Assembly: GCA_016124845.1 (NCBI GenBank)
Contig: WGMW01000006.1
Location: 62,001 to 126,000, forward strand
DNA length: 64,000 bases
Reading direction: 5' to 3'
From: Flavobacteriales bacterium
GTDB taxonomy: Bacteria > Bacteroidota > Bacteroidia > UBA10329
The notes beneath the pieces are model-generated. The model searched no databases, was not told where the DNA came from, and was given only the letters and a program-made list of their open reading frames with translations. Below, piece by piece: positions 1 through 64,000 of the stretch. Position 1 is the stretch's first letter. The number at the start of each line of letters is the position of its first letter. The position numbers and the translations under genes are program-made.

Positions 1-1743
1 AACAGAATTGTAACGCTTTTCGGCAATGTGTTTTTTGAAGTGGTCATCATGCTGGCATTCATCATCAGCATCAATAACTACTTCGGAAATCAAGAGAATT
101 ACATCCTTTCCGATGGCATCGGCTACTACGATCATCTCCCCTCCGCGTTCATTCATCACGATCTGGTTAGGAATGACGCACCCATAGAGGTTGACCCTCA
201 TAAATACGAACGGATCAAAGCTTTGGGAGCTCCCGGAGGATACGTACCCTACAAGGAGTTCATGGTAAACAAATATGCGGTGGGCACAGCACTCCTTGAA
301 TCCCCGTTTTTTCTCGCCACATGCGTGAAGAAGAGTATGGAAGGGGATGTTGGAGATGGCTACGGAACTGACTACCAGAAAGCCATCTTTTGGTCAACGC
401 TTTTTTACCTCTTCCTCACACTGCTGTTCCTGTCAAAACTGCTGCAACTCTACGAAGTTTCGCCTTGGGCCATCCGATTCATTCAGATACTGCTGGTATT
501 TGCAACTCCCATCACGCATTATGCGAATGCAGAGGCAAGTTTCAGCCATGTTTACTCCCTCTTTGCCATCACGGCATTCATGTATTTCGCCAAAGATGCG
601 CTGAACCGTTTCCGCGTCAGTTCACTCATATTGGCGGGGCTCATATTCGGACTCGTAATAAGCATCCGACAGCTCAATCTGCTGGTCATACTCATGCTTC
701 CGTTCCTCGCGGGGTCGATGAGCAACCTCTTGAGTGCACTTACACACTGGTTCCAACATTTCCGGTATGTTGTACTCAGCGCAGCCGCTGCCTTGGCTGT
801 TATTTCTGTTCAATTGTTTGTTTGGTACCTGCAAACGGGCCATTGGTTCGTGTACAGCTATCAAGGTGAGTCGTTCAATTTTGTCGATCCGCATTTCATC
901 GACATCCTCTTCAGTTACCGGAAAGGACTGTTCGTTTACACACCGGTTCTCATGGTCTCGTTGCTTGCAATGGTCTGGTGGTTCGTCCAGAAAAAGGTCT
1001 TTCTCGCCACTTCATGGATCTTCTACTTCGTCACCATAACATACGTGCTGTCATCTTGGTGGTCGTGGTACTACGGTTGCAGTTACGGGTTGCGGGCATA
1101 CATAGATTACTTCGCGTTCTTCTTCATCCCAATAGGAATTCTGCTCACGCGGTCGGCCTGGTATTTTTCGTTGCCAGTTGCCGTTCTCATGTTGGCGTGC
1201 ATACCAGTTAATGCGATTCAAACCAAACAGTACAAGGCGTACATCCTGAATTGGATGGACATGGACAAGGAAAAATATTGGAAAGTATTTCTACGAACCG
1301 AACCCCAATTTGAAGGTCTGACCTGGAAAGAAGCGGTCGATCTGTCACAGTTCAATATCACCCACACGGCCAAACTCGGCAAAACGGTGGTGCCAGAAAA
1401 GCCGGAAACCGCAGGCATGCACTACAACCTTTCTGAGGTTCCCGATTTTCAGAATGTGGATGCCATACAGGTTCTGCTTTACAATGACTTCAACCGTGGA
1501 AATGACCTTGACGTGGTCTTCGAGATAAACGAGGTGGAACCTAAGGTCAATCGTGTTTGGGACCATCGGTATCTTATTCAGTTTGCAGACGAGGAGTTCG
1601 GCAAGCCGCAGATGGGACAATACCTGTTCAGGTTCGGGAGGATGAATGACACCAACGAGAAAAAGGTGGTACTCTACTTCCACGATGGATCCATGACCAC
1701 AGAACTGGACAGTGTCCAACTCCGGTTTCTGTCAAGAAAATAG
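1..1743 (+). CDS. Polytopic membrane protein, possibly GT-C-like glycosyltransferase (5' partial)
   Basis: The frame is open from the left edge, so the true start probably lies outside the window; a GTG at 28 and an ATG at 49 are the first internal candidates. About ten hydrophobic segments fill the first ~400 residues. A soluble, beta-rich tail of roughly 170 residues follows. Just after the first helix comes an acidic loop (SDGIGYYDHLP), which recalls the acidic first loop of GT-C enzymes that use lipid-linked sugars. No family is recognised with certainty, so the enzyme idea is inference. It stands alone, 72 bp ahead of pruA. Confidence 0.55.
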   Translation, partial: NRIVTLFGNVFFEVVIMLAFIISINNYFGNQENYILSDGIGYYDHLPSAFIHHDLVRNDAPIEVDPHKYERIKALGAPGGYVPYKEFMVNKYAVGTALLESPFFLATCVKKSMEGDVGDGYGTDYQKAIFWSTLFYLFLTLLFLSKLLQLYEVSPWAIRFIQILLVFATPITHYANAEASFSHVYSLFAITAFMYFAKDALNRFRVSSLILAGLIFGLVISIRQLNLLVILMLPFLAGSMSNLLSALTHWFQHFRYVVLSAAAALAVISVQLFVWYLQTGHWFVYSYQGESFNFVDPHFIDILFSYRKGLFVYTPVLMVSLLAMVWWFVQKKVFLATSWIFYFVTITYVLSSWWSWYYGCSYGLRAYIDYFAFFFIPIGILLTRSAWYFSLPVAVLMLACIPVNAIQTKQYKAYILNWMDMDKEKYWKVFLRTEPQFEGLTWKEAVDLSQFNITHTAKLGKTVVPEKPETAGMHYNLSEVPDFQNVDAIQVLLYNDFNRGNDLDVVFEINEVEPKVNRVWDHRYLIQFADEEFGKPQMGQYLFRFGRMNDTNEKKVVLYFHDGSMTTELDSVQLRFLSRK

Positions 1744-1782
1744 ACTGCGGGACGTGTCACGATCAGTTTAATACATCATCTG

Positions 1783-1790
1783 TACTTTCG
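1783..1790 (+). promoter_or_regulatory. Possible -7 promoter box for pruA
   Basis: TACTTTCG is one base off the Bacteroidota -7 consensus TAnnTTTG and lies 25 bp upstream of the pruA ATG. No clear -33 element was picked out. The same near-consensus form (TACCTTCG) precedes the HEAT-like gene at 27055-27062. Confidence 0.35.
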
Positions 1791-1815
1791 CAGCTCAAAA
1801 CAGAAAATCTGAGCC

Positions 1816-3447
1816 ATGTCGAAAGGATTCTATAACGTACCCAAAGCCACCAACGAACCTGTTCTGAGCTATGCTCCCGGAAGCAAGGAGAAAGCTGAAG
1901 TTAAAAAGGCCCTTGAAGTGCTTCGCAGCAAGGAGATCGATGCCCCAATGATCATTGGCGGCAAGGAAGTTCGCACAGATGCCACGGTGCGCATGGCTCC
2001 TCCACACGACCATAAGCACACGTTGGGTCATTTCCACCGTGGAAATGCCGAGCATGTGAAAATGGCCATTGATGCAGCCATGGAGGCCAAAGAAAAATGG
2101 GCCAACTTGGGTTGGGAGCACCGTGCTTCCATCTTCCTTAAAGCTGCCGACCTTCTTGCCGGACCGTACCGCGCCAAGATGAATGCTGCTACTATGCTTG
2201 CTCAGAGCAAGAACATTTTTCAGGCAGAAATTGATGCTGTTTGTGAGTATGCCGATTTCCTCCGCTTCAATGTGGAGTTCATGACGGAGATCTACAAGCA
2301 GCAACCGCCCTACTCGCCTGCTCCAACTTGGAATCGTGTAGAGCAGCGTCCGCTTGAGGGCTTCATCTTCGCACTCACACCTTTCAACTTCACTTCCATT
2401 GCAGGTAACCTACCTGGCGCTCCTGCTTTAATGGGGAACACGGTTGTTTGGAAACCTGCCGATAGCCAGATCTACTCGGCTCAGATCATCATGGAGATCT
2501 TCAAGGAAGCAGGACTTCCCGATGGCGTTATCAACCTTGTTTATGTTTCAGGTCCAGTTGCAGGTGACGTCATTTTCAACCATCCCGATTTCGGTGGCAT
2601 CCACTTCACGGGTTCTACAGGCGTGTTCCAGAACATCTGGAAAACCATTGGCGAGAACATTCACAAGTACAAAAGTTACCCTCGCATCGTTGGCGAAACA
2701 GGCGGCAAGGATTTCATCATCGCGCATCCATCCGCGAAAGCGAAAGAATTGGCCACGGCCATTGTGCGTGGTGCTTTCGAATTCCAAGGCCAGAAGTGTT
2801 CGGCTGCATCTCGCGTGTACGTTCCAAGCAACCTTTGGAACGAGGTTCGCGATTACGTGCTCACCGACCTCGAAACCTTCAAAATGGGTGTGGCGGAAGA
2901 CTTCACCAATTTCATCAATGCCGTAATTGACGAAAAGGCGTTCGATAAGATCACAGGTTACATCGATCAAGCGAAGGCAGACGGCCAGAAGATCATTGCT
3001 GGTGGCAACTACGATAAGAGCAAAGGGTACTTCATTCAACCGACCATCATTCTTGCCGACAAGCCAGATTACACCACCATGTGTGAGGAGATCTTCGGCC
3101 CTGTGCTGACCATCTACGTTTACGATGAGAACAAATGGGAAGAAACCCTCGACCTTGTGGACAAGACCTCGCCTTATGCGCTCACAGGCGCCATCTTCAG
3201 TCAAGACCGCTACGCCATTGAGCACGGCATGAAGAAACTACAGAATTGTGCTGGCAACTTCTACATCAACGACAAGCCTACGGGTGCCGTTGTCGGGCAG
3301 CAGCCTTTTGGCGGGGCAAGAGGCTCTGGCACCAATGACAAGGCCGGTTCCATGATCAACCTGTTGCGTTGGGTTTCTCCACGCACCATTAAAGAGAATT
3401 TTGTTCCGCCAACGGATTACCGTTATCCTTTCTTGGCCGAAAGCTGA
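1816..3447 (+). CDS. pruA: L-glutamate gamma-semialdehyde dehydrogenase (1-pyrroline-5-carboxylate dehydrogenase)
   Basis: The enzyme oxidises glutamate semialdehyde to glutamate with NAD+, the second step of proline breakdown. The 543-residue length and full-length aldehyde dehydrogenase fold match the stand-alone P5CDH of Bacteroidota and eukaryotes rather than the fused PutA. Visible motifs are the cofactor-loop region FTGSTGVF, the catalytic glutamate in VGETGGKD and the nucleophilic cysteine in FQGQKCSAASR. The C-terminal QQPFGGARGSGTNDK is typical of this subfamily. The start ATG follows a Bacteroidota-like -7 box. No proline dehydrogenase gene is nearby. Confidence 0.96.
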   Translation: MSKGFYNVPKATNEPVLSYAPGSKEKAEVKKALEVLRSKEIDAPMIIGGKEVRTDATVRMAPPHDHKHTLGHFHRGNAEHVKMAIDAAMEAKEKWANLGWEHRASIFLKAADLLAGPYRAKMNAATMLAQSKNIFQAEIDAVCEYADFLRFNVEFMTEIYKQQPPYSPAPTWNRVEQRPLEGFIFALTPFNFTSIAGNLPGAPALMGNTVVWKPADSQIYSAQIIMEIFKEAGLPDGVINLVYVSGPVAGDVIFNHPDFGGIHFTGSTGVFQNIWKTIGENIHKYKSYPRIVGETGGKDFIIAHPSAKAKELATAIVRGAFEFQGQKCSAASRVYVPSNLWNEVRDYVLTDLETFKMGVAEDFTNFINAVIDEKAFDKITGYIDQAKADGQKIIAGGNYDKSKGYFIQPTIILADKPDYTTMCEEIFGPVLTIYVYDENKWEETLDLVDKTSPYALTGAIFSQDRYAIEHGMKKLQNCAGNFYINDKPTGAVVGQQPFGGARGSGTNDKAGSMINLLRWVSPRTIKENFVPPTDYRYPFLAES

Positions 3448-3522
3448 GATTGAACGATCGCCTGTTAAAAAAGCCGCCCAAGGACAATGATCTTTTCCTC
3501 GGGTGGTTTTAATTTTATGGTG

Positions 3523-3834
3523 ATGAAAAAGTTCCGCTCCATCGTACTCAAGATCAAGCCTTACGCCAGCAACAAGTTCATTGTAACGCTTGCCATCTTC
3601 TTGGTCTGGATGACATTCTTTGATGAGAACAACTTCATTACGCTCGTTCAGAACCGAATGAAACTGGCCGAACTGGAAGCTGAAAAGGAGCACTACGTGA
3701 ACGAGATCAAAGAAAGCGAGGAAGACCTCAAGCTCCTACAGAACGACAAGGAACTCTTGGAGAAATTCGCACGTGAAAAGTATCTCATGAAAAAGGAGAA
3801 CGAGGAGATCTTCGTCTTTGCAGTAGAGGAATAG
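3523..3834 (+). CDS. FtsB/DivIC-like septum formation initiator protein
   Basis: A small bitopic protein of 103 residues from the ATG at 3523; ATGs at 3487 and 3517 are alternatives, but the residues after 3523 (MKKFRSIVLKIK) give the natural basic N-terminus. One transmembrane helix (FIVTLAIFLVWMTFF) is followed by a charged coiled coil rich in Glu, Lys and Leu and ending near AREKYLMKKENEEIFVF. The layout and the terminal motif fit the DivIC/FtsB family, which bridges divisome proteins in the periplasm. It lies 75 bp downstream of pruA. Confidence 0.85.
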   Translation: MKKFRSIVLKIKPYASNKFIVTLAIFLVWMTFFDENNFITLVQNRMKLAELEAEKEHYVNEIKESEEDLKLLQNDKELLEKFAREKYLMKKENEEIFVFAVEE

Positions 3835-3882
3835 ACCTCCCCAACCCCTCGTTCAAAGAAGGGGAATACCTACATTTCCACC

Positions 3883-4800
3883 ATGGAATTATTGAAGCAA
3901 CTCTGTGCCGTTCGCGCAGTAAGCGGTGACGAACGCGCCATGACCGATTTCGTTCTCCATTACATTAGCGAGGCCGAAAAGAACTGGAAGGTAAAACCGA
4001 CCATTTTCGCTGGCGATGAGTTCCACGAGAACATCATTCTGGTTTTCGGTAACAAGCCTCGTACCGCCATTTTCGCGCATATGGACAGCATCGGATTCAC
4101 CGTGCGCTACGGCAAACAATTGGTGAAGGTCGGTGGTCCAGTCACGAAAAAAGGATTTGAGTTGGTCGGTAACGATTCGCAAGGCGAGATAGATTGCAAA
4201 CTGAAAGTGAACAAGGACACCAGCGAACTCAAGTACAAGTTCAATCGCAAGATCGACCGCGGGACAAACCTTTCGTTCAAACCTGATTTCCGCGAAACGG
4301 AAGATTCCGTTCAGTGCTGCTACATGGACAATCGCCTCGGGGTTTGGAATGCCCTGAAAGTGGCCGAAACACTGGAAGAAGGCATCATCGTTTTCAGCAC
4401 GCGCGAAGAACATGGTGGCGGAGCCGTTTCCTACTTGGGTAAATTCATTCAAGAAAAATATGGTGTGCGCCAAGCACTCATTTCCGACATTACGTGGGTA
4501 ACCGAAGGCGTACAACCAGGTCTGGGCGTGGCCATTTCCATGCGCGACCGCGGTCTACCGCGCAGAACCTACCTCAATCACATCATCGAAATTGCCAACC
4601 AAAGCGGCATTCCGTTTCAACTCGAAGTGGAAGGTGCTGGCGGCAGCGATGGTCTCGAACTTCAATCATCTCCTTTCCCTTGGGAATGGGTTTTCGTGGG
4701 CGCACCAGAGGATAATGTCCACACGCCAGATGAGATCGTCCACAAAAAGGACATTGAGGCGATGACCGCTTTATATAAGGTTTTGATGGAAAAGCTTTGA
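3883..4800 (+). CDS. M42-family glutamyl aminopeptidase-like metallopeptidase
   Basis: A 305-residue cytoplasmic peptidase related to the dinuclear-metal M42 aminopeptidases. Candidate metal ligands and catalytic residues are present in family order: AHMDSIG, YMDNRLG, the Glu-Glu pair in TREEHGGGA, the aspartate in ISDITW and the histidine in NVHTPDE. The protein is shorter than typical M42 members (about 340-360 residues), so the inserted dimerisation domain may be reduced. No signal peptide is present. It is followed by a long inverted repeat at 4810-4875 and faces the convergent thioesterase gene. Confidence 0.85.
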   Translation: MELLKQLCAVRAVSGDERAMTDFVLHYISEAEKNWKVKPTIFAGDEFHENIILVFGNKPRTAIFAHMDSIGFTVRYGKQLVKVGGPVTKKGFELVGNDSQGEIDCKLKVNKDTSELKYKFNRKIDRGTNLSFKPDFRETEDSVQCCYMDNRLGVWNALKVAETLEEGIIVFSTREEHGGGAVSYLGKFIQEKYGVRQALISDITWVTEGVQPGLGVAISMRDRGLPRRTYLNHIIEIANQSGIPFQLEVEGAGGSDGLELQSSPFPWEWVFVGAPEDNVHTPDEIVHKKDIEAMTALYKVLMEKL

Positions 4801-4809
4801 TCAGCGATT

Positions 4810-4875
4810 GTCACCCTGAACTTGTTTCAGGGTCTGGTATGCGTTGGGTAGACCCTGAAACAAGTTCAGGGTGAC
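4810..4875. repeat. Long perfect inverted repeat, REP-like (26-bp arms, 14-bp loop)
   Basis: Arms at 4810-4835 and 4850-4875 are exact reverse complements; each contains CACCCTGAACTTGTTTCAGG or its complement. The element sits between two convergent genes, so it could end transcription from both sides, but it has no T-tract. A degraded relative lies at 51491-51547. The same word is common in intergenic repeats of many bacteria. Confidence 0.9.
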
Positions 4876-4901
4876 GCACTGAACGGTCAATCAGGAGCTC
4901 T

Positions 4902-4934
4902 GTCAACCCTATCAACTCAGTCAACTCCGTCAAC
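4902..4934. repeat. Short degenerate tandem repeat, GTCAAC/TCAACT words
   Basis: Four copies of a TCAAC-containing word spaced 9 bp apart overlap the last codons of the thioesterase gene. Similar clusters occur at 37511-37544 and 47888-47938, each at or beside a gene end. Confidence 0.6.
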
Positions 4935-5336
4935 CAAATACCGCCTCGCAGCCTCTACGATTACCTCTGGCGCCCGTTGAGGCCGCATGGTTTCGCTATC
5001 CACAAAAACCAATTGTGTTAGTGCCGTATTCAGCAATTCGCCTTTCGCATTCCAAGTCTCATACTCGAATGTGATCCGCGAACGCGGAACTTCCTTCACG
5101 CGGGTAATAATGGTCAGTTCTTCATCATAGAACGCAGGTTTCTTATAGTCGATCTCGTAACGGATCACAGGCATCATGATTCCCTGCGCTTCGAGCTCCG
5201 CATAGCTGATTCCCAGCACGCGCATCGCCTCCACGCGACCCACCTCAAAATAGGTGGCGTAGTTGCCGTAATACACATACCCCATTCTATCCACTTCCGA
5301 ATAGCGCGTTCGGATCTTCGTGCTGTGCTCAAACAT
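4917..5336 (-). CDS. Acyl-CoA thioesterase, YbgC/FadM-like 4HBT hotdog family
   Basis: A single hotdog domain of 139 residues that should hydrolyse short- or medium-chain acyl-CoA thioesters in the cytoplasm. The N-terminal signature RYSEVDRMGYVYYGNYATYF carries the catalytic aspartate position of the 4HBT family, with the usual following Tyr/Asn/Tyr. The ATG at 5336 (MFEHSTKIRTRY) is chosen because the frame further upstream reads through a short tandem repeat and matches nothing in the family. Its substrate cannot be told from sequence. Confidence 0.88.
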   Translation of the reverse strand: MFEHSTKIRTRYSEVDRMGYVYYGNYATYFEVGRVEAMRVLGISYAELEAQGIMMPVIRYEIDYKKPAFYDEELTIITRVKEVPRSRITFEYETWNAKGELLNTALTQLVFVDSETMRPQRAPEVIVEAARRYLVDGVD

Positions 5337-5354
5337 TTGGTTCAAAGAAAAGAT

Positions 5355-5394
5355 TTGCAATTGACAATTGGCAACCTGCAATTGGCAATCAGAC
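5355..5394. repeat. Short A/T-rich tandem repeat, CAATTGGCAA-type words
   Basis: Three to four near copies of a CAATTG(A/G)CAA word lie between the divergent thioesterase and 5'-nucleotidase-domain genes, 19 bp upstream of the thioesterase ATG. A relative with CGATTGACGATTG words lies over the miaA start at 47822-47859. Confidence 0.55.
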
Positions 5395-5474
5395 TGGAAA
5401 CACATTCCCTCAGTTTAGAATTTCTTCATTTAAGATTTAACGCTTTACAAAATTGGTTCTGTAAACTTGCAGCC

Positions 5475-6191
5475 ATGCGTTGGATGTGGCTTCTCATTCT
5501 TTTTGCTGCCTGTTCGGGTCCTATCACCGAATACAAGGCCATCGAAATGAACGACTCGATTGCGGATGAGCCGACCGCAGAATCCATTATCAAGCCATAT
5601 CGCGATAGCCTCGACCTGACCATGAACACCGTTTTGGTTCAGAATGATGTTCCGCTTACGCGAGGAATTCCAGAATGCACCTTGGGCAACCTTATTGCTG
5701 ACCTGTTGCTTGAGCGTGCACAGACAGAATTACCAGATTCCATCCTGCCCGACATGTGCCTCATCAACATAGGTGGTCTGCGTGTCGATCTTCCTCAGGG
5801 CGACATTACTGTGAACAAGGTTTTCGAACTCATGCCTTTCGAAAACGAACTGGATGTCATCAAACTTTCTCCCGAAAAAATGCAAGAAATGCTCGATTAC
5901 CTCCGCGAGAAAGGCGGTCAGCCGCTGGCTGGCATGCAACTGACCATCAAACCCAACGGCTACAATTGTAAGATCGATGGTGAACCGCTCGACCCAACGC
6001 GTTCCTATTATATAGTGACCAGCGATTACCTGGCCGATGGTGGCGACAAGATGTACTTCTTCCAGGAACCTGAAGCGCGGTACAGCACGGGCATCAAGAT
6101 CCGCGATGCCATCATGGATCATTTCAGGATCATTGGTCTGAGCGGAAAACCGCTCACCTCAAAACTGGACGGAAGACTCGTTATCGAATGA
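5475..6191 (+). CDS. 5'-nucleotidase C-terminal domain lipoprotein
   Basis: A 238-residue protein from the ATG at 5475, with a short lipoprotein signal (MRWMWLLILFAACSG, lipobox FAAC). The rest matches the C-terminal substrate-binding domain of 5'-nucleotidases: GNLIADLLLERA near the start of the domain, then NIGGLRVDLPQGDIT, the PFENELDVIKL segment, and SRYYIVTSDY-like residues around YYIVTSDYLADGGD. The catalytic metal-binding half is absent and is encoded by the next gene, whose ATG overlaps this stop by 4 bp. The two products probably act together as one periplasmic nucleotidase. Confidence 0.88.
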   Translation: MRWMWLLILFAACSGPITEYKAIEMNDSIADEPTAESIIKPYRDSLDLTMNTVLVQNDVPLTRGIPECTLGNLIADLLLERAQTELPDSILPDMCLINIGGLRVDLPQGDITVNKVFELMPFENELDVIKLSPEKMQEMLDYLREKGGQPLAGMQLTIKPNGYNCKIDGEPLDPTRSYYIVTSDYLADGGDKMYFFQEPEARYSTGIKIRDAIMDHFRIIGLSGKPLTSKLDGRLVIE

Positions 6192-7126
6192 ACCGCAGGA
6201 ACTTCATACGCAACTCAGCTGTGGCAGGAGCTTCCATCGGAGCGCTTGGTACGCTTGGTTCGTGCAATCTTTCAGAATTGGGTGTGAAGAAACTGACCAT
6301 TCTTCACACGAATGATGTGCACAGCCGAATTGACCCGTTTCCTACAACCGATAGCAAATACCCTGGCCTGGGCGGTTTCGCCCGCAGGGCGGAAATGATC
6401 AAACAGATCCGTGAGCAAGAGAAGAATGTGCTGCTTTTTGATAGTGGCGATATCTTTCAAGGAACGCCCTACTTCAATTACTTCGGTGGCGAGGTGGAAT
6501 TCAAGCTGATGAGCGAGATGGGTTACGATGCCGCCACGTACGGCAACCACGATTTCGACAATGGCATTGAAGGACTGATGAAACAGCTTCCTCACGCCAA
6601 GTTCCCGTTCATCAACTCCAATTACGAACTATCTGATACGCCTCTTTCGGAAACAACACTTAGAAACAAGGTGATTGAATTGGACGGAATACGCGTGGGC
6701 GTTTTTGGTCTTGGTATCGAGTTGGAAGGTTTGGTAAACCCAAAACTTTACGGGAACGTGCGCTACACCGACCCGATCGCGACAGCAAATGAGCAGGCTT
6801 CATATCTGAGAAATGAACAGAACTGCGACCTCGTTGTGTGTCTTTCACACCTCGGTTACGACTACAATGCCGAGAAGTACAATTTTGACGTAGACCGAAT
6901 GTGCGATAAACACGTAGCCACAAACAGTCAAAATATAGATATCATCCTTGGTGGACACACCCACACTTTCCTTGATCAGCCTGACTACGTGCTTAACAAA
7001 GACGGCAAAAATGTAATGATATGTCAGGTGGGTTGGGCAGGAATCAAACTGGGGAGAATAGACCTGCAGATTGATGTTGCAACACGGGCATCGAAGGGCT
7101 CTTATATTGCACCAAAAGTTTCATAA
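6188..7126 (+). CDS. 5'-nucleotidase N-terminal metallophosphatase domain protein with Tat-type signal
   Basis: This gene encodes the catalytic half of a UshA-type 5'-nucleotidase: LTILHTNDVHSRIDP (first metal motif), LLFDSGDIFQGTPY, YGNHDFDNG, LSHLGYDY and LGGHTHTFLD are the five calcineurin-like phosphoesterase motifs in order. The N-terminus has a twin-arginine-like start (MNRRNFIRNSAVAGAS) followed by a lipobox-like GSC, so the protein may be folded before export and then lipidated. It ends after the metallophosphatase domain at 312 residues. It is translationally coupled to the preceding C-terminal domain gene. Confidence 0.9.
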   Translation: MNRRNFIRNSAVAGASIGALGTLGSCNLSELGVKKLTILHTNDVHSRIDPFPTTDSKYPGLGGFARRAEMIKQIREQEKNVLLFDSGDIFQGTPYFNYFGGEVEFKLMSEMGYDAATYGNHDFDNGIEGLMKQLPHAKFPFINSNYELSDTPLSETTLRNKVIELDGIRVGVFGLGIELEGLVNPKLYGNVRYTDPIATANEQASYLRNEQNCDLVVCLSHLGYDYNAEKYNFDVDRMCDKHVATNSQNIDIILGGHTHTFLDQPDYVLNKDGKNVMICQVGWAGIKLGRIDLQIDVATRASKGSYIAPKVS

Positions 7127-7271
7127 AGTCAATACCATTTTCATTTTTTTTTCCTCTTTCTTTTCCCAATTTTTGCCTCCCTCTGAAATGGTTGAAAGCC
7201 GCGCGTATCAAGGCTTTCCCGTGTTTCAAGAGCGTTAAAGTATTAACCCTTAGTTAGTTGACGGAAGGCTT

Positions 7272-8702
7272 ATGAAGAAAGACTGTAAAGAGGTTTGGGA
7301 CAATTGTTTGGAAGTAATCAGGGATAACGTTCCTTATCAGAGTTACAGAACGTGGTTTGAGCCTATCGTACCCGTAAAATTGGACGGGAACGTGCTGACC
7401 ATTCAAGTGCCCAGCCAATTCTTTTACGAGTGGCTGGAGGAACATTACATCTCGCTGTTGAAAAAGACAGTGAAGAAAGAGCTTGGAACCGAGGGAAGAC
7501 TGGAGTACCAGATCATTATGGAGAACGCTTACAACAACAGTAAGCCATACTCTGTGCGCGTACCGACCAACTCGGCAACCACCAAAAACCAACCTGTTTC
7601 CATGCCGCTTGACCTTGGCAGAACAGACGTGATCAAGAATCCGTTCATCATTCCAGGGTTGAAGAAAGTGAAGGTTGAATCGCAACTGAATGCGAACTAC
7701 AATTTCGACAACTTCATTGAAGGAGATTGCAACCGTTTGGCACGCTCTGCGGGTTACGCGGTGGCCAACAAACCAGGCGGAACGGCTTTCAACCCACTCC
7801 TATTATATGGTGGTGTTGGATTGGGAAAAACCCACTTGGCTCATGCCATCGGTATCGAGATCAAGGAAAAGCATCCGAACAAGACCGTTCTGTACGTTTC
7901 GTCTGAAAAGTTCACGCACCAGTTCATTGATGCTGTGAAGAACAACAGCCACAATGACTTTGTACACTTCTATCAGATGATCGATGTGTTGATCATGGAT
8001 GATGTGCAGTTCCTGGCTGGAAAAGACAAAACACAGGATGTGTTCTTCCACATCTTCAATCACTTGCACCAGAACGGAAAGCAGCTGGTGCTGACCAGCG
8101 ACAAAGCACCCGTGGAAATGCAAGGCATGGAGCAACGATTGCTTTCCCGCTTCAAATGGGGCTTGGCCGCAGACCTTTCGGCTCCTGAGTTGGAAACCCG
8201 TATCGCCATCCTTCACAAGAAGATCTATCAGGATGGAATTGAACTTCCTGACGAAGTATTGGAATACCTCGCTTACAGCATCACCACCAACATCCGCGAA
8301 CTGGAAGGGGCGTTGATATCGTTGCTTGCCCAAGCTTCGTTGAACAAGAAATCCATCAACTTGGAACTTGCCAAGCAGATGATCGACAAGTTCGTGAAGA
8401 ACACCGCTCGCGAGATCAGCATCGATTACATTCAGAAAGTGGTGTCGGATTACTTTGATATGCCGATCGAGTTGATGAAGTCGAAAACACGCAAGCGCGA
8501 GGTTGTTCAGGCACGTCAGATCGCGATGTTCTATGCCAAGAACATGACCAAAGCGTCATTGGCAACGATCGGTGCACAATGCGGTGGAAAAGACCACGCA
8601 ACCGTGCTTCACGCATACCGCACGGTGAACAACTTGATCGAGACCGACAAGCAGTTCCGTGGTTACATTTCTGACCTCGATAAGAAGATCAAACTCCAGT
8701 AA
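7272..8702 (+). CDS. dnaA: Chromosomal replication initiator protein DnaA
   Basis: DnaA (476 residues) opens the origin as an ATP-bound filament. Domain I starts at the N-terminus (WDNCLEVIRDNV), a short linker follows, and the AAA+ core begins near NFDNFIEGDCNRLA. Walker A is GGVGLGKTHLAHA, Walker B is VLIMDDVQFLAGK and sensor regions follow (LVLTSDKAP, RLLSRFKWGL). The domain IV signature is clear in GGKDHATVLHAYRTV. The 145-bp gap upstream shows no convincing DnaA boxes, so nothing here marks this as the origin. The next gene starts 3 bp after the stop. Confidence 0.98.
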   Translation: MKKDCKEVWDNCLEVIRDNVPYQSYRTWFEPIVPVKLDGNVLTIQVPSQFFYEWLEEHYISLLKKTVKKELGTEGRLEYQIIMENAYNNSKPYSVRVPTNSATTKNQPVSMPLDLGRTDVIKNPFIIPGLKKVKVESQLNANYNFDNFIEGDCNRLARSAGYAVANKPGGTAFNPLLLYGGVGLGKTHLAHAIGIEIKEKHPNKTVLYVSSEKFTHQFIDAVKNNSHNDFVHFYQMIDVLIMDDVQFLAGKDKTQDVFFHIFNHLHQNGKQLVLTSDKAPVEMQGMEQRLLSRFKWGLAADLSAPELETRIAILHKKIYQDGIELPDEVLEYLAYSITTNIRELEGALISLLAQASLNKKSINLELAKQMIDKFVKNTAREISIDYIQKVVSDYFDMPIELMKSKTRKREVVQARQIAMFYAKNMTKASLATIGAQCGGKDHATVLHAYRTVNNLIETDKQFRGYISDLDKKIKLQ

Positions 8703-8705
8703 TCC

Positions 8706-9167
8706 ATGGCAACGCCTCGCGTGCTGATGGTATGTCTCGGAAATATTTGCCGAAGCCCAATGGCGGAAGGCATTCTCAAACACAAGGCCCAACAACAGGG
8801 CCTTGACGTTTTTATAGACAGTGCTGGAACAAGCAATTGGCATGAAGGCGAACAGCCCGATGCCCGTGCGATGGCAGAAATGCGTTCGAACAACATCGAC
8901 ATTTCCTACCAACGTTCGCGGCCTTTTCAAGTTTCTGATTTTGATCGATTCGACCACATTCTGGTGATGGACACTTCCAATCGCTCCAATGTGTTGAGCT
9001 TGGCGCGAAATGCCGATGATGCGGCCAAAGTGAAACTGATGCTTGATTATGGAAATGAAGTGAAGGGAAAGTCTGTTCCCGATCCATACTATGATGATGG
9101 CTTCGGGCGCGTGTTCGACCTGCTCGATTACGCCTGTGATGTGTTCATTGAAGAAGAACTGAAATGA
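8706..9167 (+). CDS. Low molecular weight protein-tyrosine phosphatase
   Basis: A 153-residue enzyme of the LMW-PTP family. The P-loop CLGNICRSPMAEG has the CX5R(S) active site near the N-terminus, and the general acid aspartate lies in the C-terminal VPDPYYDDG motif. Such enzymes dephosphorylate tyrosine in capsule-kinase systems or act on small molecules; no tyrosine kinase gene is in the window, so the substrate is unknown. It begins 3 bp after dnaA and its last codons overlap the next ATG by 4 bp, suggesting one transcript for all three genes. Confidence 0.93.
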   Translation: MATPRVLMVCLGNICRSPMAEGILKHKAQQQGLDVFIDSAGTSNWHEGEQPDARAMAEMRSNNIDISYQRSRPFQVSDFDRFDHILVMDTSNRSNVLSLARNADDAAKVKLMLDYGNEVKGKSVPDPYYDDGFGRVFDLLDYACDVFIEEELK

Positions 9168-9871
9168 GCACGGGAACGCTGTATCTGATTCCCGTTTCGT
9201 TGGGCGAAACCAACAACGACAAGCTTTTCCCAAACCTGAATCTGCGACTGTTGGATGAGTTGGAATATCTGGTTGTGGAGAATGAAAAATCCGCAAGACG
9301 ATTCATCCGATCCACAGGAAACAAACGCGATTTCGATGGATTGGAGTTGATCCTTCTTGATAAGCGAACCAAACAACACGAGATTTCTCGACCGATTGAA
9401 TTGCTCATTCAAGGAAAGGATGTAGGCATCATGTCTGAGGCTGGTTGTCCAGGCGTTGCCGATCCAGGGCAGATACTGATCGCTCAGGCGCATCAGTTCA
9501 ACATCAAGGTGGTTCCGCTCATTGGTCCTTCTTCTATCCTACTCGGCCTGATGGCCAGTGGATTGAACGGACAGGGCTTCACTTTCCACGGTTATATTCC
9601 GATTGACAAGCGCGAACGGTTACACAAACTGCGTGATATGGACACAGCCGTTGCGAAAACGGGCCACACGCAGATCTTCATGGAAACGCCTTACCGCAAC
9701 CAGCACCTTTTTGACGACATCTTAAAAACCTGTAACGGCAATCACAAACTCTGTGTGGCGGTTGACATCACCTTGGAAACCGAACAGATCAAAACCTTGG
9801 CTGTTGCAGAGTGGAAAACCCAAAAGATCAATCTCCACAAACGACCTTGTATGTTTTTGTTGGGAAATTGA
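9164..9871 (+). CDS. SAM-dependent methyltransferase, RsmI-like tetrapyrrole methylase family
   Basis: A 235-residue protein with the two-domain fold of the RsmI/tetrapyrrole methylases. The first motif is GTLYLIPVSLGE, the SAM-binding region includes VGIMSEAGCPGVADPG, and the second half has PLIGPSSILLGLMASG and FHGYIP. True RsmI enzymes have the N-terminal form TPIGNL, which is altered here to PVSLGE, and they are longer. This is therefore best seen as the shorter RsmI paralogue common in Bacteroidota, with an rRNA target not proven. It is coupled to the phosphatase by a 4-bp overlap. Confidence 0.85.
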   Translation: MSTGTLYLIPVSLGETNNDKLFPNLNLRLLDELEYLVVENEKSARRFIRSTGNKRDFDGLELILLDKRTKQHEISRPIELLIQGKDVGIMSEAGCPGVADPGQILIAQAHQFNIKVVPLIGPSSILLGLMASGLNGQGFTFHGYIPIDKRERLHKLRDMDTAVAKTGHTQIFMETPYRNQHLFDDILKTCNGNHKLCVAVDITLETEQIKTLAVAEWKTQKINLHKRPCMFLLGN

Positions 9872-9888
9872 TTCGTTATCTTCAATTC

Positions 9889-10260
9889 ATGAAGATAAAA
9901 TTCCTCATTTCAACTGTCTTCCTGTTGAATTCAATCGGTTCCTTCGCACAGGTAGTTTCAGGGGTTGTCTTAGATGTTGACACAAAAGAAGGTCTATTTG
10001 GAGCAACTGTTGTCCTCAAGCAAAACAAAAGCATTGGGGTACTTACAGATTTTGACGGGAACTTTGAGTTTAAAATTCCATCAAAACACCGGAAATTCCC
10101 TGTAGAAGTCCTATTCAGCTATTTGGGTTATGAATCGCAAACTGTCTGGCTGGCAGAGGACGACATGTCTAAACCGCTTCTCATAGAAATGAAATCAGAC
10201 TGCATATTAATTGACACAATCATGGTCAAAACAGTAACTTCTAAGGCCAAAGATCCATGA
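9889..10260 (+). CDS. Small secreted protein with carboxypeptidase-like regulatory domain
   Basis: A 123-residue protein starting at the ATG at 9889, with a signal peptide (MKIKFLISTVFLLNSIGSFAQ). The mature part is one CarboxypepD_reg-like beta-sandwich: VVSGVVLDVDTKEGLFGATV, GVLTDFDGNFEFKIP and VLFSYLGYESQTVWL. This domain is usually the N-terminal extension of TonB-dependent receptors; here it stands alone with a short tail. The role is unknown. It starts 17 bp after the methyltransferase gene. Confidence 0.75.
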   Translation: MKIKFLISTVFLLNSIGSFAQVVSGVVLDVDTKEGLFGATVVLKQNKSIGVLTDFDGNFEFKIPSKHRKFPVEVLFSYLGYESQTVWLAEDDMSKPLLIEMKSDCILIDTIMVKTVTSKAKDP

Positions 10261-10356
10261 TGGTTGCAAACCAGAAACCCATTCAAACAGCACTTATCTT
10301 AACCCCAATCGACCCGAAGAAATAGAATGGATTCTAAGAAGATTTCAATTGATCTA

Positions 10357-11607
10357 CTAAGCTAATTCTGTCGCTCTTAACTTCCTCAAATACAACAGGT
10401 CAACCAGCATCCAGCCTGTGAACAAGGCTGAAATGGCAATCGAGAAAGGAAGCGTGTAATCGTACCAATCAGCGAAATAGTTATGATAGCAGAGGTTGTA
10501 CAGCGGCACGAACATGAGGAATCTGGCAATCTCCACAGGATAGAACCATGGTTTGTTCTCCATGATGGCACCAACTGAAAGTGTGCTCAAACAGATAAGG
10601 AAGAAGAACGCCAACTGGTAGAACAGCGTAAGGTTCTGAATCTGTCCCATATAAGCAGCGAGGAAATACGTGAGCAGTAGGAACTGCAAACTCACATAGA
10701 TCTTCAAATGAAGCGGTGTTTCAGTGGCGTATTTATGAACTACACTAGACACCTTTTTACCATTGTCGGTCACCTGTCCAAGCAACCGTCCCAAGTATTC
10801 TGGCCCACGGAAAATGAGCGCCAGTTTTTCCTTCACGGTTTTAAGTTGCTTGCTACCCTGCCACATTTCCACATAAAAATGGAAGTTGGCCCAAACCGTA
10901 TTCCAACTGTTCAGGGGTGTAGTAATTCCGTAAACGCATTCTTCATCCTCATCTATGAATGTCCCGTGAATACGGTCCCAAAGAATGAATGTGGCCGCGT
11001 AATTATGATCGAGGTACTGCTCATTAGTGGCGTGATGGACCCGATGATGCGCAGGCGAGTTGAAAATGAATTCGAACCACTTCGGCATGCGGTCGATAGC
11101 CTTGGTATGAATCCAATACTGATAAAGCGTCACAATTCCAGCGGCCGCACCGAAACTCAGCGGGTCGATTCCCAAGAACGGCATTGGTAGGAATAGTGGA
11201 AACGCAATCAGGTTATGGAACCAACTTTGGCGCAACGCCACGGTCAGATTGTATTCCTCACTTTGATGATGCACGATATGCGCACCCCAGAAAATGTTCC
11301 ATTCGTGCCCCCAGCGATGCGCCCAATAAAAGATGTAATCGAACACGAAAATGGCAATGATGACGCTGTACCAACTGAAATCGATGGTGAAGAATCGGTG
11401 ATTCTCATACGCCCAAACATAAAGCATCAGCAGAAACGCCTTGGTGACCGCTCCGATGGCCTGACTGCCAATTCCAATATTGAGGTTGGTAATACTATCC
11501 TCGAAATTGAAATCCCCCCCTCCTTTCTTGATGTAATTGTGAATGACCTCGGCAGCGATGGTCAACAGGAATACGGGAATGGCAAAAAGGATGTAATTCG
11601 GGTTCAT
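10357..11607 (-). CDS. Sterol desaturase / fatty acid hydroxylase family membrane protein
   Basis: A 416-residue membrane protein with the histidine clusters of the di-iron fatty acid hydroxylase superfamily: HRWGHEW, AHIVHHQSEEYN and PAHHRVHHATNEQYLDHNY. These sit on the cytoplasmic side between hydrophobic helices in the first ~220 residues. A further helical region of ~150 residues follows, as in alkylglycerol monooxygenase-like members. The likely substrate is a lipid chain or ether lipid, but this is inference. It is convergent with the preceding small secreted protein gene. Confidence 0.88.
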   Translation of the reverse strand: MNPNYILFAIPVFLLTIAAEVIHNYIKKGGGDFNFEDSITNLNIGIGSQAIGAVTKAFLLMLYVWAYENHRFFTIDFSWYSVIIAIFVFDYIFYWAHRWGHEWNIFWGAHIVHHQSEEYNLTVALRQSWFHNLIAFPLFLPMPFLGIDPLSFGAAAGIVTLYQYWIHTKAIDRMPKWFEFIFNSPAHHRVHHATNEQYLDHNYAATFILWDRIHGTFIDEDEECVYGITTPLNSWNTVWANFHFYVEMWQGSKQLKTVKEKLALIFRGPEYLGRLLGQVTDNGKKVSSVVHKYATETPLHLKIYVSLQFLLLTYFLAAYMGQIQNLTLFYQLAFFFLICLSTLSVGAIMENKPWFYPVEIARFLMFVPLYNLCYHNYFADWYDYTLPFSIAISALFTGWMLVDLLYLRKLRATELA

Positions 11608-11682
11608 TCTGAAATAAAAAAGGGGTTCAACTTGTGAACCCCTAATTTAAAGCCTTATTCGCTTGAAATCAAGCGATTGTGA

Positions 11683-12510
11683 TTATTTCACACTCACTAG
11701 CTCCACATCGAAGATCAAGTTGGTGCGAGGTGGGATCATTGATCCTGCGCCATGCTCACCATAAGCCAATTGGTAAGGAATAATCAAACGGGCTTTCTCG
11801 CCCACTTTCAGAAGTGCGATGCCTTCGTCCCAACCCTTGATCACACGACCCACACCGATCGGAAAGCTGATTGGCTCACCACGGGAAACAGAGCTATCGA
11901 AAATGGTTCCGTCATACAGATAGCCTGTGTAGTGAACGGCCACGGTTGAACCTGGCGTTACTGGAGTTCCATCAGTCTTGTTCAGGCGGATGTACTTCAG
12001 TCCAGTTCCTGTTGCGATGGTATCCAAACCTTCCGTTTTGAAGGGCGTTGGCTTCACCACTTTCTTCACATCCATCAACTGCACATCAAAGATCAGAGTT
12101 GAATTCGCAGGAATGGTCGGTCGGTTCATGGAACCGTATCCCAAATTCGAAGGAATGATCAAGGTTGCTGAATCACCAACATGCAGGTAGGCGATTCCTT
12201 CGTCCCAACCTTTGATAACGCGGCCACCTCCCAACGGAAATGTGAACGGCTGACCGCGGTCGTATGAATTATCAAATGGCGAACCATCCAACAATCGACC
12301 AGCGTAGTGCACAGAGACATTATCGCCTTTCTCGGCAGCTTCCCCGTTTCCATGTTTCCAAATGATGTACTTCAGTCCAGAAGCAGTGGTAATGGTATCA
12401 GTTGTCGGCTTTGCGGCTTCGGCAGATTCGCCTGTGGCAGCCTTATCGTTGCATTTAGAGGCCACCATCAACATCCATCCAAGGGCGGCAAAAAGGGTCA
12501 GTTTTTTCAT
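11683..12510 (-). CDS. Tandem FKBP-type peptidyl-prolyl isomerase lipoprotein
   Basis: A 275-residue protein with an N-terminal signal and a likely lipobox at VASKC. Two complete FKBP domains follow. The first contains VSVHYAGRLLDGSPFDNS, RVIKGWDEGIA and GYGSMNRPTIP; the second has VAVHYTGYLYDGTIFDSS, another RVIKGWDEGIA and AYGEHGAGSMIPP. Both keep the aromatic and aspartate residues of the rotamase pocket. It should act as a periplasmic proline isomerase and chaperone. It lies 14 bp downstream of the GldI-like gene, so the two are probably co-transcribed. Confidence 0.9.
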   Translation of the reverse strand: MKKLTLFAALGWMLMVASKCNDKAATGESAEAAKPTTDTITTASGLKYIIWKHGNGEAAEKGDNVSVHYAGRLLDGSPFDNSYDRGQPFTFPLGGGRVIKGWDEGIAYLHVGDSATLIIPSNLGYGSMNRPTIPANSTLIFDVQLMDVKKVVKPTPFKTEGLDTIATGTGLKYIRLNKTDGTPVTPGSTVAVHYTGYLYDGTIFDSSVSRGEPISFPIGVGRVIKGWDEGIALLKVGEKARLIIPYQLAYGEHGAGSMIPPRTNLIFDVELVSVK

Positions 12511-12524
12511 CTATTTTTCTGTTT

Positions 12525-13043
12525 CTATTTATTTGGTTCGAGTACCGAGATCACTTCGAGGTCGTAAACCACAACAGCCTTTTTCGGGATACAATCGTCA
12601 TCACCAAGCAAGCCAAAAGCGAGGTGCGAAGGTAAAATTATTTTAACCCGATCGCCTTCCCGAAGATGCAGCACCGCCTCTTCCAAACCGCTCTCCACAC
12701 CACCGCGCCCGACAAGGAATTCCTTCGCCCCGCGCTCCTCCGAAGTGTAGCACGTTCTGCCCGTCAAAAGGCTCGTTTCATAGTTGTAACGGATCACTTT
12801 TCCCGTTTCCACAGGTTTGCCATTTCCGTGCTCGTAGATCATCAGCCGCAGGCCCGAACCCGTTTCCTCCATCTCCCAATTATGGCGTTTCACATAATGG
12901 TCAATGTCTTCAGCCTCGCTCTGCAACAGAACCTTGTTCGCCTCTTCCAGCGGCTTCTTGAACTTGTTCGGATTCACGGGTGGCGCATCAGGTTGCGTGT
13001 CGCATGCCGAAAAAACCGTGACCAGCACGAGTAAAAGCAACAT
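12525..13043 (-). CDS. GldI-like FKBP-type peptidyl-prolyl isomerase lipoprotein
   Basis: A 172-residue lipoprotein from the ATG at 13043: MLLLLVLVTVFSACD has a clear lipobox (FSAC). One diverged FKBP domain follows, with YNYETSLLTGRTCYTS, VESGLEEAVLHLREGD and HLAFGLLGDDDCIP. Length and divergence resemble GldI, the gliding-motility FKBP lipoprotein of flavobacteria, but orthology is inference. An earlier in-frame ATG (13169) overlaps the nrnA stop as TGATG, yet the 42 extra codons run through a structured RNA element, so the later start is preferred. Confidence 0.8.
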   Translation of the reverse strand: MLLLLVLVTVFSACDTQPDAPPVNPNKFKKPLEEANKVLLQSEAEDIDHYVKRHNWEMEETGSGLRLMIYEHGNGKPVETGKVIRYNYETSLLTGRTCYTSEERGAKEFLVGRGGVESGLEEAVLHLREGDRVKIILPSHLAFGLLGDDDCIPKKAVVVYDLEVISVLEPNK

Positions 13044-13152
13044 CAGGGCGTTCCCCCGAAAAGCTCCGTAAACTCCGCTTTCGCGGTCGGGCTGTCCGCT
13101 ATATCTTTTTTGCCGAAAGCAAAAAAGGATGCCGCTTCCATCCCTAACGCGC
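13040..13152 (-). ncRNA. Structured RNA element in the nrnA-gldI-like intercistronic gap
   Basis: On the minus strand the text runs GGGATGGAAGCGGCATCC, then a perfect stem (CTTTTTTGC, TTTCG loop region, GCAAAAAAG), then ATATAGCGGACAGCCC, a GC-rich GACCGCGAAAGCGG hairpin and a terminal ACGCCC just before the GldI-like ATG. I recognise this pattern (GGA-GCGGCATCCTTTTT, hairpin, AAAAAGATATAGCGGA-AGCCCGACC) as an intergenic element recurring in many Bacteroidota genomes. It may correspond to the Rfam Flavo-1 family, but I could not check the name. Its function is unknown. Confidence 0.75.
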
Positions 13153-13168
13153 GCTTCCTCCAGCCTCA

Positions 13169-14179
13169 TCAGTAATTCAGTTTGTCCGCGTTCTCCTTTA
13201 CCAACGCCACAAATTTGTCTATCGTTTCCTGCAACGAAAGATCCGAACGACCACCAGCCGCATTGCGATGGCCACCGCCTGAGAAACTGGCACGTGAGAA
13301 CGCATTCACATCAAACTGGCCAATGCTGCGGAATGAAACTTTCACATATCCTTCTGCTTCAATAAAAATGGCCGAAAAGTTCACACCCTCGATTGAAAGC
13401 GGGTAGTTCACTGTTCCTTCCGTATCGCCCTGCTGAAAATGGAATCGTTTCTTCTCTTCCAGCGAAAGCGAAATGAACGCGGTGGAATACTCCTTCAGCA
13501 CCGTCAGTTTATCGTCCAGACAATAGCCGAGCAACCGCAGTCGATGTTCAGAACTGGTGTTGTGAATGTGGTTGTAAACCTCATCCTGCCTTACACCGAG
13601 GTCGAGCAGATCGGCCACAATGCGGTGCGTTTCGGATGTCACATTCGGAAAGCGGAAACTGCCGCTGTCGGTCATGATCCCCGCATAAAGACATTCGCCC
13701 GATTCCTTGTTCGGAATCCTGTCGCCCATCATTCCCGCGAAGCGATGTACCAACTCCGCGGTTGAACAGGCTGATGTATCGGAAAGCATGAAATCCACAA
13801 ACTCGCTCGGCTGCGGATGGTGATCGATCATCACCTTCACATTCCCTGACCGCTGAATCACTTCCTCCAAACCAAAGGCACGGTCAGGTGAATTGAAATC
13901 CAAGCAGAAAAGTACCTCTGCTGCATTCACCAAAGCCTCCGCGTTCTTCTCATTCCCTTCATGCAGCACCACCTTCTGGGTTCCTGGCATCCATTTCAAA
14001 AATGTCGGGTAATCGTTGGGCATTATCACCGCCACCTCATGCCCTTTGGCGATGAGATAGTGGTACAATCCCAACGAGGAACCGATGGCATCACCATCTG
14101 GGCTCTTGTGCGACACGATGGCAATCTTTCGGGGCGTTGCCAACAATTCCTTCAGTTCAGTAAAATCCGTCTTGCTCAA
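13169..14179 (-). CDS. nrnA: DHH-DHHA1 phosphoesterase, NrnA-type oligoribonuclease/pAp phosphatase
   Basis: A 336-residue DHH-family hydrolase. The DHH domain shows IVSHKSPDGDAIGSS, FCLDFNSPDR, the eponymous MIDHHPQP and GIMTDSGSFRF, all metal-binding motifs. The DHHA1 domain ends with FSGGGHRNAAGG. This set matches NrnA proteins, which degrade 2-5 nt RNAs and dephosphorylate 3'-phosphoadenosine 5'-phosphate. It is divergent from ndk with a 177-bp gap, and it is upstream of the two FKBP genes in the same direction. Confidence 0.92.
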   Translation of the reverse strand: MSKTDFTELKELLATPRKIAIVSHKSPDGDAIGSSLGLYHYLIAKGHEVAVIMPNDYPTFLKWMPGTQKVVLHEGNEKNAEALVNAAEVLFCLDFNSPDRAFGLEEVIQRSGNVKVMIDHHPQPSEFVDFMLSDTSACSTAELVHRFAGMMGDRIPNKESGECLYAGIMTDSGSFRFPNVTSETHRIVADLLDLGVRQDEVYNHIHNTSSEHRLRLLGYCLDDKLTVLKEYSTAFISLSLEEKKRFHFQQGDTEGTVNYPLSIEGVNFSAIFIEAEGYVKVSFRSIGQFDVNAFSRASFSGGGHRNAAGGRSDLSLQETIDKFVALVKENADKLNY

Positions 14180-14356
14180 TCTGTTCTTCCTTTAAGGTTT
14201 GCGAAGTTATATATCTCAGGCAGAGACACGGAGATTCAAAATTCTGGCTGAAAACGGGTAATTGATGTTTCGTATTTCTTCATTTCGAATTTCAAACTTC
14301 TGTCGTGGTCGTTTTTTCTATTTTCGCGGCAAATTTGAAACACACAAAAACACCCA

Positions 14357-14776
14357 ATGGCAACTAACAGAACATTTACAATGGTTAAGCCAGATGCAGT
14401 TGAGAAGAACTACATCGGAGGCATCTTGGCAAAGATCAACGGGGCAGGATTCCGTATCGTGGCTATGAAATACACCCGCTTGAGCGCTGAGCAGGCCGGT
14501 AAGTTTTACGAAGTACACAAGGAGCGTCCTTTCTACGGTGAGCTTGTAGGTTACATGAGCTCAGGGCCTATCGTTGCTGCCATTTTGGAGAAGGATAACG
14601 CAGTGGCCGACTTCCGTACGCTTATCGGTGCCACCGACCCTGCAGAGGCTGTAGCAGGAACCATTCGCGCTGAGTTTGCAGAAAGCAAAGCAAAGAATGC
14701 GGTACACGGTTCGGATAGCGATGAGAACGCTGAGATCGAAGGAAACTTCTTCTTCTCTGGCGTGGAGCGCCCATAG
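14357..14776 (+). CDS. ndk: Nucleoside diphosphate kinase
   Basis: A 139-residue kinase that transfers the gamma-phosphate between nucleoside triphosphates and diphosphates. The first strand is [18 protein letters not shown], and the active-site histidine lies in [15 protein letters not shown], which is nearly invariant in the family. [17 protein letters not shown] is also typical. The length matches bacterial Ndk. A possible -7 box TATTTTCG lies at 14319-14326, and a strong hairpin terminator follows the gene. Confidence 0.98.
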
Positions 14777-14820
14777 TGCTCTCGCAAAGGCGCTAAGGCG
14801 CTAAGATGGATTGAACAGAA

Positions 14821-14852
14821 AAGGTCGGAGACATTTCCGACCTTTTTCTTTT
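14821..14852. terminator. Rho-independent terminator, bidirectional between ndk and hydrolase gene
   Basis: AAGGTCGGA, a six-base loop and TCCGACCTT form a perfect stem at 14821-14844, followed by TTCTTTT on the plus strand. On the minus strand the stem is followed by TTTTCTG, so it can serve both convergent genes. Confidence 0.85.
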
Positions 14853-14874
14853 ACCCTTCTTCGTTTTTCGTTTC

Positions 14875-16119
14875 CTAGCGCTTCATCACGCCTTTGGCGA
14901 TACCGATAAGCATGCGCTTGAAAACGGGGCCTTTGCGTCCCTTCTTGCTTCCCTTGCGGAAACTGTCGAAATACATCTTGGTGTAAAGGACCGCCCAATC
15001 GGCACACTTGCGGTGGGTGAATTTCTTGCCGCCTGCCTTGCGCAGTTTCACGTTCTCTGCACCATGGGCTTTCATGTAATCGTAGGCCATGATGGCGTTC
15101 TTATAGGTCACTTCCTCATCGCCCGTGCAGTAGCATATCTGCATGGGCATTTCGGGAACCCAATTGTCCATGCTGTTCTCCACCAACAGTTTCTTGAACT
15201 CGAAATCGGGGTCGTTCACAAACAAATTGAGCAGACTGTCCGAAAGCATTTCCTTGGGAATATTGGGCAACATGCTGTTGATGTCCTCATGTGAATAGCC
15301 TCCGTTGAAAGCGCCTTTCACCGCATCGCGGTACGGTTCTGAGAACACCTGATCGTAGAACCGGTCTTTGCTGAAAAGTCGGTAGATCTCGTTGTAACCC
15401 AACAGCAGATAGGGCAAATAGTGCGGCTGAGAATATGGGTAGAACATCACATCGGCCTGCACGCCATCCAGATCGTATGGGCCCGACATGGGCGATGAGG
15501 CCGTTACCTTGTACTGGTCGGCATATTTTTCCTGCAACTTGCGCGTAACCGCCATCGCGGCATGGCCGCCCTGCGAGTAGCCCGAAACGAAGATCATCGG
15601 GTCGCGTTTCAGGGCAAGGATGCTATCGAGTTCGGCCACCGCTTTCATCATATCGATGCCCGCATTGGCCTCAGAATCGGCATGGATGTACAGGTGTCTG
15701 CGTTCGCCATGGCCCAACCCCACGTAATCGGGTTCGCAAACGGCATAGCCTGTGGTGGCAAACATCAAACAGATCTGCTCCTCGCCATTATAGCCCAGTT
15801 TTCGTTGTGGCCGTGTGGAAGTTCCATGGTTGTATATGAGCAATGGCGCGGGTTTCTTGGGCGCAATCGGCACGAAGTACAGACCCGATGCCAGCACACA
15901 GCTGCTATCGCCATAAGTGGTGCAATAGGTCACGTCATACACATCCACATCGTTCTTGATGGGAGCAATGAATTTTGGGATGCCCATGCCTTTCCATCGT
16001 TCCGTCAGTTTTTCCATCGAGAAAGAATCGACCTTGGTGTAGCTGATCAATTGCTGACCGAAAACGGTGGAGAATGAAAATGCGAGAATGAGAAGTACCG
16101 TGAAACGCTTGAAATACAT
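14875..16119 (-). CDS. Secreted alpha/beta hydrolase (lipase/prolyl-oligopeptidase-like)
   Basis: A 414-residue protein starting at the ATG at 16119, which gives a good signal peptide (MYFKRFTVLLILAFSFSTVFGQ). The alpha/beta-hydrolase core shows the oxyanion strand LLIYNHGTSTRP, the nucleophile elbow VSGYSQGGHAAM and, near the C-terminus, ICYCTGDEEVTYKNA with the acid region and a late histidine (KFTHRKCADW). No sorting domain is visible. Substrate unknown: such secreted hydrolases include lipases and peptidases. A terminator separates it from ndk. Confidence 0.8.
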   Translation of the reverse strand: MYFKRFTVLLILAFSFSTVFGQQLISYTKVDSFSMEKLTERWKGMGIPKFIAPIKNDVDVYDVTYCTTYGDSSCVLASGLYFVPIAPKKPAPLLIYNHGTSTRPQRKLGYNGEEQICLMFATTGYAVCEPDYVGLGHGERRHLYIHADSEANAGIDMMKAVAELDSILALKRDPMIFVSGYSQGGHAAMAVTRKLQEKYADQYKVTASSPMSGPYDLDGVQADVMFYPYSQPHYLPYLLLGYNEIYRLFSKDRFYDQVFSEPYRDAVKGAFNGGYSHEDINSMLPNIPKEMLSDSLLNLFVNDPDFEFKKLLVENSMDNWVPEMPMQICYCTGDEEVTYKNAIMAYDYMKAHGAENVKLRKAGGKKFTHRKCADWAVLYTKMYFDSFRKGSKKGRKGPVFKRMLIGIAKGVMKR

Positions 16120-16236
16120 ATTGAATCGAATTTGGCGTGAAATTAGCAATGCATGCATCGCATTTCAAGCCAATGGAATACCGATTTCTTAAATAATTGC
16201 AATTGGTATATTTCGAAACGACAACAAACACCTAAA

Positions 16237-16785
16237 ATGAAACACATTCTTTCCGTTCTGCTCCTCTCGGTTTTCTCTTTTCAAACCTTCGCCAAAGACG
16301 ATTTCTCACTGATCATCTATGACACCTACGAAGATTACCAGGCCAAGAAAGGACGGCCGATGTATGAGTTCATCGGGTTCGATTGGACACTCGGAATCCT
16401 CAACATCTACTATCGTGTGAAGAAGAGGGACGAGGGTCGCGTGAATGCGACCAATCTCTACGGTTTCAGCGTAGGCGACCAGTTTTACCGCATTGTGAAA
16501 AGCAAGCCGTACCGCATGATCATGGAAGGTAAGATCGTTTACTACGAGAACGGACTGGCGCACCTGAACATGCTTGTAGGTGGTGAGGACGAATATGGCG
16601 TGGAACAGGGAGACTGGCATGTGATCTCGGACAATCTGAACTCCGAGGTCGTGGAATTCCCCTCCAACAAGGCCACCAAGGAGTTCGGCAGCCGCCCCGA
16701 ACTGAAAGCCCTCTTCGAATGCGTGGATGACCTCAAAAAGAAGAAAACGGAGAAGGTTCGCGAATGCGTGAAGGAGAATAATTAG
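16237..16785 (+). CDS. Secreted protein of unknown function
   Basis: A 182-residue protein from the ATG at 16237 with a signal peptide (MKHILSVLLLSVFSFQTFAK). I do not recognise the family. The mature part begins DDFSLIIYDTYEDYQAKKGR, then has alternating charged and aromatic stretches that suggest a beta-rich fold, and it ends in a Lys/Glu-rich helix (DDLKKKKTEKVRECVKEN). A membrane protein gene starts 4 bp after its stop. Confidence 0.7.
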   Translation: MKHILSVLLLSVFSFQTFAKDDFSLIIYDTYEDYQAKKGRPMYEFIGFDWTLGILNIYYRVKKRDEGRVNATNLYGFSVGDQFYRIVKSKPYRMIMEGKIVYYENGLAHLNMLVGGEDEYGVEQGDWHVISDNLNSEVVEFPSNKATKEFGSRPELKALFECVDDLKKKKTEKVRECVKENN

Positions 16786-16789
16786 GGTT

Positions 16790-17083
16790 ATGCATAGACC
16801 GTTTACAAACACATTTTGGATTGTAGCTAACCTGACAATAATTATTGCTGGCTTTGTAATCTATTGGCTTTGCACTCTCGATGTATTCGAACTCGACTAT
16901 GGTTGGGAAGAACGACATAACAGATCTGCATTATTGGGTACTTTAATGTTGTATTGCCTCCTACTCTTTCTTTCGAGCAAAGTGCCAGAGCCTAAAAACA
17001 GAAAAAGCCATTATATGTCGCTGGCATTTGGGTTTGCAGTTGTTCTCACGGCCCAGTTAACAAAACTTGAATTGCATTACTAA
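16790..17083 (+). CDS. Small membrane protein of unknown function
   Basis: A 97-residue protein with three predicted transmembrane helices: around residues 9-28 (VANLTIIIAGFVIYWLC), 48-62 (LLGTLMLYCLLLFLSS) and 76-88 (LAFGFAVVLTA). The ATG is 4 bp after the previous stop, so the two are probably translated together. No family is recognised. Confidence 0.6.
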   Translation: MHRPFTNTFWIVANLTIIIAGFVIYWLCTLDVFELDYGWEERHNRSALLGTLMLYCLLLFLSSKVPEPKNRKSHYMSLAFGFAVVLTAQLTKLELHY

Positions 17084-17120
17084 TAGCCAAATAAAATGGC
17101 TGACCTGCCGTTGTTGCCGC

Positions 17121-17702
17121 ATGAATCGACTGGCAATTCCTTCTCTGCTTCTTCTTGTTCTCCAGATACTCGTTTCATTTAACTCAAGAACGGATTACCA
17201 AAGGCTGTTTTCAGAAAACCCTGATTTCATCTCAGATGGCTTCGACTTCCCTGTCGGACCACCCAATGCAAAAGGCTACTACAATGCTCAAGGATTTGGA
17301 AAGAACGATCATTTGGGTGATGATTGGAATGGAACCGGTGGCGGAAACTCAGACCTTGGCGACCCCATTTATGCCATCGCAAATGGCTATGTGGTTTCTA
17401 CCGAAGAAAATGGCTTTGGTTGGGGAAATGTGATCCGTGTTGTCCACTACATCAAGGAGAAAGACCAATTGGTAGAATCCCTTTACGCTCATTGCGACAC
17501 CATGCTGGTGAAATCTGGTACTTGGATAAAACGTGGTGATCAGATCGGAACCATCGGCAATGCAGATGGTGCTTACTGGGCGCACCTTCACTTGGAAATC
17601 CGAACCACCGTTGACATGGACCTTGGTGGAGGATATTCGGAGGAAACTACAGGTTTCACAGACCCGACCGCTTTCATTCGAGCGAATCGTCCGAGCAAGT
17701 GA
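17121..17702 (+). CDS. M23-family metallopeptidase (LytM-like)
   Basis: A 193-residue secreted protein from the ATG at 17121, with signal MNRLAIPSLLLLVLQILVS. The M23 zinc site is present: NDHLGDDWNG gives the HxxxD pair, and WAHLHLEIR gives the HxH motif. GDPIYAIANGYVV and GTWIKRGDQIGTIGNADG are the usual beta-strands of the fold. It should cleave peptide cross-links in peptidoglycan. The stop TGA abuts the stop of the convergent subtilase gene without a gap. Confidence 0.9.
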   Translation: MNRLAIPSLLLLVLQILVSFNSRTDYQRLFSENPDFISDGFDFPVGPPNAKGYYNAQGFGKNDHLGDDWNGTGGGNSDLGDPIYAIANGYVVSTEENGFGWGNVIRVVHYIKEKDQLVESLYAHCDTMLVKSGTWIKRGDQIGTIGNADGAYWAHLHLEIRTTVDMDLGGGYSEETTGFTDPTAFIRANRPSK

Positions 17703-19361
17703 TCAATCCGTCACCTTTACCACTTTCTGGTGGTATTTGCCCGAATCGGAATCGATCTGCAGCGTGTAAAGTCCTTTATTGAGATAAGCGAGATCGGTGA
17801 AGCGAAAATGAACACCTGAGTAATCCTGTGCTGTTCCTTCAAACCTTCGCACTTCCTGCCCAAGGCTGTTCACCAAACGTATAAGCACCTTCTGTTTGCC
17901 CGAAGAATAGAACGTGCCCTGCAATTGGGTTGTAAACGGGTTTGGATAGACGGGAAACAGTTCGCTTTTGTCTTCATCGGTCGGATTCAACTTGGACAGG
18001 ATCAGATTCGCTTTGGCGAAATTCGGAATGCCGTAACCATACGAATCGTCAGGATGACCGTACCTGTCTGCACTCTGCTCAATGGCATGAAAAACATCCA
18101 TATTGGTGGCCGAATCCAAATTGGCCTGCCACAGACACGCGGCCATTCCAGCCATGATCGGACTGGAAAATGAAGTTCCGTTCTGGCCTGAAATTCCGTA
18201 GGGAGTCACTACCGCGGCTGACTGTCCCTGCGCGCACACATTCGGTTTTACATCACCATCAGAAGATGGCCCGTACGAACTGAAATTGGCTATCACTTCA
18301 TCTGCATCCACGGCACCAATGGTCAGCACGCTATCGCCATCGGCAGGCGCGCCAATGTATTTCCAAGGATCATCACCCGAATTTCCAGCGCTGTTCACCA
18401 CAAGAATCCCCTTGGAGGCGGCAATATCCGCCCCGCGCGAACCACGCGTTGTGTTGCCGTCCATATCGGCATAGCTGAAATCATAAAGGGAATTATCGAA
18501 CGTGGTGTAGCCCAACGAGGAGTTGATGACATCGGCACCCGCGCTGTCTGCAAACTCGGCACCTGCCACCCAATAGTCCAGTTCAATCGGGCTTTCGCTC
18601 GATTCGTCTTCCGTACGCAGCAACAGGTAACTCGCCTTCGGAGCCGTTCCCATAAATTCGCCTGGAAGGATGCCCGCCATGGTCGAAAGCACCATTTGTC
18701 CGTGCGTGCTGTTCTCGAAAACGGTATTGTTCCGATCCACAAAATCCCAACTACCAATCAATCTACCTTCATTCCTGAGACTGTCGAAAACAGGAAAGAC
18801 ATTCACGTTCGGGAAACCCGCATCAAGCACCGCTATCAGCATTCCTTGACCACGATAACCGGGATCATGCAACGTAACACCATTGAGCATATCGATCTGG
18901 TTGAATGCCATGCCGTAATCACTTTCTCCGTATTCGTTCTGCTGCTCTGTCTTGTATGAAGTCGTTTCCTCCCATTTCACGATAGGAACAGCCTTTTCTT
19001 GCCGCTTTTTAACCGCTTCATGGTTCGCGACAAAAGGCAACGCCAGAATCGCATTCAACACATTCTGGTTGGGCACCATCACCGAAACCGAGTTGAACCA
19101 CTTGGAATGTGTTCTGTATTCTGCGCCTGTGTTCAGAACCGCCTGAATGTATGCGGGATCAACAGGCAGATCGTTCTCTTTCAGCGGAATGTGCTGCCGT
19201 TCGCGTCTGTCCAACGCGCGCTGAGAAAGGAACTCCAAAGGCTGGTTCAAGGAATAAGGCGTGTTGCTCTTATCGGAAAACTGAATCCAATAGCTCAACG
19301 AATCTTGCCCCTGAACGGTGATCGCGGCAAACAGCAGTATGGTCAGAATCAGTTGTCTCAT
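17703..19361 (-). CDS. S8 subtilisin-like serine protease with T9SS sorting domain
   Basis: A 552-residue secreted protease. A signal peptide (MRQLILTILLFAAITVQGQ) is followed by a ~130-residue pro-region and the S8 catalytic domain. The triad is Asp180 (AVLDAGFP), His220 (NSTHGQMVLS) and Ser397 (NGTSFSSPIMAG), and the oxyanion asparagine is in VNSAGNSGDD. The last ~80 residues form a type A T9SS sorting domain (VYPNPFTTQL, LVNSLGQEVRRF, LNKGLYTLQI), so the enzyme is probably sent across the outer membrane by T9SS. Its ATG overlaps the preceding lipoprotein gene by 4 bp. Confidence 0.93.
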   Translation of the reverse strand: MRQLILTILLFAAITVQGQDSLSYWIQFSDKSNTPYSLNQPLEFLSQRALDRRERQHIPLKENDLPVDPAYIQAVLNTGAEYRTHSKWFNSVSVMVPNQNVLNAILALPFVANHEAVKKRQEKAVPIVKWEETTSYKTEQQNEYGESDYGMAFNQIDMLNGVTLHDPGYRGQGMLIAVLDAGFPNVNVFPVFDSLRNEGRLIGSWDFVDRNNTVFENSTHGQMVLSTMAGILPGEFMGTAPKASYLLLRTEDESSESPIELDYWVAGAEFADSAGADVINSSLGYTTFDNSLYDFSYADMDGNTTRGSRGADIAASKGILVVNSAGNSGDDPWKYIGAPADGDSVLTIGAVDADEVIANFSSYGPSSDGDVKPNVCAQGQSAAVVTPYGISGQNGTSFSSPIMAGMAACLWQANLDSATNMDVFHAIEQSADRYGHPDDSYGYGIPNFAKANLILSKLNPTDEDKSELFPVYPNPFTTQLQGTFYSSGKQKVLIRLVNSLGQEVRRFEGTAQDYSGVHFRFTDLAYLNKGLYTLQIDSDSGKYHQKVVKVTD

Positions 19362-20062
19362 TCGCCATATCCTGTTACAACCATCTCAAAGAAAAATCCC
19401 ACCGTGTCCTTCTCGTTCGGGTTGGTCTGATTCTGCTGCACATCGAACACGTTGAGTTGCTTATGGATCATGCCAATGTTCTTCGCATAAACTTCTTTGG
19501 CGATCAAATTGAGGCCGAAAATGGCAGGTCGGTCGTATTGGACCACCGTAACCGTTGAGTCGAATGTAAGCCCATTGATGGTGTAAGGTTCGTTGATGTT
19601 CTCGTACGAATATTCCCACACTTCGGGGATGTTGAGTTGGTTGTAGGCTTCCTCCAGCGTTTGCAAGGTATTCTTGCTGTTGCCGTCCCACGATTTGCCT
19701 GAAACGATCGGGAAATTCTGCTTGATGAAGACCACGTTCTCCTCGTTCTGTTCCGCAACTTTTGGTGTTCGCACCTTGAACCAAACATCCTTGATCCCCC
19801 AATCTCCTTGCGGAGTTGACCGCGAATAACGTTCCACTCTGATAGCCTGCCGACCTTCATCGTCCGTGAAATAAGACTCGTTGAGTTCGCGCAGCAGATA
19901 ATGCGCCTCTGCAAAGGCCGTTGGCCCGATGGGATCATCCTGCCACGTGGAATCGACCTTGTACTCCACATATTTGCCCAGTTCCGTTGGGAAATATTCG
20001 TAACCGATGAATGGAAGTTCCGTGTCTTCGCGGTAGCATCCGCTGAAAAGCGAAACGGCCAC
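19358..20062 (-). CDS. Lipoprotein of unknown function
   Basis: About 234 residues from a GTG at 20062. That start gives only MAVSLFSGC ahead of the lipobox cysteine. Upstream codons in the same frame read TKIKAKILIAF, which would complete a normal basic and hydrophobic lipoprotein signal, but no ATG, GTG or TTG exists there before a stop at 20102-20104. Translation may begin at a rare codon such as ATC or ATT, or the start was lost. The mature part is beta-rich (LGKYVEYKVDSTWQDD). No family is recognised. It overlaps the subtilase gene. Confidence 0.75.
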   Translation of the reverse strand: MAVSLFSGCYREDTELPFIGYEYFPTELGKYVEYKVDSTWQDDPIGPTAFAEAHYLLRELNESYFTDDEGRQAIRVERYSRSTPQGDWGIKDVWFKVRTPKVAEQNEENVVFIKQNFPIVSGKSWDGNSKNTLQTLEEAYNQLNIPEVWEYSYENINEPYTINGLTFDSTVTVVQYDRPAIFGLNLIAKEVYAKNIGMIHKQLNVFDVQQNQTNPNEKDTVGFFFEMVVTGYGE

Positions 20063-20096
20063 AAATGCTATTAGAATTTTTGCTTTGATCTTGGTT

Positions 20097-20131
20097 ACGA
20101 ATTACGAATCAGTACGAATATCACGAATTAA
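20097..20131. repeat. Short tandem repeat of TACGAAT words
   Basis: Four near copies of a TACGAAT or CACGAAT word, 9-12 bp apart, end directly at the expected 5' end of the lipoprotein gene on the minus strand. The 70 bp beyond still contain related ACGAA and GTAATTCG words up to about 20195. Confidence 0.55.
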
Positions 20132-20203
20132 CTGCAAGCGTTGAACATACCCGCGTTCGTAATATTTGTACCGCGAAGCGGAATATGTAATTCGCAACCC
20201 CAT

Positions 20204-21295
20204 TCAGTGATCTTTCTTGATGAATCCGCCACCGATCACATCATCGCCCTCGTAAAAAACAGCCGACTGTCCTGGAGCGATGGCACTCACCTCTTCGTAA
20301 AAACGGACGTTCATTTCTGAACCACGTTGCTCAATACGCGCCATGCTTCCTGCATGTTTGTAACGAACCTTCACCAATGCTTCCATCGGCTCAGTAAGGC
20401 TTTCATATTTCTGAAGATTCAAACCTCTAACGGTCATTTCTGTTTTCAGAAGATCGGTCTCTCTTCCAAGAGTCACCGTGTTCGTATCTGGATGAATCCC
20501 AGTAACATACATTGGTTCACCCAAAGCTATCTCCAAGCCTTTTCGTTGCCCTATCGTGTAAAACGGATATCCGCGATGCTTGCCCAATATGTTGCCGTCC
20601 TTATCCACGAAAAGACCGCCATCAACCTGCTCTTCCAAGCCTTTTACCCTGCGCTTCAGAAAGCCGCGGTAATCATTATCGGGGATGAAGCATATCTCGT
20701 AACTCTCGCTCTTTTTGGCAATGGCCTCATAGCCGCTGTCCAACGCTATCTGACGGATGTCTTTCTTGTGCATTTTCCCTAATGGAAAGATGGTACGCGA
20801 AAGACTTTCCTGACTCAGACCCCACAGTACATAGGATTGGTCTTTTGCCTGATCCAAACCTTTGGAGACCACAAAACGGCCATTCTCTTCGCGGACCTGT
20901 GCGTAATGTCCCGTTGCAATGAACTCGCATCCCAATTGGTCGGCACGTCTAAGAAGCGCGTCCCACTTGATATGTGTATTGCACAACACACACGGGTTGG
21001 GTGTACGTCCTGCGATGTATTCATCCACAAAATTGTCGATGATGTGCTCCCCGAACTCCTCGCGGATGTCGATGATGATATGCGGAAACCCAAAGTCGAC
21101 CGCCATCTGGCGCGCATCGTTGATGTCGTCCAAACTGCAGCAACCTGTGGTGCGCGTACTGCCGCCTGCCGAAGCATAATCCCACGTTTTCATGGTGACT
21201 CCGACCACTTCATAACCTTCGTTATGCAGCATCATGGCAACGACAGAACTGTCGAGGCCACCACTCATCGCTACCAGAACCTTCCCTTTGCTCAT
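20204..21295 (-). CDS. mnmA: tRNA-specific 2-thiouridylase MnmA
   Basis: MnmA (363 residues) puts the 2-thio group on wobble uridine 34 of tRNA(Lys), tRNA(Glu) and tRNA(Gln). The PP-loop is KVLVAMSGGLDSSVVAMML. The two catalytic cysteines are in GRTPNPCVLCNTHIKW and SYEICFIPDND. The central GQRKGLEIALGEPMYVTGI is the usual RNA-binding region. The start ATG lies 1 bp after the stop of the YwqK-type gene, so the two are probably one operon. mnmD, the pathway's methyltransferase, lies just upstream. Confidence 0.97.
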   Translation of the reverse strand: MSKGKVLVAMSGGLDSSVVAMMLHNEGYEVVGVTMKTWDYASAGGSTRTTGCCSLDDINDARQMAVDFGFPHIIIDIREEFGEHIIDNFVDEYIAGRTPNPCVLCNTHIKWDALLRRADQLGCEFIATGHYAQVREENGRFVVSKGLDQAKDQSYVLWGLSQESLSRTIFPLGKMHKKDIRQIALDSGYEAIAKKSESYEICFIPDNDYRGFLKRRVKGLEEQVDGGLFVDKDGNILGKHRGYPFYTIGQRKGLEIALGEPMYVTGIHPDTNTVTLGRETDLLKTEMTVRGLNLQKYESLTEPMEALVKVRYKHAGSMARIEQRGSEMNVRFYEEVSAIAPGQSAVFYEGDDVIGGGFIKKDH

Positions 21296-21296
21296 C

Positions 21297-22316
21297 TTAC
21301 TCTTGCCCTTCCCAATCGATGGTGCTCACCTTGCTTCCGTCTTCCCAGACCTCCACGCGGTCTACGCTGCCATCTTCGTTATAATAGGTCACTTTGCCGT
21401 TCAGCTGATCATTATTGTACCAGCCTTTCACCTTAACCTGTGTTCCTTCCAATTGTTCCATCAGCTCATCGGGCTGTCCCATCTTGCCTGGAACTTCGGT
21501 TTGCACCCACTCGCCTTTATTGTAGAATTCTGTGAATTCGCCCTGCTTTTTCCCTGCCTTGTAATTGTAAATACTCTTCGGAATCTCGTTCTCGTAATAC
21601 TCCGTGAATTCACCATTCTCCAATTTCTGACGCTTCAGCACTCCATTTTCATACACATCTTGCGTCTTTACCGAGCCATTATCATTGAAAATGAGCCAAA
21701 CACCAACCCGTGTTCCCTGATGGTAATTTCCTTGATACTTCCGCTTTCCATCCTCGTTGTACATCACGAATTTGCCATGCAGGTTTCCGTTTTCGTACGT
21801 GGCATCGACCCACGGTTTTCCATTGTCGAAGAACTTCTTCCAAGGGCCGTTCTTCACACCATGGTCGTAGTGTGTCTCCTCGCCCAACTGCTTGTTCTCG
21901 TAGTAGGTTTTCTGCACACCATGCAGCGTATCGAGAATGTATGACTCCTCCAAAACCAACAGTTCGTTGTCGTTGAAATACTGCCACAGACTGTCCTTCA
22001 TCTGCAGTCTGTACATTCCCTTGGCCTTTATTTTCCCGTTCTTATGGTAGATGTGTGTGGCCACTTCCCCGTTTCCCAAATGATTGTTGGTGGCCTGCAG
22101 ATCTCCCGTCTCGTAGTAGTAATGAAACGTGCCAACAGGTTTGTCATCCTTGAACTCACCTTCGTAACGCACCTTACCATTATTGTAGAGTTTCTTCCAC
22201 TTGCCTTGTTTGAGGCCGTTGGCATCTGTTTGGTTCACATCCTGACCGAAGGACGACAGACCGAACAGAAGAAGCAGTAGAAAGAGCGGGGAAATACGTG
22301 AGAATCCTTTCTTCAT
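21297..22316 (-). CDS. YwqK/MORN-type repeat secreted protein
   Basis: A 339-residue secreted protein (signal MKKGFSRISPLFLLLLLFGLSSFGQ) made of about a dozen repeats of ~23 residues. Each follows the pattern Y-x-N-G-K-x-x-x-G-x-(F/Y)-x-x-G-x-x-x-G-x-W, for example LYNNGKVRYEGEFKDDKP and FFDNGKPWVDATYENGN. This is the MORN-like YwqK family, often named an antitoxin in databases, although no toxin is present here. Function unknown; perhaps a surface or periplasmic scaffold. It lies between mnmD and mnmA. Confidence 0.82.
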   Translation of the reverse strand: MKKGFSRISPLFLLLLLFGLSSFGQDVNQTDANGLKQGKWKKLYNNGKVRYEGEFKDDKPVGTFHYYYETGDLQATNNHLGNGEVATHIYHKNGKIKAKGMYRLQMKDSLWQYFNDNELLVLEESYILDTLHGVQKTYYENKQLGEETHYDHGVKNGPWKKFFDNGKPWVDATYENGNLHGKFVMYNEDGKRKYQGNYHQGTRVGVWLIFNDNGSVKTQDVYENGVLKRQKLENGEFTEYYENEIPKSIYNYKAGKKQGEFTEFYNKGEWVQTEVPGKMGQPDELMEQLEGTQVKVKGWYNNDQLNGKVTYYNEDGSVDRVEVWEDGSKVSTIDWEGQE

Positions 22317-22324
22317 TGGTTGCG

Positions 22325-22332
22325 CAAAGATA
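22325..22332 (-). promoter_or_regulatory. -7 promoter box upstream of the YwqK-mnmA pair
   Basis: On the minus strand TATCTTTG matches the Bacteroidota -7 consensus TAnnTTTG exactly, 8 bp before the YwqK-type ATG. It implies that ywqK-mnmA can be transcribed apart from mnmD. Confidence 0.55.
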
Positions 22333-22358
22333 TGGCAGGTGTTTGCCGCGGCAAACCC

Positions 22359-23054
22359 TTACTTGACGTTAAACGGCTTTGTGGCCACGATCATTTCACG
22401 CTTACCTGGCGGACCAGGAACTTTTTCGACCTGAAAGCCTGCCGCGAGCATGTTTCTGCGCACATATCCTTTGCAGCAATAGGTGGTTAGAATTCCTTCG
22501 GGATTCATCCACGAAAAGATGCGTTCGAACACTTCTTGCGTCCAAAGTTCTGGTTGCGTTTCGGGTTCAAACGCATCGAAATACACCAGATCGAATCCAA
22601 CGGTCGGTTCAAAATCCAGCAACGAAACCTGATGTTTTGTCAACGAGAATCCATCTCGGATAGCAACCGATCGATTCCATTCTACCTGATGAAACTTCTC
22701 GAAAACTTCTCGGCTTGAATTCAATTCAGCTGGAAGCTGATAGTCTTTCCAAACTTCTTCTGGCAGAGGAAACAATTCCAACGTGTGATAATCCACTTTC
22801 ACGTCCGAACCCTGTAGCTCCTTCTCCGTGAGCAGCGCATTCAGCCCCGTTCCGAAACCCATTTCGAGAATGAAGACCTCTTTTTTCCCTCGCGAAAGCT
22901 GCGTTCTCAAACCTTTATCAATGAAAACATGCTCCGATTCAGTAAGCGCGCCATGCCGCGAATGATACGTTGAACTCAGCGCTTCATTCAGAATGGTCTG
23001 CGAACCATCCTTGGTCTCTACCAGTTTCAGCGGCTGCGGTTCATTGGAATTCAT
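22359..23054 (-). CDS. mnmD: tRNA 5-methylaminomethyl-2-thiouridine methyltransferase (MnmD/MnmC-M type)
   Basis: A 231-residue SAM-dependent methyltransferase matching the methyltransferase half of MnmC. The N-terminal SSTYHSRHGALTESEHVFI and the SAM-binding EMGFGTGLNALL are characteristic, and VYFDAFEPETQPELWT is the catalytic-region motif. It should methylate nm5s2U34 to mnm5s2U34 in tRNA. The FAD oxidase half of MnmC is absent, which fits stand-alone MnmD enzymes. It precedes the YwqK and mnmA genes on the same strand, so two steps of one modification pathway lie together. Confidence 0.88.
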   Translation of the reverse strand: MNSNEPQPLKLVETKDGSQTILNEALSSTYHSRHGALTESEHVFIDKGLRTQLSRGKKEVFILEMGFGTGLNALLTEKELQGSDVKVDYHTLELFPLPEEVWKDYQLPAELNSSREVFEKFHQVEWNRSVAIRDGFSLTKHQVSLLDFEPTVGFDLVYFDAFEPETQPELWTQEVFERIFSWMNPEGILTTYCCKGYVRRNMLAAGFQVEKVPGPPGKREMIVATKPFNVK

Positions 23055-23152
23055 ACTGCAACATTACCATTTCGCGCGCAATCAAAACGCACAAGCTCAT
23101 TGTAAGCATGTTGATCTGCTTTTGTCTGCAACTTTAGAAACAACATTTTTCA

Positions 23153-23230
23153 GCCACAGAGACACAGATTTTCACAGATTTCACGGAGATTTTTCTGTGA
23201 AAAACTCTGTGTTTTCTGCGCTTCTGTGGC
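23153..23230. repeat. Imperfect palindromic CCACAGA repeat in a 307-bp gap
   Basis: The gap 23055-23361 has no gene. It holds an imperfect inverted repeat opening GCCACAGAGACACAGATTTT and closing with TTCTGCGCTTCTGTGGC. Relatives occur at 48751-48827, 56554-56639 and, more degraded, at 31474-31554. The remaining ~120 bp before the next gene is A/T-rich and shows no other element. Confidence 0.8.
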
Positions 23231-23361
23231 CATTTATATGTTGTGCAAACCAAGTCGGACTGATTATTGTTTGATGCAGCAAGTATTAGACGAACGACCT
23301 TAACATTCCTTAACGCGTTGCGTATTTTTATTAAGAATTGACCCCGATACTTTAGCTGCCC

Positions 23362-23724
23362 ATGAAGCGACTGATACCATACATTCTGATTTCCTTGATT
23401 GCATTTGACGGGCTTGCTGCTGACCACAATGGCAACGGTGGCGATAAAGTAATAGGCATGCAACCAACCGTGTCTCCGAACTGGGATGCGCAGATCTACC
23501 CGAATCCGAACAACGGAGTTTTCAACGTGATGATATCAGGCAGTTCAGCTGCGCTGGATGTGGCGGTATTCAACATCATTGGCGAAAAGGTTTTTGAACT
23601 GCAGGTGTTGGGCGACCACGGAGCCAAGATCGATCTTTCGGGACTGGAAAAAGGACTTTACGTGGTTCAGGTCATCGACAAAGACCGCAACGAAGTAATC
23701 ACTCGTAGAATGCAGATCGAGTAG
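23362..23724 (+). CDS. Short secreted protein consisting mainly of a T9SS type A sorting domain
   Basis: A 120-residue protein with a signal peptide (MKRLIPYILISLIAFDGLAA), about 25 residues of linker and then a complete type A sorting domain: IYPNPNNGVFNVMISG, VAVFNIIGEKVFELQV and LEKGLYVVQVIDKD. Cargo domains are normally hundreds of residues; here almost nothing precedes the sorting signal. It may be a remnant of a larger protein or a small surface protein. The flanks hold only repeats. Confidence 0.8.
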   Translation: MKRLIPYILISLIAFDGLAADHNGNGGDKVIGMQPTVSPNWDAQIYPNPNNGVFNVMISGSSAALDVAVFNIIGEKVFELQVLGDHGAKIDLSGLEKGLYVVQVIDKDRNEVITRRMQIE

Positions 23725-23823
23725 CGTTTTCTTTCATTGCACAGAGAAAATTTTGAGAAATAAAGTTTTACAGAGAGGTTCTCTGTGTTCCTAAGAAACT
23801 CACAAACTTGGTTCAACAAAAAC

Positions 23824-24579
23824 TCACTTGAACCCGCGCTCGCGCTTGATGCGTTCGTAAGCATCCGTCAACTTCTGGAATTTCTCTTTGGCCGCTTCCT
23901 GATGTTCCGGTCCCAAATGGCTCACTTTATCAGGATGATACTTGACCGCCATTCTGCGGTATGCCTTCTTCACTTCATCATCCGAAACGGTCTTCTCGAT
24001 CTCAAGGATCTGATAAACTGTCTCATCATTCTCAAGCACAAACATCGCTTTGATGCTCATGAAATCAGGTTTGCTGATACCGAGATAGGAAGCAATCCGC
24101 GTAAGCATATCGATCTCATTCCCGTGCATTTCTTTATCGGCATTGGCCAATTGAAACAGGTAATGCATCAGTTGCAGTCGAGATGAGTGATCCATATACG
24201 TTCGGATCTGCAAACTCACCTGACGTATCTCGATCGGTTTCTTCAGAATCTCGCGAAGCAAAAGCAACTGCTGCTGTGCCTTTGCCGCTCCGAACTGCCC
24301 GACCAGAAACCGTTTCACAAAATCCAACTCAGATTTCTTGACGGTATTGTCGGCTTTCATCACAGCCGCTGTCAGAATAAGCAGCGAGGCCTCAAAATCG
24401 CCCGTTGTGGTTCTGGAATACGTGCGCTGCCCGCTTTTCGGAATGGGTTCTCCCCACTCCATGATGTCACCACTTGCGTTGTCGTAAATAGAACCAAGGG
24501 CAAAACCCAGCAAGGCTCCGATCGGACCACCCAAAGCCCAACCGACCGTTCCACCTAACCATTTTGCGTATTTCGCCAT
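23824..24579 (-). CDS. TerB/DjlA-like J-domain protein
   Basis: A 251-residue protein of DjlA-like layout: an N-terminal glycine-rich membrane segment (GGTVGWALGGPIGALLGFALG), a TerB-like helical domain from about residue 70 and a C-terminal J domain. The J domain keeps the HPD motif in AVKYHPDKVSHLG and ends EKFQKLTDAYERIKRERGF. It should act as a membrane-linked DnaK co-chaperone. It is the last of four genes on the minus strand. Confidence 0.87.
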   Translation of the reverse strand: MAKYAKWLGGTVGWALGGPIGALLGFALGSIYDNASGDIMEWGEPIPKSGQRTYSRTTTGDFEASLLILTAAVMKADNTVKKSELDFVKRFLVGQFGAAKAQQQLLLLREILKKPIEIRQVSLQIRTYMDHSSRLQLMHYLFQLANADKEMHGNEIDMLTRIASYLGISKPDFMSIKAMFVLENDETVYQILEIEKTVSDDEVKKAYRRMAVKYHPDKVSHLGPEHQEAAKEKFQKLTDAYERIKRERGFK

Positions 24580-24597
24580 GCGGCTGCGAAGATAGAT

Positions 24598-25098
24598 TTA
24601 GCTTCTCGTTAGACGAGTGATCAATTCAACATATTTAGGATGTTCTGAAGCGAGTTTTTCCCGCTCTGCCATTTCAAAATCCTCAAAATCGAAACCAGGT
24701 GAGACAGTACAACCGACCAGACACCAATTGCCGCCATCGGCAACTTCAGAAGCAAACCAACTATTAGCTCCAATGACCAACTGTGGTTGTTCGCCTTTCT
24801 CCAAGTTCAAACCAAGCTGATGTTTGATGTATGTTCCATCCGTAGTGATCTCGTGTACCAGCAGTCCATCACCATCATAGAAATGCCACATCTCATCGCT
24901 CCTGATTCGATGAAACGCGGAGAAATTATCTTTGGTCAGCAGAAAATAAATGCCCGTTGAAAAGCTCCTTTCGCTACCAAAGTCATTCAAAACAGAACCT
25001 GGAATGAAGCCATCGGAACGATACGTTTCCTTATACCAACCACCTTCGGGATGCGGTTGCAGCCCTAATTTCTCAACGTAGTAACTGAAATCTCTCAA
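24598..25098 (-). CDS. DUF985-family cupin protein
   Basis: A 166-residue single-domain cupin. The family signature LGLQPHPEGGWYKETYRS opens the protein, and the beta-barrel core has TGIYFLLTKDNFSAFHRIRSDE, MWHFYDGD and VGCTVSPGFDFEDFEMA, typical of DUF985. Its reaction is not established. Its ATG overlaps the stop of the upstream holin-like gene by 4 bp. Confidence 0.88.
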   Translation of the reverse strand: MRDFSYYVEKLGLQPHPEGGWYKETYRSDGFIPGSVLNDFGSERSFSTGIYFLLTKDNFSAFHRIRSDEMWHFYDGDGLLVHEITTDGTYIKHQLGLNLEKGEQPQLVIGANSWFASEVADGGNWCLVGCTVSPGFDFEDFEMAEREKLASEHPKYVELITRLTRS

Positions 25099-25451
25099 CC
25101 GTTTCTTCTTTCAGTCTTTCCGCCAAGAGATTCCATCAAGGAAGTAATGACCGACAGCACCAAACTGAACAGCAGCGCCCACCAAAAACCGTCCACGTAA
25201 AATCCATCAACGAAATTACCTGCCAACATGATGATGGCCGCGTTGATCACAAGCAGGAACAGACCCAACGTGAGCACCGTTACGGGAATTGTAAAAATGA
25301 CCAACAACGGCTTGAGAAATCCGTTGAGGAGTGCCAGAACAATAGCTACCCAAATGGCGGTCATGTAGCCATCTACCGAGATTCCTGGAAGCAGGTAAGC
25401 CGTTAGAAAAACGGCCAATGATGAGATGATGATCTTGATAAATAGGTTCAT
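25095..25451 (-). CDS. Four-helix 'phage holin family 4' membrane protein
   Basis: A 118-residue protein with four hydrophobic helices and the motif LALLNGFLKPLLVIFTIPVTVLTLG split around a Pro-rich turn, which is characteristic of the 4_TMS phage holin family. Despite the name, the family is widespread on chromosomes and no phage genes are nearby. Its role is unknown. It lies between a hydrolase gene (23 bp upstream) and the cupin gene (4-bp overlap). Confidence 0.85.
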   Translation of the reverse strand: MNLFIKIIISSLAVFLTAYLLPGISVDGYMTAIWVAIVLALLNGFLKPLLVIFTIPVTVLTLGLFLLVINAAIIMLAGNFVDGFYVDGFWWALLFSLVLSVITSLMESLGGKTERRNG

Positions 25452-25474
25452 TTCAATTTCGTTTTAATGGTCAA

Positions 25475-26323
25475 CTACAGTTCTCGTTTCAAAAACTGTA
25501 GCATTATCTGATTAAACTTTTCCGGTGTTTCATATTGTGGAACATGTCCACACTTTTCAATTGTTACGAACTCCGCATTCGGAACCAGCGCCTGAATTTT
25601 TCTTCCATATTCGATAGGAAGCACTTGATCCTCCTCTCCCCACAATATCAACTTCGGCAGATCCAAATGGTTCAAACGCTCATAATGAGGCACATGATTT
25701 TCGAGCATGAAATTGCGGAGTGTGCTAAGCAACGCCCGCTTAGAACCTTTGATGGCCAACGGAGCTGAGAACCATTTGGTAAACCCTCCGTGCTCCTTCT
25801 TATCATAAATTCCTTTTATTGGAGCATTACGGAGAATCAGGCCACCGAACATGCCTATCAAAGCTTCTCCGAACAATTTGGGCTGAACGATCCGGATACC
25901 GGGATCTTCTGGCATTGGGATTCCATAGCAATCCACCAAAAAGAGCGATTTCACTTTTTCTGGATGATGGCTTGTGAAACGCGTACTGATGGCCCCACCC
26001 ATCGACAATCCAACCAGATGGAACTTCTCATTGATGTTGAGGAAATTGAAAAGGTCGGTCAGTTGCGATTGGAACAGTTCACTTCCATGCTCGCCCCTTA
26101 CACGGTCTGAAAATCCACGGCCGTAGAGATCGAAACGAAGTACACGATAACCGTTTTCCAGAAGAAACTTGGCCTGATGATCCCAAACATGGAGATGCCC
26201 CATAAATCCGTGAACCAGCACAACCAATTCGCCATTTTCCGGCCCTGAAAGTTCGTACCGAACCTTGCCCTGCGACAATTGCGCGTAGCTGCCATGCCGC
26301 TCCATTTCCTTCAGAATGCTCAT
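25475..26323 (-). CDS. Alpha/beta-fold hydrolase
   Basis: A 282-residue cytoplasmic alpha/beta hydrolase. VVLVHGFMGHLHVWDHQ is the oxyanion region, HLVGLSMGGAIS carries the nucleophilic serine, LILWGEEDQVLP the acid and EKCGHVPQYETPEKF the histidine. Resembles esterases and C-C bond hydrolases; substrate unknown. First gene of the minus-strand cluster 26323-23824 and divergent from the PLP-binding protein gene. Confidence 0.88.
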   Translation of the reverse strand: MSILKEMERHGSYAQLSQGKVRYELSGPENGELVVLVHGFMGHLHVWDHQAKFLLENGYRVLRFDLYGRGFSDRVRGEHGSELFQSQLTDLFNFLNINEKFHLVGLSMGGAISTRFTSHHPEKVKSLFLVDCYGIPMPEDPGIRIVQPKLFGEALIGMFGGLILRNAPIKGIYDKKEHGGFTKWFSAPLAIKGSKRALLSTLRNFMLENHVPHYERLNHLDLPKLILWGEEDQVLPIEYGRKIQALVPNAEFVTIEKCGHVPQYETPEKFNQIMLQFLKREL

Positions 26324-26379
26324 GCCTCAAATTTATCAAAGAACATGGTTGAATTCGGGTTGTTTACTTTGCAAACGCA

Positions 26380-27048
26380 ATGAGTGAAATCGCAGAAAAT
26401 ATAGCGCAGATCAAAGCCCAGATCCCTGAGCATGTAACGCTGGTGGCTGTTTCCAAAACCAAACCGAATGAGCTCTTGATGGAGGCCTACAACGCTGGCC
26501 AACGCATTTTCGGGGAAAACCGCGTGCAAGAACTGACGGCAAAAGCAGAAGCACTCCCGAAAGATATTGAATGGCACATGATCGGGCATTTGCAGAGCAA
26601 CAAGATCAAGTACATTGCGCCATTCGTCAGTCTCATCCATTCGGTAGACAAACCCAAACTGTTGAAGGAAATCGACAAGGAGGCAGAGAAGAACAACCGC
26701 ATTATTCCCGTTCTGTTGCAGTTCCATATTGCGGAGGAGGAAAACAAATTCGGGTTGAGTTTGGAAGAAGCAGAAGAGTTGCTCTCATCTGAGGAATTCA
26801 AGAGTTGGAAACACATTCAAGTGGTCGGTGTAATGGGAATGGCCACTTTTACGGAAGATGAAGATCAGGTCAGAAAGGAGTTCCGAAACCTGAAAAACAT
26901 CTTCGAAACGCTACGGTCAAAGCGCTTCAAAGATCAGCCATCATTCAAGGAAATTTCCATGGGCATGTCGGGCGATTATCTGCTTGCCATTGAAGAAGGC
27001 AGCACGATGATCCGCGTAGGAAGTTCCGTCTTCGGAAGTCGAAGCTGA
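26380..27048 (+). CDS. YggS-family pyridoxal phosphate homeostasis protein
   Basis: A 222-residue single-domain TIM barrel that binds pyridoxal 5'-phosphate and buffers its level. The PLP lysine is in TLVAVSKTKPNELL. FGENRVQELTAKAE, WHMIGHLQSNKIKY and MGMSGDYLLAIEEGSTMIRVGSSVFG are diagnostic for the YggS/PROSC family. A near-consensus -7 box (TACTTTGC, 26365-26372) is only 7 bp before the ATG, so the message may have a very short leader. Confidence 0.95.
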   Translation: MSEIAENIAQIKAQIPEHVTLVAVSKTKPNELLMEAYNAGQRIFGENRVQELTAKAEALPKDIEWHMIGHLQSNKIKYIAPFVSLIHSVDKPKLLKEIDKEAEKNNRIIPVLLQFHIAEEENKFGLSLEEAEELLSSEEFKSWKHIQVVGVMGMATFTEDEDQVRKEFRNLKNIFETLRSKRFKDQPSFKEISMGMSGDYLLAIEEGSTMIRVGSSVFGSRS

Positions 27049-27072
27049 AATAAGTACCTTCGCGCCCCGAAA

Positions 27073-27603
27073 ATGAGCAAATTGAACACGGAAAAACGCG
27101 CTTCGCTGGTTTCAGACCTGATGAGCGAGAACGAAACGATCGCCCTCGCAGCCATCGAAAAAGTGAAGAAGAGCGGTGATGCCAGTCTGGTTCCTGCTAT
27201 TCTGAATGCACTTGCCAACACCAAAGAACTGGCAATTGAGAACGCACTTTCTCAGCTACTTTTCGACCTGAAGGACAAGAATGCTGTGGAGGAATTGGTG
27301 AACCAACTTTCCAATCCGGAGTTCGCAACTGTTCGTGTGTTGATGCTCTCTGCCTGTTGGCAGACAGGAATCGATCTCAGTCATCGCTTGCCTGACTTCG
27401 TTACCGTGGCCTGCACAGGCAACTACGTGGAATGTTTGGAAGTACTGACCGTGATTGAAAACTGGGAAGCGATCAAAGACCAGGAAATGCTGGAGAATGA
27501 GACCATCCGCCTCCGCTCCTATCTCTCCGAATCGGACACGCCTGAGAATGATGAGATGATCTTCAGCATTTTGGAGGTGATGGAAGGTTTTGTATCGCAA
27601 TAA
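27073..27603 (+). CDS. HEAT-repeat-like protein of unknown function
   Basis: A 176-residue all-alpha protein. The first half has repeating helices of HEAT type (NETIALAAIEKVKKSGDASL, PAILNALANTKELAIENALS, VEELVNQLSNPEFATVRVLM). The second half is acidic and ends in a helix (DEMIFSILEVMEGFVSQ). No enzyme motif or signal peptide is seen. It is probably a protein-binding scaffold, which is inference. A TACCTTCG box lies at 27055-27062. Confidence 0.7.
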   Translation: MSKLNTEKRASLVSDLMSENETIALAAIEKVKKSGDASLVPAILNALANTKELAIENALSQLLFDLKDKNAVEELVNQLSNPEFATVRVLMLSACWQTGIDLSHRLPDFVTVACTGNYVECLEVLTVIENWEAIKDQEMLENETIRLRSYLSESDTPENDEMIFSILEVMEGFVSQ

Positions 27604-27604
27604 G

Positions 27605-27612
27605 TATCTTTG
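27605..27612 (+). promoter_or_regulatory. -7 promoter box for the vapBC-like pair
   Basis: TATCTTTG matches TAnnTTTG exactly and lies 18 bp before the antitoxin ATG, immediately after the stop of the HEAT-like gene. No confident -33 element was found. Confidence 0.5.
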
Positions 27613-27629
27613 AAGAGCAATTATTCCTG

Positions 27630-27836
27630 ATGAACAGCCCTCAGATACATGCCCTGTTAGACTCGCTTCCTGCCGACCTCAGAAGAGAGGCAGCAGATTT
27701 TATCGAATTTCTGAAACAGAAATCCAACCAAAGAGAAAAGGCGAAGAAACGTCAGGCCGGAATGGCAAAAGGTCTGGTGAAGATGAATCCTGATTTTGAC
27801 GAACCTTTGGACGACTTTCTGCCCTACATGGAATGA
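27630..27836 (+). CDS. DUF2281-type antitoxin (VapB-like)
   Basis: A 68-residue protein: a helical N-terminus with the DUF2281 pattern LLDSLPADLRREAADFIEFL, then a basic linker (KQKSNQREKAKKRQAG) and a short acidic tail (FDEPLDDFLPYME) that could block the toxin. It overlaps the PIN-domain gene by 4 bp (ATGA), the usual arrangement for a toxin-antitoxin pair. Confidence 0.85.
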   Translation: MNSPQIHALLDSLPADLRREAADFIEFLKQKSNQREKAKKRQAGMAKGLVKMNPDFDEPLDDFLPYME

Positions 27837-28225
27837 GATTACTACTGGACACACATACGGTCATATGGTTCATCACAAACAGCACGGAACTTCCAAAAGG
27901 CATTAAAAAACTGATAGAGAATCCACTCAATGAATGTCTGCTGAGCCACGCTTCCCTGTGGGAAATGGCCATTAAATTCTCGCTGGGGAAGCTGGAACTC
28001 CGATCAGAACTCAAGGAGATTTTTGAAATAATTAAGAAGAGTGGCATTGAAATTCTACCGATCAATGAGCAGCATCTTATCAAGATATCTGAACTTCCGT
28101 TCCACCATCGAGATCCATTTGACCGACTGATCATTGCTCAAGCCCTCACCGAGGGAATCCTTATCCTCAGTAAAGACTCACAGTTCAAAAAGTATGATGC
28201 GGAGCTTCGGTGGCAAGACCGATAA
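27833..28225 (+). CDS. PIN-domain toxin (VapC-like ribonuclease)
   Basis: A 130-residue PIN domain. The acidic residues of the Mg2+ site are visible: the first Asp in MRLLLDTHTVIWF, the Glu in LSHASLWEMAIK, then HHRDPFDRLIIAQA and the late Asp in LSKDSQFKKYD. Such toxins cut tRNA or rRNA when the antitoxin is lost. Coupled to the antitoxin gene. The downstream gene has its own start 49 bp later. Confidence 0.9.
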   Translation: MRLLLDTHTVIWFITNSTELPKGIKKLIENPLNECLLSHASLWEMAIKFSLGKLELRSELKEIFEIIKKSGIEILPINEQHLIKISELPFHHRDPFDRLIIAQALTEGILILSKDSQFKKYDAELRWQDR

Positions 28226-28274
28226 TGTATCTCATACAATAGTTCAGAATTTGAAGCGTTACCGAGCCACCGAT

Positions 28275-28925
28275 ATGCAGAGAACTCCTTTCGTACTTGT
28301 ACTTGTTGTCGTTATTTCGGGGCTTTTTTCCATGCAGACAAATGCACAGACGGTGAACGACAGTCTCTTACAGTTTTCGGGTGTGTTGCTGACGCGAGAT
28401 AGTTTGGAAGCCGTTCCTTTTGCCAACATTCTCATCAAAGGTTCTAACCGAGGAACGATGTCCGATTACTTCGGCTACTACTCTTTCGTTGCGCATCGTG
28501 GTGATACGATTCAGTTCTCGTACGTAGGTTTTAAGGATGCGCTTTTCGTCATCCCCGACACATTGAACCGCAAGAACTATTCACTGATCCAAATGATGGA
28601 TGCAGATACGATTGTGCTGCAAGAGGCCGTTATCTACCCATGGCCGACCAAGGAACAGTTCAGAGAGGCATTTTTGAACCTGCGGCTACCAGAAGATGAC
28701 AAGCAGCGGGCAGAACGTAACTTGGCGCGGGCCGAAATGAAAGAACGGATGGAGGCCATGCAGGCCGATGGAAGTGAGAGCTTCAAAGTGGCCATGCATC
28801 AATATGGCAACCAACTGTACTACGCGGGTCAGCTGCCACCCAATAATCTCTTGAACCCAATTGCTTGGGCCAAGTTCATTAAGGCGTGGAAAAACGGGGA
28901 TTTTAAACGTAAGAAGAAACGCTGA
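28275..28925 (+). CDS. Secreted protein with carboxypeptidase-like regulatory domain
   Basis: A 216-residue protein from the ATG at 28275 with signal peptide MQRTPFVLVLVVVISGLFSMQTNAQ. The first ~100 mature residues are a CarboxypepD_reg-like domain (LEAVPFANILIKGSNRGT, DYFGYYSFVAHRGDTIQFSY). A charged helical tail follows (KQRAERNLARAEMKERMEAM), ending KRKKKR. It lies 8 bp before the TonB receptor gene and may work with it, which is inference from position. Confidence 0.78.
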   Translation: MQRTPFVLVLVVVISGLFSMQTNAQTVNDSLLQFSGVLLTRDSLEAVPFANILIKGSNRGTMSDYFGYYSFVAHRGDTIQFSYVGFKDALFVIPDTLNRKNYSLIQMMDADTIVLQEAVIYPWPTKEQFREAFLNLRLPEDDKQRAERNLARAEMKERMEAMQADGSESFKVAMHQYGNQLYYAGQLPPNNLLNPIAWAKFIKAWKNGDFKRKKKR

Positions 28926-28933
28926 TCCGCTTG

Positions 28934-31444
28934 ATGACATTCCAGAACATAACGCTGCGAGCGGTGCTATCGCTCGGACTGATGATGTTGGTGAGCTTCA
29001 GCGTACTGGCGCAAAAAGCAACGGTAAAAGGTCAACTGCTGGACGAGAACAATCAGCCCATTGATGTGGTGAGTGTGGCACCAATGGGCTATCCAGGCGG
29101 AACTACCACGGATGCCAAAGGGAATTACTCACTCGAGATCCCTGCAAATGTGAAGGTGAAGATCAGCTTCCGACATCTTCAGTATGAAGCGCAGACCTAC
29201 GAAGTAACACTTGCCCCTGGCGAGGTAAAGGTTCTGAACCGCACACTCAAGATCAATGAGAACCTGATGAGTGAAGCGGTGGTGAATGACGAGGCCAACC
29301 GTACCACCACCATGCAGCGCGTGGACCCGAAAGTGGCTCTGGAGATTCCCACCGTCAGCGGTGGAATTGAAGCCGTGCTGAAAACATTCCCCGGTGTGAG
29401 TTCGAACAATGAGTTGAGTTCGCAGTACAATGTGCGAGGTGGAAACTATGATGAGAACCTCATTTACGTGAACGATGTACTCATCTTCCGGCCGTTTCTC
29501 GTTCGTTCTGGCCAGCAGGAAGGGTTGAGTTTCGTGAATCCCGATCTGGTGGGAAGTCTGAATTTCTCTGCTGGAGGTTTCGAGGCCAAGTATGGCGATA
29601 AGATGTCGTCCGTCCTTGATGTGAAATACAAACGGCCTCGCAAATTTGCCGCTTCGGTTACGGGAAGCCTTCTGGGCGGAGCGGCACACGTGGAAGGTTC
29701 ATCCAAGGATTATCGGTTCTCGTACTTGGCTGGCGTTCGCTACCGCACCAATCAATACATCCTGAGCAGTCTCGATACGAAGGGGCAGTACCGCCCGCGT
29801 TTCATTGATGCGCAAGGTCTTTTGAACTTCGACATCAATGAACAATGGAGCGTTAGTTTCCTTGCCAATTACGCGCAGAACCGCTACCAGTTCGTGCCGC
29901 AGGACCGCGTTACTTCTTTCGGAACGATAAGCAATGCGTTGCAGTTGACCGTTTATTTCGATGGTCAGGACATCAGCCAATTTGAGACGATGCTCGGTGC
30001 GTTGACAACCGAATATCGGCCAACTTCCAAACTGAAATTCAAGCTCATCGCTTCGGCTTTCCGCTCTACAGCAGACAACACTTTTGACATTCAAGGGCAG
30101 TATTTCATCGGCCAGTTGGACAACAGTTTCGGTTCCAGCAGCTTTGGCGATGTAGCCTACAACCGAGGCATCGGAACCTTCTTGAATCACGCACGAGATT
30201 ACCTGATCGCTGATGTGGTCTCCATGCGCCACATCGGAAGTTGGTCTGAGCGCCAACGGAAACTGGAATGGGGCATCACGTACCAGCACGAGAGCATCAA
30301 GGACAGGCTGAGCGAATGGAACATGAACGATTCGGCAGGATATTCCATTCCGCTGAGTTCGCAGCAGTTGGAGCTGCAAAAACTCATCAAAACACAGATC
30401 AGTTTGCAGAGCAATCGCGTAAGCGGGTTTATTCAGAACACTTGGATGTTTGCCGATACCAGCAAGCACCGCGTCACGGCTGGTTTGCGCTACCATTATT
30501 GGACCGTGAACAAGCAGTTTATCGTTACGCCCCGCGCCAATTATTCGTTCAATCCGAAATGGAAAAAGGCCGACATGCTTTTCCGACTTTCGGGCGGGAT
30601 GTACTACCAGCCGCCTTTCTATCGAGAACTGCGTGACATCTACGGAAACATCAACACCAATGTGCGTGCCCAGCAGTCGTACCATGCAGTAGCAGGCATG
30701 GACTGGAATTTCAAGGCGTGGAGACGGCCCTTTAAACTGGTGGCCGAGGTCTATTACAAATACCTTAACGACCTGGTGCCGTACGAGATCAATAACGTTC
30801 AGATCCGCTACTACGCGCAGAACAATGCCCGCGGTTATGCCACTGGACTTGACCTGAAGGTGAACGGAGAATTCGTGAAAGGCATCGAAAGCTGGGCGAG
30901 TATGTCGGTAATGACCGTTCAAGAAGACATTCTGGATGATTACTACTACGATTACTACAATGCCGAAGGACAAAAGATCGGCTACAGCGTGGAAGATCAG
31001 GTAGCTGTGGACAGCGTGAGACGCGAGCCAGGTTACATTCCGCGGCCAACAGATCAGCGCGTCAATTTCTCGCTGTATTTTCAGGATTATGTGCCGAAAC
31101 TTCCGCAGTTGAAAATGCACCTCAACTTGGTTTTCGGTTCGGGAATGCCGTTCGGACCACCTGATAACGTTCGCTACCGCGATACGCTGAGAATCCCACC
31201 TTACCGAAGAGTCGACATCGGTTTCTCGTACATGCTTCTTGGCGAAAAGAAGAAGTTGATAGGGCCGAAAAACCCGCTCAAACATTTCAAATCCATTTGG
31301 ATCAGTTTGGAGGTGTTCAACCTTTTGGGAACGAACAACACGCTCAGCTACCTGTGGATAACCGACATTACCAATCGCCAGTACGCAGTTCCAAACTATC
31401 TGACCACGAGACGGGTGAATGCCAAAATTGTGATGAAGTTTTAG
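28934..31444 (+). CDS. TonB-dependent receptor with N-terminal carboxypeptidase-like domain
   Basis: An 836-residue outer membrane receptor from the ATG at 28934 (a TTG lies one codon earlier). The signal peptide is followed by a CarboxypepD_reg domain (ATVKGQLLDENNQPIDVVSV) and a plug domain with LKTFPGVSSNNELSSQYNVR and GGNYDENLIYVNDVLI. The 22-strand barrel fills the rest and ends in an aromatic residue (AKIVMKF). No SusD partner follows, so the substrate is more likely a siderophore, metal or peptide than a glycan; this cannot be settled here. Confidence 0.93.
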   Translation: MTFQNITLRAVLSLGLMMLVSFSVLAQKATVKGQLLDENNQPIDVVSVAPMGYPGGTTTDAKGNYSLEIPANVKVKISFRHLQYEAQTYEVTLAPGEVKVLNRTLKINENLMSEAVVNDEANRTTTMQRVDPKVALEIPTVSGGIEAVLKTFPGVSSNNELSSQYNVRGGNYDENLIYVNDVLIFRPFLVRSGQQEGLSFVNPDLVGSLNFSAGGFEAKYGDKMSSVLDVKYKRPRKFAASVTGSLLGGAAHVEGSSKDYRFSYLAGVRYRTNQYILSSLDTKGQYRPRFIDAQGLLNFDINEQWSVSFLANYAQNRYQFVPQDRVTSFGTISNALQLTVYFDGQDISQFETMLGALTTEYRPTSKLKFKLIASAFRSTADNTFDIQGQYFIGQLDNSFGSSSFGDVAYNRGIGTFLNHARDYLIADVVSMRHIGSWSERQRKLEWGITYQHESIKDRLSEWNMNDSAGYSIPLSSQQLELQKLIKTQISLQSNRVSGFIQNTWMFADTSKHRVTAGLRYHYWTVNKQFIVTPRANYSFNPKWKKADMLFRLSGGMYYQPPFYRELRDIYGNINTNVRAQQSYHAVAGMDWNFKAWRRPFKLVAEVYYKYLNDLVPYEINNVQIRYYAQNNARGYATGLDLKVNGEFVKGIESWASMSVMTVQEDILDDYYYDYYNAEGQKIGYSVEDQVAVDSVRREPGYIPRPTDQRVNFSLYFQDYVPKLPQLKMHLNLVFGSGMPFGPPDNVRYRDTLRIPPYRRVDIGFSYMLLGEKKKLIGPKNPLKHFKSIWISLEVFNLLGTNNTLSYLWITDITNRQYAVPNYLTTRRVNAKIVMKF

Positions 31445-31473
31445 AGGCATTCGCTGCGCTCATCACAATACAA

Positions 31474-31554
31474 TTGCACAGAGATGATGGAGAAAATGAG
31501 ATACATCGAGGTTAATAAGAACCCAGAAAACGTGAAGAAAATCCTCTGTGCAAC
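31474..31554. repeat. Degraded CACAGAG-type inverted repeat
   Basis: TTGCACAGAGATGA near the start and ATCCTCTGTGCAA at the end can pair through about nine bases. The ends resemble those of the palindromic family at 23153-23230, but the inside has diverged. Confidence 0.5.
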
Positions 31555-31587
31555 TCCTTTCTCAGTGTAACCTCAGTGTAAATAATC

Positions 31588-31845
31588 ATGAGAGTCGTAG
31601 GCCGCATACCCCATCCGAGTATTACCATTACGCTGTTCAGCTACAACGAACGCTACATTGTAAAGATGGAAGCAGGTCCGATGGAACAATCCTATAAGGT
31701 TCCGACAGAGCAGATCGGTAGTTTGGAAAACCTCCAGAAAGTGGTTGACCCGACCTTCCTAAACGAATGCCTCAAACATTTCAATGCCATGTTTCTTTCA
31801 TGGAAAGAAGCGATTGAAAGGCATCAAGGCGATTCACCACAATAA
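31588..31845 (+). CDS. Small conserved-looking protein of unknown function
   Basis: An 85-residue soluble protein: GRIPHPSITITLFSYNERYIVKMEAGPMEQ forms likely beta strands, and the second half is helical (LNECLKHFNAMFLSWKEAIE). It has no signal or membrane segment. Codon use looks like its neighbours, so it is likely a real gene. No function can be assigned. Confidence 0.65.
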   Translation: MRVVGRIPHPSITITLFSYNERYIVKMEAGPMEQSYKVPTEQIGSLENLQKVVDPTFLNECLKHFNAMFLSWKEAIERHQGDSPQ

Positions 31846-31859
31846 GTTATCTTTAAGTG

Positions 31860-32120
31860 ATGAAAAATGAAGATCGATTGATCGAAGTGATGGCCGAACT
31901 TCTTGCAGAGGTTCACGAATTGCGAAATGATGTGAAAGGAGTTCGCGATGAAGTTTCTGGCCTTCGAACTGATAGCAACAAGCGATTTGACAAACTTGAA
32001 AAAAACTTGAGCAAAACCAATGTTCAACTGGCTGAAAATACAAGAGCATTGATGAAACTTGCCGATTTCAACGACCGCATTATCGAACTCGAAAAGGCTG
32101 TCTTCAAAAAGGCTGGATAA
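31860..32120 (+). CDS. Small coiled-coil protein of unknown function
   Basis: An 86-residue, almost wholly helical protein starting at the ATG at 31860 (a GTG lies one codon earlier). Heptads of Leu, Val and Ile run through LIEVMAELLAEVHELRNDVK and FDKLEKNLSKTNVQLAENT. It has no signal peptide. It could be an oligomerisation or adaptor protein. Confidence 0.55.
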   Translation: MKNEDRLIEVMAELLAEVHELRNDVKGVRDEVSGLRTDSNKRFDKLEKNLSKTNVQLAENTRALMKLADFNDRIIELEKAVFKKAG

Positions 32121-32170
32121 GCCTCCTTAATTCTCCAAAAACAACCCCAGAGCCACTATTTTTGGCCGCA

Positions 32171-33679
32171 ATGCGAAGTCTGCTCTTCATTTTCGGTCTG
32201 ATTCATCTTGCCTTTTTCGCGCTGGCGCAAGAAGAGAAGAAAGTGAAGAAGATCGAGTTGCGGAATGCCGAGGTACTTGAGTATGATGAATCGCTCGGCC
32301 ACAAGGCGAGAAGACTGCTGGGAAACGTGGTTTTTGAACATGAAGGTGCGCTGATGTACTGCGACAGCGCCTATCTCTATGAAGACAACAGCATGGATGC
32401 GTTCTCGCACGTGTTCATAAACAAGGGCGACAGCATCAAGATGTGGTGCGAGGAATTGAATTACAACGGAAACACGGAGTTCGCCAAGGCCAAGCGGCAG
32501 GTCAAATTGATCGATAACGAAATGACCTTGACCAGCGACAAGCTCGATTACAACATGAAAAGCGAGCAGGCGTGGTACAACACGGGCGGAAAGATCGTGG
32601 ACAGCGAAAACACGCTCACCAGCCGAATCGGCTACTACTACAGCACATTTGAAGAAGTGTTTTTCAAGGACAGTGTAAAACTGGTGAACGAGCAATACAC
32701 GCTTTATTGCGACACGCTGCGTTACAACACCAAAACCGAAGTTGCTTTCTTCCTCGGACCAACGAAGATCATCAGCGATGAGAATACGGTCCTCAGCAAT
32801 TTCGGGTGGTACGATACGGAACTCGACATTTCGCAGTTCAGCAATGACGCCACCGTACTCAGTAAAGATCAGTCTATCAAAGGTGACAGCCTGTATTACA
32901 ATAAGAAGCACAGCTACGGCATCGCCATCGGAAATGTGGAAGTGGCCGATACTTCGCAAGACATCATTCTTACGGGCGGCCGCGCCAAATACTACGAAGT
33001 GGGCGATATGGTGCTGTTGACAGACAGCGCAGTGATGATCCAGGCCATGGGAAGCGATTCACTTTTTCTGCATGCCGATACGCTACTGAGCATCATCGAT
33101 ACGGTCATCGACCGCAGAATTCTATTCGCTTTTCATCATGTGAAATTCTTTAAACCCGACATGCGCGGCAAGTGCGATTCGCTGGTGTACTCATACGCTG
33201 ATAGTACGATCAGGCTCTACCGAGACCCGATTCTTTGGTCGGATGAGAACCAGTTGACGGCAGACAGCATGTGGATCCAGAACAGGAACAACCGCATCGA
33301 CAAACTCTTTATGAAGGAAAATTCGATGATCATTTCGGAAGAGGACAGCGCCATGTTCAACCAGATAAAAGGACGCTACATGACGGGGTTTTTCAAGGAG
33401 CAGAAACTGAGGCGTGTGTTTGTGGAAGGCAATGGCGAGACCATCTATTACGCTGCGGAAGAAGGCGGTGGCAAACCGGAGAATGTGAACCGAGCAAAGG
33501 CCAGTAACCTTATCATCATCATTTCCGACAATAAGGTGAAAGACATCACCTTCCTTACCCAGCCAGATGCCACGCTTTACCCAATGAACAAGGTGAATCT
33601 GAACGATATGAAATTGGAAGGCTTTGACTGGCGAATTGAAGATCGGCCAGAAAAGGTGGAAGATATTTTTGAGTGGTGA
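32171..33679 (+). CDS. OstA-like (LptA-related) secreted protein
   Basis: A 502-residue protein with signal peptide MRSLLFIFGLIHLAFFALAQ. The body consists of repeated short beta-strands with the OstA/LptA pattern: GNVVFEHEGALMYCDSAYLY, NMDAFSHVFINKGDSIKMW-like text around ASHVFINKGDS, and LTSDKLDYNMKSEQAWY. Such beta-jellyroll proteins carry lipopolysaccharide across the periplasm, and LptD lies 8.4 kb downstream. The C-terminus (RPEKVEDIFEW) is duplicated beyond the higBA cassette at 34465-34487. A TTG three codons before the ATG is less likely as the start. Confidence 0.85.
   Translation: MRSLLFIFGLIHLAFFALAQEEKKVKKIELRNAEVLEYDESLGHKARRLLGNVVFEHEGALMYCDSAYLYEDNSMDAFSHVFINKGDSIKMWCEELNYNGNTEFAKAKRQVKLIDNEMTLTSDKLDYNMKSEQAWYNTGGKIVDSENTLTSRIGYYYSTFEEVFFKDSVKLVNEQYTLYCDTLRYNTKTEVAFFLGPTKIISDENTVLSNFGWYDTELDISQFSNDATVLSKDQSIKGDSLYYNKKHSYGIAIGNVEVADTSQDIILTGGRAKYYEVGDMVLLTDSAVMIQAMGSDSLFLHADTLLSIIDTVIDRRILFAFHHVKFFKPDMRGKCDSLVYSYADSTIRLYRDPILWSDENQLTADSMWIQNRNNRIDKLFMKENSMIISEEDSAMFNQIKGRYMTGFFKEQKLRRVFVEGNGETIYYAAEEGGGKPENVNRAKASNLIIIISDNKVKDITFLTQPDATLYPMNKVNLNDMKLEGFDWRIEDRPEKVEDIFEW
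33657..33679 (+). repeat. Direct repeat, left copy (3' end of OstA-like gene)
   Basis: These 23 bp encode the last residues VEDIFEW and the stop of the OstA-like gene. The same 23 bp recur at 34465-34487 beyond higBA, with weaker similarity for another ~20 bp upstream. Confidence 0.9.
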
Positions 33680-33712
33680 AGAGCCAATGCAAAAACACAA
33701 AAGTGATGCATT

Positions 33713-33727
33713 TTCCCATTTTGGGAA
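33713..33727. promoter_or_regulatory. Palindrome, probable HigA operator
   Basis: TTCCCA, three T, TGGGAA: a perfect inverted repeat located just upstream of the higB -7 box. Antitoxins of this type usually bind such a palindrome and repress their own operon. It could also be a weak terminator hairpin for the OstA-like gene. Confidence 0.5.
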
Positions 33728-33734
33728 TATTTAT

Positions 33735-33742
33735 TAAGTTTG
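33735..33742 (+). promoter_or_regulatory. -7 promoter box for higBA
   Basis: TAAGTTTG matches TAnnTTTG exactly. It ends 7 bp before the higB ATG, so the transcript probably begins within a few bases of the start codon and has almost no leader. Confidence 0.55.
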
Positions 33743-33749
33743 TAAGAGC

Positions 33750-34043
33750 ATGCACATCATCACATCAAGGAAATTGCGGGACTTTGCAGGAAAGCATGGT
33801 GATATTGACGTGCAGCTACGAGCTTGGGAAAGTATTGTGAAGCATGCGAAATGGAACAACGCGGCCGAGGTGAAGGAACAGTTTCCATACGTGAGCGTGT
33901 TGAAGAACGACCGATTCTGTTTCAACCTGAAGGGAAACCATTACCGATTGGTGGTGAAGGTTCTCTTCAATGCCAAACAGGTGCTGATACGCTTCATTGG
34001 CACCCATGCAGAATACGACAAGATTGACGCAAACACAATATGA
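33750..34043 (+). CDS. higB: HigB-family toxin (mRNA interferase)
   Basis: A 97-residue basic protein of the HigB toxin family. MHIITSRKLRDFAGKHGD, ALRAWESIVKHAKWNNAAEV-type text (here QLRAWESIVKHAKWNNAAEV), DRFCFNLKGNHYRLVVKV and the C-terminal IRFIGTHAEYDKIDA are the family's conserved blocks, including the final HAEYDKI. It should cut mRNA on the ribosome. The toxin gene precedes the antitoxin, as in all higBA systems. Confidence 0.92.
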   Translation: MHIITSRKLRDFAGKHGDIDVQLRAWESIVKHAKWNNAAEVKEQFPYVSVLKNDRFCFNLKGNHYRLVVKVLFNAKQVLIRFIGTHAEYDKIDANTI

Positions 34044-34044
34044 A

Positions 34045-34428
34045 ATGGCAAACGGTGAATTGAGAATATTAAAAACAGAAGCCGACTATAACGCAGCAGT
34101 TGCCCGGTTGGATGAACTTGTCCACCAGACAGAAACAGACGGAACGGGAACGGAAGAAATGGAAGTGCTTGGACTTCTAATAGAATCTTACGAAGCTGAA
34201 CGTTTTCCGTTGTCAGAGCCACATCCGATAGATGCCATCCGATTTATGATGGAGCAACGCGGCATGACCGATGCCGACCTTGGCAACGTGATAGGAAGCC
34301 GCAGCCGTGCAAGCGAGATCCTGAATCTGAAACGCGGCCTAAGCATTGACATGATACGCGCCATTCACCAGCAGATGCACATTCCAGCCGAGGTACTGAT
34401 ACAGGATTACCAGTTGGCGAGAGCTTGA
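34045..34428 (+). CDS. higA: HigA-like antitoxin with helix-turn-helix domain
   Basis: A 127-residue protein from the ATG at 34045, 1 bp after the toxin stop. The N-terminal half (RILKTEADYNAAVARLDELV) is helical and probably binds the toxin. The C-terminal half is an Xre-type helix-turn-helix: MMEQRGMTDADLGNVIGSRS, then ASEILNLKRGLSIDMIRAIH. It should neutralise HigB and repress the operon through the palindrome at 33713-33727. Confidence 0.9.
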   Translation: MANGELRILKTEADYNAAVARLDELVHQTETDGTGTEEMEVLGLLIESYEAERFPLSEPHPIDAIRFMMEQRGMTDADLGNVIGSRSRASEILNLKRGLSIDMIRAIHQQMHIPAEVLIQDYQLARA

Positions 34429-34487
34429 GACTTCCATTGTCGTATAAAGAATGGCCTGAGAAATTGGAAGATATTTTTGAGTGGTGA
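34429..34487 (+). pseudogene. Duplicated 3' end fragment of the OstA-like gene
   Basis: Reading LPLSYKEWPEKLEDIFEW and stop, this 18-codon remnant aligns with the end of the OstA-like protein (RIEDRPEKVEDIFEW). It has no start of its own. The last 23 bp are identical to 33657-33679. Confidence 0.75.
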
Positions 34488-34514
34488 TTCGAATGAATCG
34501 GTCAGTAATAAAAC

Positions 34515-35960
34515 TCAGTACTTCACCAGACAGAACTCTTCGTTGCAAGACAAGTTTACAGCAGCCGGATCTTCTCCCTTTCTGAGTACCATCAGACCTT
34601 GAGAAACACAGGTTTCGTTTGATGGCAACAAGTGCGTATTGTAGTTTCTCAGCTTTAGAGAAGCGTAGACACTTGGCCGCAGTTCGCCATCTACCGATAT
34701 ACAGTTAGCTCCAGAGATTTCCTTGGCATTCTCTTCAAGCCAACTCGTGGTCTTGGCCGGACGGGAGTTGATAAACAAGAACTGCTTTATTAACAGCACC
34801 AAGAACAAACCACCGAATACCCACTTCATTGGGCGAATTTTCTCCGATATGTAAGCTATGGTCTCCATTGTCAAAATGGCCACAAACATGAAAATCGGAG
34901 CGTAGTACCAACCAAGTTTTACAGCCGATAGATCGAGTATCAGCATGACCGTTAATATCATGGAAGTTGAAAACAGCAGAGGTTTGTTGTGAATCGAACG
35001 AATCTTCTCCTTCCAATTTCCTCTAAACAATTGATACGCACCAAGAATAACTCCTGCGTAAAAAATGTAACTCCATAAGCCCATCAAAATGTCCAGTATG
35101 ACAAAAAAGTAGAACGGCTTAGTTCCTCGTTCCTCACCAAATGTGCCTTGGCCTATGAACCGCTGCCAAGTGTCATTGATCAGCATGGTGCTCAATGCTC
35201 CATCGCTCCCATAATGACTTTCTGATGCATCAAACGAGGCACCATATTTTCCTGAGAGGTAAAACCAACTGGATGCCATCCCTACATAAATTAAGAACGC
35301 CAACCAGACATTCGGATCCTTCAGCACCTTACGAAACGTACCTGAAAGCAGTACAAAAACCAACGTGCCCGGTAAGAGAAAAACGGAGGTCGTGCCCTTG
35401 CTGTAAAAGGCCAGACCCAGAAATGCTCCGGCCACAAGAATCGCCCAGCGATAACCGAAATCATGATATAGCAGAAAGAAGTACGCGAACGCGGCCAGAA
35501 ACAATATCAGAAACCCATCAAAATCTGCTGTTCGGCCAATGTGCGCCTCAAATACGGCCCTGCTTGACATGAGAATAAGACAGGTGCCAAATGCGAACAG
35601 CTTGGACCGGTACAAACTGACCAGAGAAAACACGACAACTAAAAACACAATACTGGCCAATGCAGATGGCAAACGAGAACTGAATACGCTTGGGCCGAAC
35701 AGTTGATATGATGCGGTCATTGACCAAATGAGCAAAGGAGGTTTCGAATTCCATGTATCGATCTCATCCCCATAATAATAGTCGATGTAATTACCGCGAT
35801 GAGCCATTTCCACAGCAGTAACGATCTGTCTTGCCTCATCCCAATCCTCAACGTCCGTTGAGCCTAACTTCCAGATTGAGAAGAAAGAGGCCAATAGCAA
35901 AACAATCAGAAGCAATCGATTACCCTGCCAAATAAACTTAAACTCATCCGTCATTTTCAT
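34515..35960 (-). CDS. GT39/ArnT-like membrane glycosyltransferase
   Basis: A 481-residue GT-C-type membrane enzyme. The first luminal loop after helix 1 has the catalytic-type acidic pair in GSTDVEDWDEARQI, followed by the family's YYGDEIDTWNSKPPLLIW. About ten further transmembrane helices follow and a short soluble end. Proteins of this kind move a sugar from polyprenyl phosphate to lipid A, protein or polysaccharide; the acceptor is unknown. It is convergent with the higBA cassette. Confidence 0.87.
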   Translation of the reverse strand: MKMTDEFKFIWQGNRLLLIVLLLASFFSIWKLGSTDVEDWDEARQIVTAVEMAHRGNYIDYYYGDEIDTWNSKPPLLIWSMTASYQLFGPSVFSSRLPSALASIVFLVVVFSLVSLYRSKLFAFGTCLILMSSRAVFEAHIGRTADFDGFLILFLAAFAYFFLLYHDFGYRWAILVAGAFLGLAFYSKGTTSVFLLPGTLVFVLLSGTFRKVLKDPNVWLAFLIYVGMASSWFYLSGKYGASFDASESHYGSDGALSTMLINDTWQRFIGQGTFGEERGTKPFYFFVILDILMGLWSYIFYAGVILGAYQLFRGNWKEKIRSIHNKPLLFSTSMILTVMLILDLSAVKLGWYYAPIFMFVAILTMETIAYISEKIRPMKWVFGGLFLVLLIKQFLFINSRPAKTTSWLEENAKEISGANCISVDGELRPSVYASLKLRNYNTHLLPSNETCVSQGLMVLRKGEDPAAVNLSCNEEFCLVKY

Positions 35961-36037
35961 CGGCTACAATGTAGCAAATGAAATGTACCACGTTATTATA
36001 TACAAGACGAGATAAGAAGAATAGCTCGAAATGATAA

Positions 36038-36541
36038 TTAAGCCACCTTGATACGCGAACCAGCCCAACTCTTCACCAACGGAATTCGCCAATTGGTCTG
36101 AAGTTCTGAATAGGAAGTGACCATGTTATTGAAAACCGTGGTCTGCTCGTTCAAAGCTCCGTGTTCAAATGCTTCTGAAACTTTATTGGCATGAACGGTT
36201 TGGAGTTGACCATCCGAATCGAGATATGCCAAGCTCATTCGATCGAAAAGGTCGATGTTCAGTTTCCGCTCAATGGAGCGTATCTGAGCTACAGAACTAT
36301 CAATGCTGCAACCGCTGGCTGAACCAGCATCTTCATCCACCATCATTACCAGAAAACGATTGTAAAGCACATCGGCAGCGGCTTTCAGAGGCGCGCCATG
36401 GCTTTTCCAATCAGCTGCAAATGTGCTGGCAAGTTGCTTCACTTCGGCAGCTTCGGCATCAGTCAAATTTCGAGATGCTTGATACACCCAAGCTCTTGAG
36501 TTGGGTGCGAATCCTTCGAATGTTTCGAGTGTTGTTTTCAT
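36038..36541 (-). CDS. Uncharacterised protein often mislabelled 'ABC transporter ATPase'
   Basis: A 167-residue soluble protein: VYQASRNLTDAEAAEVKQLA, ADWKSHGAPLKAAADVLYNR, FLVMMVDEDAGSASGCSIDS and IERKLNIDLFDRMSLAYL. In other Bacteroidota this family is found beside an iron-sulphur protein, as here, and carries the name ABC transporter ATPase, but no Walker A or B motif is present. A conserved cysteine in SASGCSIDSS may be functional. Function unknown; the position points to the redox module next door. Confidence 0.75.
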   Translation of the reverse strand: MKTTLETFEGFAPNSRAWVYQASRNLTDAEAAEVKQLASTFAADWKSHGAPLKAAADVLYNRFLVMMVDEDAGSASGCSIDSSVAQIRSIERKLNIDLFDRMSLAYLDSDGQLQTVHANKVSEAFEHGALNEQTTVFNNMVTSYSELQTNWRIPLVKSWAGSRIKVA

Positions 36542-36620
36542 ACTGAGAGTCGATTGTCCATAGTCAACAGCCCATGGTTCTATTTGTTTCTATCGACTGT
36601 CGTCCGTGGACTGAGCGCTA

Positions 36621-37412
36621 TTATAGATCATTCGCCTGAGCGATGAGTTCGGCCACGTCAAGCACTTGCGTTTCGTCCTGTTTGTCGTTGTACTTCACAC
36701 CATCGGTCATCATGGTATTGCAAAACGGACATCCCGTGGCGATCACATCTGGTTTCAGAGCCAAAGCCTCCTCTGCCCTTTCCATGTTGACTTCCTTGTT
36801 GCCCGGCTCAGCTTCCTTGAACATCTGTGCACCACCTGCACCACAGCACAGTCCGTTGGCACGCGAACGCTTCATCTCGGCCAATTCAACATCCAACTTC
36901 TCAATCACGCTGCGTGGCGCTTCATATTCGCCATTAGCGCGACCCAAATAACATGGATCATGGAACGTGATCTTTTTGCCTTTGAACTCACCACCTTCAA
37001 CCTTCAACTTTCCTTCGTTGATGAGTTGTTGAACCAGTTGCGTGTGATGGATCACTTCGTACTTACCGCCCAATTCAGGGTACTCATTTTTCAATGTGTT
37101 GAAGCAATGCGGACAACCGGTCACGATCTTCTTCACTTCATAGGCGTTCAGCACCTGAATGTTGCTCATGGCCTGCATCATGAAGGTGAACTCGTTACCA
37201 GCACGTTTGGCGGGATCGCCAGTGCAGCTTTCTTCTGTTCCGAGCACGGCAAACTTCATATCCACCTTGTTCAGAATCTTGACGATCGCCTTGGTTATCT
37301 TCTTGGCGCGGTCGTCAAAACTACCCGAACATCCAACCCAAAACAGGATATCAGGCGTTTCGCCAGCGGCCATCATTTCGGCCATCGTTGGTACTTTCAA
37401 TGCTTCACTCAT
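36621..37412 (-). CDS. HdrB/D-like iron-sulphur protein with CCG domains
   Basis: A 263-residue protein with two cysteine-rich CCG domains as in heterodisulfide reductase HdrB/HdrD and GlcF. The cysteine motifs are LFWVGCSGS, TGCPHCFNTLKNEYP, FHDPCYLGRANG, GLCCGAGGAQMF and GCPFCNTMM. These coordinate a non-cubane [4Fe-4S] centre that handles disulfide or substrate redox. With the next gene upstream it rebuilds an HdrD-like unit in two pieces. The electron acceptor or substrate is not known. Confidence 0.88.
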   Translation of the reverse strand: MSEALKVPTMAEMMAAGETPDILFWVGCSGSFDDRAKKITKAIVKILNKVDMKFAVLGTEESCTGDPAKRAGNEFTFMMQAMSNIQVLNAYEVKKIVTGCPHCFNTLKNEYPELGGKYEVIHHTQLVQQLINEGKLKVEGGEFKGKKITFHDPCYLGRANGEYEAPRSVIEKLDVELAEMKRSRANGLCCGAGGAQMFKEAEPGNKEVNMERAEEALALKPDVIATGCPFCNTMMTDGVKYNDKQDETQVLDVAELIAQANDL

Positions 37413-37468
37413 AGTTCTTTATATCAAATCCTCCGTCTCGTTTTAATCCCCCGCCTCGTTCCTCGCCC

Positions 37469-37485
37469 CCCCCTTTTAAAGGGGG
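37469..37485. repeat. Palindrome CCCCCTTT-T-AAAGGGGG
   Basis: A 17-bp near-perfect palindrome in the 130-bp gap between the two iron-sulphur protein genes. A looser cousin with the same CCCC...GGGG layout lies at 3845-3864 after the FtsB-like gene. Confidence 0.55.
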
Positions 37486-37510
37486 AACTGCGCTATCAAA
37501 ACTTATTTCT

Positions 37511-37544
37511 TTGTCAACCTTATCAACTCTGTCAACTTCAATCT
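37511..37544. repeat. Short degenerate tandem repeat, GTCAAC/TCAACT words
   Basis: Three copies of a TCAAC-containing word spaced about 9-10 bp, overlapping the stop codon of the membrane iron-sulphur gene by 2 bp. Same type as 4902-4934. Confidence 0.5.
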
Positions 37545-38865
37545 ATCCTTCCTGTGCCCAGTTAAATCTGTCTGCTGGTGAGAACTGCCATGGCGCACCG
37601 TTGTTCTCCAAATTGCTCATTACAGGTGCCAATTCCGCTGGCATACTCGACTCTTCCATCACCAAGTATCTTCTAAGATCGATAATGATGCTCAACGGAT
37701 CGATATTGACAGGACAGGCCTCCGTACATGCGTTGCACGAAGTACATGCCCACAATTCTTCTGGCGTGATGTAATCGTGCAAAAGCGATTTTCCGTCATC
37801 CACAAAGGTGCCTTTGTTCACATCGATAATGGCACCAACCTCCTCCAAACGATCACGTGTGTCCATCATGATCTTGCGCGGAGAAAGCTTCTTGCCAGTA
37901 ATATTTGCTGGACAATTTGAGGTACAGCGGCCACATTCCGTACAACTGTAAGCGTTCATCAACTGAACCCAACTGAGGTCCTGAACGTCTTTCGCCCCGA
38001 AACGCTGATGCTCAGCTTCGCCAGCAGGCTCTGCAGGTGCTGCAAATGGATCGGCATTCGGATCGAGCATCAACTCCACTTCCTTCTTTACCGACTCCAA
38101 GTTTGTGAACTGACCTTTGGGTGTGAGCTTGGAGAAGTACACGTTAGGGAATGCAAGAATGATGTGAAAATGCTTGGAGTAAGGAAGGTAATTCAGGAAG
38201 AACAAGATTCCCGCGATGTGCGCCCACCAGCAAACGCGCTCAATCAGGTGAAGCGTTTCATAACTCATTCCAGAGAAAACTGGGGCAATCAAGCCACTAA
38301 TTAGGAATGGTCCTGCAGCTCGATGTTCGTCTGGAAAGTTGGCTTCGGCCGCATTCATGATCAGAAGTGCACACATCAACACGATCTCAATGATCAGGAT
38401 GTAATTCGCATCCTTGAACGGCCATCCTTTCATTTCGGTGCTGTGGAAACGACCGATCTTCATCACGTTCCTTCTCCAAAGGAAAATGGCACAGGCAACA
38501 ATCACCAACACACCCAGAATCTCGAAGAAGTTGATGGCAGCGGTGTAAAGTCCTCCAAGAACTGGTGCGAAAATGCGGTGCGTTCCAAAAAGACCATCGA
38601 TGATGATCTCTGCCACCTCAATATTGATCAGCAGGAAACCTGCATAGACAATGATGTGAAGCGTTCCTGCAATGGGCCGAACCACCATTTTGGACTGCCC
38701 CAATGCCACGCGGAGCATCAGGTTCATTCGATCGCTGGCGCGGTCTTTTCTGTCGATGTCTCTTCCGAGAAGGACGTTTCTACGAATGCGCATCGCGCTT
38801 TTGGCAAACAGGCCGAAACCTACCGCCAACATGATGAGAAACAGAATCTGTGGGATGTACTCCAT
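37543..38865 (-). CDS. Membrane-bound 4Fe-4S ferredoxin protein, HdrE/D-like
   Basis: A 440-residue protein. Several transmembrane helices occupy the first ~270 residues and carry histidines suited to heme b binding (for example in AGTLHIIVYAGFLL and LIERVCWWAHIAG), as in NarI/HdrE-type cytochromes. The C-terminal third has two [4Fe-4S] motifs, CTECGRCTSNCP and CTSCNACTEACP. It probably passes electrons between the quinone pool and the HdrB-like protein encoded next. This pathway is inferred from domain layout only. Confidence 0.87.
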   Translation of the reverse strand: MEYIPQILFLIMLAVGFGLFAKSAMRIRRNVLLGRDIDRKDRASDRMNLMLRVALGQSKMVVRPIAGTLHIIVYAGFLLINIEVAEIIIDGLFGTHRIFAPVLGGLYTAAINFFEILGVLVIVACAIFLWRRNVMKIGRFHSTEMKGWPFKDANYILIIEIVLMCALLIMNAAEANFPDEHRAAGPFLISGLIAPVFSGMSYETLHLIERVCWWAHIAGILFFLNYLPYSKHFHIILAFPNVYFSKLTPKGQFTNLESVKKEVELMLDPNADPFAAPAEPAGEAEHQRFGAKDVQDLSWVQLMNAYSCTECGRCTSNCPANITGKKLSPRKIMMDTRDRLEEVGAIIDVNKGTFVDDGKSLLHDYITPEELWACTSCNACTEACPVNIDPLSIIIDLRRYLVMEESSMPAELAPVMSNLENNGAPWQFSPADRFNWAQEG

Positions 38866-38877
38866 ATCTAAACGTGA

Positions 38878-39858
38878 CTACTTTTTCTTCTTTTCCTTTC
38901 TACCGAAAACCGAAACATGCACATAGCGGTTCGGGTTCGCTTTTATGTCAACAAACAGGCTATCGAGGTCGCGGGTGGCAGCTTCGAGGTTATTGTAAAT
39001 GGAATCGTTGGCGAAGAGCTTTCCGATGGTTCCTTCTCCCTTGTTGATCTTCTCCATGGCATCGGCCAACTCCGCAAATGTCTTGTTCGCATTATTGATG
39101 GTTGAGGCCAGTTCTGCGGCCGCTAACGTATCGGAAAAACTGGAAAGATTGTTCAACAGGTTATCGATCTCGTCCTTGTTCTCGTTCAATGTAGATGTGA
39201 ATCCTTCCACATCGGCCAATATCTGACCGAGCTTTCCATCCTCAGCCAGAATACCATCGATCCTCAGCGATGCCTCCTTCAGGTTACCCATGGTCGCCTC
39301 CAGATCCATCATGGCCCTTTTAAGCGAGGACGAATTATTCCTCGGGGCAAATACGTAGTGAAAATCATTGACCAACGAATCCAGCGAATCGAACAGCTTG
39401 TCTGCTTTCACCTTTGTGGTGGCAAGGCTGGAAGAAAGGTTGTTCAGTCCAGTAAGCATATCCTCCTCTATCTCCGACACCAGCGTATCGCCTTCCTGAT
39501 AAAATCCTTCTTCGCTTCCTGTTATCAGATTGATGCTGGTTGTACCGAGGAGGTCGGAAACAAGCACGGCCTTGGTTCCTCTTGGTATTTCGTAATTATC
39601 TGCCGTTAGCATGAACTCTACAATGAGATGTTTCTGAAGGACAGGCTCAAAATACACGTCCTTTACCAGCCCTACTTTGTAACCGTTAACGGTAACAGCG
39701 TTGGATTGTGTGAGCCCGCCCACATTCTCATAGGTTGTATAGAAAATACGCTGCTTGCTGAAAATGTCATTTCCCTTCAGGAAATTGTAGCCCCAAACGA
39801 ACGCTACAATGGTTGCAATAGCAATAAATCCAGTACGTATCTCTTTCGAATACTTCAT
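38878..39858 (-). CDS. MCE-family (MlaD-like) lipid transport protein
   Basis: A 326-residue protein with one N-terminal transmembrane anchor (RTGFIAIATIVAFVWGYNFL) and one MCE domain: FYTTYENVGGLTQSNAVTVNGYKVGLVKDV, shown here only in part, then PRGTKAVLVSDLLGTTSINL. A long helical C-terminal region follows (SLRIDGILAEDGKLGQ, LNENKDEIDNLLNN). MCE proteins form hexameric tunnels that move phospholipids between membranes. It starts 1 bp after the amidase stop, but no permease or ATPase partner lies nearby. Confidence 0.92.
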   Translation of the reverse strand: MKYSKEIRTGFIAIATIVAFVWGYNFLKGNDIFSKQRIFYTTYENVGGLTQSNAVTVNGYKVGLVKDVYFEPVLQKHLIVEFMLTADNYEIPRGTKAVLVSDLLGTTSINLITGSEEGFYQEGDTLVSEIEEDMLTGLNNLSSSLATTKVKADKLFDSLDSLVNDFHYVFAPRNNSSSLKRAMMDLEATMGNLKEASLRIDGILAEDGKLGQILADVEGFTSTLNENKDEIDNLLNNLSSFSDTLAAAELASTINNANKTFAELADAMEKINKGEGTIGKLFANDSIYNNLEAATRDLDSLFVDIKANPNRYVHVSVFGRKEKKKK

Positions 39859-39859
39859 A

Positions 39860-42034
39860 TTATTTGCTTAACATCTCTCGGGCTTCCGACACCTTGATGC
39901 GTTCTCCATCTTTGAATGCCACTACGAAAGCCCCTTTGAAACCGAGGTTTCTCAAATCGGTTTGCAGTTTAGTGATTTCCTCAAAATCCTGCGTAGTACC
40001 AACAGTATATTTATAAAGACCACCCTGTTCGTATTGCCAAACTTGCTGCCCTCTGAACTGCGGATCGGTTGCCGAGAGCGGTTTCGCAGAAGTGACCACC
40101 TGAACTCTGAAGATAAGTCCTGGAACAACTGTCTGTGACACAGGATTCTCAGGTTTTGGTTTCTGTGTGGCCCGTTCTTCTATCACTTCCTTGGTCACGG
40201 TTTCCACATTCTGGCCTTTGAGCTCCGCAATGCGTTGCTCCAATTGCTTTTTGCGCAATTGAAGGAAGAGCAGTTCGGCCTCTTCGGGCGTGGCCGCTTT
40301 CTTGTCATCAATGGTCACCTGAAGGTCCTTTGCCTCCTTTTTTCGCACGGCTGCAACGGAATCTTGCTGCGCCTTTTGTCTGGCTGCTTGCCGCGCCTTC
40401 TCCTCCTCTGCCTGTTTCATGGCTTCTTTCTTGGCCTGCTCCGCAGCGATAACAGCGGCAATGGAATCCTTTCTGGCCTGTTCTGCCGCTTCCAGTTTTG
40501 CGATGGAATCGTTTTTCGCCTTTTCGGCAGATGCCTGAATCCGCGCTATGGAATCGATGCGAGCCTGCTCACGTACCAATTTTATTGCGGCAAGCGAATC
40601 GACACGCTGATGCATCGCCTCCGCCTCTTGCTTCTTTCGAGCTTCCTCCAATTCTTTCTCTTTCTCACGCTTGATGGCCTCCAAGCGTTCCTTTTCCGAT
40701 TCGGTCGCGGCCTTACGCTTTGCCTCTTCCAATTCCTCTTCCTTGGCCTCTTTTATCTCCTCCAGCCATTCTTTTGCGTTCTGTTTGGATTCCAATTCCT
40801 TCTTGGCCTTCTCCACTTCTATCTGCTTTAAGGAATCTTCCCGCGCTTTCTGAGCCGCCAGTTCTTTCACTTTCTGCTCCTCCAACTCACGCTTTTTGCG
40901 CTCCATTTCGGCAAGTTTCTCGCGCTTTACTTGCTCCAGCGAATCGGCTTCGGCCTTCAGACGCGCCTGCTTTTCAGCTTCAGCCTTCTGCTTCAATTCC
41001 TCTTTCTTGGCCAACTCAGCCTCACGCTTCTTCTTCTCGTCTATCAGTTTCTGCTTGGCCTGTTCCAACGAATCGGCCACGGCTTTCAAACGCGCTTGTT
41101 CGTCCGCTTTCTTGATGCTGTCTTTTCTGGCCTTTTCGAGTTCAGCCGCCTGTTTTTTCGCTTCTTCAAGCGGTTTGGCTTCAGCAACTTCTGTTTTGGG
41201 TGCAGGCTCCACGTAGCCTTCTGGCAGCGGATCTTCCACCATTTCCTTATACTCCTTGAAACCACGGAAGATGGCCGAGGACATATACGCTTTGCCGTTC
41301 TCTGAATTCAAAAAGTCCTCTTCTGATGAGTTGGTGAGAAAACCCAGTTCGATAAGAATACTGGGCATGGTCGTTCTGCGCAGCACCAGAAAACCTGCCT
41401 GCTTCACACCACGGTCTCTTCGTCCCACGCGGTTCTTGAACTGGTCTTGAACATACTTGGCAATGGCCAAACTCTGCTGCAAAAAAGCACTTTGCATAAT
41501 GGTGAGTGCAATGATGCTTTCAGGTGAATTCGGGTCAAAACCCTCGTACTTGGTCTTGTAATCCTCCTCCAAGTAGATGGCGGAGTTCTCCTTCATGGCC
41601 ACTTCCAAGTTCTCTTGGTTCTTGTGAAGTCCCAACGCGTAGGTTTCCACACCATAGGCAGAAGAATTGGCCGCTGCATTGCAATGGATGCTCAGAAAAA
41701 GGTCGGCTTTGATCTTGTTCGCCACATCTGCCCTTTCGTTCAATCCGATAAAAACGTCCTTGTCGCGGGTGTAAATGACCTTTATTTCTGGAAACTGCGT
41801 TTGAATGTAACCGCCTACCCGAAGTGCCACATCGAGGGCAATGTCTTTCTCCCGTGTTTTGTAGCGACCTGTTCCCAAATTACCTGGGTCGTGACCACCA
41901 TGACCTGCATCAATAACAATGGTCCGAATTCGGAAAGGAGCATCCGCACCTTGGGCCGATCCCCAAAAAGGAATCAGAAGGAATGCAAGAAAAAGAAGAA
42001 ATGGCCGTTTACCAGCCAGTTGCGAATGCATCAT
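39860..42034 (-). CDS. N-acetylmuramoyl-L-alanine amidase with long coiled coil and SPOR-like end
   Basis: A 724-residue secreted amidase; start at the ATG at 42034 (MMHSQLAGKRPFLLFLAFLL) gives a signal peptide. The Amidase_3 domain has IVIDAGHGGHDPGNLG, EKDIALDVALRV, FLSIHCNAAANSS and SILIELGFLTNSSEE, the zinc and catalytic residues. It is followed by about 350 residues that are nearly all Lys, Glu and Ala, predicted as one long helix. The last ~85 residues (FRVQVVTSAKPLSATDPQFR) resemble a peptidoglycan-binding SPOR-type domain. It should split cell-wall peptides at division. Confidence 0.9.
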   Translation of the reverse strand: MMHSQLAGKRPFLLFLAFLLIPFWGSAQGADAPFRIRTIVIDAGHGGHDPGNLGTGRYKTREKDIALDVALRVGGYIQTQFPEIKVIYTRDKDVFIGLNERADVANKIKADLFLSIHCNAAANSSAYGVETYALGLHKNQENLEVAMKENSAIYLEEDYKTKYEGFDPNSPESIIALTIMQSAFLQQSLAIAKYVQDQFKNRVGRRDRGVKQAGFLVLRRTTMPSILIELGFLTNSSEEDFLNSENGKAYMSSAIFRGFKEYKEMVEDPLPEGYVEPAPKTEVAEAKPLEEAKKQAAELEKARKDSIKKADEQARLKAVADSLEQAKQKLIDEKKKREAELAKKEELKQKAEAEKQARLKAEADSLEQVKREKLAEMERKKRELEEQKVKELAAQKAREDSLKQIEVEKAKKELESKQNAKEWLEEIKEAKEEELEEAKRKAATESEKERLEAIKREKEKELEEARKKQEAEAMHQRVDSLAAIKLVREQARIDSIARIQASAEKAKNDSIAKLEAAEQARKDSIAAVIAAEQAKKEAMKQAEEEKARQAARQKAQQDSVAAVRKKEAKDLQVTIDDKKAATPEEAELLFLQLRKKQLEQRIAELKGQNVETVTKEVIEERATQKPKPENPVSQTVVPGLIFRVQVVTSAKPLSATDPQFRGQQVWQYEQGGLYKYTVGTTQDFEEITKLQTDLRNLGFKGAFVVAFKDGERIKVSEAREMLSK

Positions 42035-42126
42035 TATCCCACCCGTGTTCCCCGCTGAAATGGTTAGCTTTGAACGCCTAAAAATAACGCCTTTTCCCCG
42101 AATAGAAGGAGGTAGCAAAGTTTAGT

Positions 42127-44766
42127 GTGGCTCCCGTGATCAGAACCCATTTGTTGTGTATTGTGTTGATGTTCGGGGCCATTGGTGGATGGGCTCAGAA
42201 CGTGGAGCCTACCGCTGTATCGGATTCTACTGATACTCAGCCAAATGTCATTGGCAAGAAGCAGAAAAGCCGTCTCGATACGGTTTTTCCAACGGTGGTG
42301 GATACAAGTTTCAATCTTGCCAAGGAATTGGCGAAGAAAGATTCTACCGTCAACGATTCGATGCCCAAACCTCCCAAAGAGAAAAAGACCGATCTGGATG
42401 CGGAAGTGAAGTATCACGCCAAGGATTCCATCCGCTTCAGCGTGGATCTGAAGAAGGTCTTTCTGTTCGGAGACGCGCAGATCAATTACAAGGACATTGA
42501 ACTCAAAGCGGCCTACATCGAGATCGATCAGGAGACCAAGGAAGTGTATGCGGAAGGAGTTTTGGACTCAGCTGGCAACAAGATCGGGCAGCCGCAGTTC
42601 AAAACGGGCGATCAGAATTTCTCTGCCAGTAAAATGCGGTACAACTTCGAAACAGAGAAAGGAAAGATCGTTGAGGTGATAACCAAGGAAGGTGAAGGTT
42701 TCCTGCATGGCGACAAGGTGAAGAAGATGGACGAAGGCTACTACTACATTGCCGATGGTGGCTATACCACGTGCGATGCTGAGGATCCGCATTACATGAT
42801 CAAAGCCAAGAAGTTGAAGGTGATCCCCGATGATAAGATCGTGAGCGGCCCCGCCTTTCTCATGTTCGAAGGAGTGTACACACCTTTGGTCGTTCCGTTT
42901 GCGTGGTTTCCGAACAAGCAGGGACGTAAATCGGGCATCATATTCCCCACCTATGGCGAATCTCCGACCCAAGGTTTCTTCTTCAAGAACATGGGGTATT
43001 ACCTCAATCTTGGAGACAAAATAGACCTTGCCCTCACGGGCGACATCTACACGCATGGCAGCTATGCAGTACGCGTCACCTCCAATTACAAGAAACGCTA
43101 CAAGTACAGCGGTCGAATTGAGCTGAGCCACAGCAGCCTGCGCAACAGCCGCAAGGAATTTCCTGATTATAGCGTGCAGAACAACTACTTCGTAAGATGG
43201 AAACACACGCAGGACCCGAAGGCACGGCCAACCACTTCCTTCTCCTCTGATGTGAACTTCGGAACGGCCACGTTCTTTGCCAACGGACTGGTGAACAATG
43301 CTCAGGATTATCTCACCAACACGTTCACCTCGAGTATCGCCTTCTCCAAGCGGTGGATAGGAAAACCGTACAGCCTGAACGTGAACATTAAGCACAGCCA
43401 GAACACAAAAACACGCGAAGTGAGCGTAACGCTGCCGCAGATCTCGTTCAACGTGCAGCGTTTCTACCCTTTCAAACGAAAGAACCAAGTGGGCAAACAA
43501 CGCTGGTACGAGAAGATCGGGGTGAGCTACTCCATGCGAATGGAGAATAGCCTGCTGACCGTGGACTCCACTTTCTTTACACGGTCATCGCTCACCAAAA
43601 TGCGCAACGGGATCATTCAGAGCATTCCCATTTCCACCTCCTTCAAGGCATTCAAGTATTTCACCATCAGTCCGTCTGTTTCCTACAACGAGCGCTGGTT
43701 CTTCCAGCAGCTGAACAAGCAATGGAACAATGAGACCCAGACGCTGGATGTGGACACGACCTATGGATTCTTCAGCAATCGCGATGTGAACGCCAGCATC
43801 AACGCCAACACCACGCTGTACGGGTTGGTGCAATTCAAAAAAGGACCGATACGCGGCATCCGACACGTCTTCAACCCAAAAGTGGGTTTTACCTACAAAC
43901 CCAAAATGGCCAAAGATGCGGTAGGCTACTATGGCACCAACGGCACGGTGGGTTCTTACAGTCAGGATGCGCTGAGCATTTACGGCAGGCCGCCCACCAC
44001 CAACACGGGCGCAGCCACCTTCGGTTTCGGAAACCAGTTGGAGATGAAGGTGCGTTCGAAAAAGGATACCATCACGGGATTCAAAAAGGTGAAACTGCTC
44101 GAGCAGCTCAACGTGGGAAGCAGCTACAACTTCTTTGCGGATTCGCTCAACTTCTCCGACATCAACATCAACGGAAGAACCACCATCTTGGAACGTTTGG
44201 GCGTGAACGTGATCATGAACTTCACTCCGTACGCGCAGGATTCGCTGGGGCGGAAGATCAACAAATGGTTGGTGTATGATAACAAGCAGCTGACGCGTTT
44301 GACCACTGCCACCGTGGCCATGACCTTGAAACTCAACGGCAAAAGCAAACAGACCGACTATACCAGCGATAAGGGAACAGAGGGCGAACTGGCGCAGATC
44401 AACGCCAACAAGGGCGCTTACGTGGATTTCAACGTGCCGTGGACCCTCAACCTGAGCTACAACCTGCAACTGAACAACACCAATGCGGCCACCAGCGCCA
44501 GCCGTCTTACGCAAACGCTACAATTTCAGGGAGACATCAATATTACACCTAAGTGGAAGTTCGGTGCCACATCAGGTTACGATTTCGTGAACAAGAAGAT
44601 GAGCTACACCTCGGTGACCATTTACCGCGACCTGCATTGCTGGGAGTTCAGCATGACATGGGTTCCGTTCGGGCAGCAGCAGCAATGGAACTTCAACCTC
44701 AATGTGAAATCGCAGGTACTGCAAGACCTGAAGCTTTCGAGAAGAAAGAATACTTTCGATTTTTAA
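42127..44766 (+). CDS. lptD: LPS-assembly protein LptD homologue
   Basis: An 879-residue outer membrane protein. No ATG lies near the signal peptide; the GTG at 42127 is used, giving VIRTHLLCIVLMFGAIGGWAQ as signal. An OstA-like jellyroll (IELKAAYIEIDQETKEVYAE) follows, then the LptD barrel with YYIADGGYTTCDAEDPHY, PFAWFPNKQGRKSGIIFPTY and FFKNMGYYLNLGDKIDLALT. It ends at SRRKNTFDF, an aromatic residue as usual for barrels. It inserts LPS into the outer leaflet. Divergent from the amidase gene. Confidence 0.93.
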   Translation: MAPVIRTHLLCIVLMFGAIGGWAQNVEPTAVSDSTDTQPNVIGKKQKSRLDTVFPTVVDTSFNLAKELAKKDSTVNDSMPKPPKEKKTDLDAEVKYHAKDSIRFSVDLKKVFLFGDAQINYKDIELKAAYIEIDQETKEVYAEGVLDSAGNKIGQPQFKTGDQNFSASKMRYNFETEKGKIVEVITKEGEGFLHGDKVKKMDEGYYYIADGGYTTCDAEDPHYMIKAKKLKVIPDDKIVSGPAFLMFEGVYTPLVVPFAWFPNKQGRKSGIIFPTYGESPTQGFFFKNMGYYLNLGDKIDLALTGDIYTHGSYAVRVTSNYKKRYKYSGRIELSHSSLRNSRKEFPDYSVQNNYFVRWKHTQDPKARPTTSFSSDVNFGTATFFANGLVNNAQDYLTNTFTSSIAFSKRWIGKPYSLNVNIKHSQNTKTREVSVTLPQISFNVQRFYPFKRKNQVGKQRWYEKIGVSYSMRMENSLLTVDSTFFTRSSLTKMRNGIIQSIPISTSFKAFKYFTISPSVSYNERWFFQQLNKQWNNETQTLDVDTTYGFFSNRDVNASINANTTLYGLVQFKKGPIRGIRHVFNPKVGFTYKPKMAKDAVGYYGTNGTVGSYSQDALSIYGRPPTTNTGAATFGFGNQLEMKVRSKKDTITGFKKVKLLEQLNVGSSYNFFADSLNFSDININGRTTILERLGVNVIMNFTPYAQDSLGRKINKWLVYDNKQLTRLTTATVAMTLKLNGKSKQTDYTSDKGTEGELAQINANKGAYVDFNVPWTLNLSYNLQLNNTNAATSASRLTQTLQFQGDINITPKWKFGATSGYDFVNKKMSYTSVTIYRDLHCWEFSMTWVPFGQQQQWNFNLNVKSQVLQDLKLSRRKNTFDF

Positions 44767-44769
44767 CGG

Positions 44770-46401
44770 ATGAAACTGCCCCTGATCCTAATTTCATGGC
44801 TCATTGCCCTGCAAACTTGGGCTCCCATCGGACTTTGGGTCCTTAAAAAGCTAAACGCAACGCTGGAAGAACGCCCCGTTCACAATTTCATTCTGGCAAC
44901 AATTGTAGGTGCTGCGGTAAACGCCACCATTCTTGGACTGCTTTCACTATGGATGCCGATAACCATCAATTTCAGCATGGTTTTGATGTTCATCTGTATT
45001 CTCATTTTGTCGCGCACCTTCAAGAAAGCCATCTCCACCATGTTCCAAGAACTGAAAACATGGTCGGTATTCGGTTGGGGTGCGCTGATCGGACTCATCG
45101 GCATAGCAGTTGTCTTTACAGCAATGCCATCGCTCAATAACGATTCGGGGCTGTATTACATCCAGTTCATGAAATGGATCAACAGCTACCCTGTGGTGCC
45201 TGGGCTGGCAAACCTCCACGACCGCTTGGGGTTCAATTCGCATTGGCATCTGCTTTCGGCCGCGTTCGACCTGAACGGCATCGACCCAACGGGCAGCAAC
45301 GACCTCAATGCCTTCCTTTTCATCCTCATCGGGTTGGGTTGCATCGCTTCTGCTGAACGGCTACGGCACCGCTCCGACCTTTTCGATGCCATCTGGGCGC
45401 TGTTCCCGCTTCCGTTCTTTCTGCTGCTGCGTTTTCTTACCAGCACCGCGCCCGACCTGCCTTCCACGCTCATCCCGCTCACCTATCTTTCGCTTGTTGC
45501 CACGCAGCGCGAAAAGGCATCGCTGCCACTCCTTGCGCTGCTCATCGTTTTTGCGGCCACCATTAAAGTACTCTCTGTGCTCCACGTTATTGCCATAATT
45601 CCACTGGCGTGGATGGAACTGAAAAAGCAGCGGTGGAACACCATCGGCCTTGCCGCCACCTTGGCCGTAGTGGTGGCGCTGCCTTGGGTATTGCGCAACG
45701 TGATGCAAACGGGGTATCTGGTGTTTCCGATGGAGAGTCTGGACCTTTTCAGCTTTGATTGGAAAGTACCGAACGAGCTTGCCGCCAACGCCCGCAAGAT
45801 GGTGGACGTGCATGCGCGGTTCGGCAATTACGACCTTGCCAACTACGGTCGCCCCATGAACGATTGGCTGCCGTTCTGGTTCGGGGTGCAATCCAAAACC
45901 GTACTCGGACTGATGGCATTTGTGTTTGCGGGCAGCTTTCTGCTGGTTGTGGCAGATATGTTCATGATCGATCGCCACCGAGGCACCAACCGCGTGGCGT
46001 TCAACCTTTTTCTTGCACTTACCGTGCTGATCAGTTTTGCTTTCTGGTGGCAGTCGGGCCCGAACCCACGGTTCATCTACGGCATCGTTTTCTTCTTTCT
46101 GGCCTACTCGCTGGCCGTGCTTGCAACCCAACTGCGGGTTGGCAAATGGCTGCGGTTCCTGCCGTTGGCGGCCCTGCTTCCCATGTTGGCCATTGGCCGA
46201 ACCATCCTAAAGGAGGAACCACCCACGCGCCCCACCGAATTTGCCACCATGCCCAATGTGGACGCCACCGTCTACTACCCCACCACCACCGATAAATGCT
46301 GGGATCATGCGCTGCCCTGCGCCAACAGAAACCGCACCGACCTTGAATTGAGAGGCGCGGAGCTGAAAGATGGCTTCCGCAACACGGAAACCGAGAAGTA
46401 A
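44770..46401 (+). CDS. Large membrane protein, GT-C-like, LIC_10190-type family possible
   Basis: A 543-residue protein with about twelve transmembrane helices. A loop between early helices holds NNDSGLYYIQFMKWINSYPV and LGFNSHWHLLSAAFDLNG, resembling the acidic and His-containing loops of GT-C glycosyltransferases. The C-terminal ~70 residues are soluble (TVYYPTTTDKCWDHALPCAN). The family is only guessed. It begins 3 bp after lptD, so co-expression with LPS assembly is likely and a role in surface glycan synthesis is inferred. Confidence 0.65.
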   Translation: MKLPLILISWLIALQTWAPIGLWVLKKLNATLEERPVHNFILATIVGAAVNATILGLLSLWMPITINFSMVLMFICILILSRTFKKAISTMFQELKTWSVFGWGALIGLIGIAVVFTAMPSLNNDSGLYYIQFMKWINSYPVVPGLANLHDRLGFNSHWHLLSAAFDLNGIDPTGSNDLNAFLFILIGLGCIASAERLRHRSDLFDAIWALFPLPFFLLLRFLTSTAPDLPSTLIPLTYLSLVATQREKASLPLLALLIVFAATIKVLSVLHVIAIIPLAWMELKKQRWNTIGLAATLAVVVALPWVLRNVMQTGYLVFPMESLDLFSFDWKVPNELAANARKMVDVHARFGNYDLANYGRPMNDWLPFWFGVQSKTVLGLMAFVFAGSFLLVVADMFMIDRHRGTNRVAFNLFLALTVLISFAFWWQSGPNPRFIYGIVFFFLAYSLAVLATQLRVGKWLRFLPLAALLPMLAIGRTILKEEPPTRPTEFATMPNVDATVYYPTTTDKCWDHALPCANRNRTDLELRGAELKDGFRNTETEK

Positions 46402-46460
46402 CGGCCCATTTGCACGAATTACAGATAGGTTTTTGCATGCAGAATCGAATGTGCATGACC

Positions 46461-46942
46461 TTCCGACCCATGGTTCCGTACGGATAATGCCCTCAGAAGA
46501 TGTTCCGATGTCGTTTTTTGTACAATTATCTGCATCGGAAGATGTTCCGAACCCCTTAGCGGCAGAAACATTGCCTTTCGGAAGATGTTCCGATGCTGTT
46601 TTCTGTACAATTATCTACATCGGAAGATGTTCCGAACACTTTGGCGGCAGAAACATTGCCTTCGGAAGACGTTCCGATGTCGTTTCCTGTACAACTATCG
46701 ACATGGTAGCGGGTCAGGATGTCGATTCCTGTACAAGAAACCACATCCTGCCGCGTCAGGAAGGGATTTTTTCATGCAGAAATGCCCTCCTGACCCGTTA
46801 GGGACCCAATTCTGTAATGAGAAATGCCTCCCTGACCGATCAGGAAGGGGGTTTTACGCGCAGAAATGTCCTCCTGACGTGATAGGAACCTCTTTAGGGA
46901 TAGGAACAATGCCCTCGGAACTTGTTCCGACCCGATGGTTTT
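46461..46942. repeat. 42-bp-period array of about 12 small palindromes
   Basis: This fills the 541-bp gap between two convergent genes. The 3' stem arm begins at 46461, 46503, 46545, 46588, 46630, 46672, 46714, 46756, 46798, 46840, 46882 and 46925, so the register is 42 bp with two 43-bp steps. Units at 46545-46672 and 46925 have CGGAA, four bases, TTCCG. Units at 46756-46882 instead have CCTGA-type arms with TCAGG-type arms. Both arms changed together, as expected for selected pairing. Between stems, TGTACA alternates with a GGCAGAAACATTGCC hairpin. It ends in T6. Confidence 0.88.
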
Positions 46943-47848
46943 TTACGATAAGTTGATGAGCTCGCTGACCGATGGACGCTGCATCCACTGAATGTCTTCA
47001 TCCTTCTTGAACCAGGTCATCTGCCGTTTGGCGAAGCGCCTGGTGTTGGTCTTTATTTTTTCGATGGCCTCTTGCAAGGTCATTTTTCCTTCGAGGTGGG
47101 CGAACAGTTCCTTATAACCGACCGTGTTGAGGGCGTTGAGGTGGCGTTTTTCGAACACGGCCTTGGCCTCATCGAGCCAACCGCTGGCCAGCATCACCTC
47201 AACACGCTTGTTGATGCTATCATAAAGCTCTTCGCGCGGCAACTCCAACCCGATCTTGATAACCTTGAAAGGTCGCTGCACTTTCTCACCACTATGAAAG
47301 GATGAGAACGGCTTTCCCATGGAAAGGCACACCTCCAACGCACGCACAACACGCTGCGGATTCTGGACATCCATCTTGGCGTAATGCACAGGATCGAGCT
47401 GCTGCAGTTGCTGTTGGAGGGAAGCAAGCCCCTCGGTTTCCAGCCGTTCGGTCAGTTGCTGGCGAAGTTCTTCATCGGCCTCGGGCAGGTTGTCCAACCC
47501 ATCGCACAGCGCCTTGATGTAAAGCCCTGTTCCGCCACAGCAAACCACGGCATCGTGTTGCTCAAAAAGTCGGTCGAGAAGCTCCAACGCATCCCGCTCA
47601 AACATGCCCGCGTTGTAGTCTTCCTCCAAAGAGCGTTCGGCAATAAAGTGATGTTTGACGCGGTTTAGCTGTTCGGCCGTAGGCTGAGCTGTTCCAATAG
47701 GAATCTCTCGGTAAAGTTGTCGGCTATCGGCCGATATGATCTCGGTCTGGAGCTTCTCGGCCAGTTCAATGGCCACATCGGTCTTGCCAACGGCCGTGGG
47801 GCCGCAAATGACGTAAAGGATTGGCGATTGACGATTGACGATTTGCAA
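46943..47848 (-). CDS. miaA: tRNA dimethylallyltransferase MiaA
   Basis: MiaA (301 residues) adds the dimethylallyl group to A37 of tRNAs reading UNN codons. The P-loop is ICGPTAVGKTDVAIELA, ISADSRQLYREIPIGTA follows, and later VVCCGGTGLYIKAL and NTRRFAKRQMTWF are family hallmarks. No ATG exists near the 5' end; the frame upstream of the P-loop reads through a short repeat, and the TTG at 47848 is the only usual start codon. Its 3' end abuts the palindrome array. Confidence 0.95.
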   Translation of the reverse strand: MQIVNRQSPILYVICGPTAVGKTDVAIELAEKLQTEIISADSRQLYREIPIGTAQPTAEQLNRVKHHFIAERSLEEDYNAGMFERDALELLDRLFEQHDAVVCCGGTGLYIKALCDGLDNLPEADEELRQQLTERLETEGLASLQQQLQQLDPVHYAKMDVQNPQRVVRALEVCLSMGKPFSSFHSGEKVQRPFKVIKIGLELPREELYDSINKRVEVMLASGWLDEAKAVFEKRHLNALNTVGYKELFAHLEGKMTLQEAIEKIKTNTRRFAKRQMTWFKKDEDIQWMQRPSVSELINLS

Positions 47849-47859
47849 TTTGCGATTGA
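47822..47859. repeat. Short tandem repeat over the miaA start (CGATTGACGATTG words)
   Basis: Three to four near copies of a 9-10 bp CGATTGA word cover the first codons of miaA, which translate as the low-complexity LQIVNRQSPI. It resembles the CAATTG-word repeat at 5355-5394. Confidence 0.55.
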
Positions 47860-47887
47860 TTGGAACGATAAATAGGGCTCATCCAAA

Positions 47888-47938
47888 CTGATCAACTAAT
47901 TCCCTGATCAACTGGTAAACTAATCAACTGGTCAACTG
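47888..47938. repeat. Short degenerate tandem repeat, GATCAACT words
   Basis: Four copies of a (G/A)(A/G)TCAACT word, 9-15 bp apart, fill the gap between miaA and the next gene on the minus strand. Same type as 4902-4934 and 37511-37544. Confidence 0.55.
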
Positions 47939-47940
47939 AA

Positions 47941-48615
47941 TCACATCAGGTCATCCATATTGAAGTCTTCGAAGCCTCCTTCGCCATCATCGTTGGAATC
48001 ATCATCCTCTTCATCTTCCTCCTCATCATCGTCTTCAGACAATGCTCCCAGCTTGCTGAAATCGATGGACGGGGCTTTGAAATCGGCCTTCTTGCTGGCT
48101 GCCTCCGCCTCTTTCTGAATGCGCTCAATATCCTCTTCAGATGGTCCGTCATCATCAAACATGTCTATGTCCATGTCTGCCGTAGGCTCATCTTCAGGAT
48201 CCGAAGCAATAGGCTCTGGCGGTGGCTGCGTGTAGTAGGGCGGGTCGCCTTCTTTCCGAACACACGTAGGATATTTGACACCTGGTTCCTCCTGCAGCAC
48301 CTTTTGCAGTTCGATGGCCAGTTCCACCTCTTTGTAGCTGATGGTGGCACACACAAAACGCTGGCGCGGAACGGTAATATGGTCTACAATGCGCTGGTGG
48401 TCGCCTTCCATGTTGGCATCCAACTCCACCACCGTATCTCCCGCATACCATTGCTGGTCGGAGCTGTAATACTCCACGGGTTGCCCCTGCTGAAAGTTGA
48501 AATGCTCCACAATGGCGCGGTGCAGATCGGCAAAACGCTGCTTGCCAAGCACGTCAATGTCGCGGTAGACCTCGTGGTCATCCTCAATGTAAACTCGGAA
48601 TCGGTAAACTGCCAT
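47941..48615 (-). CDS. Plasmid pRiA4b ORF-3-like (IS1096 TnpR-type) protein with acidic tail
   Basis: A 224-residue protein. The first ~95 residues match the pRiA4b ORF-3 family: YRFRVYIEDDHEVYRDIDVL, FADLHRAIVEHFNFQQGQPV and YYSSDQQWYAGDT. The remainder is extremely acidic, ending EDDDEEEDEEDDDSNDDGEG. Despite the database name linking it to insertion sequences, no transposase or terminal repeats are present, and such genes commonly sit next to miaA in Bacteroidota. Function unknown. Confidence 0.82.
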   Translation of the reverse strand: MAVYRFRVYIEDDHEVYRDIDVLGKQRFADLHRAIVEHFNFQQGQPVEYYSSDQQWYAGDTVVELDANMEGDHQRIVDHITVPRQRFVCATISYKEVELAIELQKVLQEEPGVKYPTCVRKEGDPPYYTQPPPEPIASDPEDEPTADMDIDMFDDDGPSEEDIERIQKEAEAASKKADFKAPSIDFSKLGALSEDDDEEEDEEDDDSNDDGEGGFEDFNMDDLM

Positions 48616-48750
48616 GCCTAAAATTCGATTGGACGAATAACGGAAAAAAGAAAAACGGATGTTAAACCCGATGATGAGACAATGGTTTCAATCTCCTCAC
48701 TTTTTCGCTTCATCCCTTATCGGTTATAACTTTTGAAAAGACATTTTTTG

Positions 48751-48827
48751 GCCACAGAAACACAGATTTTCACAGATTTCACAGAAAATTCAGTGAAACC
48801 CTCTGTGATTTCTGCGTCTCTGTGGCT
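48751..48827. repeat. Imperfect palindromic CCACAGA repeat
   Basis: GCCACAGAAACACAGATTTT at the left and TTCTGCGTCTCTGTGGC at the right pair across a short centre. Close relative of 23153-23230. Fills most of the 257-bp gap between the pRiA4b-like gene and cca. Confidence 0.82.
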
Positions 48828-48872
48828 ATTTTATTTTGCCATTCATACGTAAATCAACGGAACGACCACTTG

Positions 48873-50294
48873 TCACTTCAACTCTTCAACCACACTCAAT
48901 CCCAATTCCCCACCCCTAACGGTCATAAAGGCAATGGCCGCTTCGCGTGAATTGTCTATCTGGCCGTCCATGATGGCGTCTTTGATGGCGTCTTTGATGA
49001 TGCCCACCTCACGGCCTGGGGCAATTCCGAAAGCTTTCATGATCTCCTCTCCGCTCACAGGCGGTTGCCAGTTGCGTACGCGGTCCTTCTCCTCCACTTC
49101 CTTCAGTTTCTGACGAACGAGTTCGAAGTTCTTCATGTACTGCTTCACCTTCGCATCGTTCTTGCTGGTGATGTCGGCCTCGCACAGGATCATCAGGTCT
49201 TCGATGTCATCGCCTGCTTCGAAAAGCAGCCTACGAACAGCGGAATCGGTCACTTCTTCCTGCACTAGTGCGATAGGTCGCAAGTGAAGGAATACCAACT
49301 TCTGCACGTACTTCATCTTCTCGTTCAGCGGAAGTTTAAGGTCGCGGAAGATGTCGGGGACCGAACGCGCACCTCTGTCCTCATGCCCGTGGAACGTCCA
49401 CCCAACCCTCGGATGAAAACGTTTGGTGATCGGCTTCTCAATGTCGTGCATAATGGCCGCCCAGCGTAACCACAAGTTGTCCGTGTTCGGTGCAATATTG
49501 TCCAACACCTGAAGTGTGTGGTAGAAGTTGTCCTTGTGGCCTTTACCGTTAATGACATCCACCCCGAAAAGCTCCGTCATTTTAGGAAATATGAGGTGCA
49601 AAAGCCCCGTATTGAACAGCAGTTTGAACCCTTTGGAAGGCACTTTCGCCATCACAATTTTGTTCAGTTCATCGGCAATGCGCTCTTTGGAAACAATACT
49701 GATCCGTTCTCGATTCTCATAGATCGCCTGGAAAGATGATTCCTCGATCTGGAAATCCAACTGCGTGGCAAAACGGATGGCGCGCATCATCCGCAGCGGG
49801 TCATCGCTGTAAGTTTTGGCAGGTTCCAACGGAGTTCGGAGGATACCTTTCTTCAGGTCTTCCACACCGTTGAACGGATCGACCAACTCGCCCCACGAAC
49901 CTTCATTCAAGCTAATGGCCATGGCGTTGATGGTAAAATCCCGTCTATCCTGATCGTCCTTGATGGTGCCATCTTCCACCGCAGGTTTCCGCGAATCCTC
50001 GCTGTAAGATTCCTTACGCGCACCTACGAATTCCACCTCAAGATCCCTGTGGTTGATCATGGCTGTGCCGAAGCGTTTGAACACACTGATTTTCGAACCG
50101 CCCAATCGCGAAGCAACGGCCTGTGCCAATTCAATTCCCTTGCCTGTGGAAACCACATCAATGTCCTTGGTCTCGCGACCGAGGATGCAATCGCGCACGT
50201 AACCACCGATCACGTAGGCCTCCGCGCCAAGTTCCTTGGCCGTATCGGAAACCAGCTTGAAGATCGGCTGCTGAATATGTTGCTGCATTTGCAT
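48873..50294 (-). CDS. cca: CCA-adding tRNA nucleotidyltransferase with HD domain
   Basis: A 473-residue enzyme of the class II polymerase-beta family. The active-site motif is YVIGGYVRDCILGRETKDIDVV, ending in the DxD pair, and RRDFTINAMAISL and DDPLRMMRAIRFATQL follow. The C-terminal half has an HD domain (WAAIMHDIEKPIT, GHEDRGARSV). It builds or repairs the 3' CCA of tRNA, or adds part of it. The ATG at 50294 is preferred (50288 also fits) because a repeat starts 30 bp upstream. Confidence 0.93.
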   Translation of the reverse strand: MQMQQHIQQPIFKLVSDTAKELGAEAYVIGGYVRDCILGRETKDIDVVSTGKGIELAQAVASRLGGSKISVFKRFGTAMINHRDLEVEFVGARKESYSEDSRKPAVEDGTIKDDQDRRDFTINAMAISLNEGSWGELVDPFNGVEDLKKGILRTPLEPAKTYSDDPLRMMRAIRFATQLDFQIEESSFQAIYENRERISIVSKERIADELNKIVMAKVPSKGFKLLFNTGLLHLIFPKMTELFGVDVINGKGHKDNFYHTLQVLDNIAPNTDNLWLRWAAIMHDIEKPITKRFHPRVGWTFHGHEDRGARSVPDIFRDLKLPLNEKMKYVQKLVFLHLRPIALVQEEVTDSAVRRLLFEAGDDIEDLMILCEADITSKNDAKVKQYMKNFELVRQKLKEVEEKDRVRNWQPPVSGEEIMKAFGIAPGREVGIIKDAIKDAIMDGQIDNSREAAIAFMTVRGGELGLSVVEELK

Positions 50295-50323
50295 TGGGGG
50301 CGCGAATTTACCAATACCATCTA

Positions 50324-50387
50324 TGTAGGGGCGTATGGAAATACGCCCAAACCTCAACAAACGGGCGTATTTCCATACGCCCCTACA
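50324..50387. repeat. Long perfect inverted repeat (25-bp arms, 14-bp loop)
   Basis: Arms at 50324-50348 and 50363-50387 are exact complements built around GGGGCGTATGGAAATACGCC. The geometry (25-14-25) nearly equals that of the unrelated-sequence element at 4810-4875. It lies in the 180-bp gap upstream of cca, with a smaller GCGAGCG/CGCTCG hairpin at 50414-50431. Confidence 0.9.
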
Positions 50388-50473
50388 ATTGGGGAATCAT
50401 TTCTACGCTGCCATCGCGAGCGTCCTCGCTCGTAACGCACATTCAGTTGTCGTCACGACAACGCATAGAACGT

Positions 50474-51457
50474 CTATTCCAAACAGGAAACCATTTCGCC
50501 AACATCAACATTGGCGCACTTGAAATGCCCTTTCGGACAGGCCGCTTTGCCGTGCATGCCACACGGGCGGCAATCCAGTTTTTCGTTGGTTTGGATGATG
50601 TGCGAGTTCTCAGAAAGTGGTGTGAATCCGAACTCAGGAACCGTAGAACAGAAAATCTCGGTCATCGGTGCATTCACAGCCGAAGCCAAATGCACAGGTG
50701 CCGAATCATTGGCGAAGTTCATTTTCGCATCCTTCAACAGAGCAGCTGTTTCCAGCAGTTTCAACTTTCCTGTCAGATCTATCACTTCGCGGTCAGCGTT
50801 CTTGATGATCTGCTGCGCGATGGCTGAATCGCCCTTTCCACCAATGATGTAAACCTTCAACTCGTTCGGAACTTTCGCAACGAATTCTATCCATTTCTCA
50901 ATAGGCAACTGCTTGGTAAACCAAACAGAAGCTGGCGCGATGGTGATGAACGGTTGCGTTTTGAACTCAGCAACGACTTCAATGCCCTCCTCAGTTGGAT
51001 AGAGTTTCGGATTGACACGATTCGGAATGTCCCCAATCAGATCAAGCACGCGATCCACCTCATGCACATTCTCAAATCCATTTCCGAAACGATGTTCCTC
51101 ACTTTTGGAGAACAGAAACGAAAGCGGATTGCTCTTATAACCAATCTTCAGCTTGGCTCCTGAAAACGCTGTGATCACACCGCTGGCTGCATACCGCTGA
51201 ATATTGTAAACCGCGTCATACTTCCTGCTTCGAACCTCACCCAACATGCGCCAAAGCCCTGCATATTTCGCAGCTTGCTTGTCCCAAACCAACGCTTCAT
51301 TCAAGAACGGATGTTCCTCAAAAAGCAACTGATTCCCATTCCGCACCAGGTAATCGATCTTGGCGTTTGGGTGTTGCCGATGCAACTCCTCCAGAAGCGC
51401 AGTTCCAAGGATGGCATCACCAATGAAGGCGGTCTGGATGACGAGAATCTTATCCAT
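50474..51457 (-). CDS. Glycosyltransferase family 9, heptosyltransferase-like
   Basis: A 327-residue cytoplasmic enzyme of the GT-B fold. The N-terminus ILVIQTAFIGDAILGTALLEEL is the acceptor-side motif, and the C-terminal FANDSAPVHLASAVNAPMTEIF with STVPEFGFTPLS binds the nucleotide-sugar, as in WaaC/WaaF-type heptosyltransferases. It should add a sugar to the LPS core. Near the 3' end are several cysteines (CRPCGMHGKAACPKGHFKC), common in this Bacteroidota subfamily. No other LPS core genes lie adjacent. Confidence 0.88.
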   Translation of the reverse strand: MDKILVIQTAFIGDAILGTALLEELHRQHPNAKIDYLVRNGNQLLFEEHPFLNEALVWDKQAAKYAGLWRMLGEVRSRKYDAVYNIQRYAASGVITAFSGAKLKIGYKSNPLSFLFSKSEEHRFGNGFENVHEVDRVLDLIGDIPNRVNPKLYPTEEGIEVVAEFKTQPFITIAPASVWFTKQLPIEKWIEFVAKVPNELKVYIIGGKGDSAIAQQIIKNADREVIDLTGKLKLLETAALLKDAKMNFANDSAPVHLASAVNAPMTEIFCSTVPEFGFTPLSENSHIIQTNEKLDCRPCGMHGKAACPKGHFKCANVDVGEMVSCLE

Positions 51458-51490
51458 TCAGGGCCCGTAAAATCAGCCAACACCCGCGGA

Positions 51491-51547
51491 TGTCATGCTG
51501 AACTTGTTTCAGCATCTTTTTAGACCCTGAAATGAATTCAGGGTGAC
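51491..51547. repeat. Degraded copy of the CACCCTGAAC inverted repeat
   Basis: The left arm (TCATGCTGAACTTGTTTCAG) and the right arm (CCTGAAATGAATTCAGGGTG) are each close to the perfect element at 4810-4875, but several bases no longer pair. It lies between the GT9 and dapD genes. Confidence 0.75.
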
Positions 51548-51588
51548 GGTTGTAGAAACGTATATGCCTTCCGCTGCGGACCATTCCG

Positions 51589-52410
51589 CTAAACTGCCAC
51601 ATTGAACTCACGCAGCGCGTCATTCAACGAAGTTTTCTGGTCAGTGCTCTCCTTCCGCTGACCGATAATCAGGGCACAAGGCACGTTATAAGTTCCCGCA
51701 GGGAATTCCTTCGGGTACGTTCCTGGAATGACCACCGAACGTGGTGGAACGTAGCCTTTCATTTCTTTGGGTTCAGAACCCGTTACGTCAATGATACGCG
51801 TGCTTTTGGTAAGCACCACATTGGCTCCAAGCACCGCTTCCTTCCCCACTCTCACGCCTTCCACCACAATGCTTCGCGAACCGAGGAACGCATCATCTTC
51901 AATGATCACTGGCGCAGCCTGAATCGGCTCCAACACGCCTCCGATACCGACACCTCCACTCAAATGAACACCCTTGCCGATCTGCGCACACGAACCGACA
52001 GTTGCCCACGTATCGACCATGGTCCCTGTGGCCACATACGCCCCGATATTCACATACGATGGCATCATGATAACGCCACTCTCCAAGAACGAACCGTAGC
52101 GCGCAATGGCATGAGGCACCACACGGACACCAGCTTCCTTGTGACCTTTCTTCAACGCAATTTTGTCGTGAAACTCAAATGGCCCGACCTCAATCGTTTC
52201 CATCTTCTGAATCGGGAAATACAGAATCACCGCCTTCTTCACCCATTCGTTCACTTTCCAATCATCTCCGTTCGGTTCGGCCACGCGAAGCTGACCCGCA
52301 TCAAGCAACGCCACCACTTCCCGCACAGCCGAAACCGTCTTTTCTGAACTCAGCATTCCGCGGTTTTCCCACGCCTGCTCAATAAGTTCTCGCAATTCAT
52401 CTGTTCTCAT
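51589..52410 (-). CDS. dapD: 2,3,4,5-tetrahydropyridine-2,6-dicarboxylate N-succinyltransferase
   Basis: DapD (273 residues) succinylates tetrahydrodipicolinate in lysine and diaminopimelate synthesis. After an N-terminal helical domain (LIEQAWENRGMLSSEKTV) comes a left-handed beta-helix with hexapeptide repeats: SYVNIGAYVATGTMVDTWAT, GKGVHLSGGVGIGGVLEP and IEDDAFLGSRSIVVEGVRVG. All are specific to DapD. The gene is divergent from ruvX with only 48 bp between start codons. Confidence 0.97.
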   Translation of the reverse strand: MRTDELRELIEQAWENRGMLSSEKTVSAVREVVALLDAGQLRVAEPNGDDWKVNEWVKKAVILYFPIQKMETIEVGPFEFHDKIALKKGHKEAGVRVVPHAIARYGSFLESGVIMMPSYVNIGAYVATGTMVDTWATVGSCAQIGKGVHLSGGVGIGGVLEPIQAAPVIIEDDAFLGSRSIVVEGVRVGKEAVLGANVVLTKSTRIIDVTGSEPKEMKGYVPPRSVVIPGTYPKEFPAGTYNVPCALIIGQRKESTDQKTSLNDALREFNVAV

Positions 52411-52415
52411 GGCCG

Positions 52416-52423
52416 CAAAGATA
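52416..52423 (-). promoter_or_regulatory. -7 promoter box for dapD
   Basis: On the minus strand TATCTTTG fits TAnnTTTG exactly and ends 5 bp before the dapD ATG. It lies 5 bp from the -7 box of the divergent ruvX promoter. Confidence 0.55.
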
Positions 52424-52428
52424 ATCCT

Positions 52429-52436
52429 TAACTTTG
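52429..52436 (+). promoter_or_regulatory. -7 promoter box for ruvX-def operon
   Basis: TAACTTTG fits TAnnTTTG exactly, 22 bp before the ruvX ATG. The flanks are symmetric (CCGCAAAG on one side, CTTTGCCG on the other), so both promoters share one 21-bp core. Confidence 0.55.
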
Positions 52437-52458
52437 CCGCGCTTCAGAAAGCAGGTAA

Positions 52459-52884
52459 ATGGGTCGGATTCTGGCATTGGATTATGGGACAAAACGCGTG
52501 GGAATTGCCGCCACCGACCCGTTGCAGATCATTGCTTCGGCCCTCACAACCGTGCATCCGAACGAACTGATGGATTTCCTCAAGAAATACATGGAAACCG
52601 AAACGGTGGATTGCATTGTGATCGGTGACCCGAAACGCCTGAATAACGAACCCGCACAGGCTGCCGCTGGTGCCGATCAACTGACAGAACGGCTGAAAAA
52701 GCAGTTCCCTCATGTACAGATCGACCGAATGGATGAGCGATTCACCTCTAAGATGGCGTTTGGAGCAATGATTGAGGGCGGCCTGAAGAAGAAACAGCGT
52801 GCGGACAAGGCGATGGTCGATAAGGTGAGTGCCACCATCATCCTGCAATCGTACATGGAACAGCAGAACAGTTTGAACAGATGA
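52459..52884 (+). CDS. ruvX: Holliday junction resolvase-like RuvX (YqgF)
   Basis: A 141-residue RNase H-fold nuclease. MGRILALDYGTKRVGIAATD holds the first catalytic aspartate, IVIGDPKRLN the second strand, and the last active-site residues lie around IDRMDERFTSKMA and VDKVSATIILQSYM. The family processes pre-16S rRNA and may resolve junctions. The def ATG overlaps its stop by 4 bp. Confidence 0.94.
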   Translation: MGRILALDYGTKRVGIAATDPLQIIASALTTVHPNELMDFLKKYMETETVDCIVIGDPKRLNNEPAQAAAGADQLTERLKKQFPHVQIDRMDERFTSKMAFGAMIEGGLKKKQRADKAMVDKVSATIILQSYMEQQNSLNR

Positions 52885-53459
52885 GCGAAACGAAGACGAA
52901 AACCAAGATTCTCCCGATCGTTGCCTACGGTGATCCCGTTTTGAAGAAGGTAGCGGAAGACATCGACCCTGAATACCCCGAATTGGGACAGTTGGTGGAT
53001 AACATGTTCGAGACGATGTACAACGCTTCGGGCGTTGGATTGGCCGCGCCACAGATCGGACTCAGCATAAGACTGTTTATTGTAGATGCCACGCCATTCT
53101 GCGAAGAGCATCCAGAGTTGGATGGCTTTGTAAAAGTGTTCATCAACCCTATCATTCTCGAAGAAGAAGGCAAGAAATGGGACTTCAATGAGGGTTGTTT
53201 GAGCATTCCTGGGATCCGAGAGGATGTTTCCCGCAAGCCGAAGATACTTATCGAGTATTATGATGAGAATTGGGAGTTGAAAGAAGAGTGGTTTGAAGGC
53301 ATCACCGCCCGAATCATCCAACACGAATACGACCACATTGAAGGCGTCCTTTTCACCGACCACCTACCTGCCTTGAAGCGCAGAATGCTGAAAGGAAAGC
53401 TGAACGACATCAGCAAAGGAATTGTGGATGCTGAATACAAAATGCGTTTCCCGAAATGA
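52881..53459 (+). CDS. def: Peptide deformylase
   Basis: A 192-residue metalloenzyme that removes the formyl group from new proteins. The three motifs are all present: GVGLAAPQIGL, EGCLSIPGIREDV and RIIQHEYDHIEGVLF, with the metal ligands Cys, His and His. The length fits type I deformylases. It lies in the ruvX-def-lipoprotein operon with 4-bp overlaps at both ends. Confidence 0.97.
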   Translation: MSETKTKTKILPIVAYGDPVLKKVAEDIDPEYPELGQLVDNMFETMYNASGVGLAAPQIGLSIRLFIVDATPFCEEHPELDGFVKVFINPIILEEEGKKWDFNEGCLSIPGIREDVSRKPKILIEYYDENWELKEEWFEGITARIIQHEYDHIEGVLFTDHLPALKRRMLKGKLNDISKGIVDAEYKMRFPK

Positions 53460-53992
53460 AGAAACTGAACATTTCCGTTGCCGCTTTGGCACTGCTTTTC
53501 ACTGCGTGCGGACCAACAAAAGAACCCCTTTCGGAGCGAGACCTATCATTGGCGCGAATCGATAGCATGGAAACTATTCTATTTGCAGATGAAGAGGCCG
53601 AAGCCGACCCAAGAGCAGGGATTCAATTGGTGCGTGAATACGCCCATTTCTATCAAAGCAATGAAAAGGACAGTCTGGCGGTGGATATGCTCTTCAAGGC
53701 AGGAGAAGTGAGCATGGGCATCGGACAGGGAAACTTGGCGGTGAAATACTTCCGTACCATTGCCGATGATCACGCGGAATATTACAAATCTCCGGAAGCT
53801 CTTTTTCTCTGCGGTTTCTGCGAAGAGAATTTAAACCGCGATACAGCTCAGGCGCGGTGGTTCTATGAGAAGTTCCTCACTACCTATCCTGACCACAAAC
53901 TGGCCGAGGATGCGCAATTCTCCATTCAGAACATGAGTATGAGCGATGAGGATCTCATCAAAATGTTCGAGAAAAATGCATCTGGACAATAA
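53456..53992 (+). CDS. TPR-like lipoprotein of unknown function
   Basis: A 178-residue lipoprotein (MKKLNISVAALALLFTACG, lipobox FTAC). The mature part is helical and has two or three tetratricopeptide-like repeats, for example KAGEVSMGIGQGNLAVKYFR and ALFLCGFCEENLNRDTAQAR with FYEKFLTTYPDHKLAEDAQF. It may be a periplasmic scaffold. Its ATG overlaps the def stop, and a hairpin terminator follows. Confidence 0.8.
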   Translation: MKKLNISVAALALLFTACGPTKEPLSERDLSLARIDSMETILFADEEAEADPRAGIQLVREYAHFYQSNEKDSLAVDMLFKAGEVSMGIGQGNLAVKYFRTIADDHAEYYKSPEALFLCGFCEENLNRDTAQARWFYEKFLTTYPDHKLAEDAQFSIQNMSMSDEDLIKMFEKNASGQ

Positions 53993-53993
53993 A

Positions 53994-54024
53994 AAAGCCG
54001 CCACACGAATCGCGTAGCGGCTTT
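53994..54024. terminator. Terminator hairpin between convergent genes
   Basis: AAAGCCGC and GCGGCTTT close a stem with a 13-15 base loop, preceded by an A-run on the left that becomes a U-run on the minus strand. It serves the lipoprotein gene and possibly the convergent secreted-protein gene. Confidence 0.8.
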
Positions 54025-54042
54025 CAAAGAATTTCCTGGAAA

Positions 54043-54720
54043 TTACTTACCTACCATTCCTATCAACTTCTCAAAGTCGATCGTTTCCAAAAATTTTAGG
54101 GCTTGCCCTGGCTCTTTAACTCCCTCAATATCAACTGAAATGAACGCCCCCCCGACAATGGCCTGTGCTTGTTGCATTTTCCTATACCCCGGTTCATTCT
54201 CACCACCACCATACGATTTTGTGATGGCGCGATAGCCCTTCACACGAATCGGCTTCACATCACCTGAGCTCATTCCGCCTTCTTGCATGGAATGCGCATT
54301 CTGTACCTCACTCGCATTCATCATATTGTTGGTGATCTGAACCGTGATCTGTTCAAGATCCTGCCCCATCATCGGATCCATTATGGCAGGGTCATTCATG
54401 GCTGCATCGCCACTTGTTCCTTCCGAAGAAGGTTTAGGTTTCCTATAAGTTTTGGTAACACTTACACCACCCATGTCCATTCCACCGCCAAAATCATCCT
54501 TCTGCATCTCAAACTCACCGAATTTGGCAGGGAGCACACTTGCAATATTGTCCGATATCAGTTTTGTCACAGCCTTCTTTGCCTTGCTGATGTCATCCAG
54601 CGCAGCAATGTAATTCTTCTTTTCAAGGTTGGCCGTGGCCGATTTCAACTCCTCCTGTTGGGCGAAGCCGAACGAAGATAATCCGATAACCAATGATAGA
54701 CTTAGAACTGTTCTTTTCAT
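54043..54720 (-). CDS. Secreted protein of unknown function
   Basis: A 225-residue protein with signal peptide MKRTVLSLSLVIGLSSFGFAQ. The first part is helical (LKSATANLEKKNYIAALDDI); the middle is rich in Gly and Met (FGGGMDMGGVSVTKTYRK, MNDPAIMDPMMGQDLEQITV); the end has VGGAFISVDIEGVKEPGQAL and FLETIDFEKLIGMVGK. The C-terminal part resembles a beta-sheet domain of unknown type. No function is assigned. Confidence 0.7.
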   Translation of the reverse strand: MKRTVLSLSLVIGLSSFGFAQQEELKSATANLEKKNYIAALDDISKAKKAVTKLISDNIASVLPAKFGEFEMQKDDFGGGMDMGGVSVTKTYRKPKPSSEGTSGDAAMNDPAIMDPMMGQDLEQITVQITNNMMNASEVQNAHSMQEGGMSSGDVKPIRVKGYRAITKSYGGGENEPGYRKMQQAQAIVGGAFISVDIEGVKEPGQALKFLETIDFEKLIGMVGK

Positions 54721-54788
54721 GTTTTCATGTTAAATCCAAGTCCAAAAATAGGATTTCAACGTTACCGTTGCCAGTTGAGAGGCAATTG

Positions 54789-54796
54789 TACTTTTG
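54789..54796 (+). promoter_or_regulatory. Promoter for the phosphosugar mutase gene (-7 box)
   Basis: TACTTTTG fits TAnnTTTG exactly, and a TTG at 54768-54770 lies 18 bp upstream in the right place for the -33 element. The gene's ATG is 18 bp downstream of the box. Confidence 0.6.
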
Positions 54797-54814
54797 CCGC
54801 AAATTACGCGACAG

Positions 54815-56539
54815 ATGGAAAAGGCCATTCTCGAAAAAGCCCAAAAATGGACATCCGATGCGTTCGATGCGGAAACGCGCGCACAGGTTCAGAACCTTAT
54901 TGATTTGAACCCAGAGGAACTGACCGAGTGTTTTTACAAGGACCTTGAGTTTGGTACAGGCGGGCTTCGTGGACTGATGGGCGTGGGCACCAACCGTATG
55001 AACATTTACACCGTGGGAATGGCCACGCAAGGATTGGCCAATTACCTGAAGAAGTCGTTCGGTGGTGAGATAAGCGTGGCCATTGCACACGATTCGCGCA
55101 ACAACAGCCCGTTGTTTGCACGGAAGACCGCAGAAGTTTTTGCCGCCAACGGCATCAAAGCTTACCTGTTCAGCGAACTGCGACCAACACCCGAACTCTC
55201 GTTTGCCGTGCGTCATTATGGTTGCAAGGCGGGTGTCGTCATCACAGCCTCGCACAACCCGAAAGAATACAACGGCTACAAGGCATATTGGGAGGATGGC
55301 GGCCAATTGGTTGCTCCGCACGATAAAAATGTGATCGCAGAAGTACAGAAAATTGCTGGTCCGCAGGATGTGAACTGGAATGCGGATGCATCGCTGATCG
55401 AGTTGGTGAAGGATGAGATCGACCGTGCTTACATCGATGGTTTGAAATCACTTTGCCTTTCGCCTGAAGCGGTGAAAGCGCAATCCGATCTGAACATCGT
55501 TTACACTGCCCTGCACGGAACGGGCGGCACCATGGTTCCCCGCACGCTGAAGGAACTCGGTTTTACGAATGTGCATACCGTAGCCGAACAGGATACGCCA
55601 GACGGAAACTTCCCAACGGTGGTATCTCCGAACCCAGAAGAAGCCGCTGCGCTGAAAATGGCATTGGAGAAAGCCGAAGCTTTGGGCGCTGACCTCGTAA
55701 TGGGCACAGACCCAGATGCAGACCGTGTTGGTATTGCGGTTCGTAACATGAAAGGAGAACTGGAACTGCTGAACGGCAACATGACAGGCTCGCTGCTGGT
55801 GTATTACCTCATTCAACGATGGAGCGAACTTGGAAAACTGAACGGCAAGCAGTTCACAGGAAAAACGATTGTGACCACCGCGCTCATCAAGAAGATATCG
55901 GAGGCGAAGAATGTTCCGTGCTATGATGTGCTTACGGGTTTCAAATACATCGCGGAGCTGATACTGAAACTGGAAGGAAAGGAGCAATTCATTGGCGGTG
56001 GTGAGGAAAGCTACGGCTACCTCTCTGGCGACCTTGTACGCGATAAGGATGCGGTGCTAAGCTGTGTGCTTATTGCCGAAATGTGTGCTTGGGCCAAGAA
56101 CAATGGCAAGAGCCTTTCTGAAGTATTGATGGACATCCACTTGGAGTTCGGTTTCTACTTGGAAGACCTTATCAGCCTGACGAAAAAAGGCCGCTCGGGT
56201 GCAGAGGAGATCGCGCAGATGATGGAAAACCTCCGCAATGATCCACCGAAGAAATTGGCGGGCTCGGATGTACTTACGCTACGCGATTACAAACTCGGTA
56301 AAGTGACCAACCTTGCTGATGGAAGTAAAACGGAAACTGGACTTCCAACTTCTAACGTATTGCAGTTTGAGACCGCAGACGGAACGGTGGTAACTGCCCG
56401 TCCATCGGGCACCGAACCGAAGATCAAGTTCTATTTCTCGGTGAATGCCGAGTTGAAGGACAAAGCTGAATATGATTCTGTCAGAGAGCAACTGAAAGAC
56501 AAGATATCGACAATTCAGTTGGATCTAAGATTAAAGTAA
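54815..56539 (+). CDS. Phospho-sugar mutase (phosphoglucomutase/phosphomannomutase family)
   Basis: A 574-residue alpha-D-phosphohexomutase. The phosphoserine is in VVITASHNPKEYNGYKAYW, the Mg2+ loop is GTDPDADRVGIAV, the sugar-specificity loop is GGGEESYGYLSGD and the phosphate-binding loop is ARPSGTEPKIKFYF. The order and length match the two-domain-plus PGM/PMM proteins of Firmicutes and Bacteroidota. Whether it prefers glucose or mannose phosphate is open. The ATG at 54815 is used; a TTG seven codons earlier lies inside the -7 box. Confidence 0.95.
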   Translation: MEKAILEKAQKWTSDAFDAETRAQVQNLIDLNPEELTECFYKDLEFGTGGLRGLMGVGTNRMNIYTVGMATQGLANYLKKSFGGEISVAIAHDSRNNSPLFARKTAEVFAANGIKAYLFSELRPTPELSFAVRHYGCKAGVVITASHNPKEYNGYKAYWEDGGQLVAPHDKNVIAEVQKIAGPQDVNWNADASLIELVKDEIDRAYIDGLKSLCLSPEAVKAQSDLNIVYTALHGTGGTMVPRTLKELGFTNVHTVAEQDTPDGNFPTVVSPNPEEAAALKMALEKAEALGADLVMGTDPDADRVGIAVRNMKGELELLNGNMTGSLLVYYLIQRWSELGKLNGKQFTGKTIVTTALIKKISEAKNVPCYDVLTGFKYIAELILKLEGKEQFIGGGEESYGYLSGDLVRDKDAVLSCVLIAEMCAWAKNNGKSLSEVLMDIHLEFGFYLEDLISLTKKGRSGAEEIAQMMENLRNDPPKKLAGSDVLTLRDYKLGKVTNLADGSKTETGLPTSNVLQFETADGTVVTARPSGTEPKIKFYFSVNAELKDKAEYDSVREQLKDKISTIQLDLRLK

Positions 56540-56553
56540 GACAACATGATATT

Positions 56554-56639
56554 AGCCACAGATGCACAGATTTTCGCAGATTTCATTGATAAAAAGAAGT
56601 ATCTGTGATACATCCGTGAAAATCTGTGCATCTGTGGCC
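56554..56639. repeat. Imperfect palindromic CCACAGA repeat
   Basis: Opens AGCCACAGATGCACAGATTT and closes AATCTGTGCATCTGTGGC, with outer arms pairing almost perfectly. Related to 23153-23230 and 48751-48827 but with GATGC in place of GAGAC. Lies in the gap before the NRDE gene. Confidence 0.82.
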
Positions 56640-56667
56640 CTAAAATGTCCAATTCAGTAGCTATCAA

Positions 56668-57432
56668 ATGTGCTTATGTTTATTCGCCATCAATGAAAGT
56701 ACAGAGTTCCCGTTCATTCTCTTGGCGAACAGAGATGAGTTCAGAGCGCGACCAGCGGCCAAAGCAGCCTTTTGGAAAGACCATCCCGAAGTGCTGGCAG
56801 GCCGCGACCTCGAAGGCATGGGAACATGGCTGGGCGTCAACACCCGTGGTGAAATTGCCTTTCTCACCAACTACCGCCATCCCGATTACTTCAACCGCAA
56901 AGGTCCAACTCGCGGTAAACTGGTTTCCGATTTTCTGACAACAGATGCAAATGCAGAAAGCTATCTACAGCGCATTGAAGATCCCGAAGCTTACAATGGC
57001 TTTAACCTTGTAGCTGGGAAACCGTCAGAACTGTTCTATTTCTCCAATGTGGAAAGAACACCTCGCCCAATTGGCAAGGGAGTTCATGGTTTGAGCAATG
57101 CGTTTCTTGATACTCCTTGGCCGAAGGTGGATGACGGTAAAAAGCGCCTACAGGTCGCAATACAAGAAAACAGGTTAGAGACCGATTTTCTCTTCTCCAT
57201 TTTACGGGACGACCATTTGGCCGCTGATGACCAACTGCCCGACACAGGCGTAGGATCCGAACTGGAGAAGATCCTTTCTCCAAAGTTCATCAACACACCT
57301 AATTACGGCACGGTGTGCTCCACCGTCATCCTTGTGGACCGCAACGGCCGCTGCCTCTTTGAGGAAAAGACCTTTGATACTGAGGGGAATGAAGTGGGGA
57401 AAGTGGGGTTTTCCGTGAACTTGACAGGTTAA
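56668..57432 (+). CDS. NRDE-family (TANGO2-like) protein
   Basis: A 254-residue protein of the NRDE/TANGO2 family, named for the motif seen here as LLANRDEFRARPAA. The N-terminal MCLCLF places a cysteine at residue 2, as in Ntn-hydrolase-like members, and GTWLGVNTRGEIAFLTNYR and KGPTRGKLVSDFL follow. Biochemical function is not established, though the human homologue is linked to metabolic disease and possibly to heme handling. It stands alone between two repeat regions. Confidence 0.9.
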   Translation: MCLCLFAINESTEFPFILLANRDEFRARPAAKAAFWKDHPEVLAGRDLEGMGTWLGVNTRGEIAFLTNYRHPDYFNRKGPTRGKLVSDFLTTDANAESYLQRIEDPEAYNGFNLVAGKPSELFYFSNVERTPRPIGKGVHGLSNAFLDTPWPKVDDGKKRLQVAIQENRLETDFLFSILRDDHLAADDQLPDTGVGSELEKILSPKFINTPNYGTVCSTVILVDRNGRCLFEEKTFDTEGNEVGKVGFSVNLTG

Positions 57433-57548
57433 CGGAAACTCCTCACCAACCCCACCACCAGTAACAGCACCACCACCGAGCTCGGCACAAGGAATTTCAA
57501 CCGCCAGTTTTCGTTCAGTGGTACTTTCTGTGAGACCATTTCTGTTCG

Positions 57549-57800
57549 CAGCCCCAAAAACACTGCCTTGAGTAATGCGAACGTAAATTTGAGTAGTACT
57601 GGCGTAGCCTTGCGTATTCCAATCGTTGCTCCGAGTAATACTCACGACACTCCGAGTATCGACATCAATGCCGCGAGTAATGCGAACGTTAAGCCGAGTT
57701 TGGCGGAAGTTGCCTTGAGTATCAGCAGCGATACGCAATATCCTGCTGACGTTACCCGTTGTTCCACAAACGTAGCCTTGCGTTCTGCGAACCGAAAATG
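57549..57800. repeat. 21-bp-period tandem repeat array, about 11 units
   Basis: It lies in the 420-bp stretch 57433-57852, whose first ~115 bp shows no other feature. A GAGTA-like word falls at 57570, 57591, 57612, 57633, 57654, 57675, 57696 and 57717, weakens, then reappears at 57780: an exact 21-bp register. Read on the minus strand the units are near ACTCRRGGCAACGTTCGCAT, and translate as heptads beginning Thr-(Gln/Arg). On the plus strand they are open and in frame with the next gene. Confidence 0.85.
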
Positions 57801-57852
57801 CAATGGTGATCAGGTGGAGCGGACAAGTGCGATAACCTTAAATACGACCGCC

Positions 57853-58155
57853 ATGGCGTTGAACAGAAAACATCGGAAACCCCAAAGCAAGGCCCATTCG
57901 GGCATCATCAGACCGGAGGACCTTGATAAGAAAGGGGGCGTAATACCCATGACCAACGGTCATTGGCTGCGCAAGGCCCTGACGGCAATGAAGGTGGGTG
58001 AAACGTATTTTGTCGATAAACGTGACTGGAATTGGGTGGGGCGTGGAAACACACCTGCCCGCATCGTCACTTCGCTCAACGAGAAGAAGGTCGGCAAGTA
58101 CACCATCGGAAAGGCAGCCGATGAAACAGGGTGGATTATTGAGCGGTTAGAGTGA
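57853..58155 (+). CDS. Small basic protein of unknown function
   Basis: A 100-residue protein from the ATG at 57853. The C-terminal ~70 residues look like a folded domain: HWLRKALTAMKVGETYFVDK, then RDWNWVGRGNTPARIVTSLN and KYTIGKAADETGWIIERLE. No family is recognised. The frame stays open upstream through the 21-bp array to an ATG at 57568, so a 195-residue form with a heptad-repeat N-terminus is possible. The shorter form is preferred because the repeats look non-coding. Confidence 0.55.
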   Translation: MALNRKHRKPQSKAHSGIIRPEDLDKKGGVIPMTNGHWLRKALTAMKVGETYFVDKRDWNWVGRGNTPARIVTSLNEKKVGKYTIGKAADETGWIIERLE

Positions 58156-58243
58156 ACGGGATATAAATGCCTTGAAGGTTTTGAAAACATGGGTGTCCGA
58201 AAAAAATCAGAATCACACTTGCCAATGATAGACCTGTCCTCAG

Positions 58244-58310
58244 AACCGTTAAAACGGTTGGTACTCTGCCATCTATCATGACCCGCGATTTAAATCGTGG
58301 GCTATGATAG
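58244..58310. repeat. REP-like pair of palindromes
   Basis: In the 318-bp gap 58156-58473 lie AACCGTTAAAACGGTT (58244-58259) and, 13 bp on, a 38-bp palindrome at 58273-58310 with arms CTATCAT/ATGATAG enclosing CCCGCGATTTAAATCGTGGG. The inner word resembles REP sequences that accompany RAYT-type transposases in Bacteroidota. No such transposase gene is present in the window. The remaining sequence up to mazG shows nothing further. Confidence 0.75.
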
Positions 58311-58473
58311 AATCAACGGATTCATTCACAGAACCTGCATTTCGGGCTCCTCTATTTTGAAAACCTCGGAGGTCTTATTCCCCAAGTTTGTGGAATAATC
58401 GGGTAAAACCCGCATCTCAACACTCCACGTTGACCTGTTTATTTCGTCACTTTTGTCCAAAGCCAAAACAAGA

Positions 58474-59241
58474 ATGGACCGAAGACTCGAACAGTTCGGA
58501 CGATTGCTGAACATCATGGACGACCTGCGGGAGAAATGCCCGTGGGACCGTAAGCAGACGCTGGAGAGCCTGCGCCATCTGACCATTGAGGAGACCTACG
58601 AACTGGCCGATGCCATTCTGGACAATGATCTGGAAGAGATAAGGAAAGAACTGGGCGACATCCTGCTTCACATCGTTTTCTATGCCAAGATCGGTTCGGA
58701 GAAGAACGCATTTGACATTGCCGATGTGGCCGAGGGCATTTGCGAGAAGCTCATCTCGCGCCACCCTCACATTTATGGAGATGTGAAGGTTGCCGATGAG
58801 GAGGAAGTAAAGGCCAATTGGGAAAAACTGAAACTGAAAGAAGGCAAGAAATCCGTGTTGGAAGGCGTGCCCCGTTCATTGCCTGCCATGGTCAAGGCCA
58901 CACGCATTCAGGACAAGGCGCGTGGAGTTGGTTTCGATTGGGACAACCGCGAACAGGTTTGGGACAAGGTGAATGAGGAGTTGGTAGAACTGAAAGAGGA
59001 GATCGATTCGAATGCCGATAGAACGAAGATCGAAAGCGAGTTCGGTGATGTGCTCTTTTCCATGATCAATTACGCGCGTTTCATTGACATTGATCCCGAA
59101 ACGGCCTTGGAGCGCACCAACAAGAAATTCATCAAGCGTTTTCAGTATCTGGAATCAGAATCGAAAAAAGACGGAAAGGAACTTTCGGACATGACCTTGG
59201 AGGAAATGGACGAATACTGGAATGCAGCAAAGAAGCTGTGA
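58474..59241 (+). CDS. mazG: Nucleoside triphosphate pyrophosphohydrolase MazG
   Basis: A 255-residue all-alpha protein with two MazG domains. The first has the EExxE signature in LTIEETYELADAIL with ELGDILLHIVFYAKI; the second has NEELVELKEEID and EFGDVLFSMINYAR. It hydrolyses (d)NTPs to monophosphates and PPi, cleaning the nucleotide pool. The ATG at 58474 is used; a TTG seven codons earlier is less likely. It is convergent with the beta-propeller-like gene, 2 bp apart. Confidence 0.95.
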   Translation: MDRRLEQFGRLLNIMDDLREKCPWDRKQTLESLRHLTIEETYELADAILDNDLEEIRKELGDILLHIVFYAKIGSEKNAFDIADVAEGICEKLISRHPHIYGDVKVADEEEVKANWEKLKLKEGKKSVLEGVPRSLPAMVKATRIQDKARGVGFDWDNREQVWDKVNEELVELKEEIDSNADRTKIESEFGDVLFSMINYARFIDIDPETALERTNKKFIKRFQYLESESKKDGKELSDMTLEEMDEYWNAAKKL

Positions 59242-59243
59242 CC

Positions 59244-60347
59244 CTAAAGTTGGATGAGCATCGCCTTGGCACCACTATCCGTTGACAACTGAATCACAAA
59301 CATTCCTTGTTTACCGTTGAATTCTGAAGCAAGGATTCTACCCCTTGAATTCCCTGAACGCACCAGTTTTCCATCGGTGCTGAGGAGTTTCCATTCCACT
59401 TCTTCACCTTCAAATTCAATTGATTGCAATGAGAGGTCTTGGCGATAAATGGTTCTTACGCTAAGTTCTCTGTAAGTCTCATTCACACCAATAAAAACCG
59501 AAGGATGCAATCGGTACATCTTCCCTCCCATCCCAAAGGATTGTTCATCGGTTATGTAAAGAGATCCATTGCGAAAACAGATGCCTTCCTTCTGCGATAT
59601 GAAAGAAAAACCTAAGGTCAGAACATCGCCAGAAAAGAAGTCGCTGCCCGTAAAATTGGTGAACAGCAGAACCTTGTCTGAAGTGAGCAGAACCACGCTA
59701 TCTGCATTTTCGGAAATATCTGCTGCGGTAACCGCAAAAACGAAACTGGTGTGTCCTACGTAAAAGCTATCGAGCAGTTCGGCCACATAAGTTCCGTTCT
59801 GCGTAGGCAATCTGTAATGCTTGGTATATCCTGTAGATGGATTCGAGCGGTCTTTGCTGAACAAATGCAGCGAATCATTGAACCAGAACATGGCCTCCAT
59901 ATCGAAGTTGCCATAACTTCCGCTTGGCGGAAATGCTGTTTGATCGGGATAGGAAAAACGGATGGTATCGGTTACAACTGCATTGACCGTGCATGTATCG
60001 ATCCTCGGAATTTTCACGATGTGCAGATCGGTGCGATCGAGTGAGTTGTTGCCGAAGTTGCCCACATACAGGTTTCCCTCATCGTCCTTTGCCACTTCCT
60101 CCCAATCCGTGTTCACATCTCCGATAACCGAAACGGTGCGCTGAAGCACTCCGTTCGTATCTACACAATAGAGTTCGGCAGGATTCCCGCTATCGTTGTG
60201 TGTCCAAAACCACCCGTTCGGGCCGTTGACAATGCCAGAGGTTTCGCTCACAACCGAAGGAAGGTCGCAGAGTTCCGTAAGCACAGACGTTTGCGCCAAC
60301 AGAATCTGTGATGAAAGGAGAAGGAACGGGAAAATGAGAAGCCGCAT
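59244..60347 (-). CDS. Secreted beta-propeller-like protein with probable T9SS-type end
   Basis: A 367-residue secreted protein from the ATG at 60347 (signal MRLLIFPFLLLSSQILLAQ). The body has repeated strands typical of a propeller: TSGIVNGPNGWFWTHNDSGN, DWEEVAKDDEGNLYVGNFGN and FDMEAMFWFNDSLHLFSKDR. The last ~70 residues (VEWKLLSTDGKLVRSGNSRG, MFVIQLSTDSGAKAML) resemble a short T9SS type A sorting domain. It ends beside mazG and starts 13 bp downstream of a lipoprotein gene. Confidence 0.75.
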   Translation of the reverse strand: MRLLIFPFLLLSSQILLAQTSVLTELCDLPSVVSETSGIVNGPNGWFWTHNDSGNPAELYCVDTNGVLQRTVSVIGDVNTDWEEVAKDDEGNLYVGNFGNNSLDRTDLHIVKIPRIDTCTVNAVVTDTIRFSYPDQTAFPPSGSYGNFDMEAMFWFNDSLHLFSKDRSNPSTGYTKHYRLPTQNGTYVAELLDSFYVGHTSFVFAVTAADISENADSVVLLTSDKVLLFTNFTGSDFFSGDVLTLGFSFISQKEGICFRNGSLYITDEQSFGMGGKMYRLHPSVFIGVNETYRELSVRTIYRQDLSLQSIEFEGEEVEWKLLSTDGKLVRSGNSRGRILASEFNGKQGMFVIQLSTDSGAKAMLIQL

Positions 60348-60360
60348 TTCCAACTATCAA

Positions 60361-60906
60361 TTACTTCTTACCTCCAGGAATGGTGGCTTTCACCTCAACC
60401 ACCATATCGGCACGGAAATCAACGCTTTGCGTCATGGTCTCATCGGTAGTGGCGGCCGTGCGCAGCGTAAAACTGCTTTGCGAGATGTACGGATAGAGGT
60501 CTGTTCCGGTCACATCAAGCGTCAGCGTGCTCCCAGCATCTGACGGAACTGGGATCTTGCTTGCAATAAGCACTTCCGGTTGCCCATCTGTTTTCATGTA
60601 AATGGAAATTTCCTGCAAAAAGCTGAAATCCTCTCCTTGCGGAGAAGTGATGGTAATGCTGAGTGAGGTCAATTTGATGGAATCGATCCAGTCGGATTTC
60701 ACGCCTTCATCCTCAAACTTCTGTTCGGAATTGGTTGTGGTGGAAGGTGTGGGCAAACTGACCGGGATATCGATGATGCTCGTACTCGGAATGGTGAAAT
60801 CAGCCGAATAGTTGATGTGGAACGTGCGAAGTTCGTCCAGCACTTTGCAGCCTGGCAGTCCGAGAAATGGAACGAACGCAAGAATGAGCAATAGTCCTTT
60901 TTTCAT
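60361..60906 (-). CDS. Lipoprotein of unknown function
   Basis: A 181-residue lipoprotein (MKKGLLLILAFVPFLGLPGC, lipobox LPGC). The mature part is beta-rich and Ser/Thr-rich: YSADFTIPSTSIIDIPVSLP, IKLTSLSITITSPQGEDFSF and LDVTGTDLYPYISQSSFTLR, with the tail MVVEVKATIPGGKK. This looks like a sandwich domain; no enzyme motif is visible. Its ATG overlaps the stop of the upstream subtilase gene by 4 bp. Confidence 0.72.
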   Translation of the reverse strand: MKKGLLLILAFVPFLGLPGCKVLDELRTFHINYSADFTIPSTSIIDIPVSLPTPSTTTNSEQKFEDEGVKSDWIDSIKLTSLSITITSPQGEDFSFLQEISIYMKTDGQPEVLIASKIPVPSDAGSTLTLDVTGTDLYPYISQSSFTLRTAATTDETMTQSVDFRADMVVEVKATIPGGKK

Positions 60907-62468
60907 TGCACGATGAATTTGGTTTGATACAGGTGGTTTTCAGTTGCCACATTGAGTGAATAGACGCCCGAAGAAAGCGCGTTGAGGTCGAGGTTCCGCG
61001 ACCATGCGCTCCGTAGCACCTCTCGACCCGAAACATCCACAACCGTTACATTTTTCACCGCCAGTTGTGCTGGCTTTTTCAAATACAGAACGTCCGAACA
61101 TGGATTCGGCCACATGGAAATATCCTCTTTTGAGATGTCGGCCACGGCCACATTTCCAAGTGTTCGGAACGCATTGATCCTTCCTGCACCGATCATTCCG
61201 CTCATTCCCGGATTCTCCGCGCTGATGTCCTCACAACCTTGCTCTATCCGTTGACGGATCTGTGACGCATTCATGTTTGGGAAATACGATTTTACCAATC
61301 CTGCCAAACCTGATACCAGCGGAGTTGCCATGGATGTTCCACTGAGATTTCCGTACGTGTTATTGTTTTCTGGAAGTGTACTGTAGATGCCCACTCCCGG
61401 AGCCATCACATCCACAGTGGAACCATAGCTCGAAAATGATGCCTTGGCGTCATTCTCGTCTGTGGCTCCCACACTCACCACCTGCGGGTACGCGGCCGGA
61501 TAACTCAACGTTTGGTCTCCATCGTTTCCTGCTGCGGCCACCAGCAACGCACCCGAAACAGCCGCTTGCTGCACCACCGTTTTCAGCGTGGCCGCATCGG
61601 TAGTTGTTCCCCACGACATGCTGATAACATCAGCGCCAGAGCGCATGGCGTAATAAATGCCATCAATGCCGCCCGTAAGAGCAGCATCCGAATCGCGCCC
61701 GATCTTAACAGGTAAAATTTTTATCGAATAACCGATGGAAGCAATTCCCGTGTTATTGTTGGAAACCGCGCCAACAATTCCTGCCACGTGTGTTCCATGA
61801 ATGAATTCATCATTATTACCCGATGCATTTGCTGGCGGGCGCGGGTCGGCATCATTGTTTGCAACATCATAGCCATGCAGGTCATCTGCTCTTCCATTGC
61901 CATCATCATCCAATAATGTAAGGCCGTTCTGTTCTGCCGTGTTCAAGTAAATATTGGCTGAAAGATCCTGGTGATCAATGGAAATGGCATTGTCCAATAC
62001 AGCCACCAGCACGCTTGACGAACCTGTGGTGAAATTCCATGCTTCCTCTGCCTGTATTTTGGTCAACGCCCATTGGCCCGACTGAAGATCGTTCGGAGTA
62101 TGTGAAGTGAACATCAGCGGATTCTTCTCTGCATACTCCACGTAAGGCAACGCGCTTAATGCGCTGATCAACACATCAACTTGTGCCACATTCGGAAAGA
62201 TGACGCGGTAAATGCTGTCAAGTGCAGTTCCTGGCATGGGAAACGGCCGATAAATGCTGTCGAGTCCAGAAGCCGCAAACAGCAGGTCGATTGTAACATT
62301 GCCACCTGTGTATCCATCCAGATTGATTGGCGAAGCCCCAGAAAGCTTTAGATGGATCTGTCCGTCAATGGCATTCGGATCTACTGTTTGCGCAAGCAGA
62401 ACCGAGCTGGGCATTATGAATGAAACAAGGAAGGAAAGCGCGATGGTGTATAAAAATCTCATGAGCAT
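60903..62468 (-). CDS. S8 subtilisin-like serine protease with T9SS sorting domain
   Basis: A 521-residue secreted protease from the ATG at 62468 (MLMRFLYTIALSFLVSFIMP; 62462 is an alternative). A short pro-region precedes the S8 domain. The triad lies in VAVLDNAISIDHQDL, FIHGTHVAGIVG and SGTSMATPLVSGLAG. The C-terminus is a T9SS type A domain: MWPNPCSDVLYLKKP, VTVVDVSGREVLR and LSSGVYSLNVATENHLYQ. It should reach the surface by T9SS. It is probably co-expressed with the overlapping lipoprotein gene. Confidence 0.93.
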   Translation of the reverse strand: MLMRFLYTIALSFLVSFIMPSSVLLAQTVDPNAIDGQIHLKLSGASPINLDGYTGGNVTIDLLFAASGLDSIYRPFPMPGTALDSIYRVIFPNVAQVDVLISALSALPYVEYAEKNPLMFTSHTPNDLQSGQWALTKIQAEEAWNFTTGSSSVLVAVLDNAISIDHQDLSANIYLNTAEQNGLTLLDDDGNGRADDLHGYDVANNDADPRPPANASGNNDEFIHGTHVAGIVGAVSNNNTGIASIGYSIKILPVKIGRDSDAALTGGIDGIYYAMRSGADVISMSWGTTTDAATLKTVVQQAAVSGALLVAAAGNDGDQTLSYPAAYPQVVSVGATDENDAKASFSSYGSTVDVMAPGVGIYSTLPENNNTYGNLSGTSMATPLVSGLAGLVKSYFPNMNASQIRQRIEQGCEDISAENPGMSGMIGAGRINAFRTLGNVAVADISKEDISMWPNPCSDVLYLKKPAQLAVKNVTVVDVSGREVLRSAWSRNLDLNALSSGVYSLNVATENHLYQTKFIVQ

Positions 62469-62545
62469 GCTTGGATTAACGATTCGTTTGTTGCACAAGT
62501 TACGCGTGTTGCAGGAAACGGTCTGTCGGCAGTTTACTTTAAACA

Positions 62546-62579
62546 CGAAGGCCCGAACGCTGAAGCGTTCGGGCCTTCG
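62546..62579. terminator. Strong hairpin after the peroxiredoxin gene
   Basis: CGAAGGCCCGAACGC and GCGTTCGGGCCTTCG form a perfect 15-bp stem with a four-base loop. On the minus strand it follows the peroxiredoxin stop by 17 bp and is followed by GTGTTTAAAG. Confidence 0.9.
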
Positions 62580-62596
62580 CCAAAATTCAAAATCGC

Positions 62597-63229
62597 TTAG
62601 TGAGAAGCCAGATATTCGGCAACTCCTTCGTGCGTGGCTTTCATGCCTGTTGAGCCTTTCACCCAGTTGGCAGGGCAAACCTCACCGTTCTCTTCAAAGA
62701 AGGTCAGCGCATCAACCATTCTCAATGCCTCATCAACGTTTCTTCCTAATGGAAGATCGTTTACCAGTGCATGACGCACAGTTCCTTCCTTATCGATAAG
62801 GAAAAGACCACGGAATGCGATCATTGGTCCTGTTGCGATCAGATCACCGTCCTCGTCCATGTCATAATCACCGAAAAGCACTCCGTAGTTTGCAGAAATG
62901 GTCTTGGCAGTATCTGCTACGATCGGGTAAGTAACCCCTTTGATGCCGCCAGCAGCTTTATCCATTTGCAACCATCCCCAATGTGTTTCCTCTGTGTCCG
63001 TTGAACAGGCAACGACAGCCGTGTTCCTTGCTTCAAACTCGGCCAATTTTTCTTGGAATGCGTGAAGTTCTGACGGGCAGACGAATGTGAAATCTTTCGG
63101 GTAGAAGAAGAACACGACATTCTTCTTACCGATATATTGATCCAATGAGAAATCAGCTTCAACGGTTCCTCCGTTTACAACTGCTGGTGCGCTGAAAAAA
63201 GGTGCTTTTTTACCTACTAATGTTGACAT
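62597..63229 (-). CDS. Typical 2-Cys peroxiredoxin (AhpC/Prx1 type)
   Basis: A 210-residue peroxide-reducing enzyme, start at the ATG at 63229 (MSTLVGKKAPFFSAPAV). The peroxidatic cysteine is in YPKDFTFVCPSELHAF, the resolving cysteine in EVCPANWVKG, and the fold motifs VACSTDTEETHWGWLQMD and AFRGLFLIDKEGTVRH are complete. It should reduce hydrogen peroxide or alkyl peroxides with thioredoxin or a similar donor. A -7 box lies 39 bp upstream of the start, and a strong terminator follows. Confidence 0.97.
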   Translation of the reverse strand: MSTLVGKKAPFFSAPAVVNGGTVEADFSLDQYIGKKNVVFFFYPKDFTFVCPSELHAFQEKLAEFEARNTAVVACSTDTEETHWGWLQMDKAAGGIKGVTYPIVADTAKTISANYGVLFGDYDMDEDGDLIATGPMIAFRGLFLIDKEGTVRHALVNDLPLGRNVDEALRMVDALTFFEENGEVCPANWVKGSTGMKATHEGVAEYLASH

Positions 63230-63267
63230 TTTATTCTGTGATTTTTGATTAAAATTCGATTCGTTGG

Positions 63268-63275
63268 CAAAGATA
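63268..63275 (-). promoter_or_regulatory. -7 promoter box for the peroxiredoxin gene
   Basis: On the minus strand TATCTTTG fits TAnnTTTG exactly, 39 bp before the ATG. A TTG at 63291-63293 lies 15 bp further upstream and may be the -33 element. Confidence 0.55.
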
Positions 63276-63326
63276 ACAGATAGGTCGGGCCAATGTTCTC
63301 TGCCACCATACCATAATAACGGTAAC

Positions 63327-64000
63327 TTAAATTGACACGTACGCCAGCACAAAACCAGCTACAATTGCCGCCAGTTTGCGGATGTTGAATGCGTGTCCTT
63401 TGTCTGATTCGAAAATGATGGTGGTGGCGATGTGTAGAAACACCCCGACCAGAATGGCCAGAACAATTCCTTGAAAATTGCCGACCTCAACAACCGAACC
63501 TTCCAAAAAATGCGTGATGATTCCTCCCAGCGGAGCCATTAGGCTGAATCCAAAGATGGCCAGCGCTCCCTGTGCAACCGAGAAATGCGCTCCTCGCAGC
63601 ACCGTTCCCAAAATGAAAGCCACAGGAATCTTATGAATGATGACACCCGTGAGCAGGGAATGATGTTCGTGCGCATGTTCGCCTCCAAAGGGCAAACCTT
63701 CAAGCAAAGCGTGTACACCAAGCCCCACGAACAGCGCCATAGGAAGTTCCTTGCCGTGCAACGCATGCGCGTGTCCGTGTTCCATTCCCTTAGAAAGCAC
63801 TTCGAGCATGATCTGAACCATGAATCCGATCAATACCCAGATACCTGCCTTGGAACCGAGTATCCCGTACGATTCGGGCAGCACGTGAAAAAAGGAAAGG
63901 CCAAGCATGAATGCACCGCTGAAGGCCAACGCTATCTTCATATTGGGTTGGCTGATCTTGACAACCCAAGCCAGCATTCCTCCTGCAAAAGCTCCAAACA
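63327..64000 (-). CDS. ZIP-family metal transporter (5' partial)
   Basis: The frame is open to the right edge (FGAFAGGMLAWVVK), so the start lies outside the window; about 224 residues are present. Helices run through FSGAFMLGLSFFHVLPES and PMALFVGLGVHALLEGLPFG. The histidine-rich metal site is typical of ZIPs: HVLPES in one helix, then HALLEGLPFGGEHAHEHHSL and VIIHKIPVAFILG. It probably imports Zn2+ or another divalent metal. It is upstream of and parallel to the peroxiredoxin gene. Confidence 0.9.
   Translation of the reverse strand, partial: FGAFAGGMLAWVVKISQPNMKIALAFSGAFMLGLSFFHVLPESYGILGSKAGIWVLIGFMVQIMLEVLSKGMEHGHAHALHGKELPMALFVGLGVHALLEGLPFGGEHAHEHHSLLTGVIIHKIPVAFILGTVLRGAHFSVAQGALAIFGFSLMAPLGGIITHFLEGSVVEVGNFQGIVLAILVGVFLHIATTIIFESDKGHAFNIRKLAAIVAGFVLAYVSI

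Follow-up and report, generated by a model that had tools for sequence, protein, structure and literature searches.

An array of alternating 21-bp half-sites beside miaA in a Flavobacteriales genome, probably the solo form of a binding array that belongs to a small gene-plus-array module

When both arms of a short palindrome change together, is it the pairing of the arms that is being kept, or is the same site simply written twice in opposite directions? The question is raised by an array of small palindromes in a Flavobacteriales bacterium (assembly GCA_016124845.1, contig WGMW01000006.1), which lies in the 64-kb stretch of DNA analysed here (64,000 nucleotides, positions 62,001 to 126,000 of the contig; hereafter the window). 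A reading made from the letters of the window, hereafter the sequence-only reading, had taken the change of both arms as a sign of selection for pairing in DNA or RNA. It had proposed a long structured 3' end of one of the two flanking messages or, alternatively, a protein-binding array.

Anatomy of the array and its flanking genes

The array was confirmed at positions 46459-46942 of the window. Below, its 16-bp stems are called A dyads and the stretches of 26 bp that lie between them are called B dyads.

44770..46401, + strand: membrane protein gene (543 aa), its 3' end facing the array
46459..46942, no strand assigned: whole array, dyads every 21 bp, two one-base slips
46459..46492, no strand assigned: half-site TTCCGA, the first of the array, followed by the B dyad CCCATGGTTCCGT-ACGGATAATGCCC
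46493..46703, no strand assigned: five units with A dyads of the TCGGAAGATGTTCCGA type
46704..46914, no strand assigned: five units with A dyads of the TCCTGACC/GTCAGGA type, the first one hybrid
46915..46942, no strand assigned: A dyad TCGGAACTTGTTCCGA, the last of its class, then a closing half-unit that reaches the miaA stop codon
46943..47848, - strand: putative miaA (301 aa, a name given in the sequence-only reading), convergent with the membrane protein gene

The 42-bp register with two one-base slips, as first described, is present, and the two units that start at 46535 and 46872 measure 43 bp. The register stands, but it is not the smallest repeat: the 26 bp between the stems, overlooked previously, are themselves mostly palindromic and often centred on GTAC, for example TGTCGTTTCC-TGTACA-ACTATCGACA. 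Therefore, a dyad comes every 21 bp, and what is truly repeated is a half-unit of about 21 bp, of which the array holds about 23 in alternating orientation. A half dyad near 46459 opens the array, which extends as far as the stop codon of miaA (46943). When six dyads are summed at 21-bp spacing the array scores 53, compared with a mean of 19 (sd 4) for the 64-kb window at the same spacing, and this value was reached by none of 500 dinucleotide shuffles. With 21 and 42 bp set aside, no spacing between 15 and 49 bp gives more than 42 anywhere in the window, and a 21-bp dyad spacing of such strength occurs nowhere else within it.

The reported switch of stems proved to be real: TCGGAA..TTCCGA dyads occupy the early units and the last one, and dyads of the TCCTGA..TCAGGA type occupy units 46746-46887. 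The alternation of TGTACA and GGCAGAAACATTGCC between the stems was likewise seen, in units 46493-46661. Within 46493..46703, B dyads of the TGTCG..TGTACA..CGACA type take turns with the GGCAGAAACATTGCC units, which are poor dyads in the 21-bp frame, and within 46704..46914 they are TGTCGATTCCTGTACAAGAAACCACA, followed by the AGGCATTTCTGCA-TGCAGAAATGCCT type. Hybrid dyads occur as well, for example TCGGAACA-CGTCAGGA. The CCCATGGTTCCGT-ACGGATAATGCCC type of B dyad, with which the array begins, is also present in two arrays elsewhere in this genome, the gene-linked C45 array and the solo C11 array.

The membrane protein gave no match in a Pfam search. Its convergent arrangement with miaA is found in two same-genus records (L020 and L027, identical in sequence and apparently one genome), where the array is absent and the two stop codons are 8 bp apart, compared with 541 bp in the genome studied here; other same-genus genomes carry a different gene at the 3' end of miaA. 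As only 8 bp, and not 541, separate the stops in a relative that shares this gene order, the array is not a conserved structured 3' end. The absence of the array from a near relative with a clean site had been named beforehand as a refuting observation, and this is what L020/L027 displays. In the gap upstream of miaA, at window positions 47886-47943, there is also a short tandem repeat of 8 bp (AACTGATC-like).

Arm pairing and half-sites

The raw count of covariations in the array is strong. However, this count is confounded, because within a class every arm is a copy of the same half-site. Each arm was compared with its own partner and with arms belonging to the other dyads of its array, and after this between-dyad test covariation was dropped as a support for pairing. 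No advantage of the own partner was seen in arrays C11, C26, C45, C6b, G093, G184 and G162 (A or B, p 0.13-1.0), some of them with no more than two to four dyads. In the window array the own partner fares slightly better than all other pairs (p about 0.01 to 0.02), but this advantage is mostly gone when neighbouring units are taken for comparison (6.00 vs 5.75 of 8), and therefore it reflects the arrangement of half-site types in blocks.

Mismatches of the G.U type and of the A.C type are equal in number (61 and 60), and folding is equally strong on either strand (z -7.7 and -7.1). The claim that the change of both arms points to selection for pairing is thus not borne out: arms fit other dyads equally well, G.U does not exceed A.C and folding is symmetric between the strands. 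These results and the hybrid dyads favour recognition of half-sites by a DNA-bound protein, and DNA half-sites of about 21 bp in alternating orientation appear to be a better reading of the array than selected pairing of arms. The protein-binding array, offered earlier as the other alternative, is accordingly the proposal that gains support, as predicted binding. A common asymmetric core, TCACAAT, is carried by 12 of the 12 half-units of the G093 array (a distant relative, see below), in two of them with one mismatch. A scan of the locus against Rfam gave no match at E up to 1.

Gene-linked arrays and their insertion sites

Four further arrays are present in the same genome, at C6:36.2 kb, C11:17.75 kb, C26:8.6 kb and C45:10.4 kb, and three of the five arrays lie between convergent genes. 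The C26 and C45 arrays directly follow two homologous small genes (33% identity; gaps of 46 bp and about 100 bp, respectively). The family has only these two members in the genome, each directly upstream of an array. The half-site types found in the solo window array exceed those of the two gene-linked arrays. A covariance-model search of 295 sampled genomes of the class found the array in its own genome only; weak matches in eight same-genus genomes were read and judged not to be arrays. Array DNA gave no match in phages and plasmids, and the exact 16-bp dyad was met in 15 stretches of viral contigs, none with array neighbours. Beside the second C6 array (L009:3381-3423) there is a perfect 16-bp inverted repeat with an 11-base loop and with a T-run and an A-run in its arms, which looks like a bidirectional terminator.

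The linked protein is about 130-140 aa long, and its N- and C-terminal halves are homologous to each other (hhalign E 9e-8). Matches to HTH_17 and excisionase stay below the curated cut-offs, each half being weak, and among named families the closest is phrog_7506, a recombination directionality factor, which matches one member at E 2.4e-5. We infer two tandem winged helices of the excisionase/MerR-like kind. Searches of Pfam and NCBIfam gave no family above cut-off for the linked proteins and no Y1 transposase match among them; there was no match to a toxin family, and the PADLOC match to mad1 is weak (best E 4e-4, three members). In the PDB a designed repeat protein (8etq) came up and was dismissed, as the match rests on a helix of 17-22 residues repeated five times. 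The family is rare in the class-wide sample (7/295 genomes) and was not found in viral contigs, plasmids and phages.

All five fully readable homologs elsewhere (G093, G184, G011, G125 and G162) have a 41-42-bp array directly 3' of the gene, although these loci are partly non-independent, as G011 and G125 are nearly identical and G093 and G184 share a neighbour. They come from distant relatives in two other genera, and their arrays are unlike that of the genome studied here in sequence: the units are ATTGTGA..TCACAAT (41 bp) in G093 and GTCCGTA..ACGGAC (42 bp) in G162. Dyads are spaced by 20.5 or 21 bp across the arrays, and those of G093 and G184 alternate at 20.5 bp. The dyad score lies above all 500 shuffles in 7 of 10 arrays and is reached by 1, 4 and 5 of 500 shuffles in G162, G125 and G011, respectively; dyad symmetry is weak in the last two. 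Period scores at the linked genes are 48-59 of 70, while control loci (270 kb) reach at most 45; a perfect 40-bp period at control locus L091 was rejected, being a run of N. A short single-domain match of 76 aa (G405) has no array, and the same-genus homolog in G008 (L076, C86) is cut by the contig end, where a repeat array has possibly broken the assembly.

Purifying selection acts on the linked gene (dN 0.18 and dS 0.98 for G093 vs G184). G125 and G011 do not differ in the gene (0/429) and differ at 14/250 positions in the array. The two loci (L077 and L078) cease to be homologous about 80 bp beyond the array on its distal side, where they have different neighbouring genes, and this would indicate a rearrangement close to the array. 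The 42-bp array of G011 (L078:1161-1493) has one open frame, which reads as 14-aa repeats (GRTIADMKGDQRIF); coding of this kind is impossible for the 41-bp arrays of other genomes. G093 also contains four to five direct repeats of 21 bp, GGATGTCCGCAATTACTTCTT-like (L087:15-110, C7, about 194.9 kb), about 1.4 kb from a weak 61-aa match to the C-terminal half of the linked protein.

The sites of insertion were compared with relatives at genes which we take to be psd, yjjG and sua5 from reading their sequences. The stop codons of psd and yjjG overlap in five same-genus genomes, and in the genome studied here about 686 bp of gene and array are inserted between them, beginning six bases before the start codon. 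At sua5 the gap to a divergent gene is about 77 bp in relatives vs 732 bp, gene and array included, in this genome. At both psd and sua5, no more than about 10 bp separate host sequence from the start codon of the module. The module gene at sua5 follows TACATTTG, to which a promoter role is given after Bacteroidota promoters in general; in relatives the same sequence sits just before the start codon of sua5, and therefore the module gene seems to have captured the putative sua5 promoter. Judged from these comparisons, gene and array together, and a solo array in the case of miaA, were inserted in this lineage at sites that are empty in relatives, and the gene with similar arrays appears to be a self-contained DNA element.

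A proposed mechanism and competing explanations

We consider it fairly likely that the window array is a gene-less copy of the binding array that belongs to this small mobile module. It would probably be bound by the two-headed DNA-binding protein that the linked genes are predicted to encode. A two-domain monomer may cover one half-unit of 20.5-21 bp, that is two helical turns with one turn per domain. Neighbouring monomers would then meet head-to-head at one class of dyads and tail-to-tail at the other, so that the protein would coat the array as an alternating filament on one face of the helix. Such a filament would most likely help the element to maintain itself or shape the DNA locally. 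The preservation of the gene and of the 20.5-21-bp architecture, with a site sequence that has fully changed between lineages, would suggest co-evolution of protein and site, and that the element acts as a chromosomal nucleoprotein platform. It is possible, and we put it forward tentatively, that a gene for a two-winged-helix protein, together with its own phased array of alternating half-sites, makes up a class of minimal mobile elements, which insert directly after a host promoter or stop codon and give rise to solo arrays. A limited literature search of open-licence papers found no earlier description of such a module. If this is true, an RNA-looking repeat is the readout of a protein family without a curated name, its DNA site changes almost completely between lineages while the spacing stays fixed, a natural series is at hand for testing protein-array co-evolution, and a DNA element without a recognised transposase has inserted at three or more places in the chromosome of a single lineage.

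Small DNA-binding proteins that are encoded beside an iteron array and can form filaments are known from the partition centromeres ParR-parC and TubR-tubC. The modules resemble them in the small DNA-binding-like protein next to an array and in the proposed filament, but no motor gene was seen beside the modules, which are chromosomal and have inverted half-units. A precedent for winged-helix filaments is given by BldC and RdfS, small MerR/Xis-like proteins that, as proposed here, sit side by side on DNA with about one turn per domain and occupy sites of variable length (PMC5859096, PMC11963761). However, BldC and RdfS/Xis are single-domain proteins that line up head-to-tail along direct repeats close to promoters or attachment sites (PMC5859096, PMC11963761), whereas the protein proposed here has two domains and an alternating orientation, a dedicated array behind its gene and solo arrays elsewhere.

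One would argue that the arrays are selfish intergenic palindromes of the REP/BIME kind, moved by a transposase acting in trans, with the small gene as a passenger or an accessory factor. BIMEs have features similar to those described here and, with RAYT, offer a precedent for species-specific palindrome arrays linked to a gene (PMC2817692). The likeness extends to intergenic position, alternating orientation, hybrid arrays, fast evolution, co-divergence with a dedicated gene and patchy, species-specific spread at sites empty in relatives (PMC2817692). However, inspection by eye of the ORFs listed beside the modules showed no transposase, and the linked gene, which encodes DNA-binding-like domains, matches no catalytic family and is not like a Y1 tyrosine transposase. 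A RAYT gene is expected to encode a Y1 (IS200/IS605-type) transposase, with an HUH motif and a catalytic tyrosine, and to carry inverted GTAG/GTGG-headed REPs on both flanks, whereas here the array lies on the 3' side only and there is no GTAG-headed REP. Additionally, the sites are phased at 20.5-21 bp, pairing within dyads is not favoured, and five arrays were found where REPs usually have more than 100 copies. Thus we regard this explanation as unlikely.

Even less probable is an array of structured RNAs or bidirectional terminators at convergent 3' ends. The strong folding, five terminator-like stems in the array where 0.6 are expected, and the convergent setting of three of the five arrays would fit it. 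Against this stand the strand symmetry of folding, the equal G.U and A.C counts, arms that match no better within dyads than between them, the absence of the array from the relative with the same gene order, and one gene-plus-array block that lies between a divergent gene and sua5, which is not a shared 3' end.

A system like type III toxin-antitoxin, in which a repeat RNA neutralises a small protein, would also place a small gene beside a tandem array with a sequence specific to each genome. We consider it very improbable: the array is downstream of the gene and not upstream, the protein resembles two DNA-binding domains and not a ToxN-like nuclease, pairing has no strand bias, and the solo arrays would be left without a role. 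An equally slight chance is given to a functionless tandem repeat made by accident or slippage, which can generate 42-bp tandem copies and agrees with an array evolving faster than its gene in G125 and G011, but the same 20.5-21-bp dyad architecture stands, in unrelated sequences, behind homologous genes in three genera.
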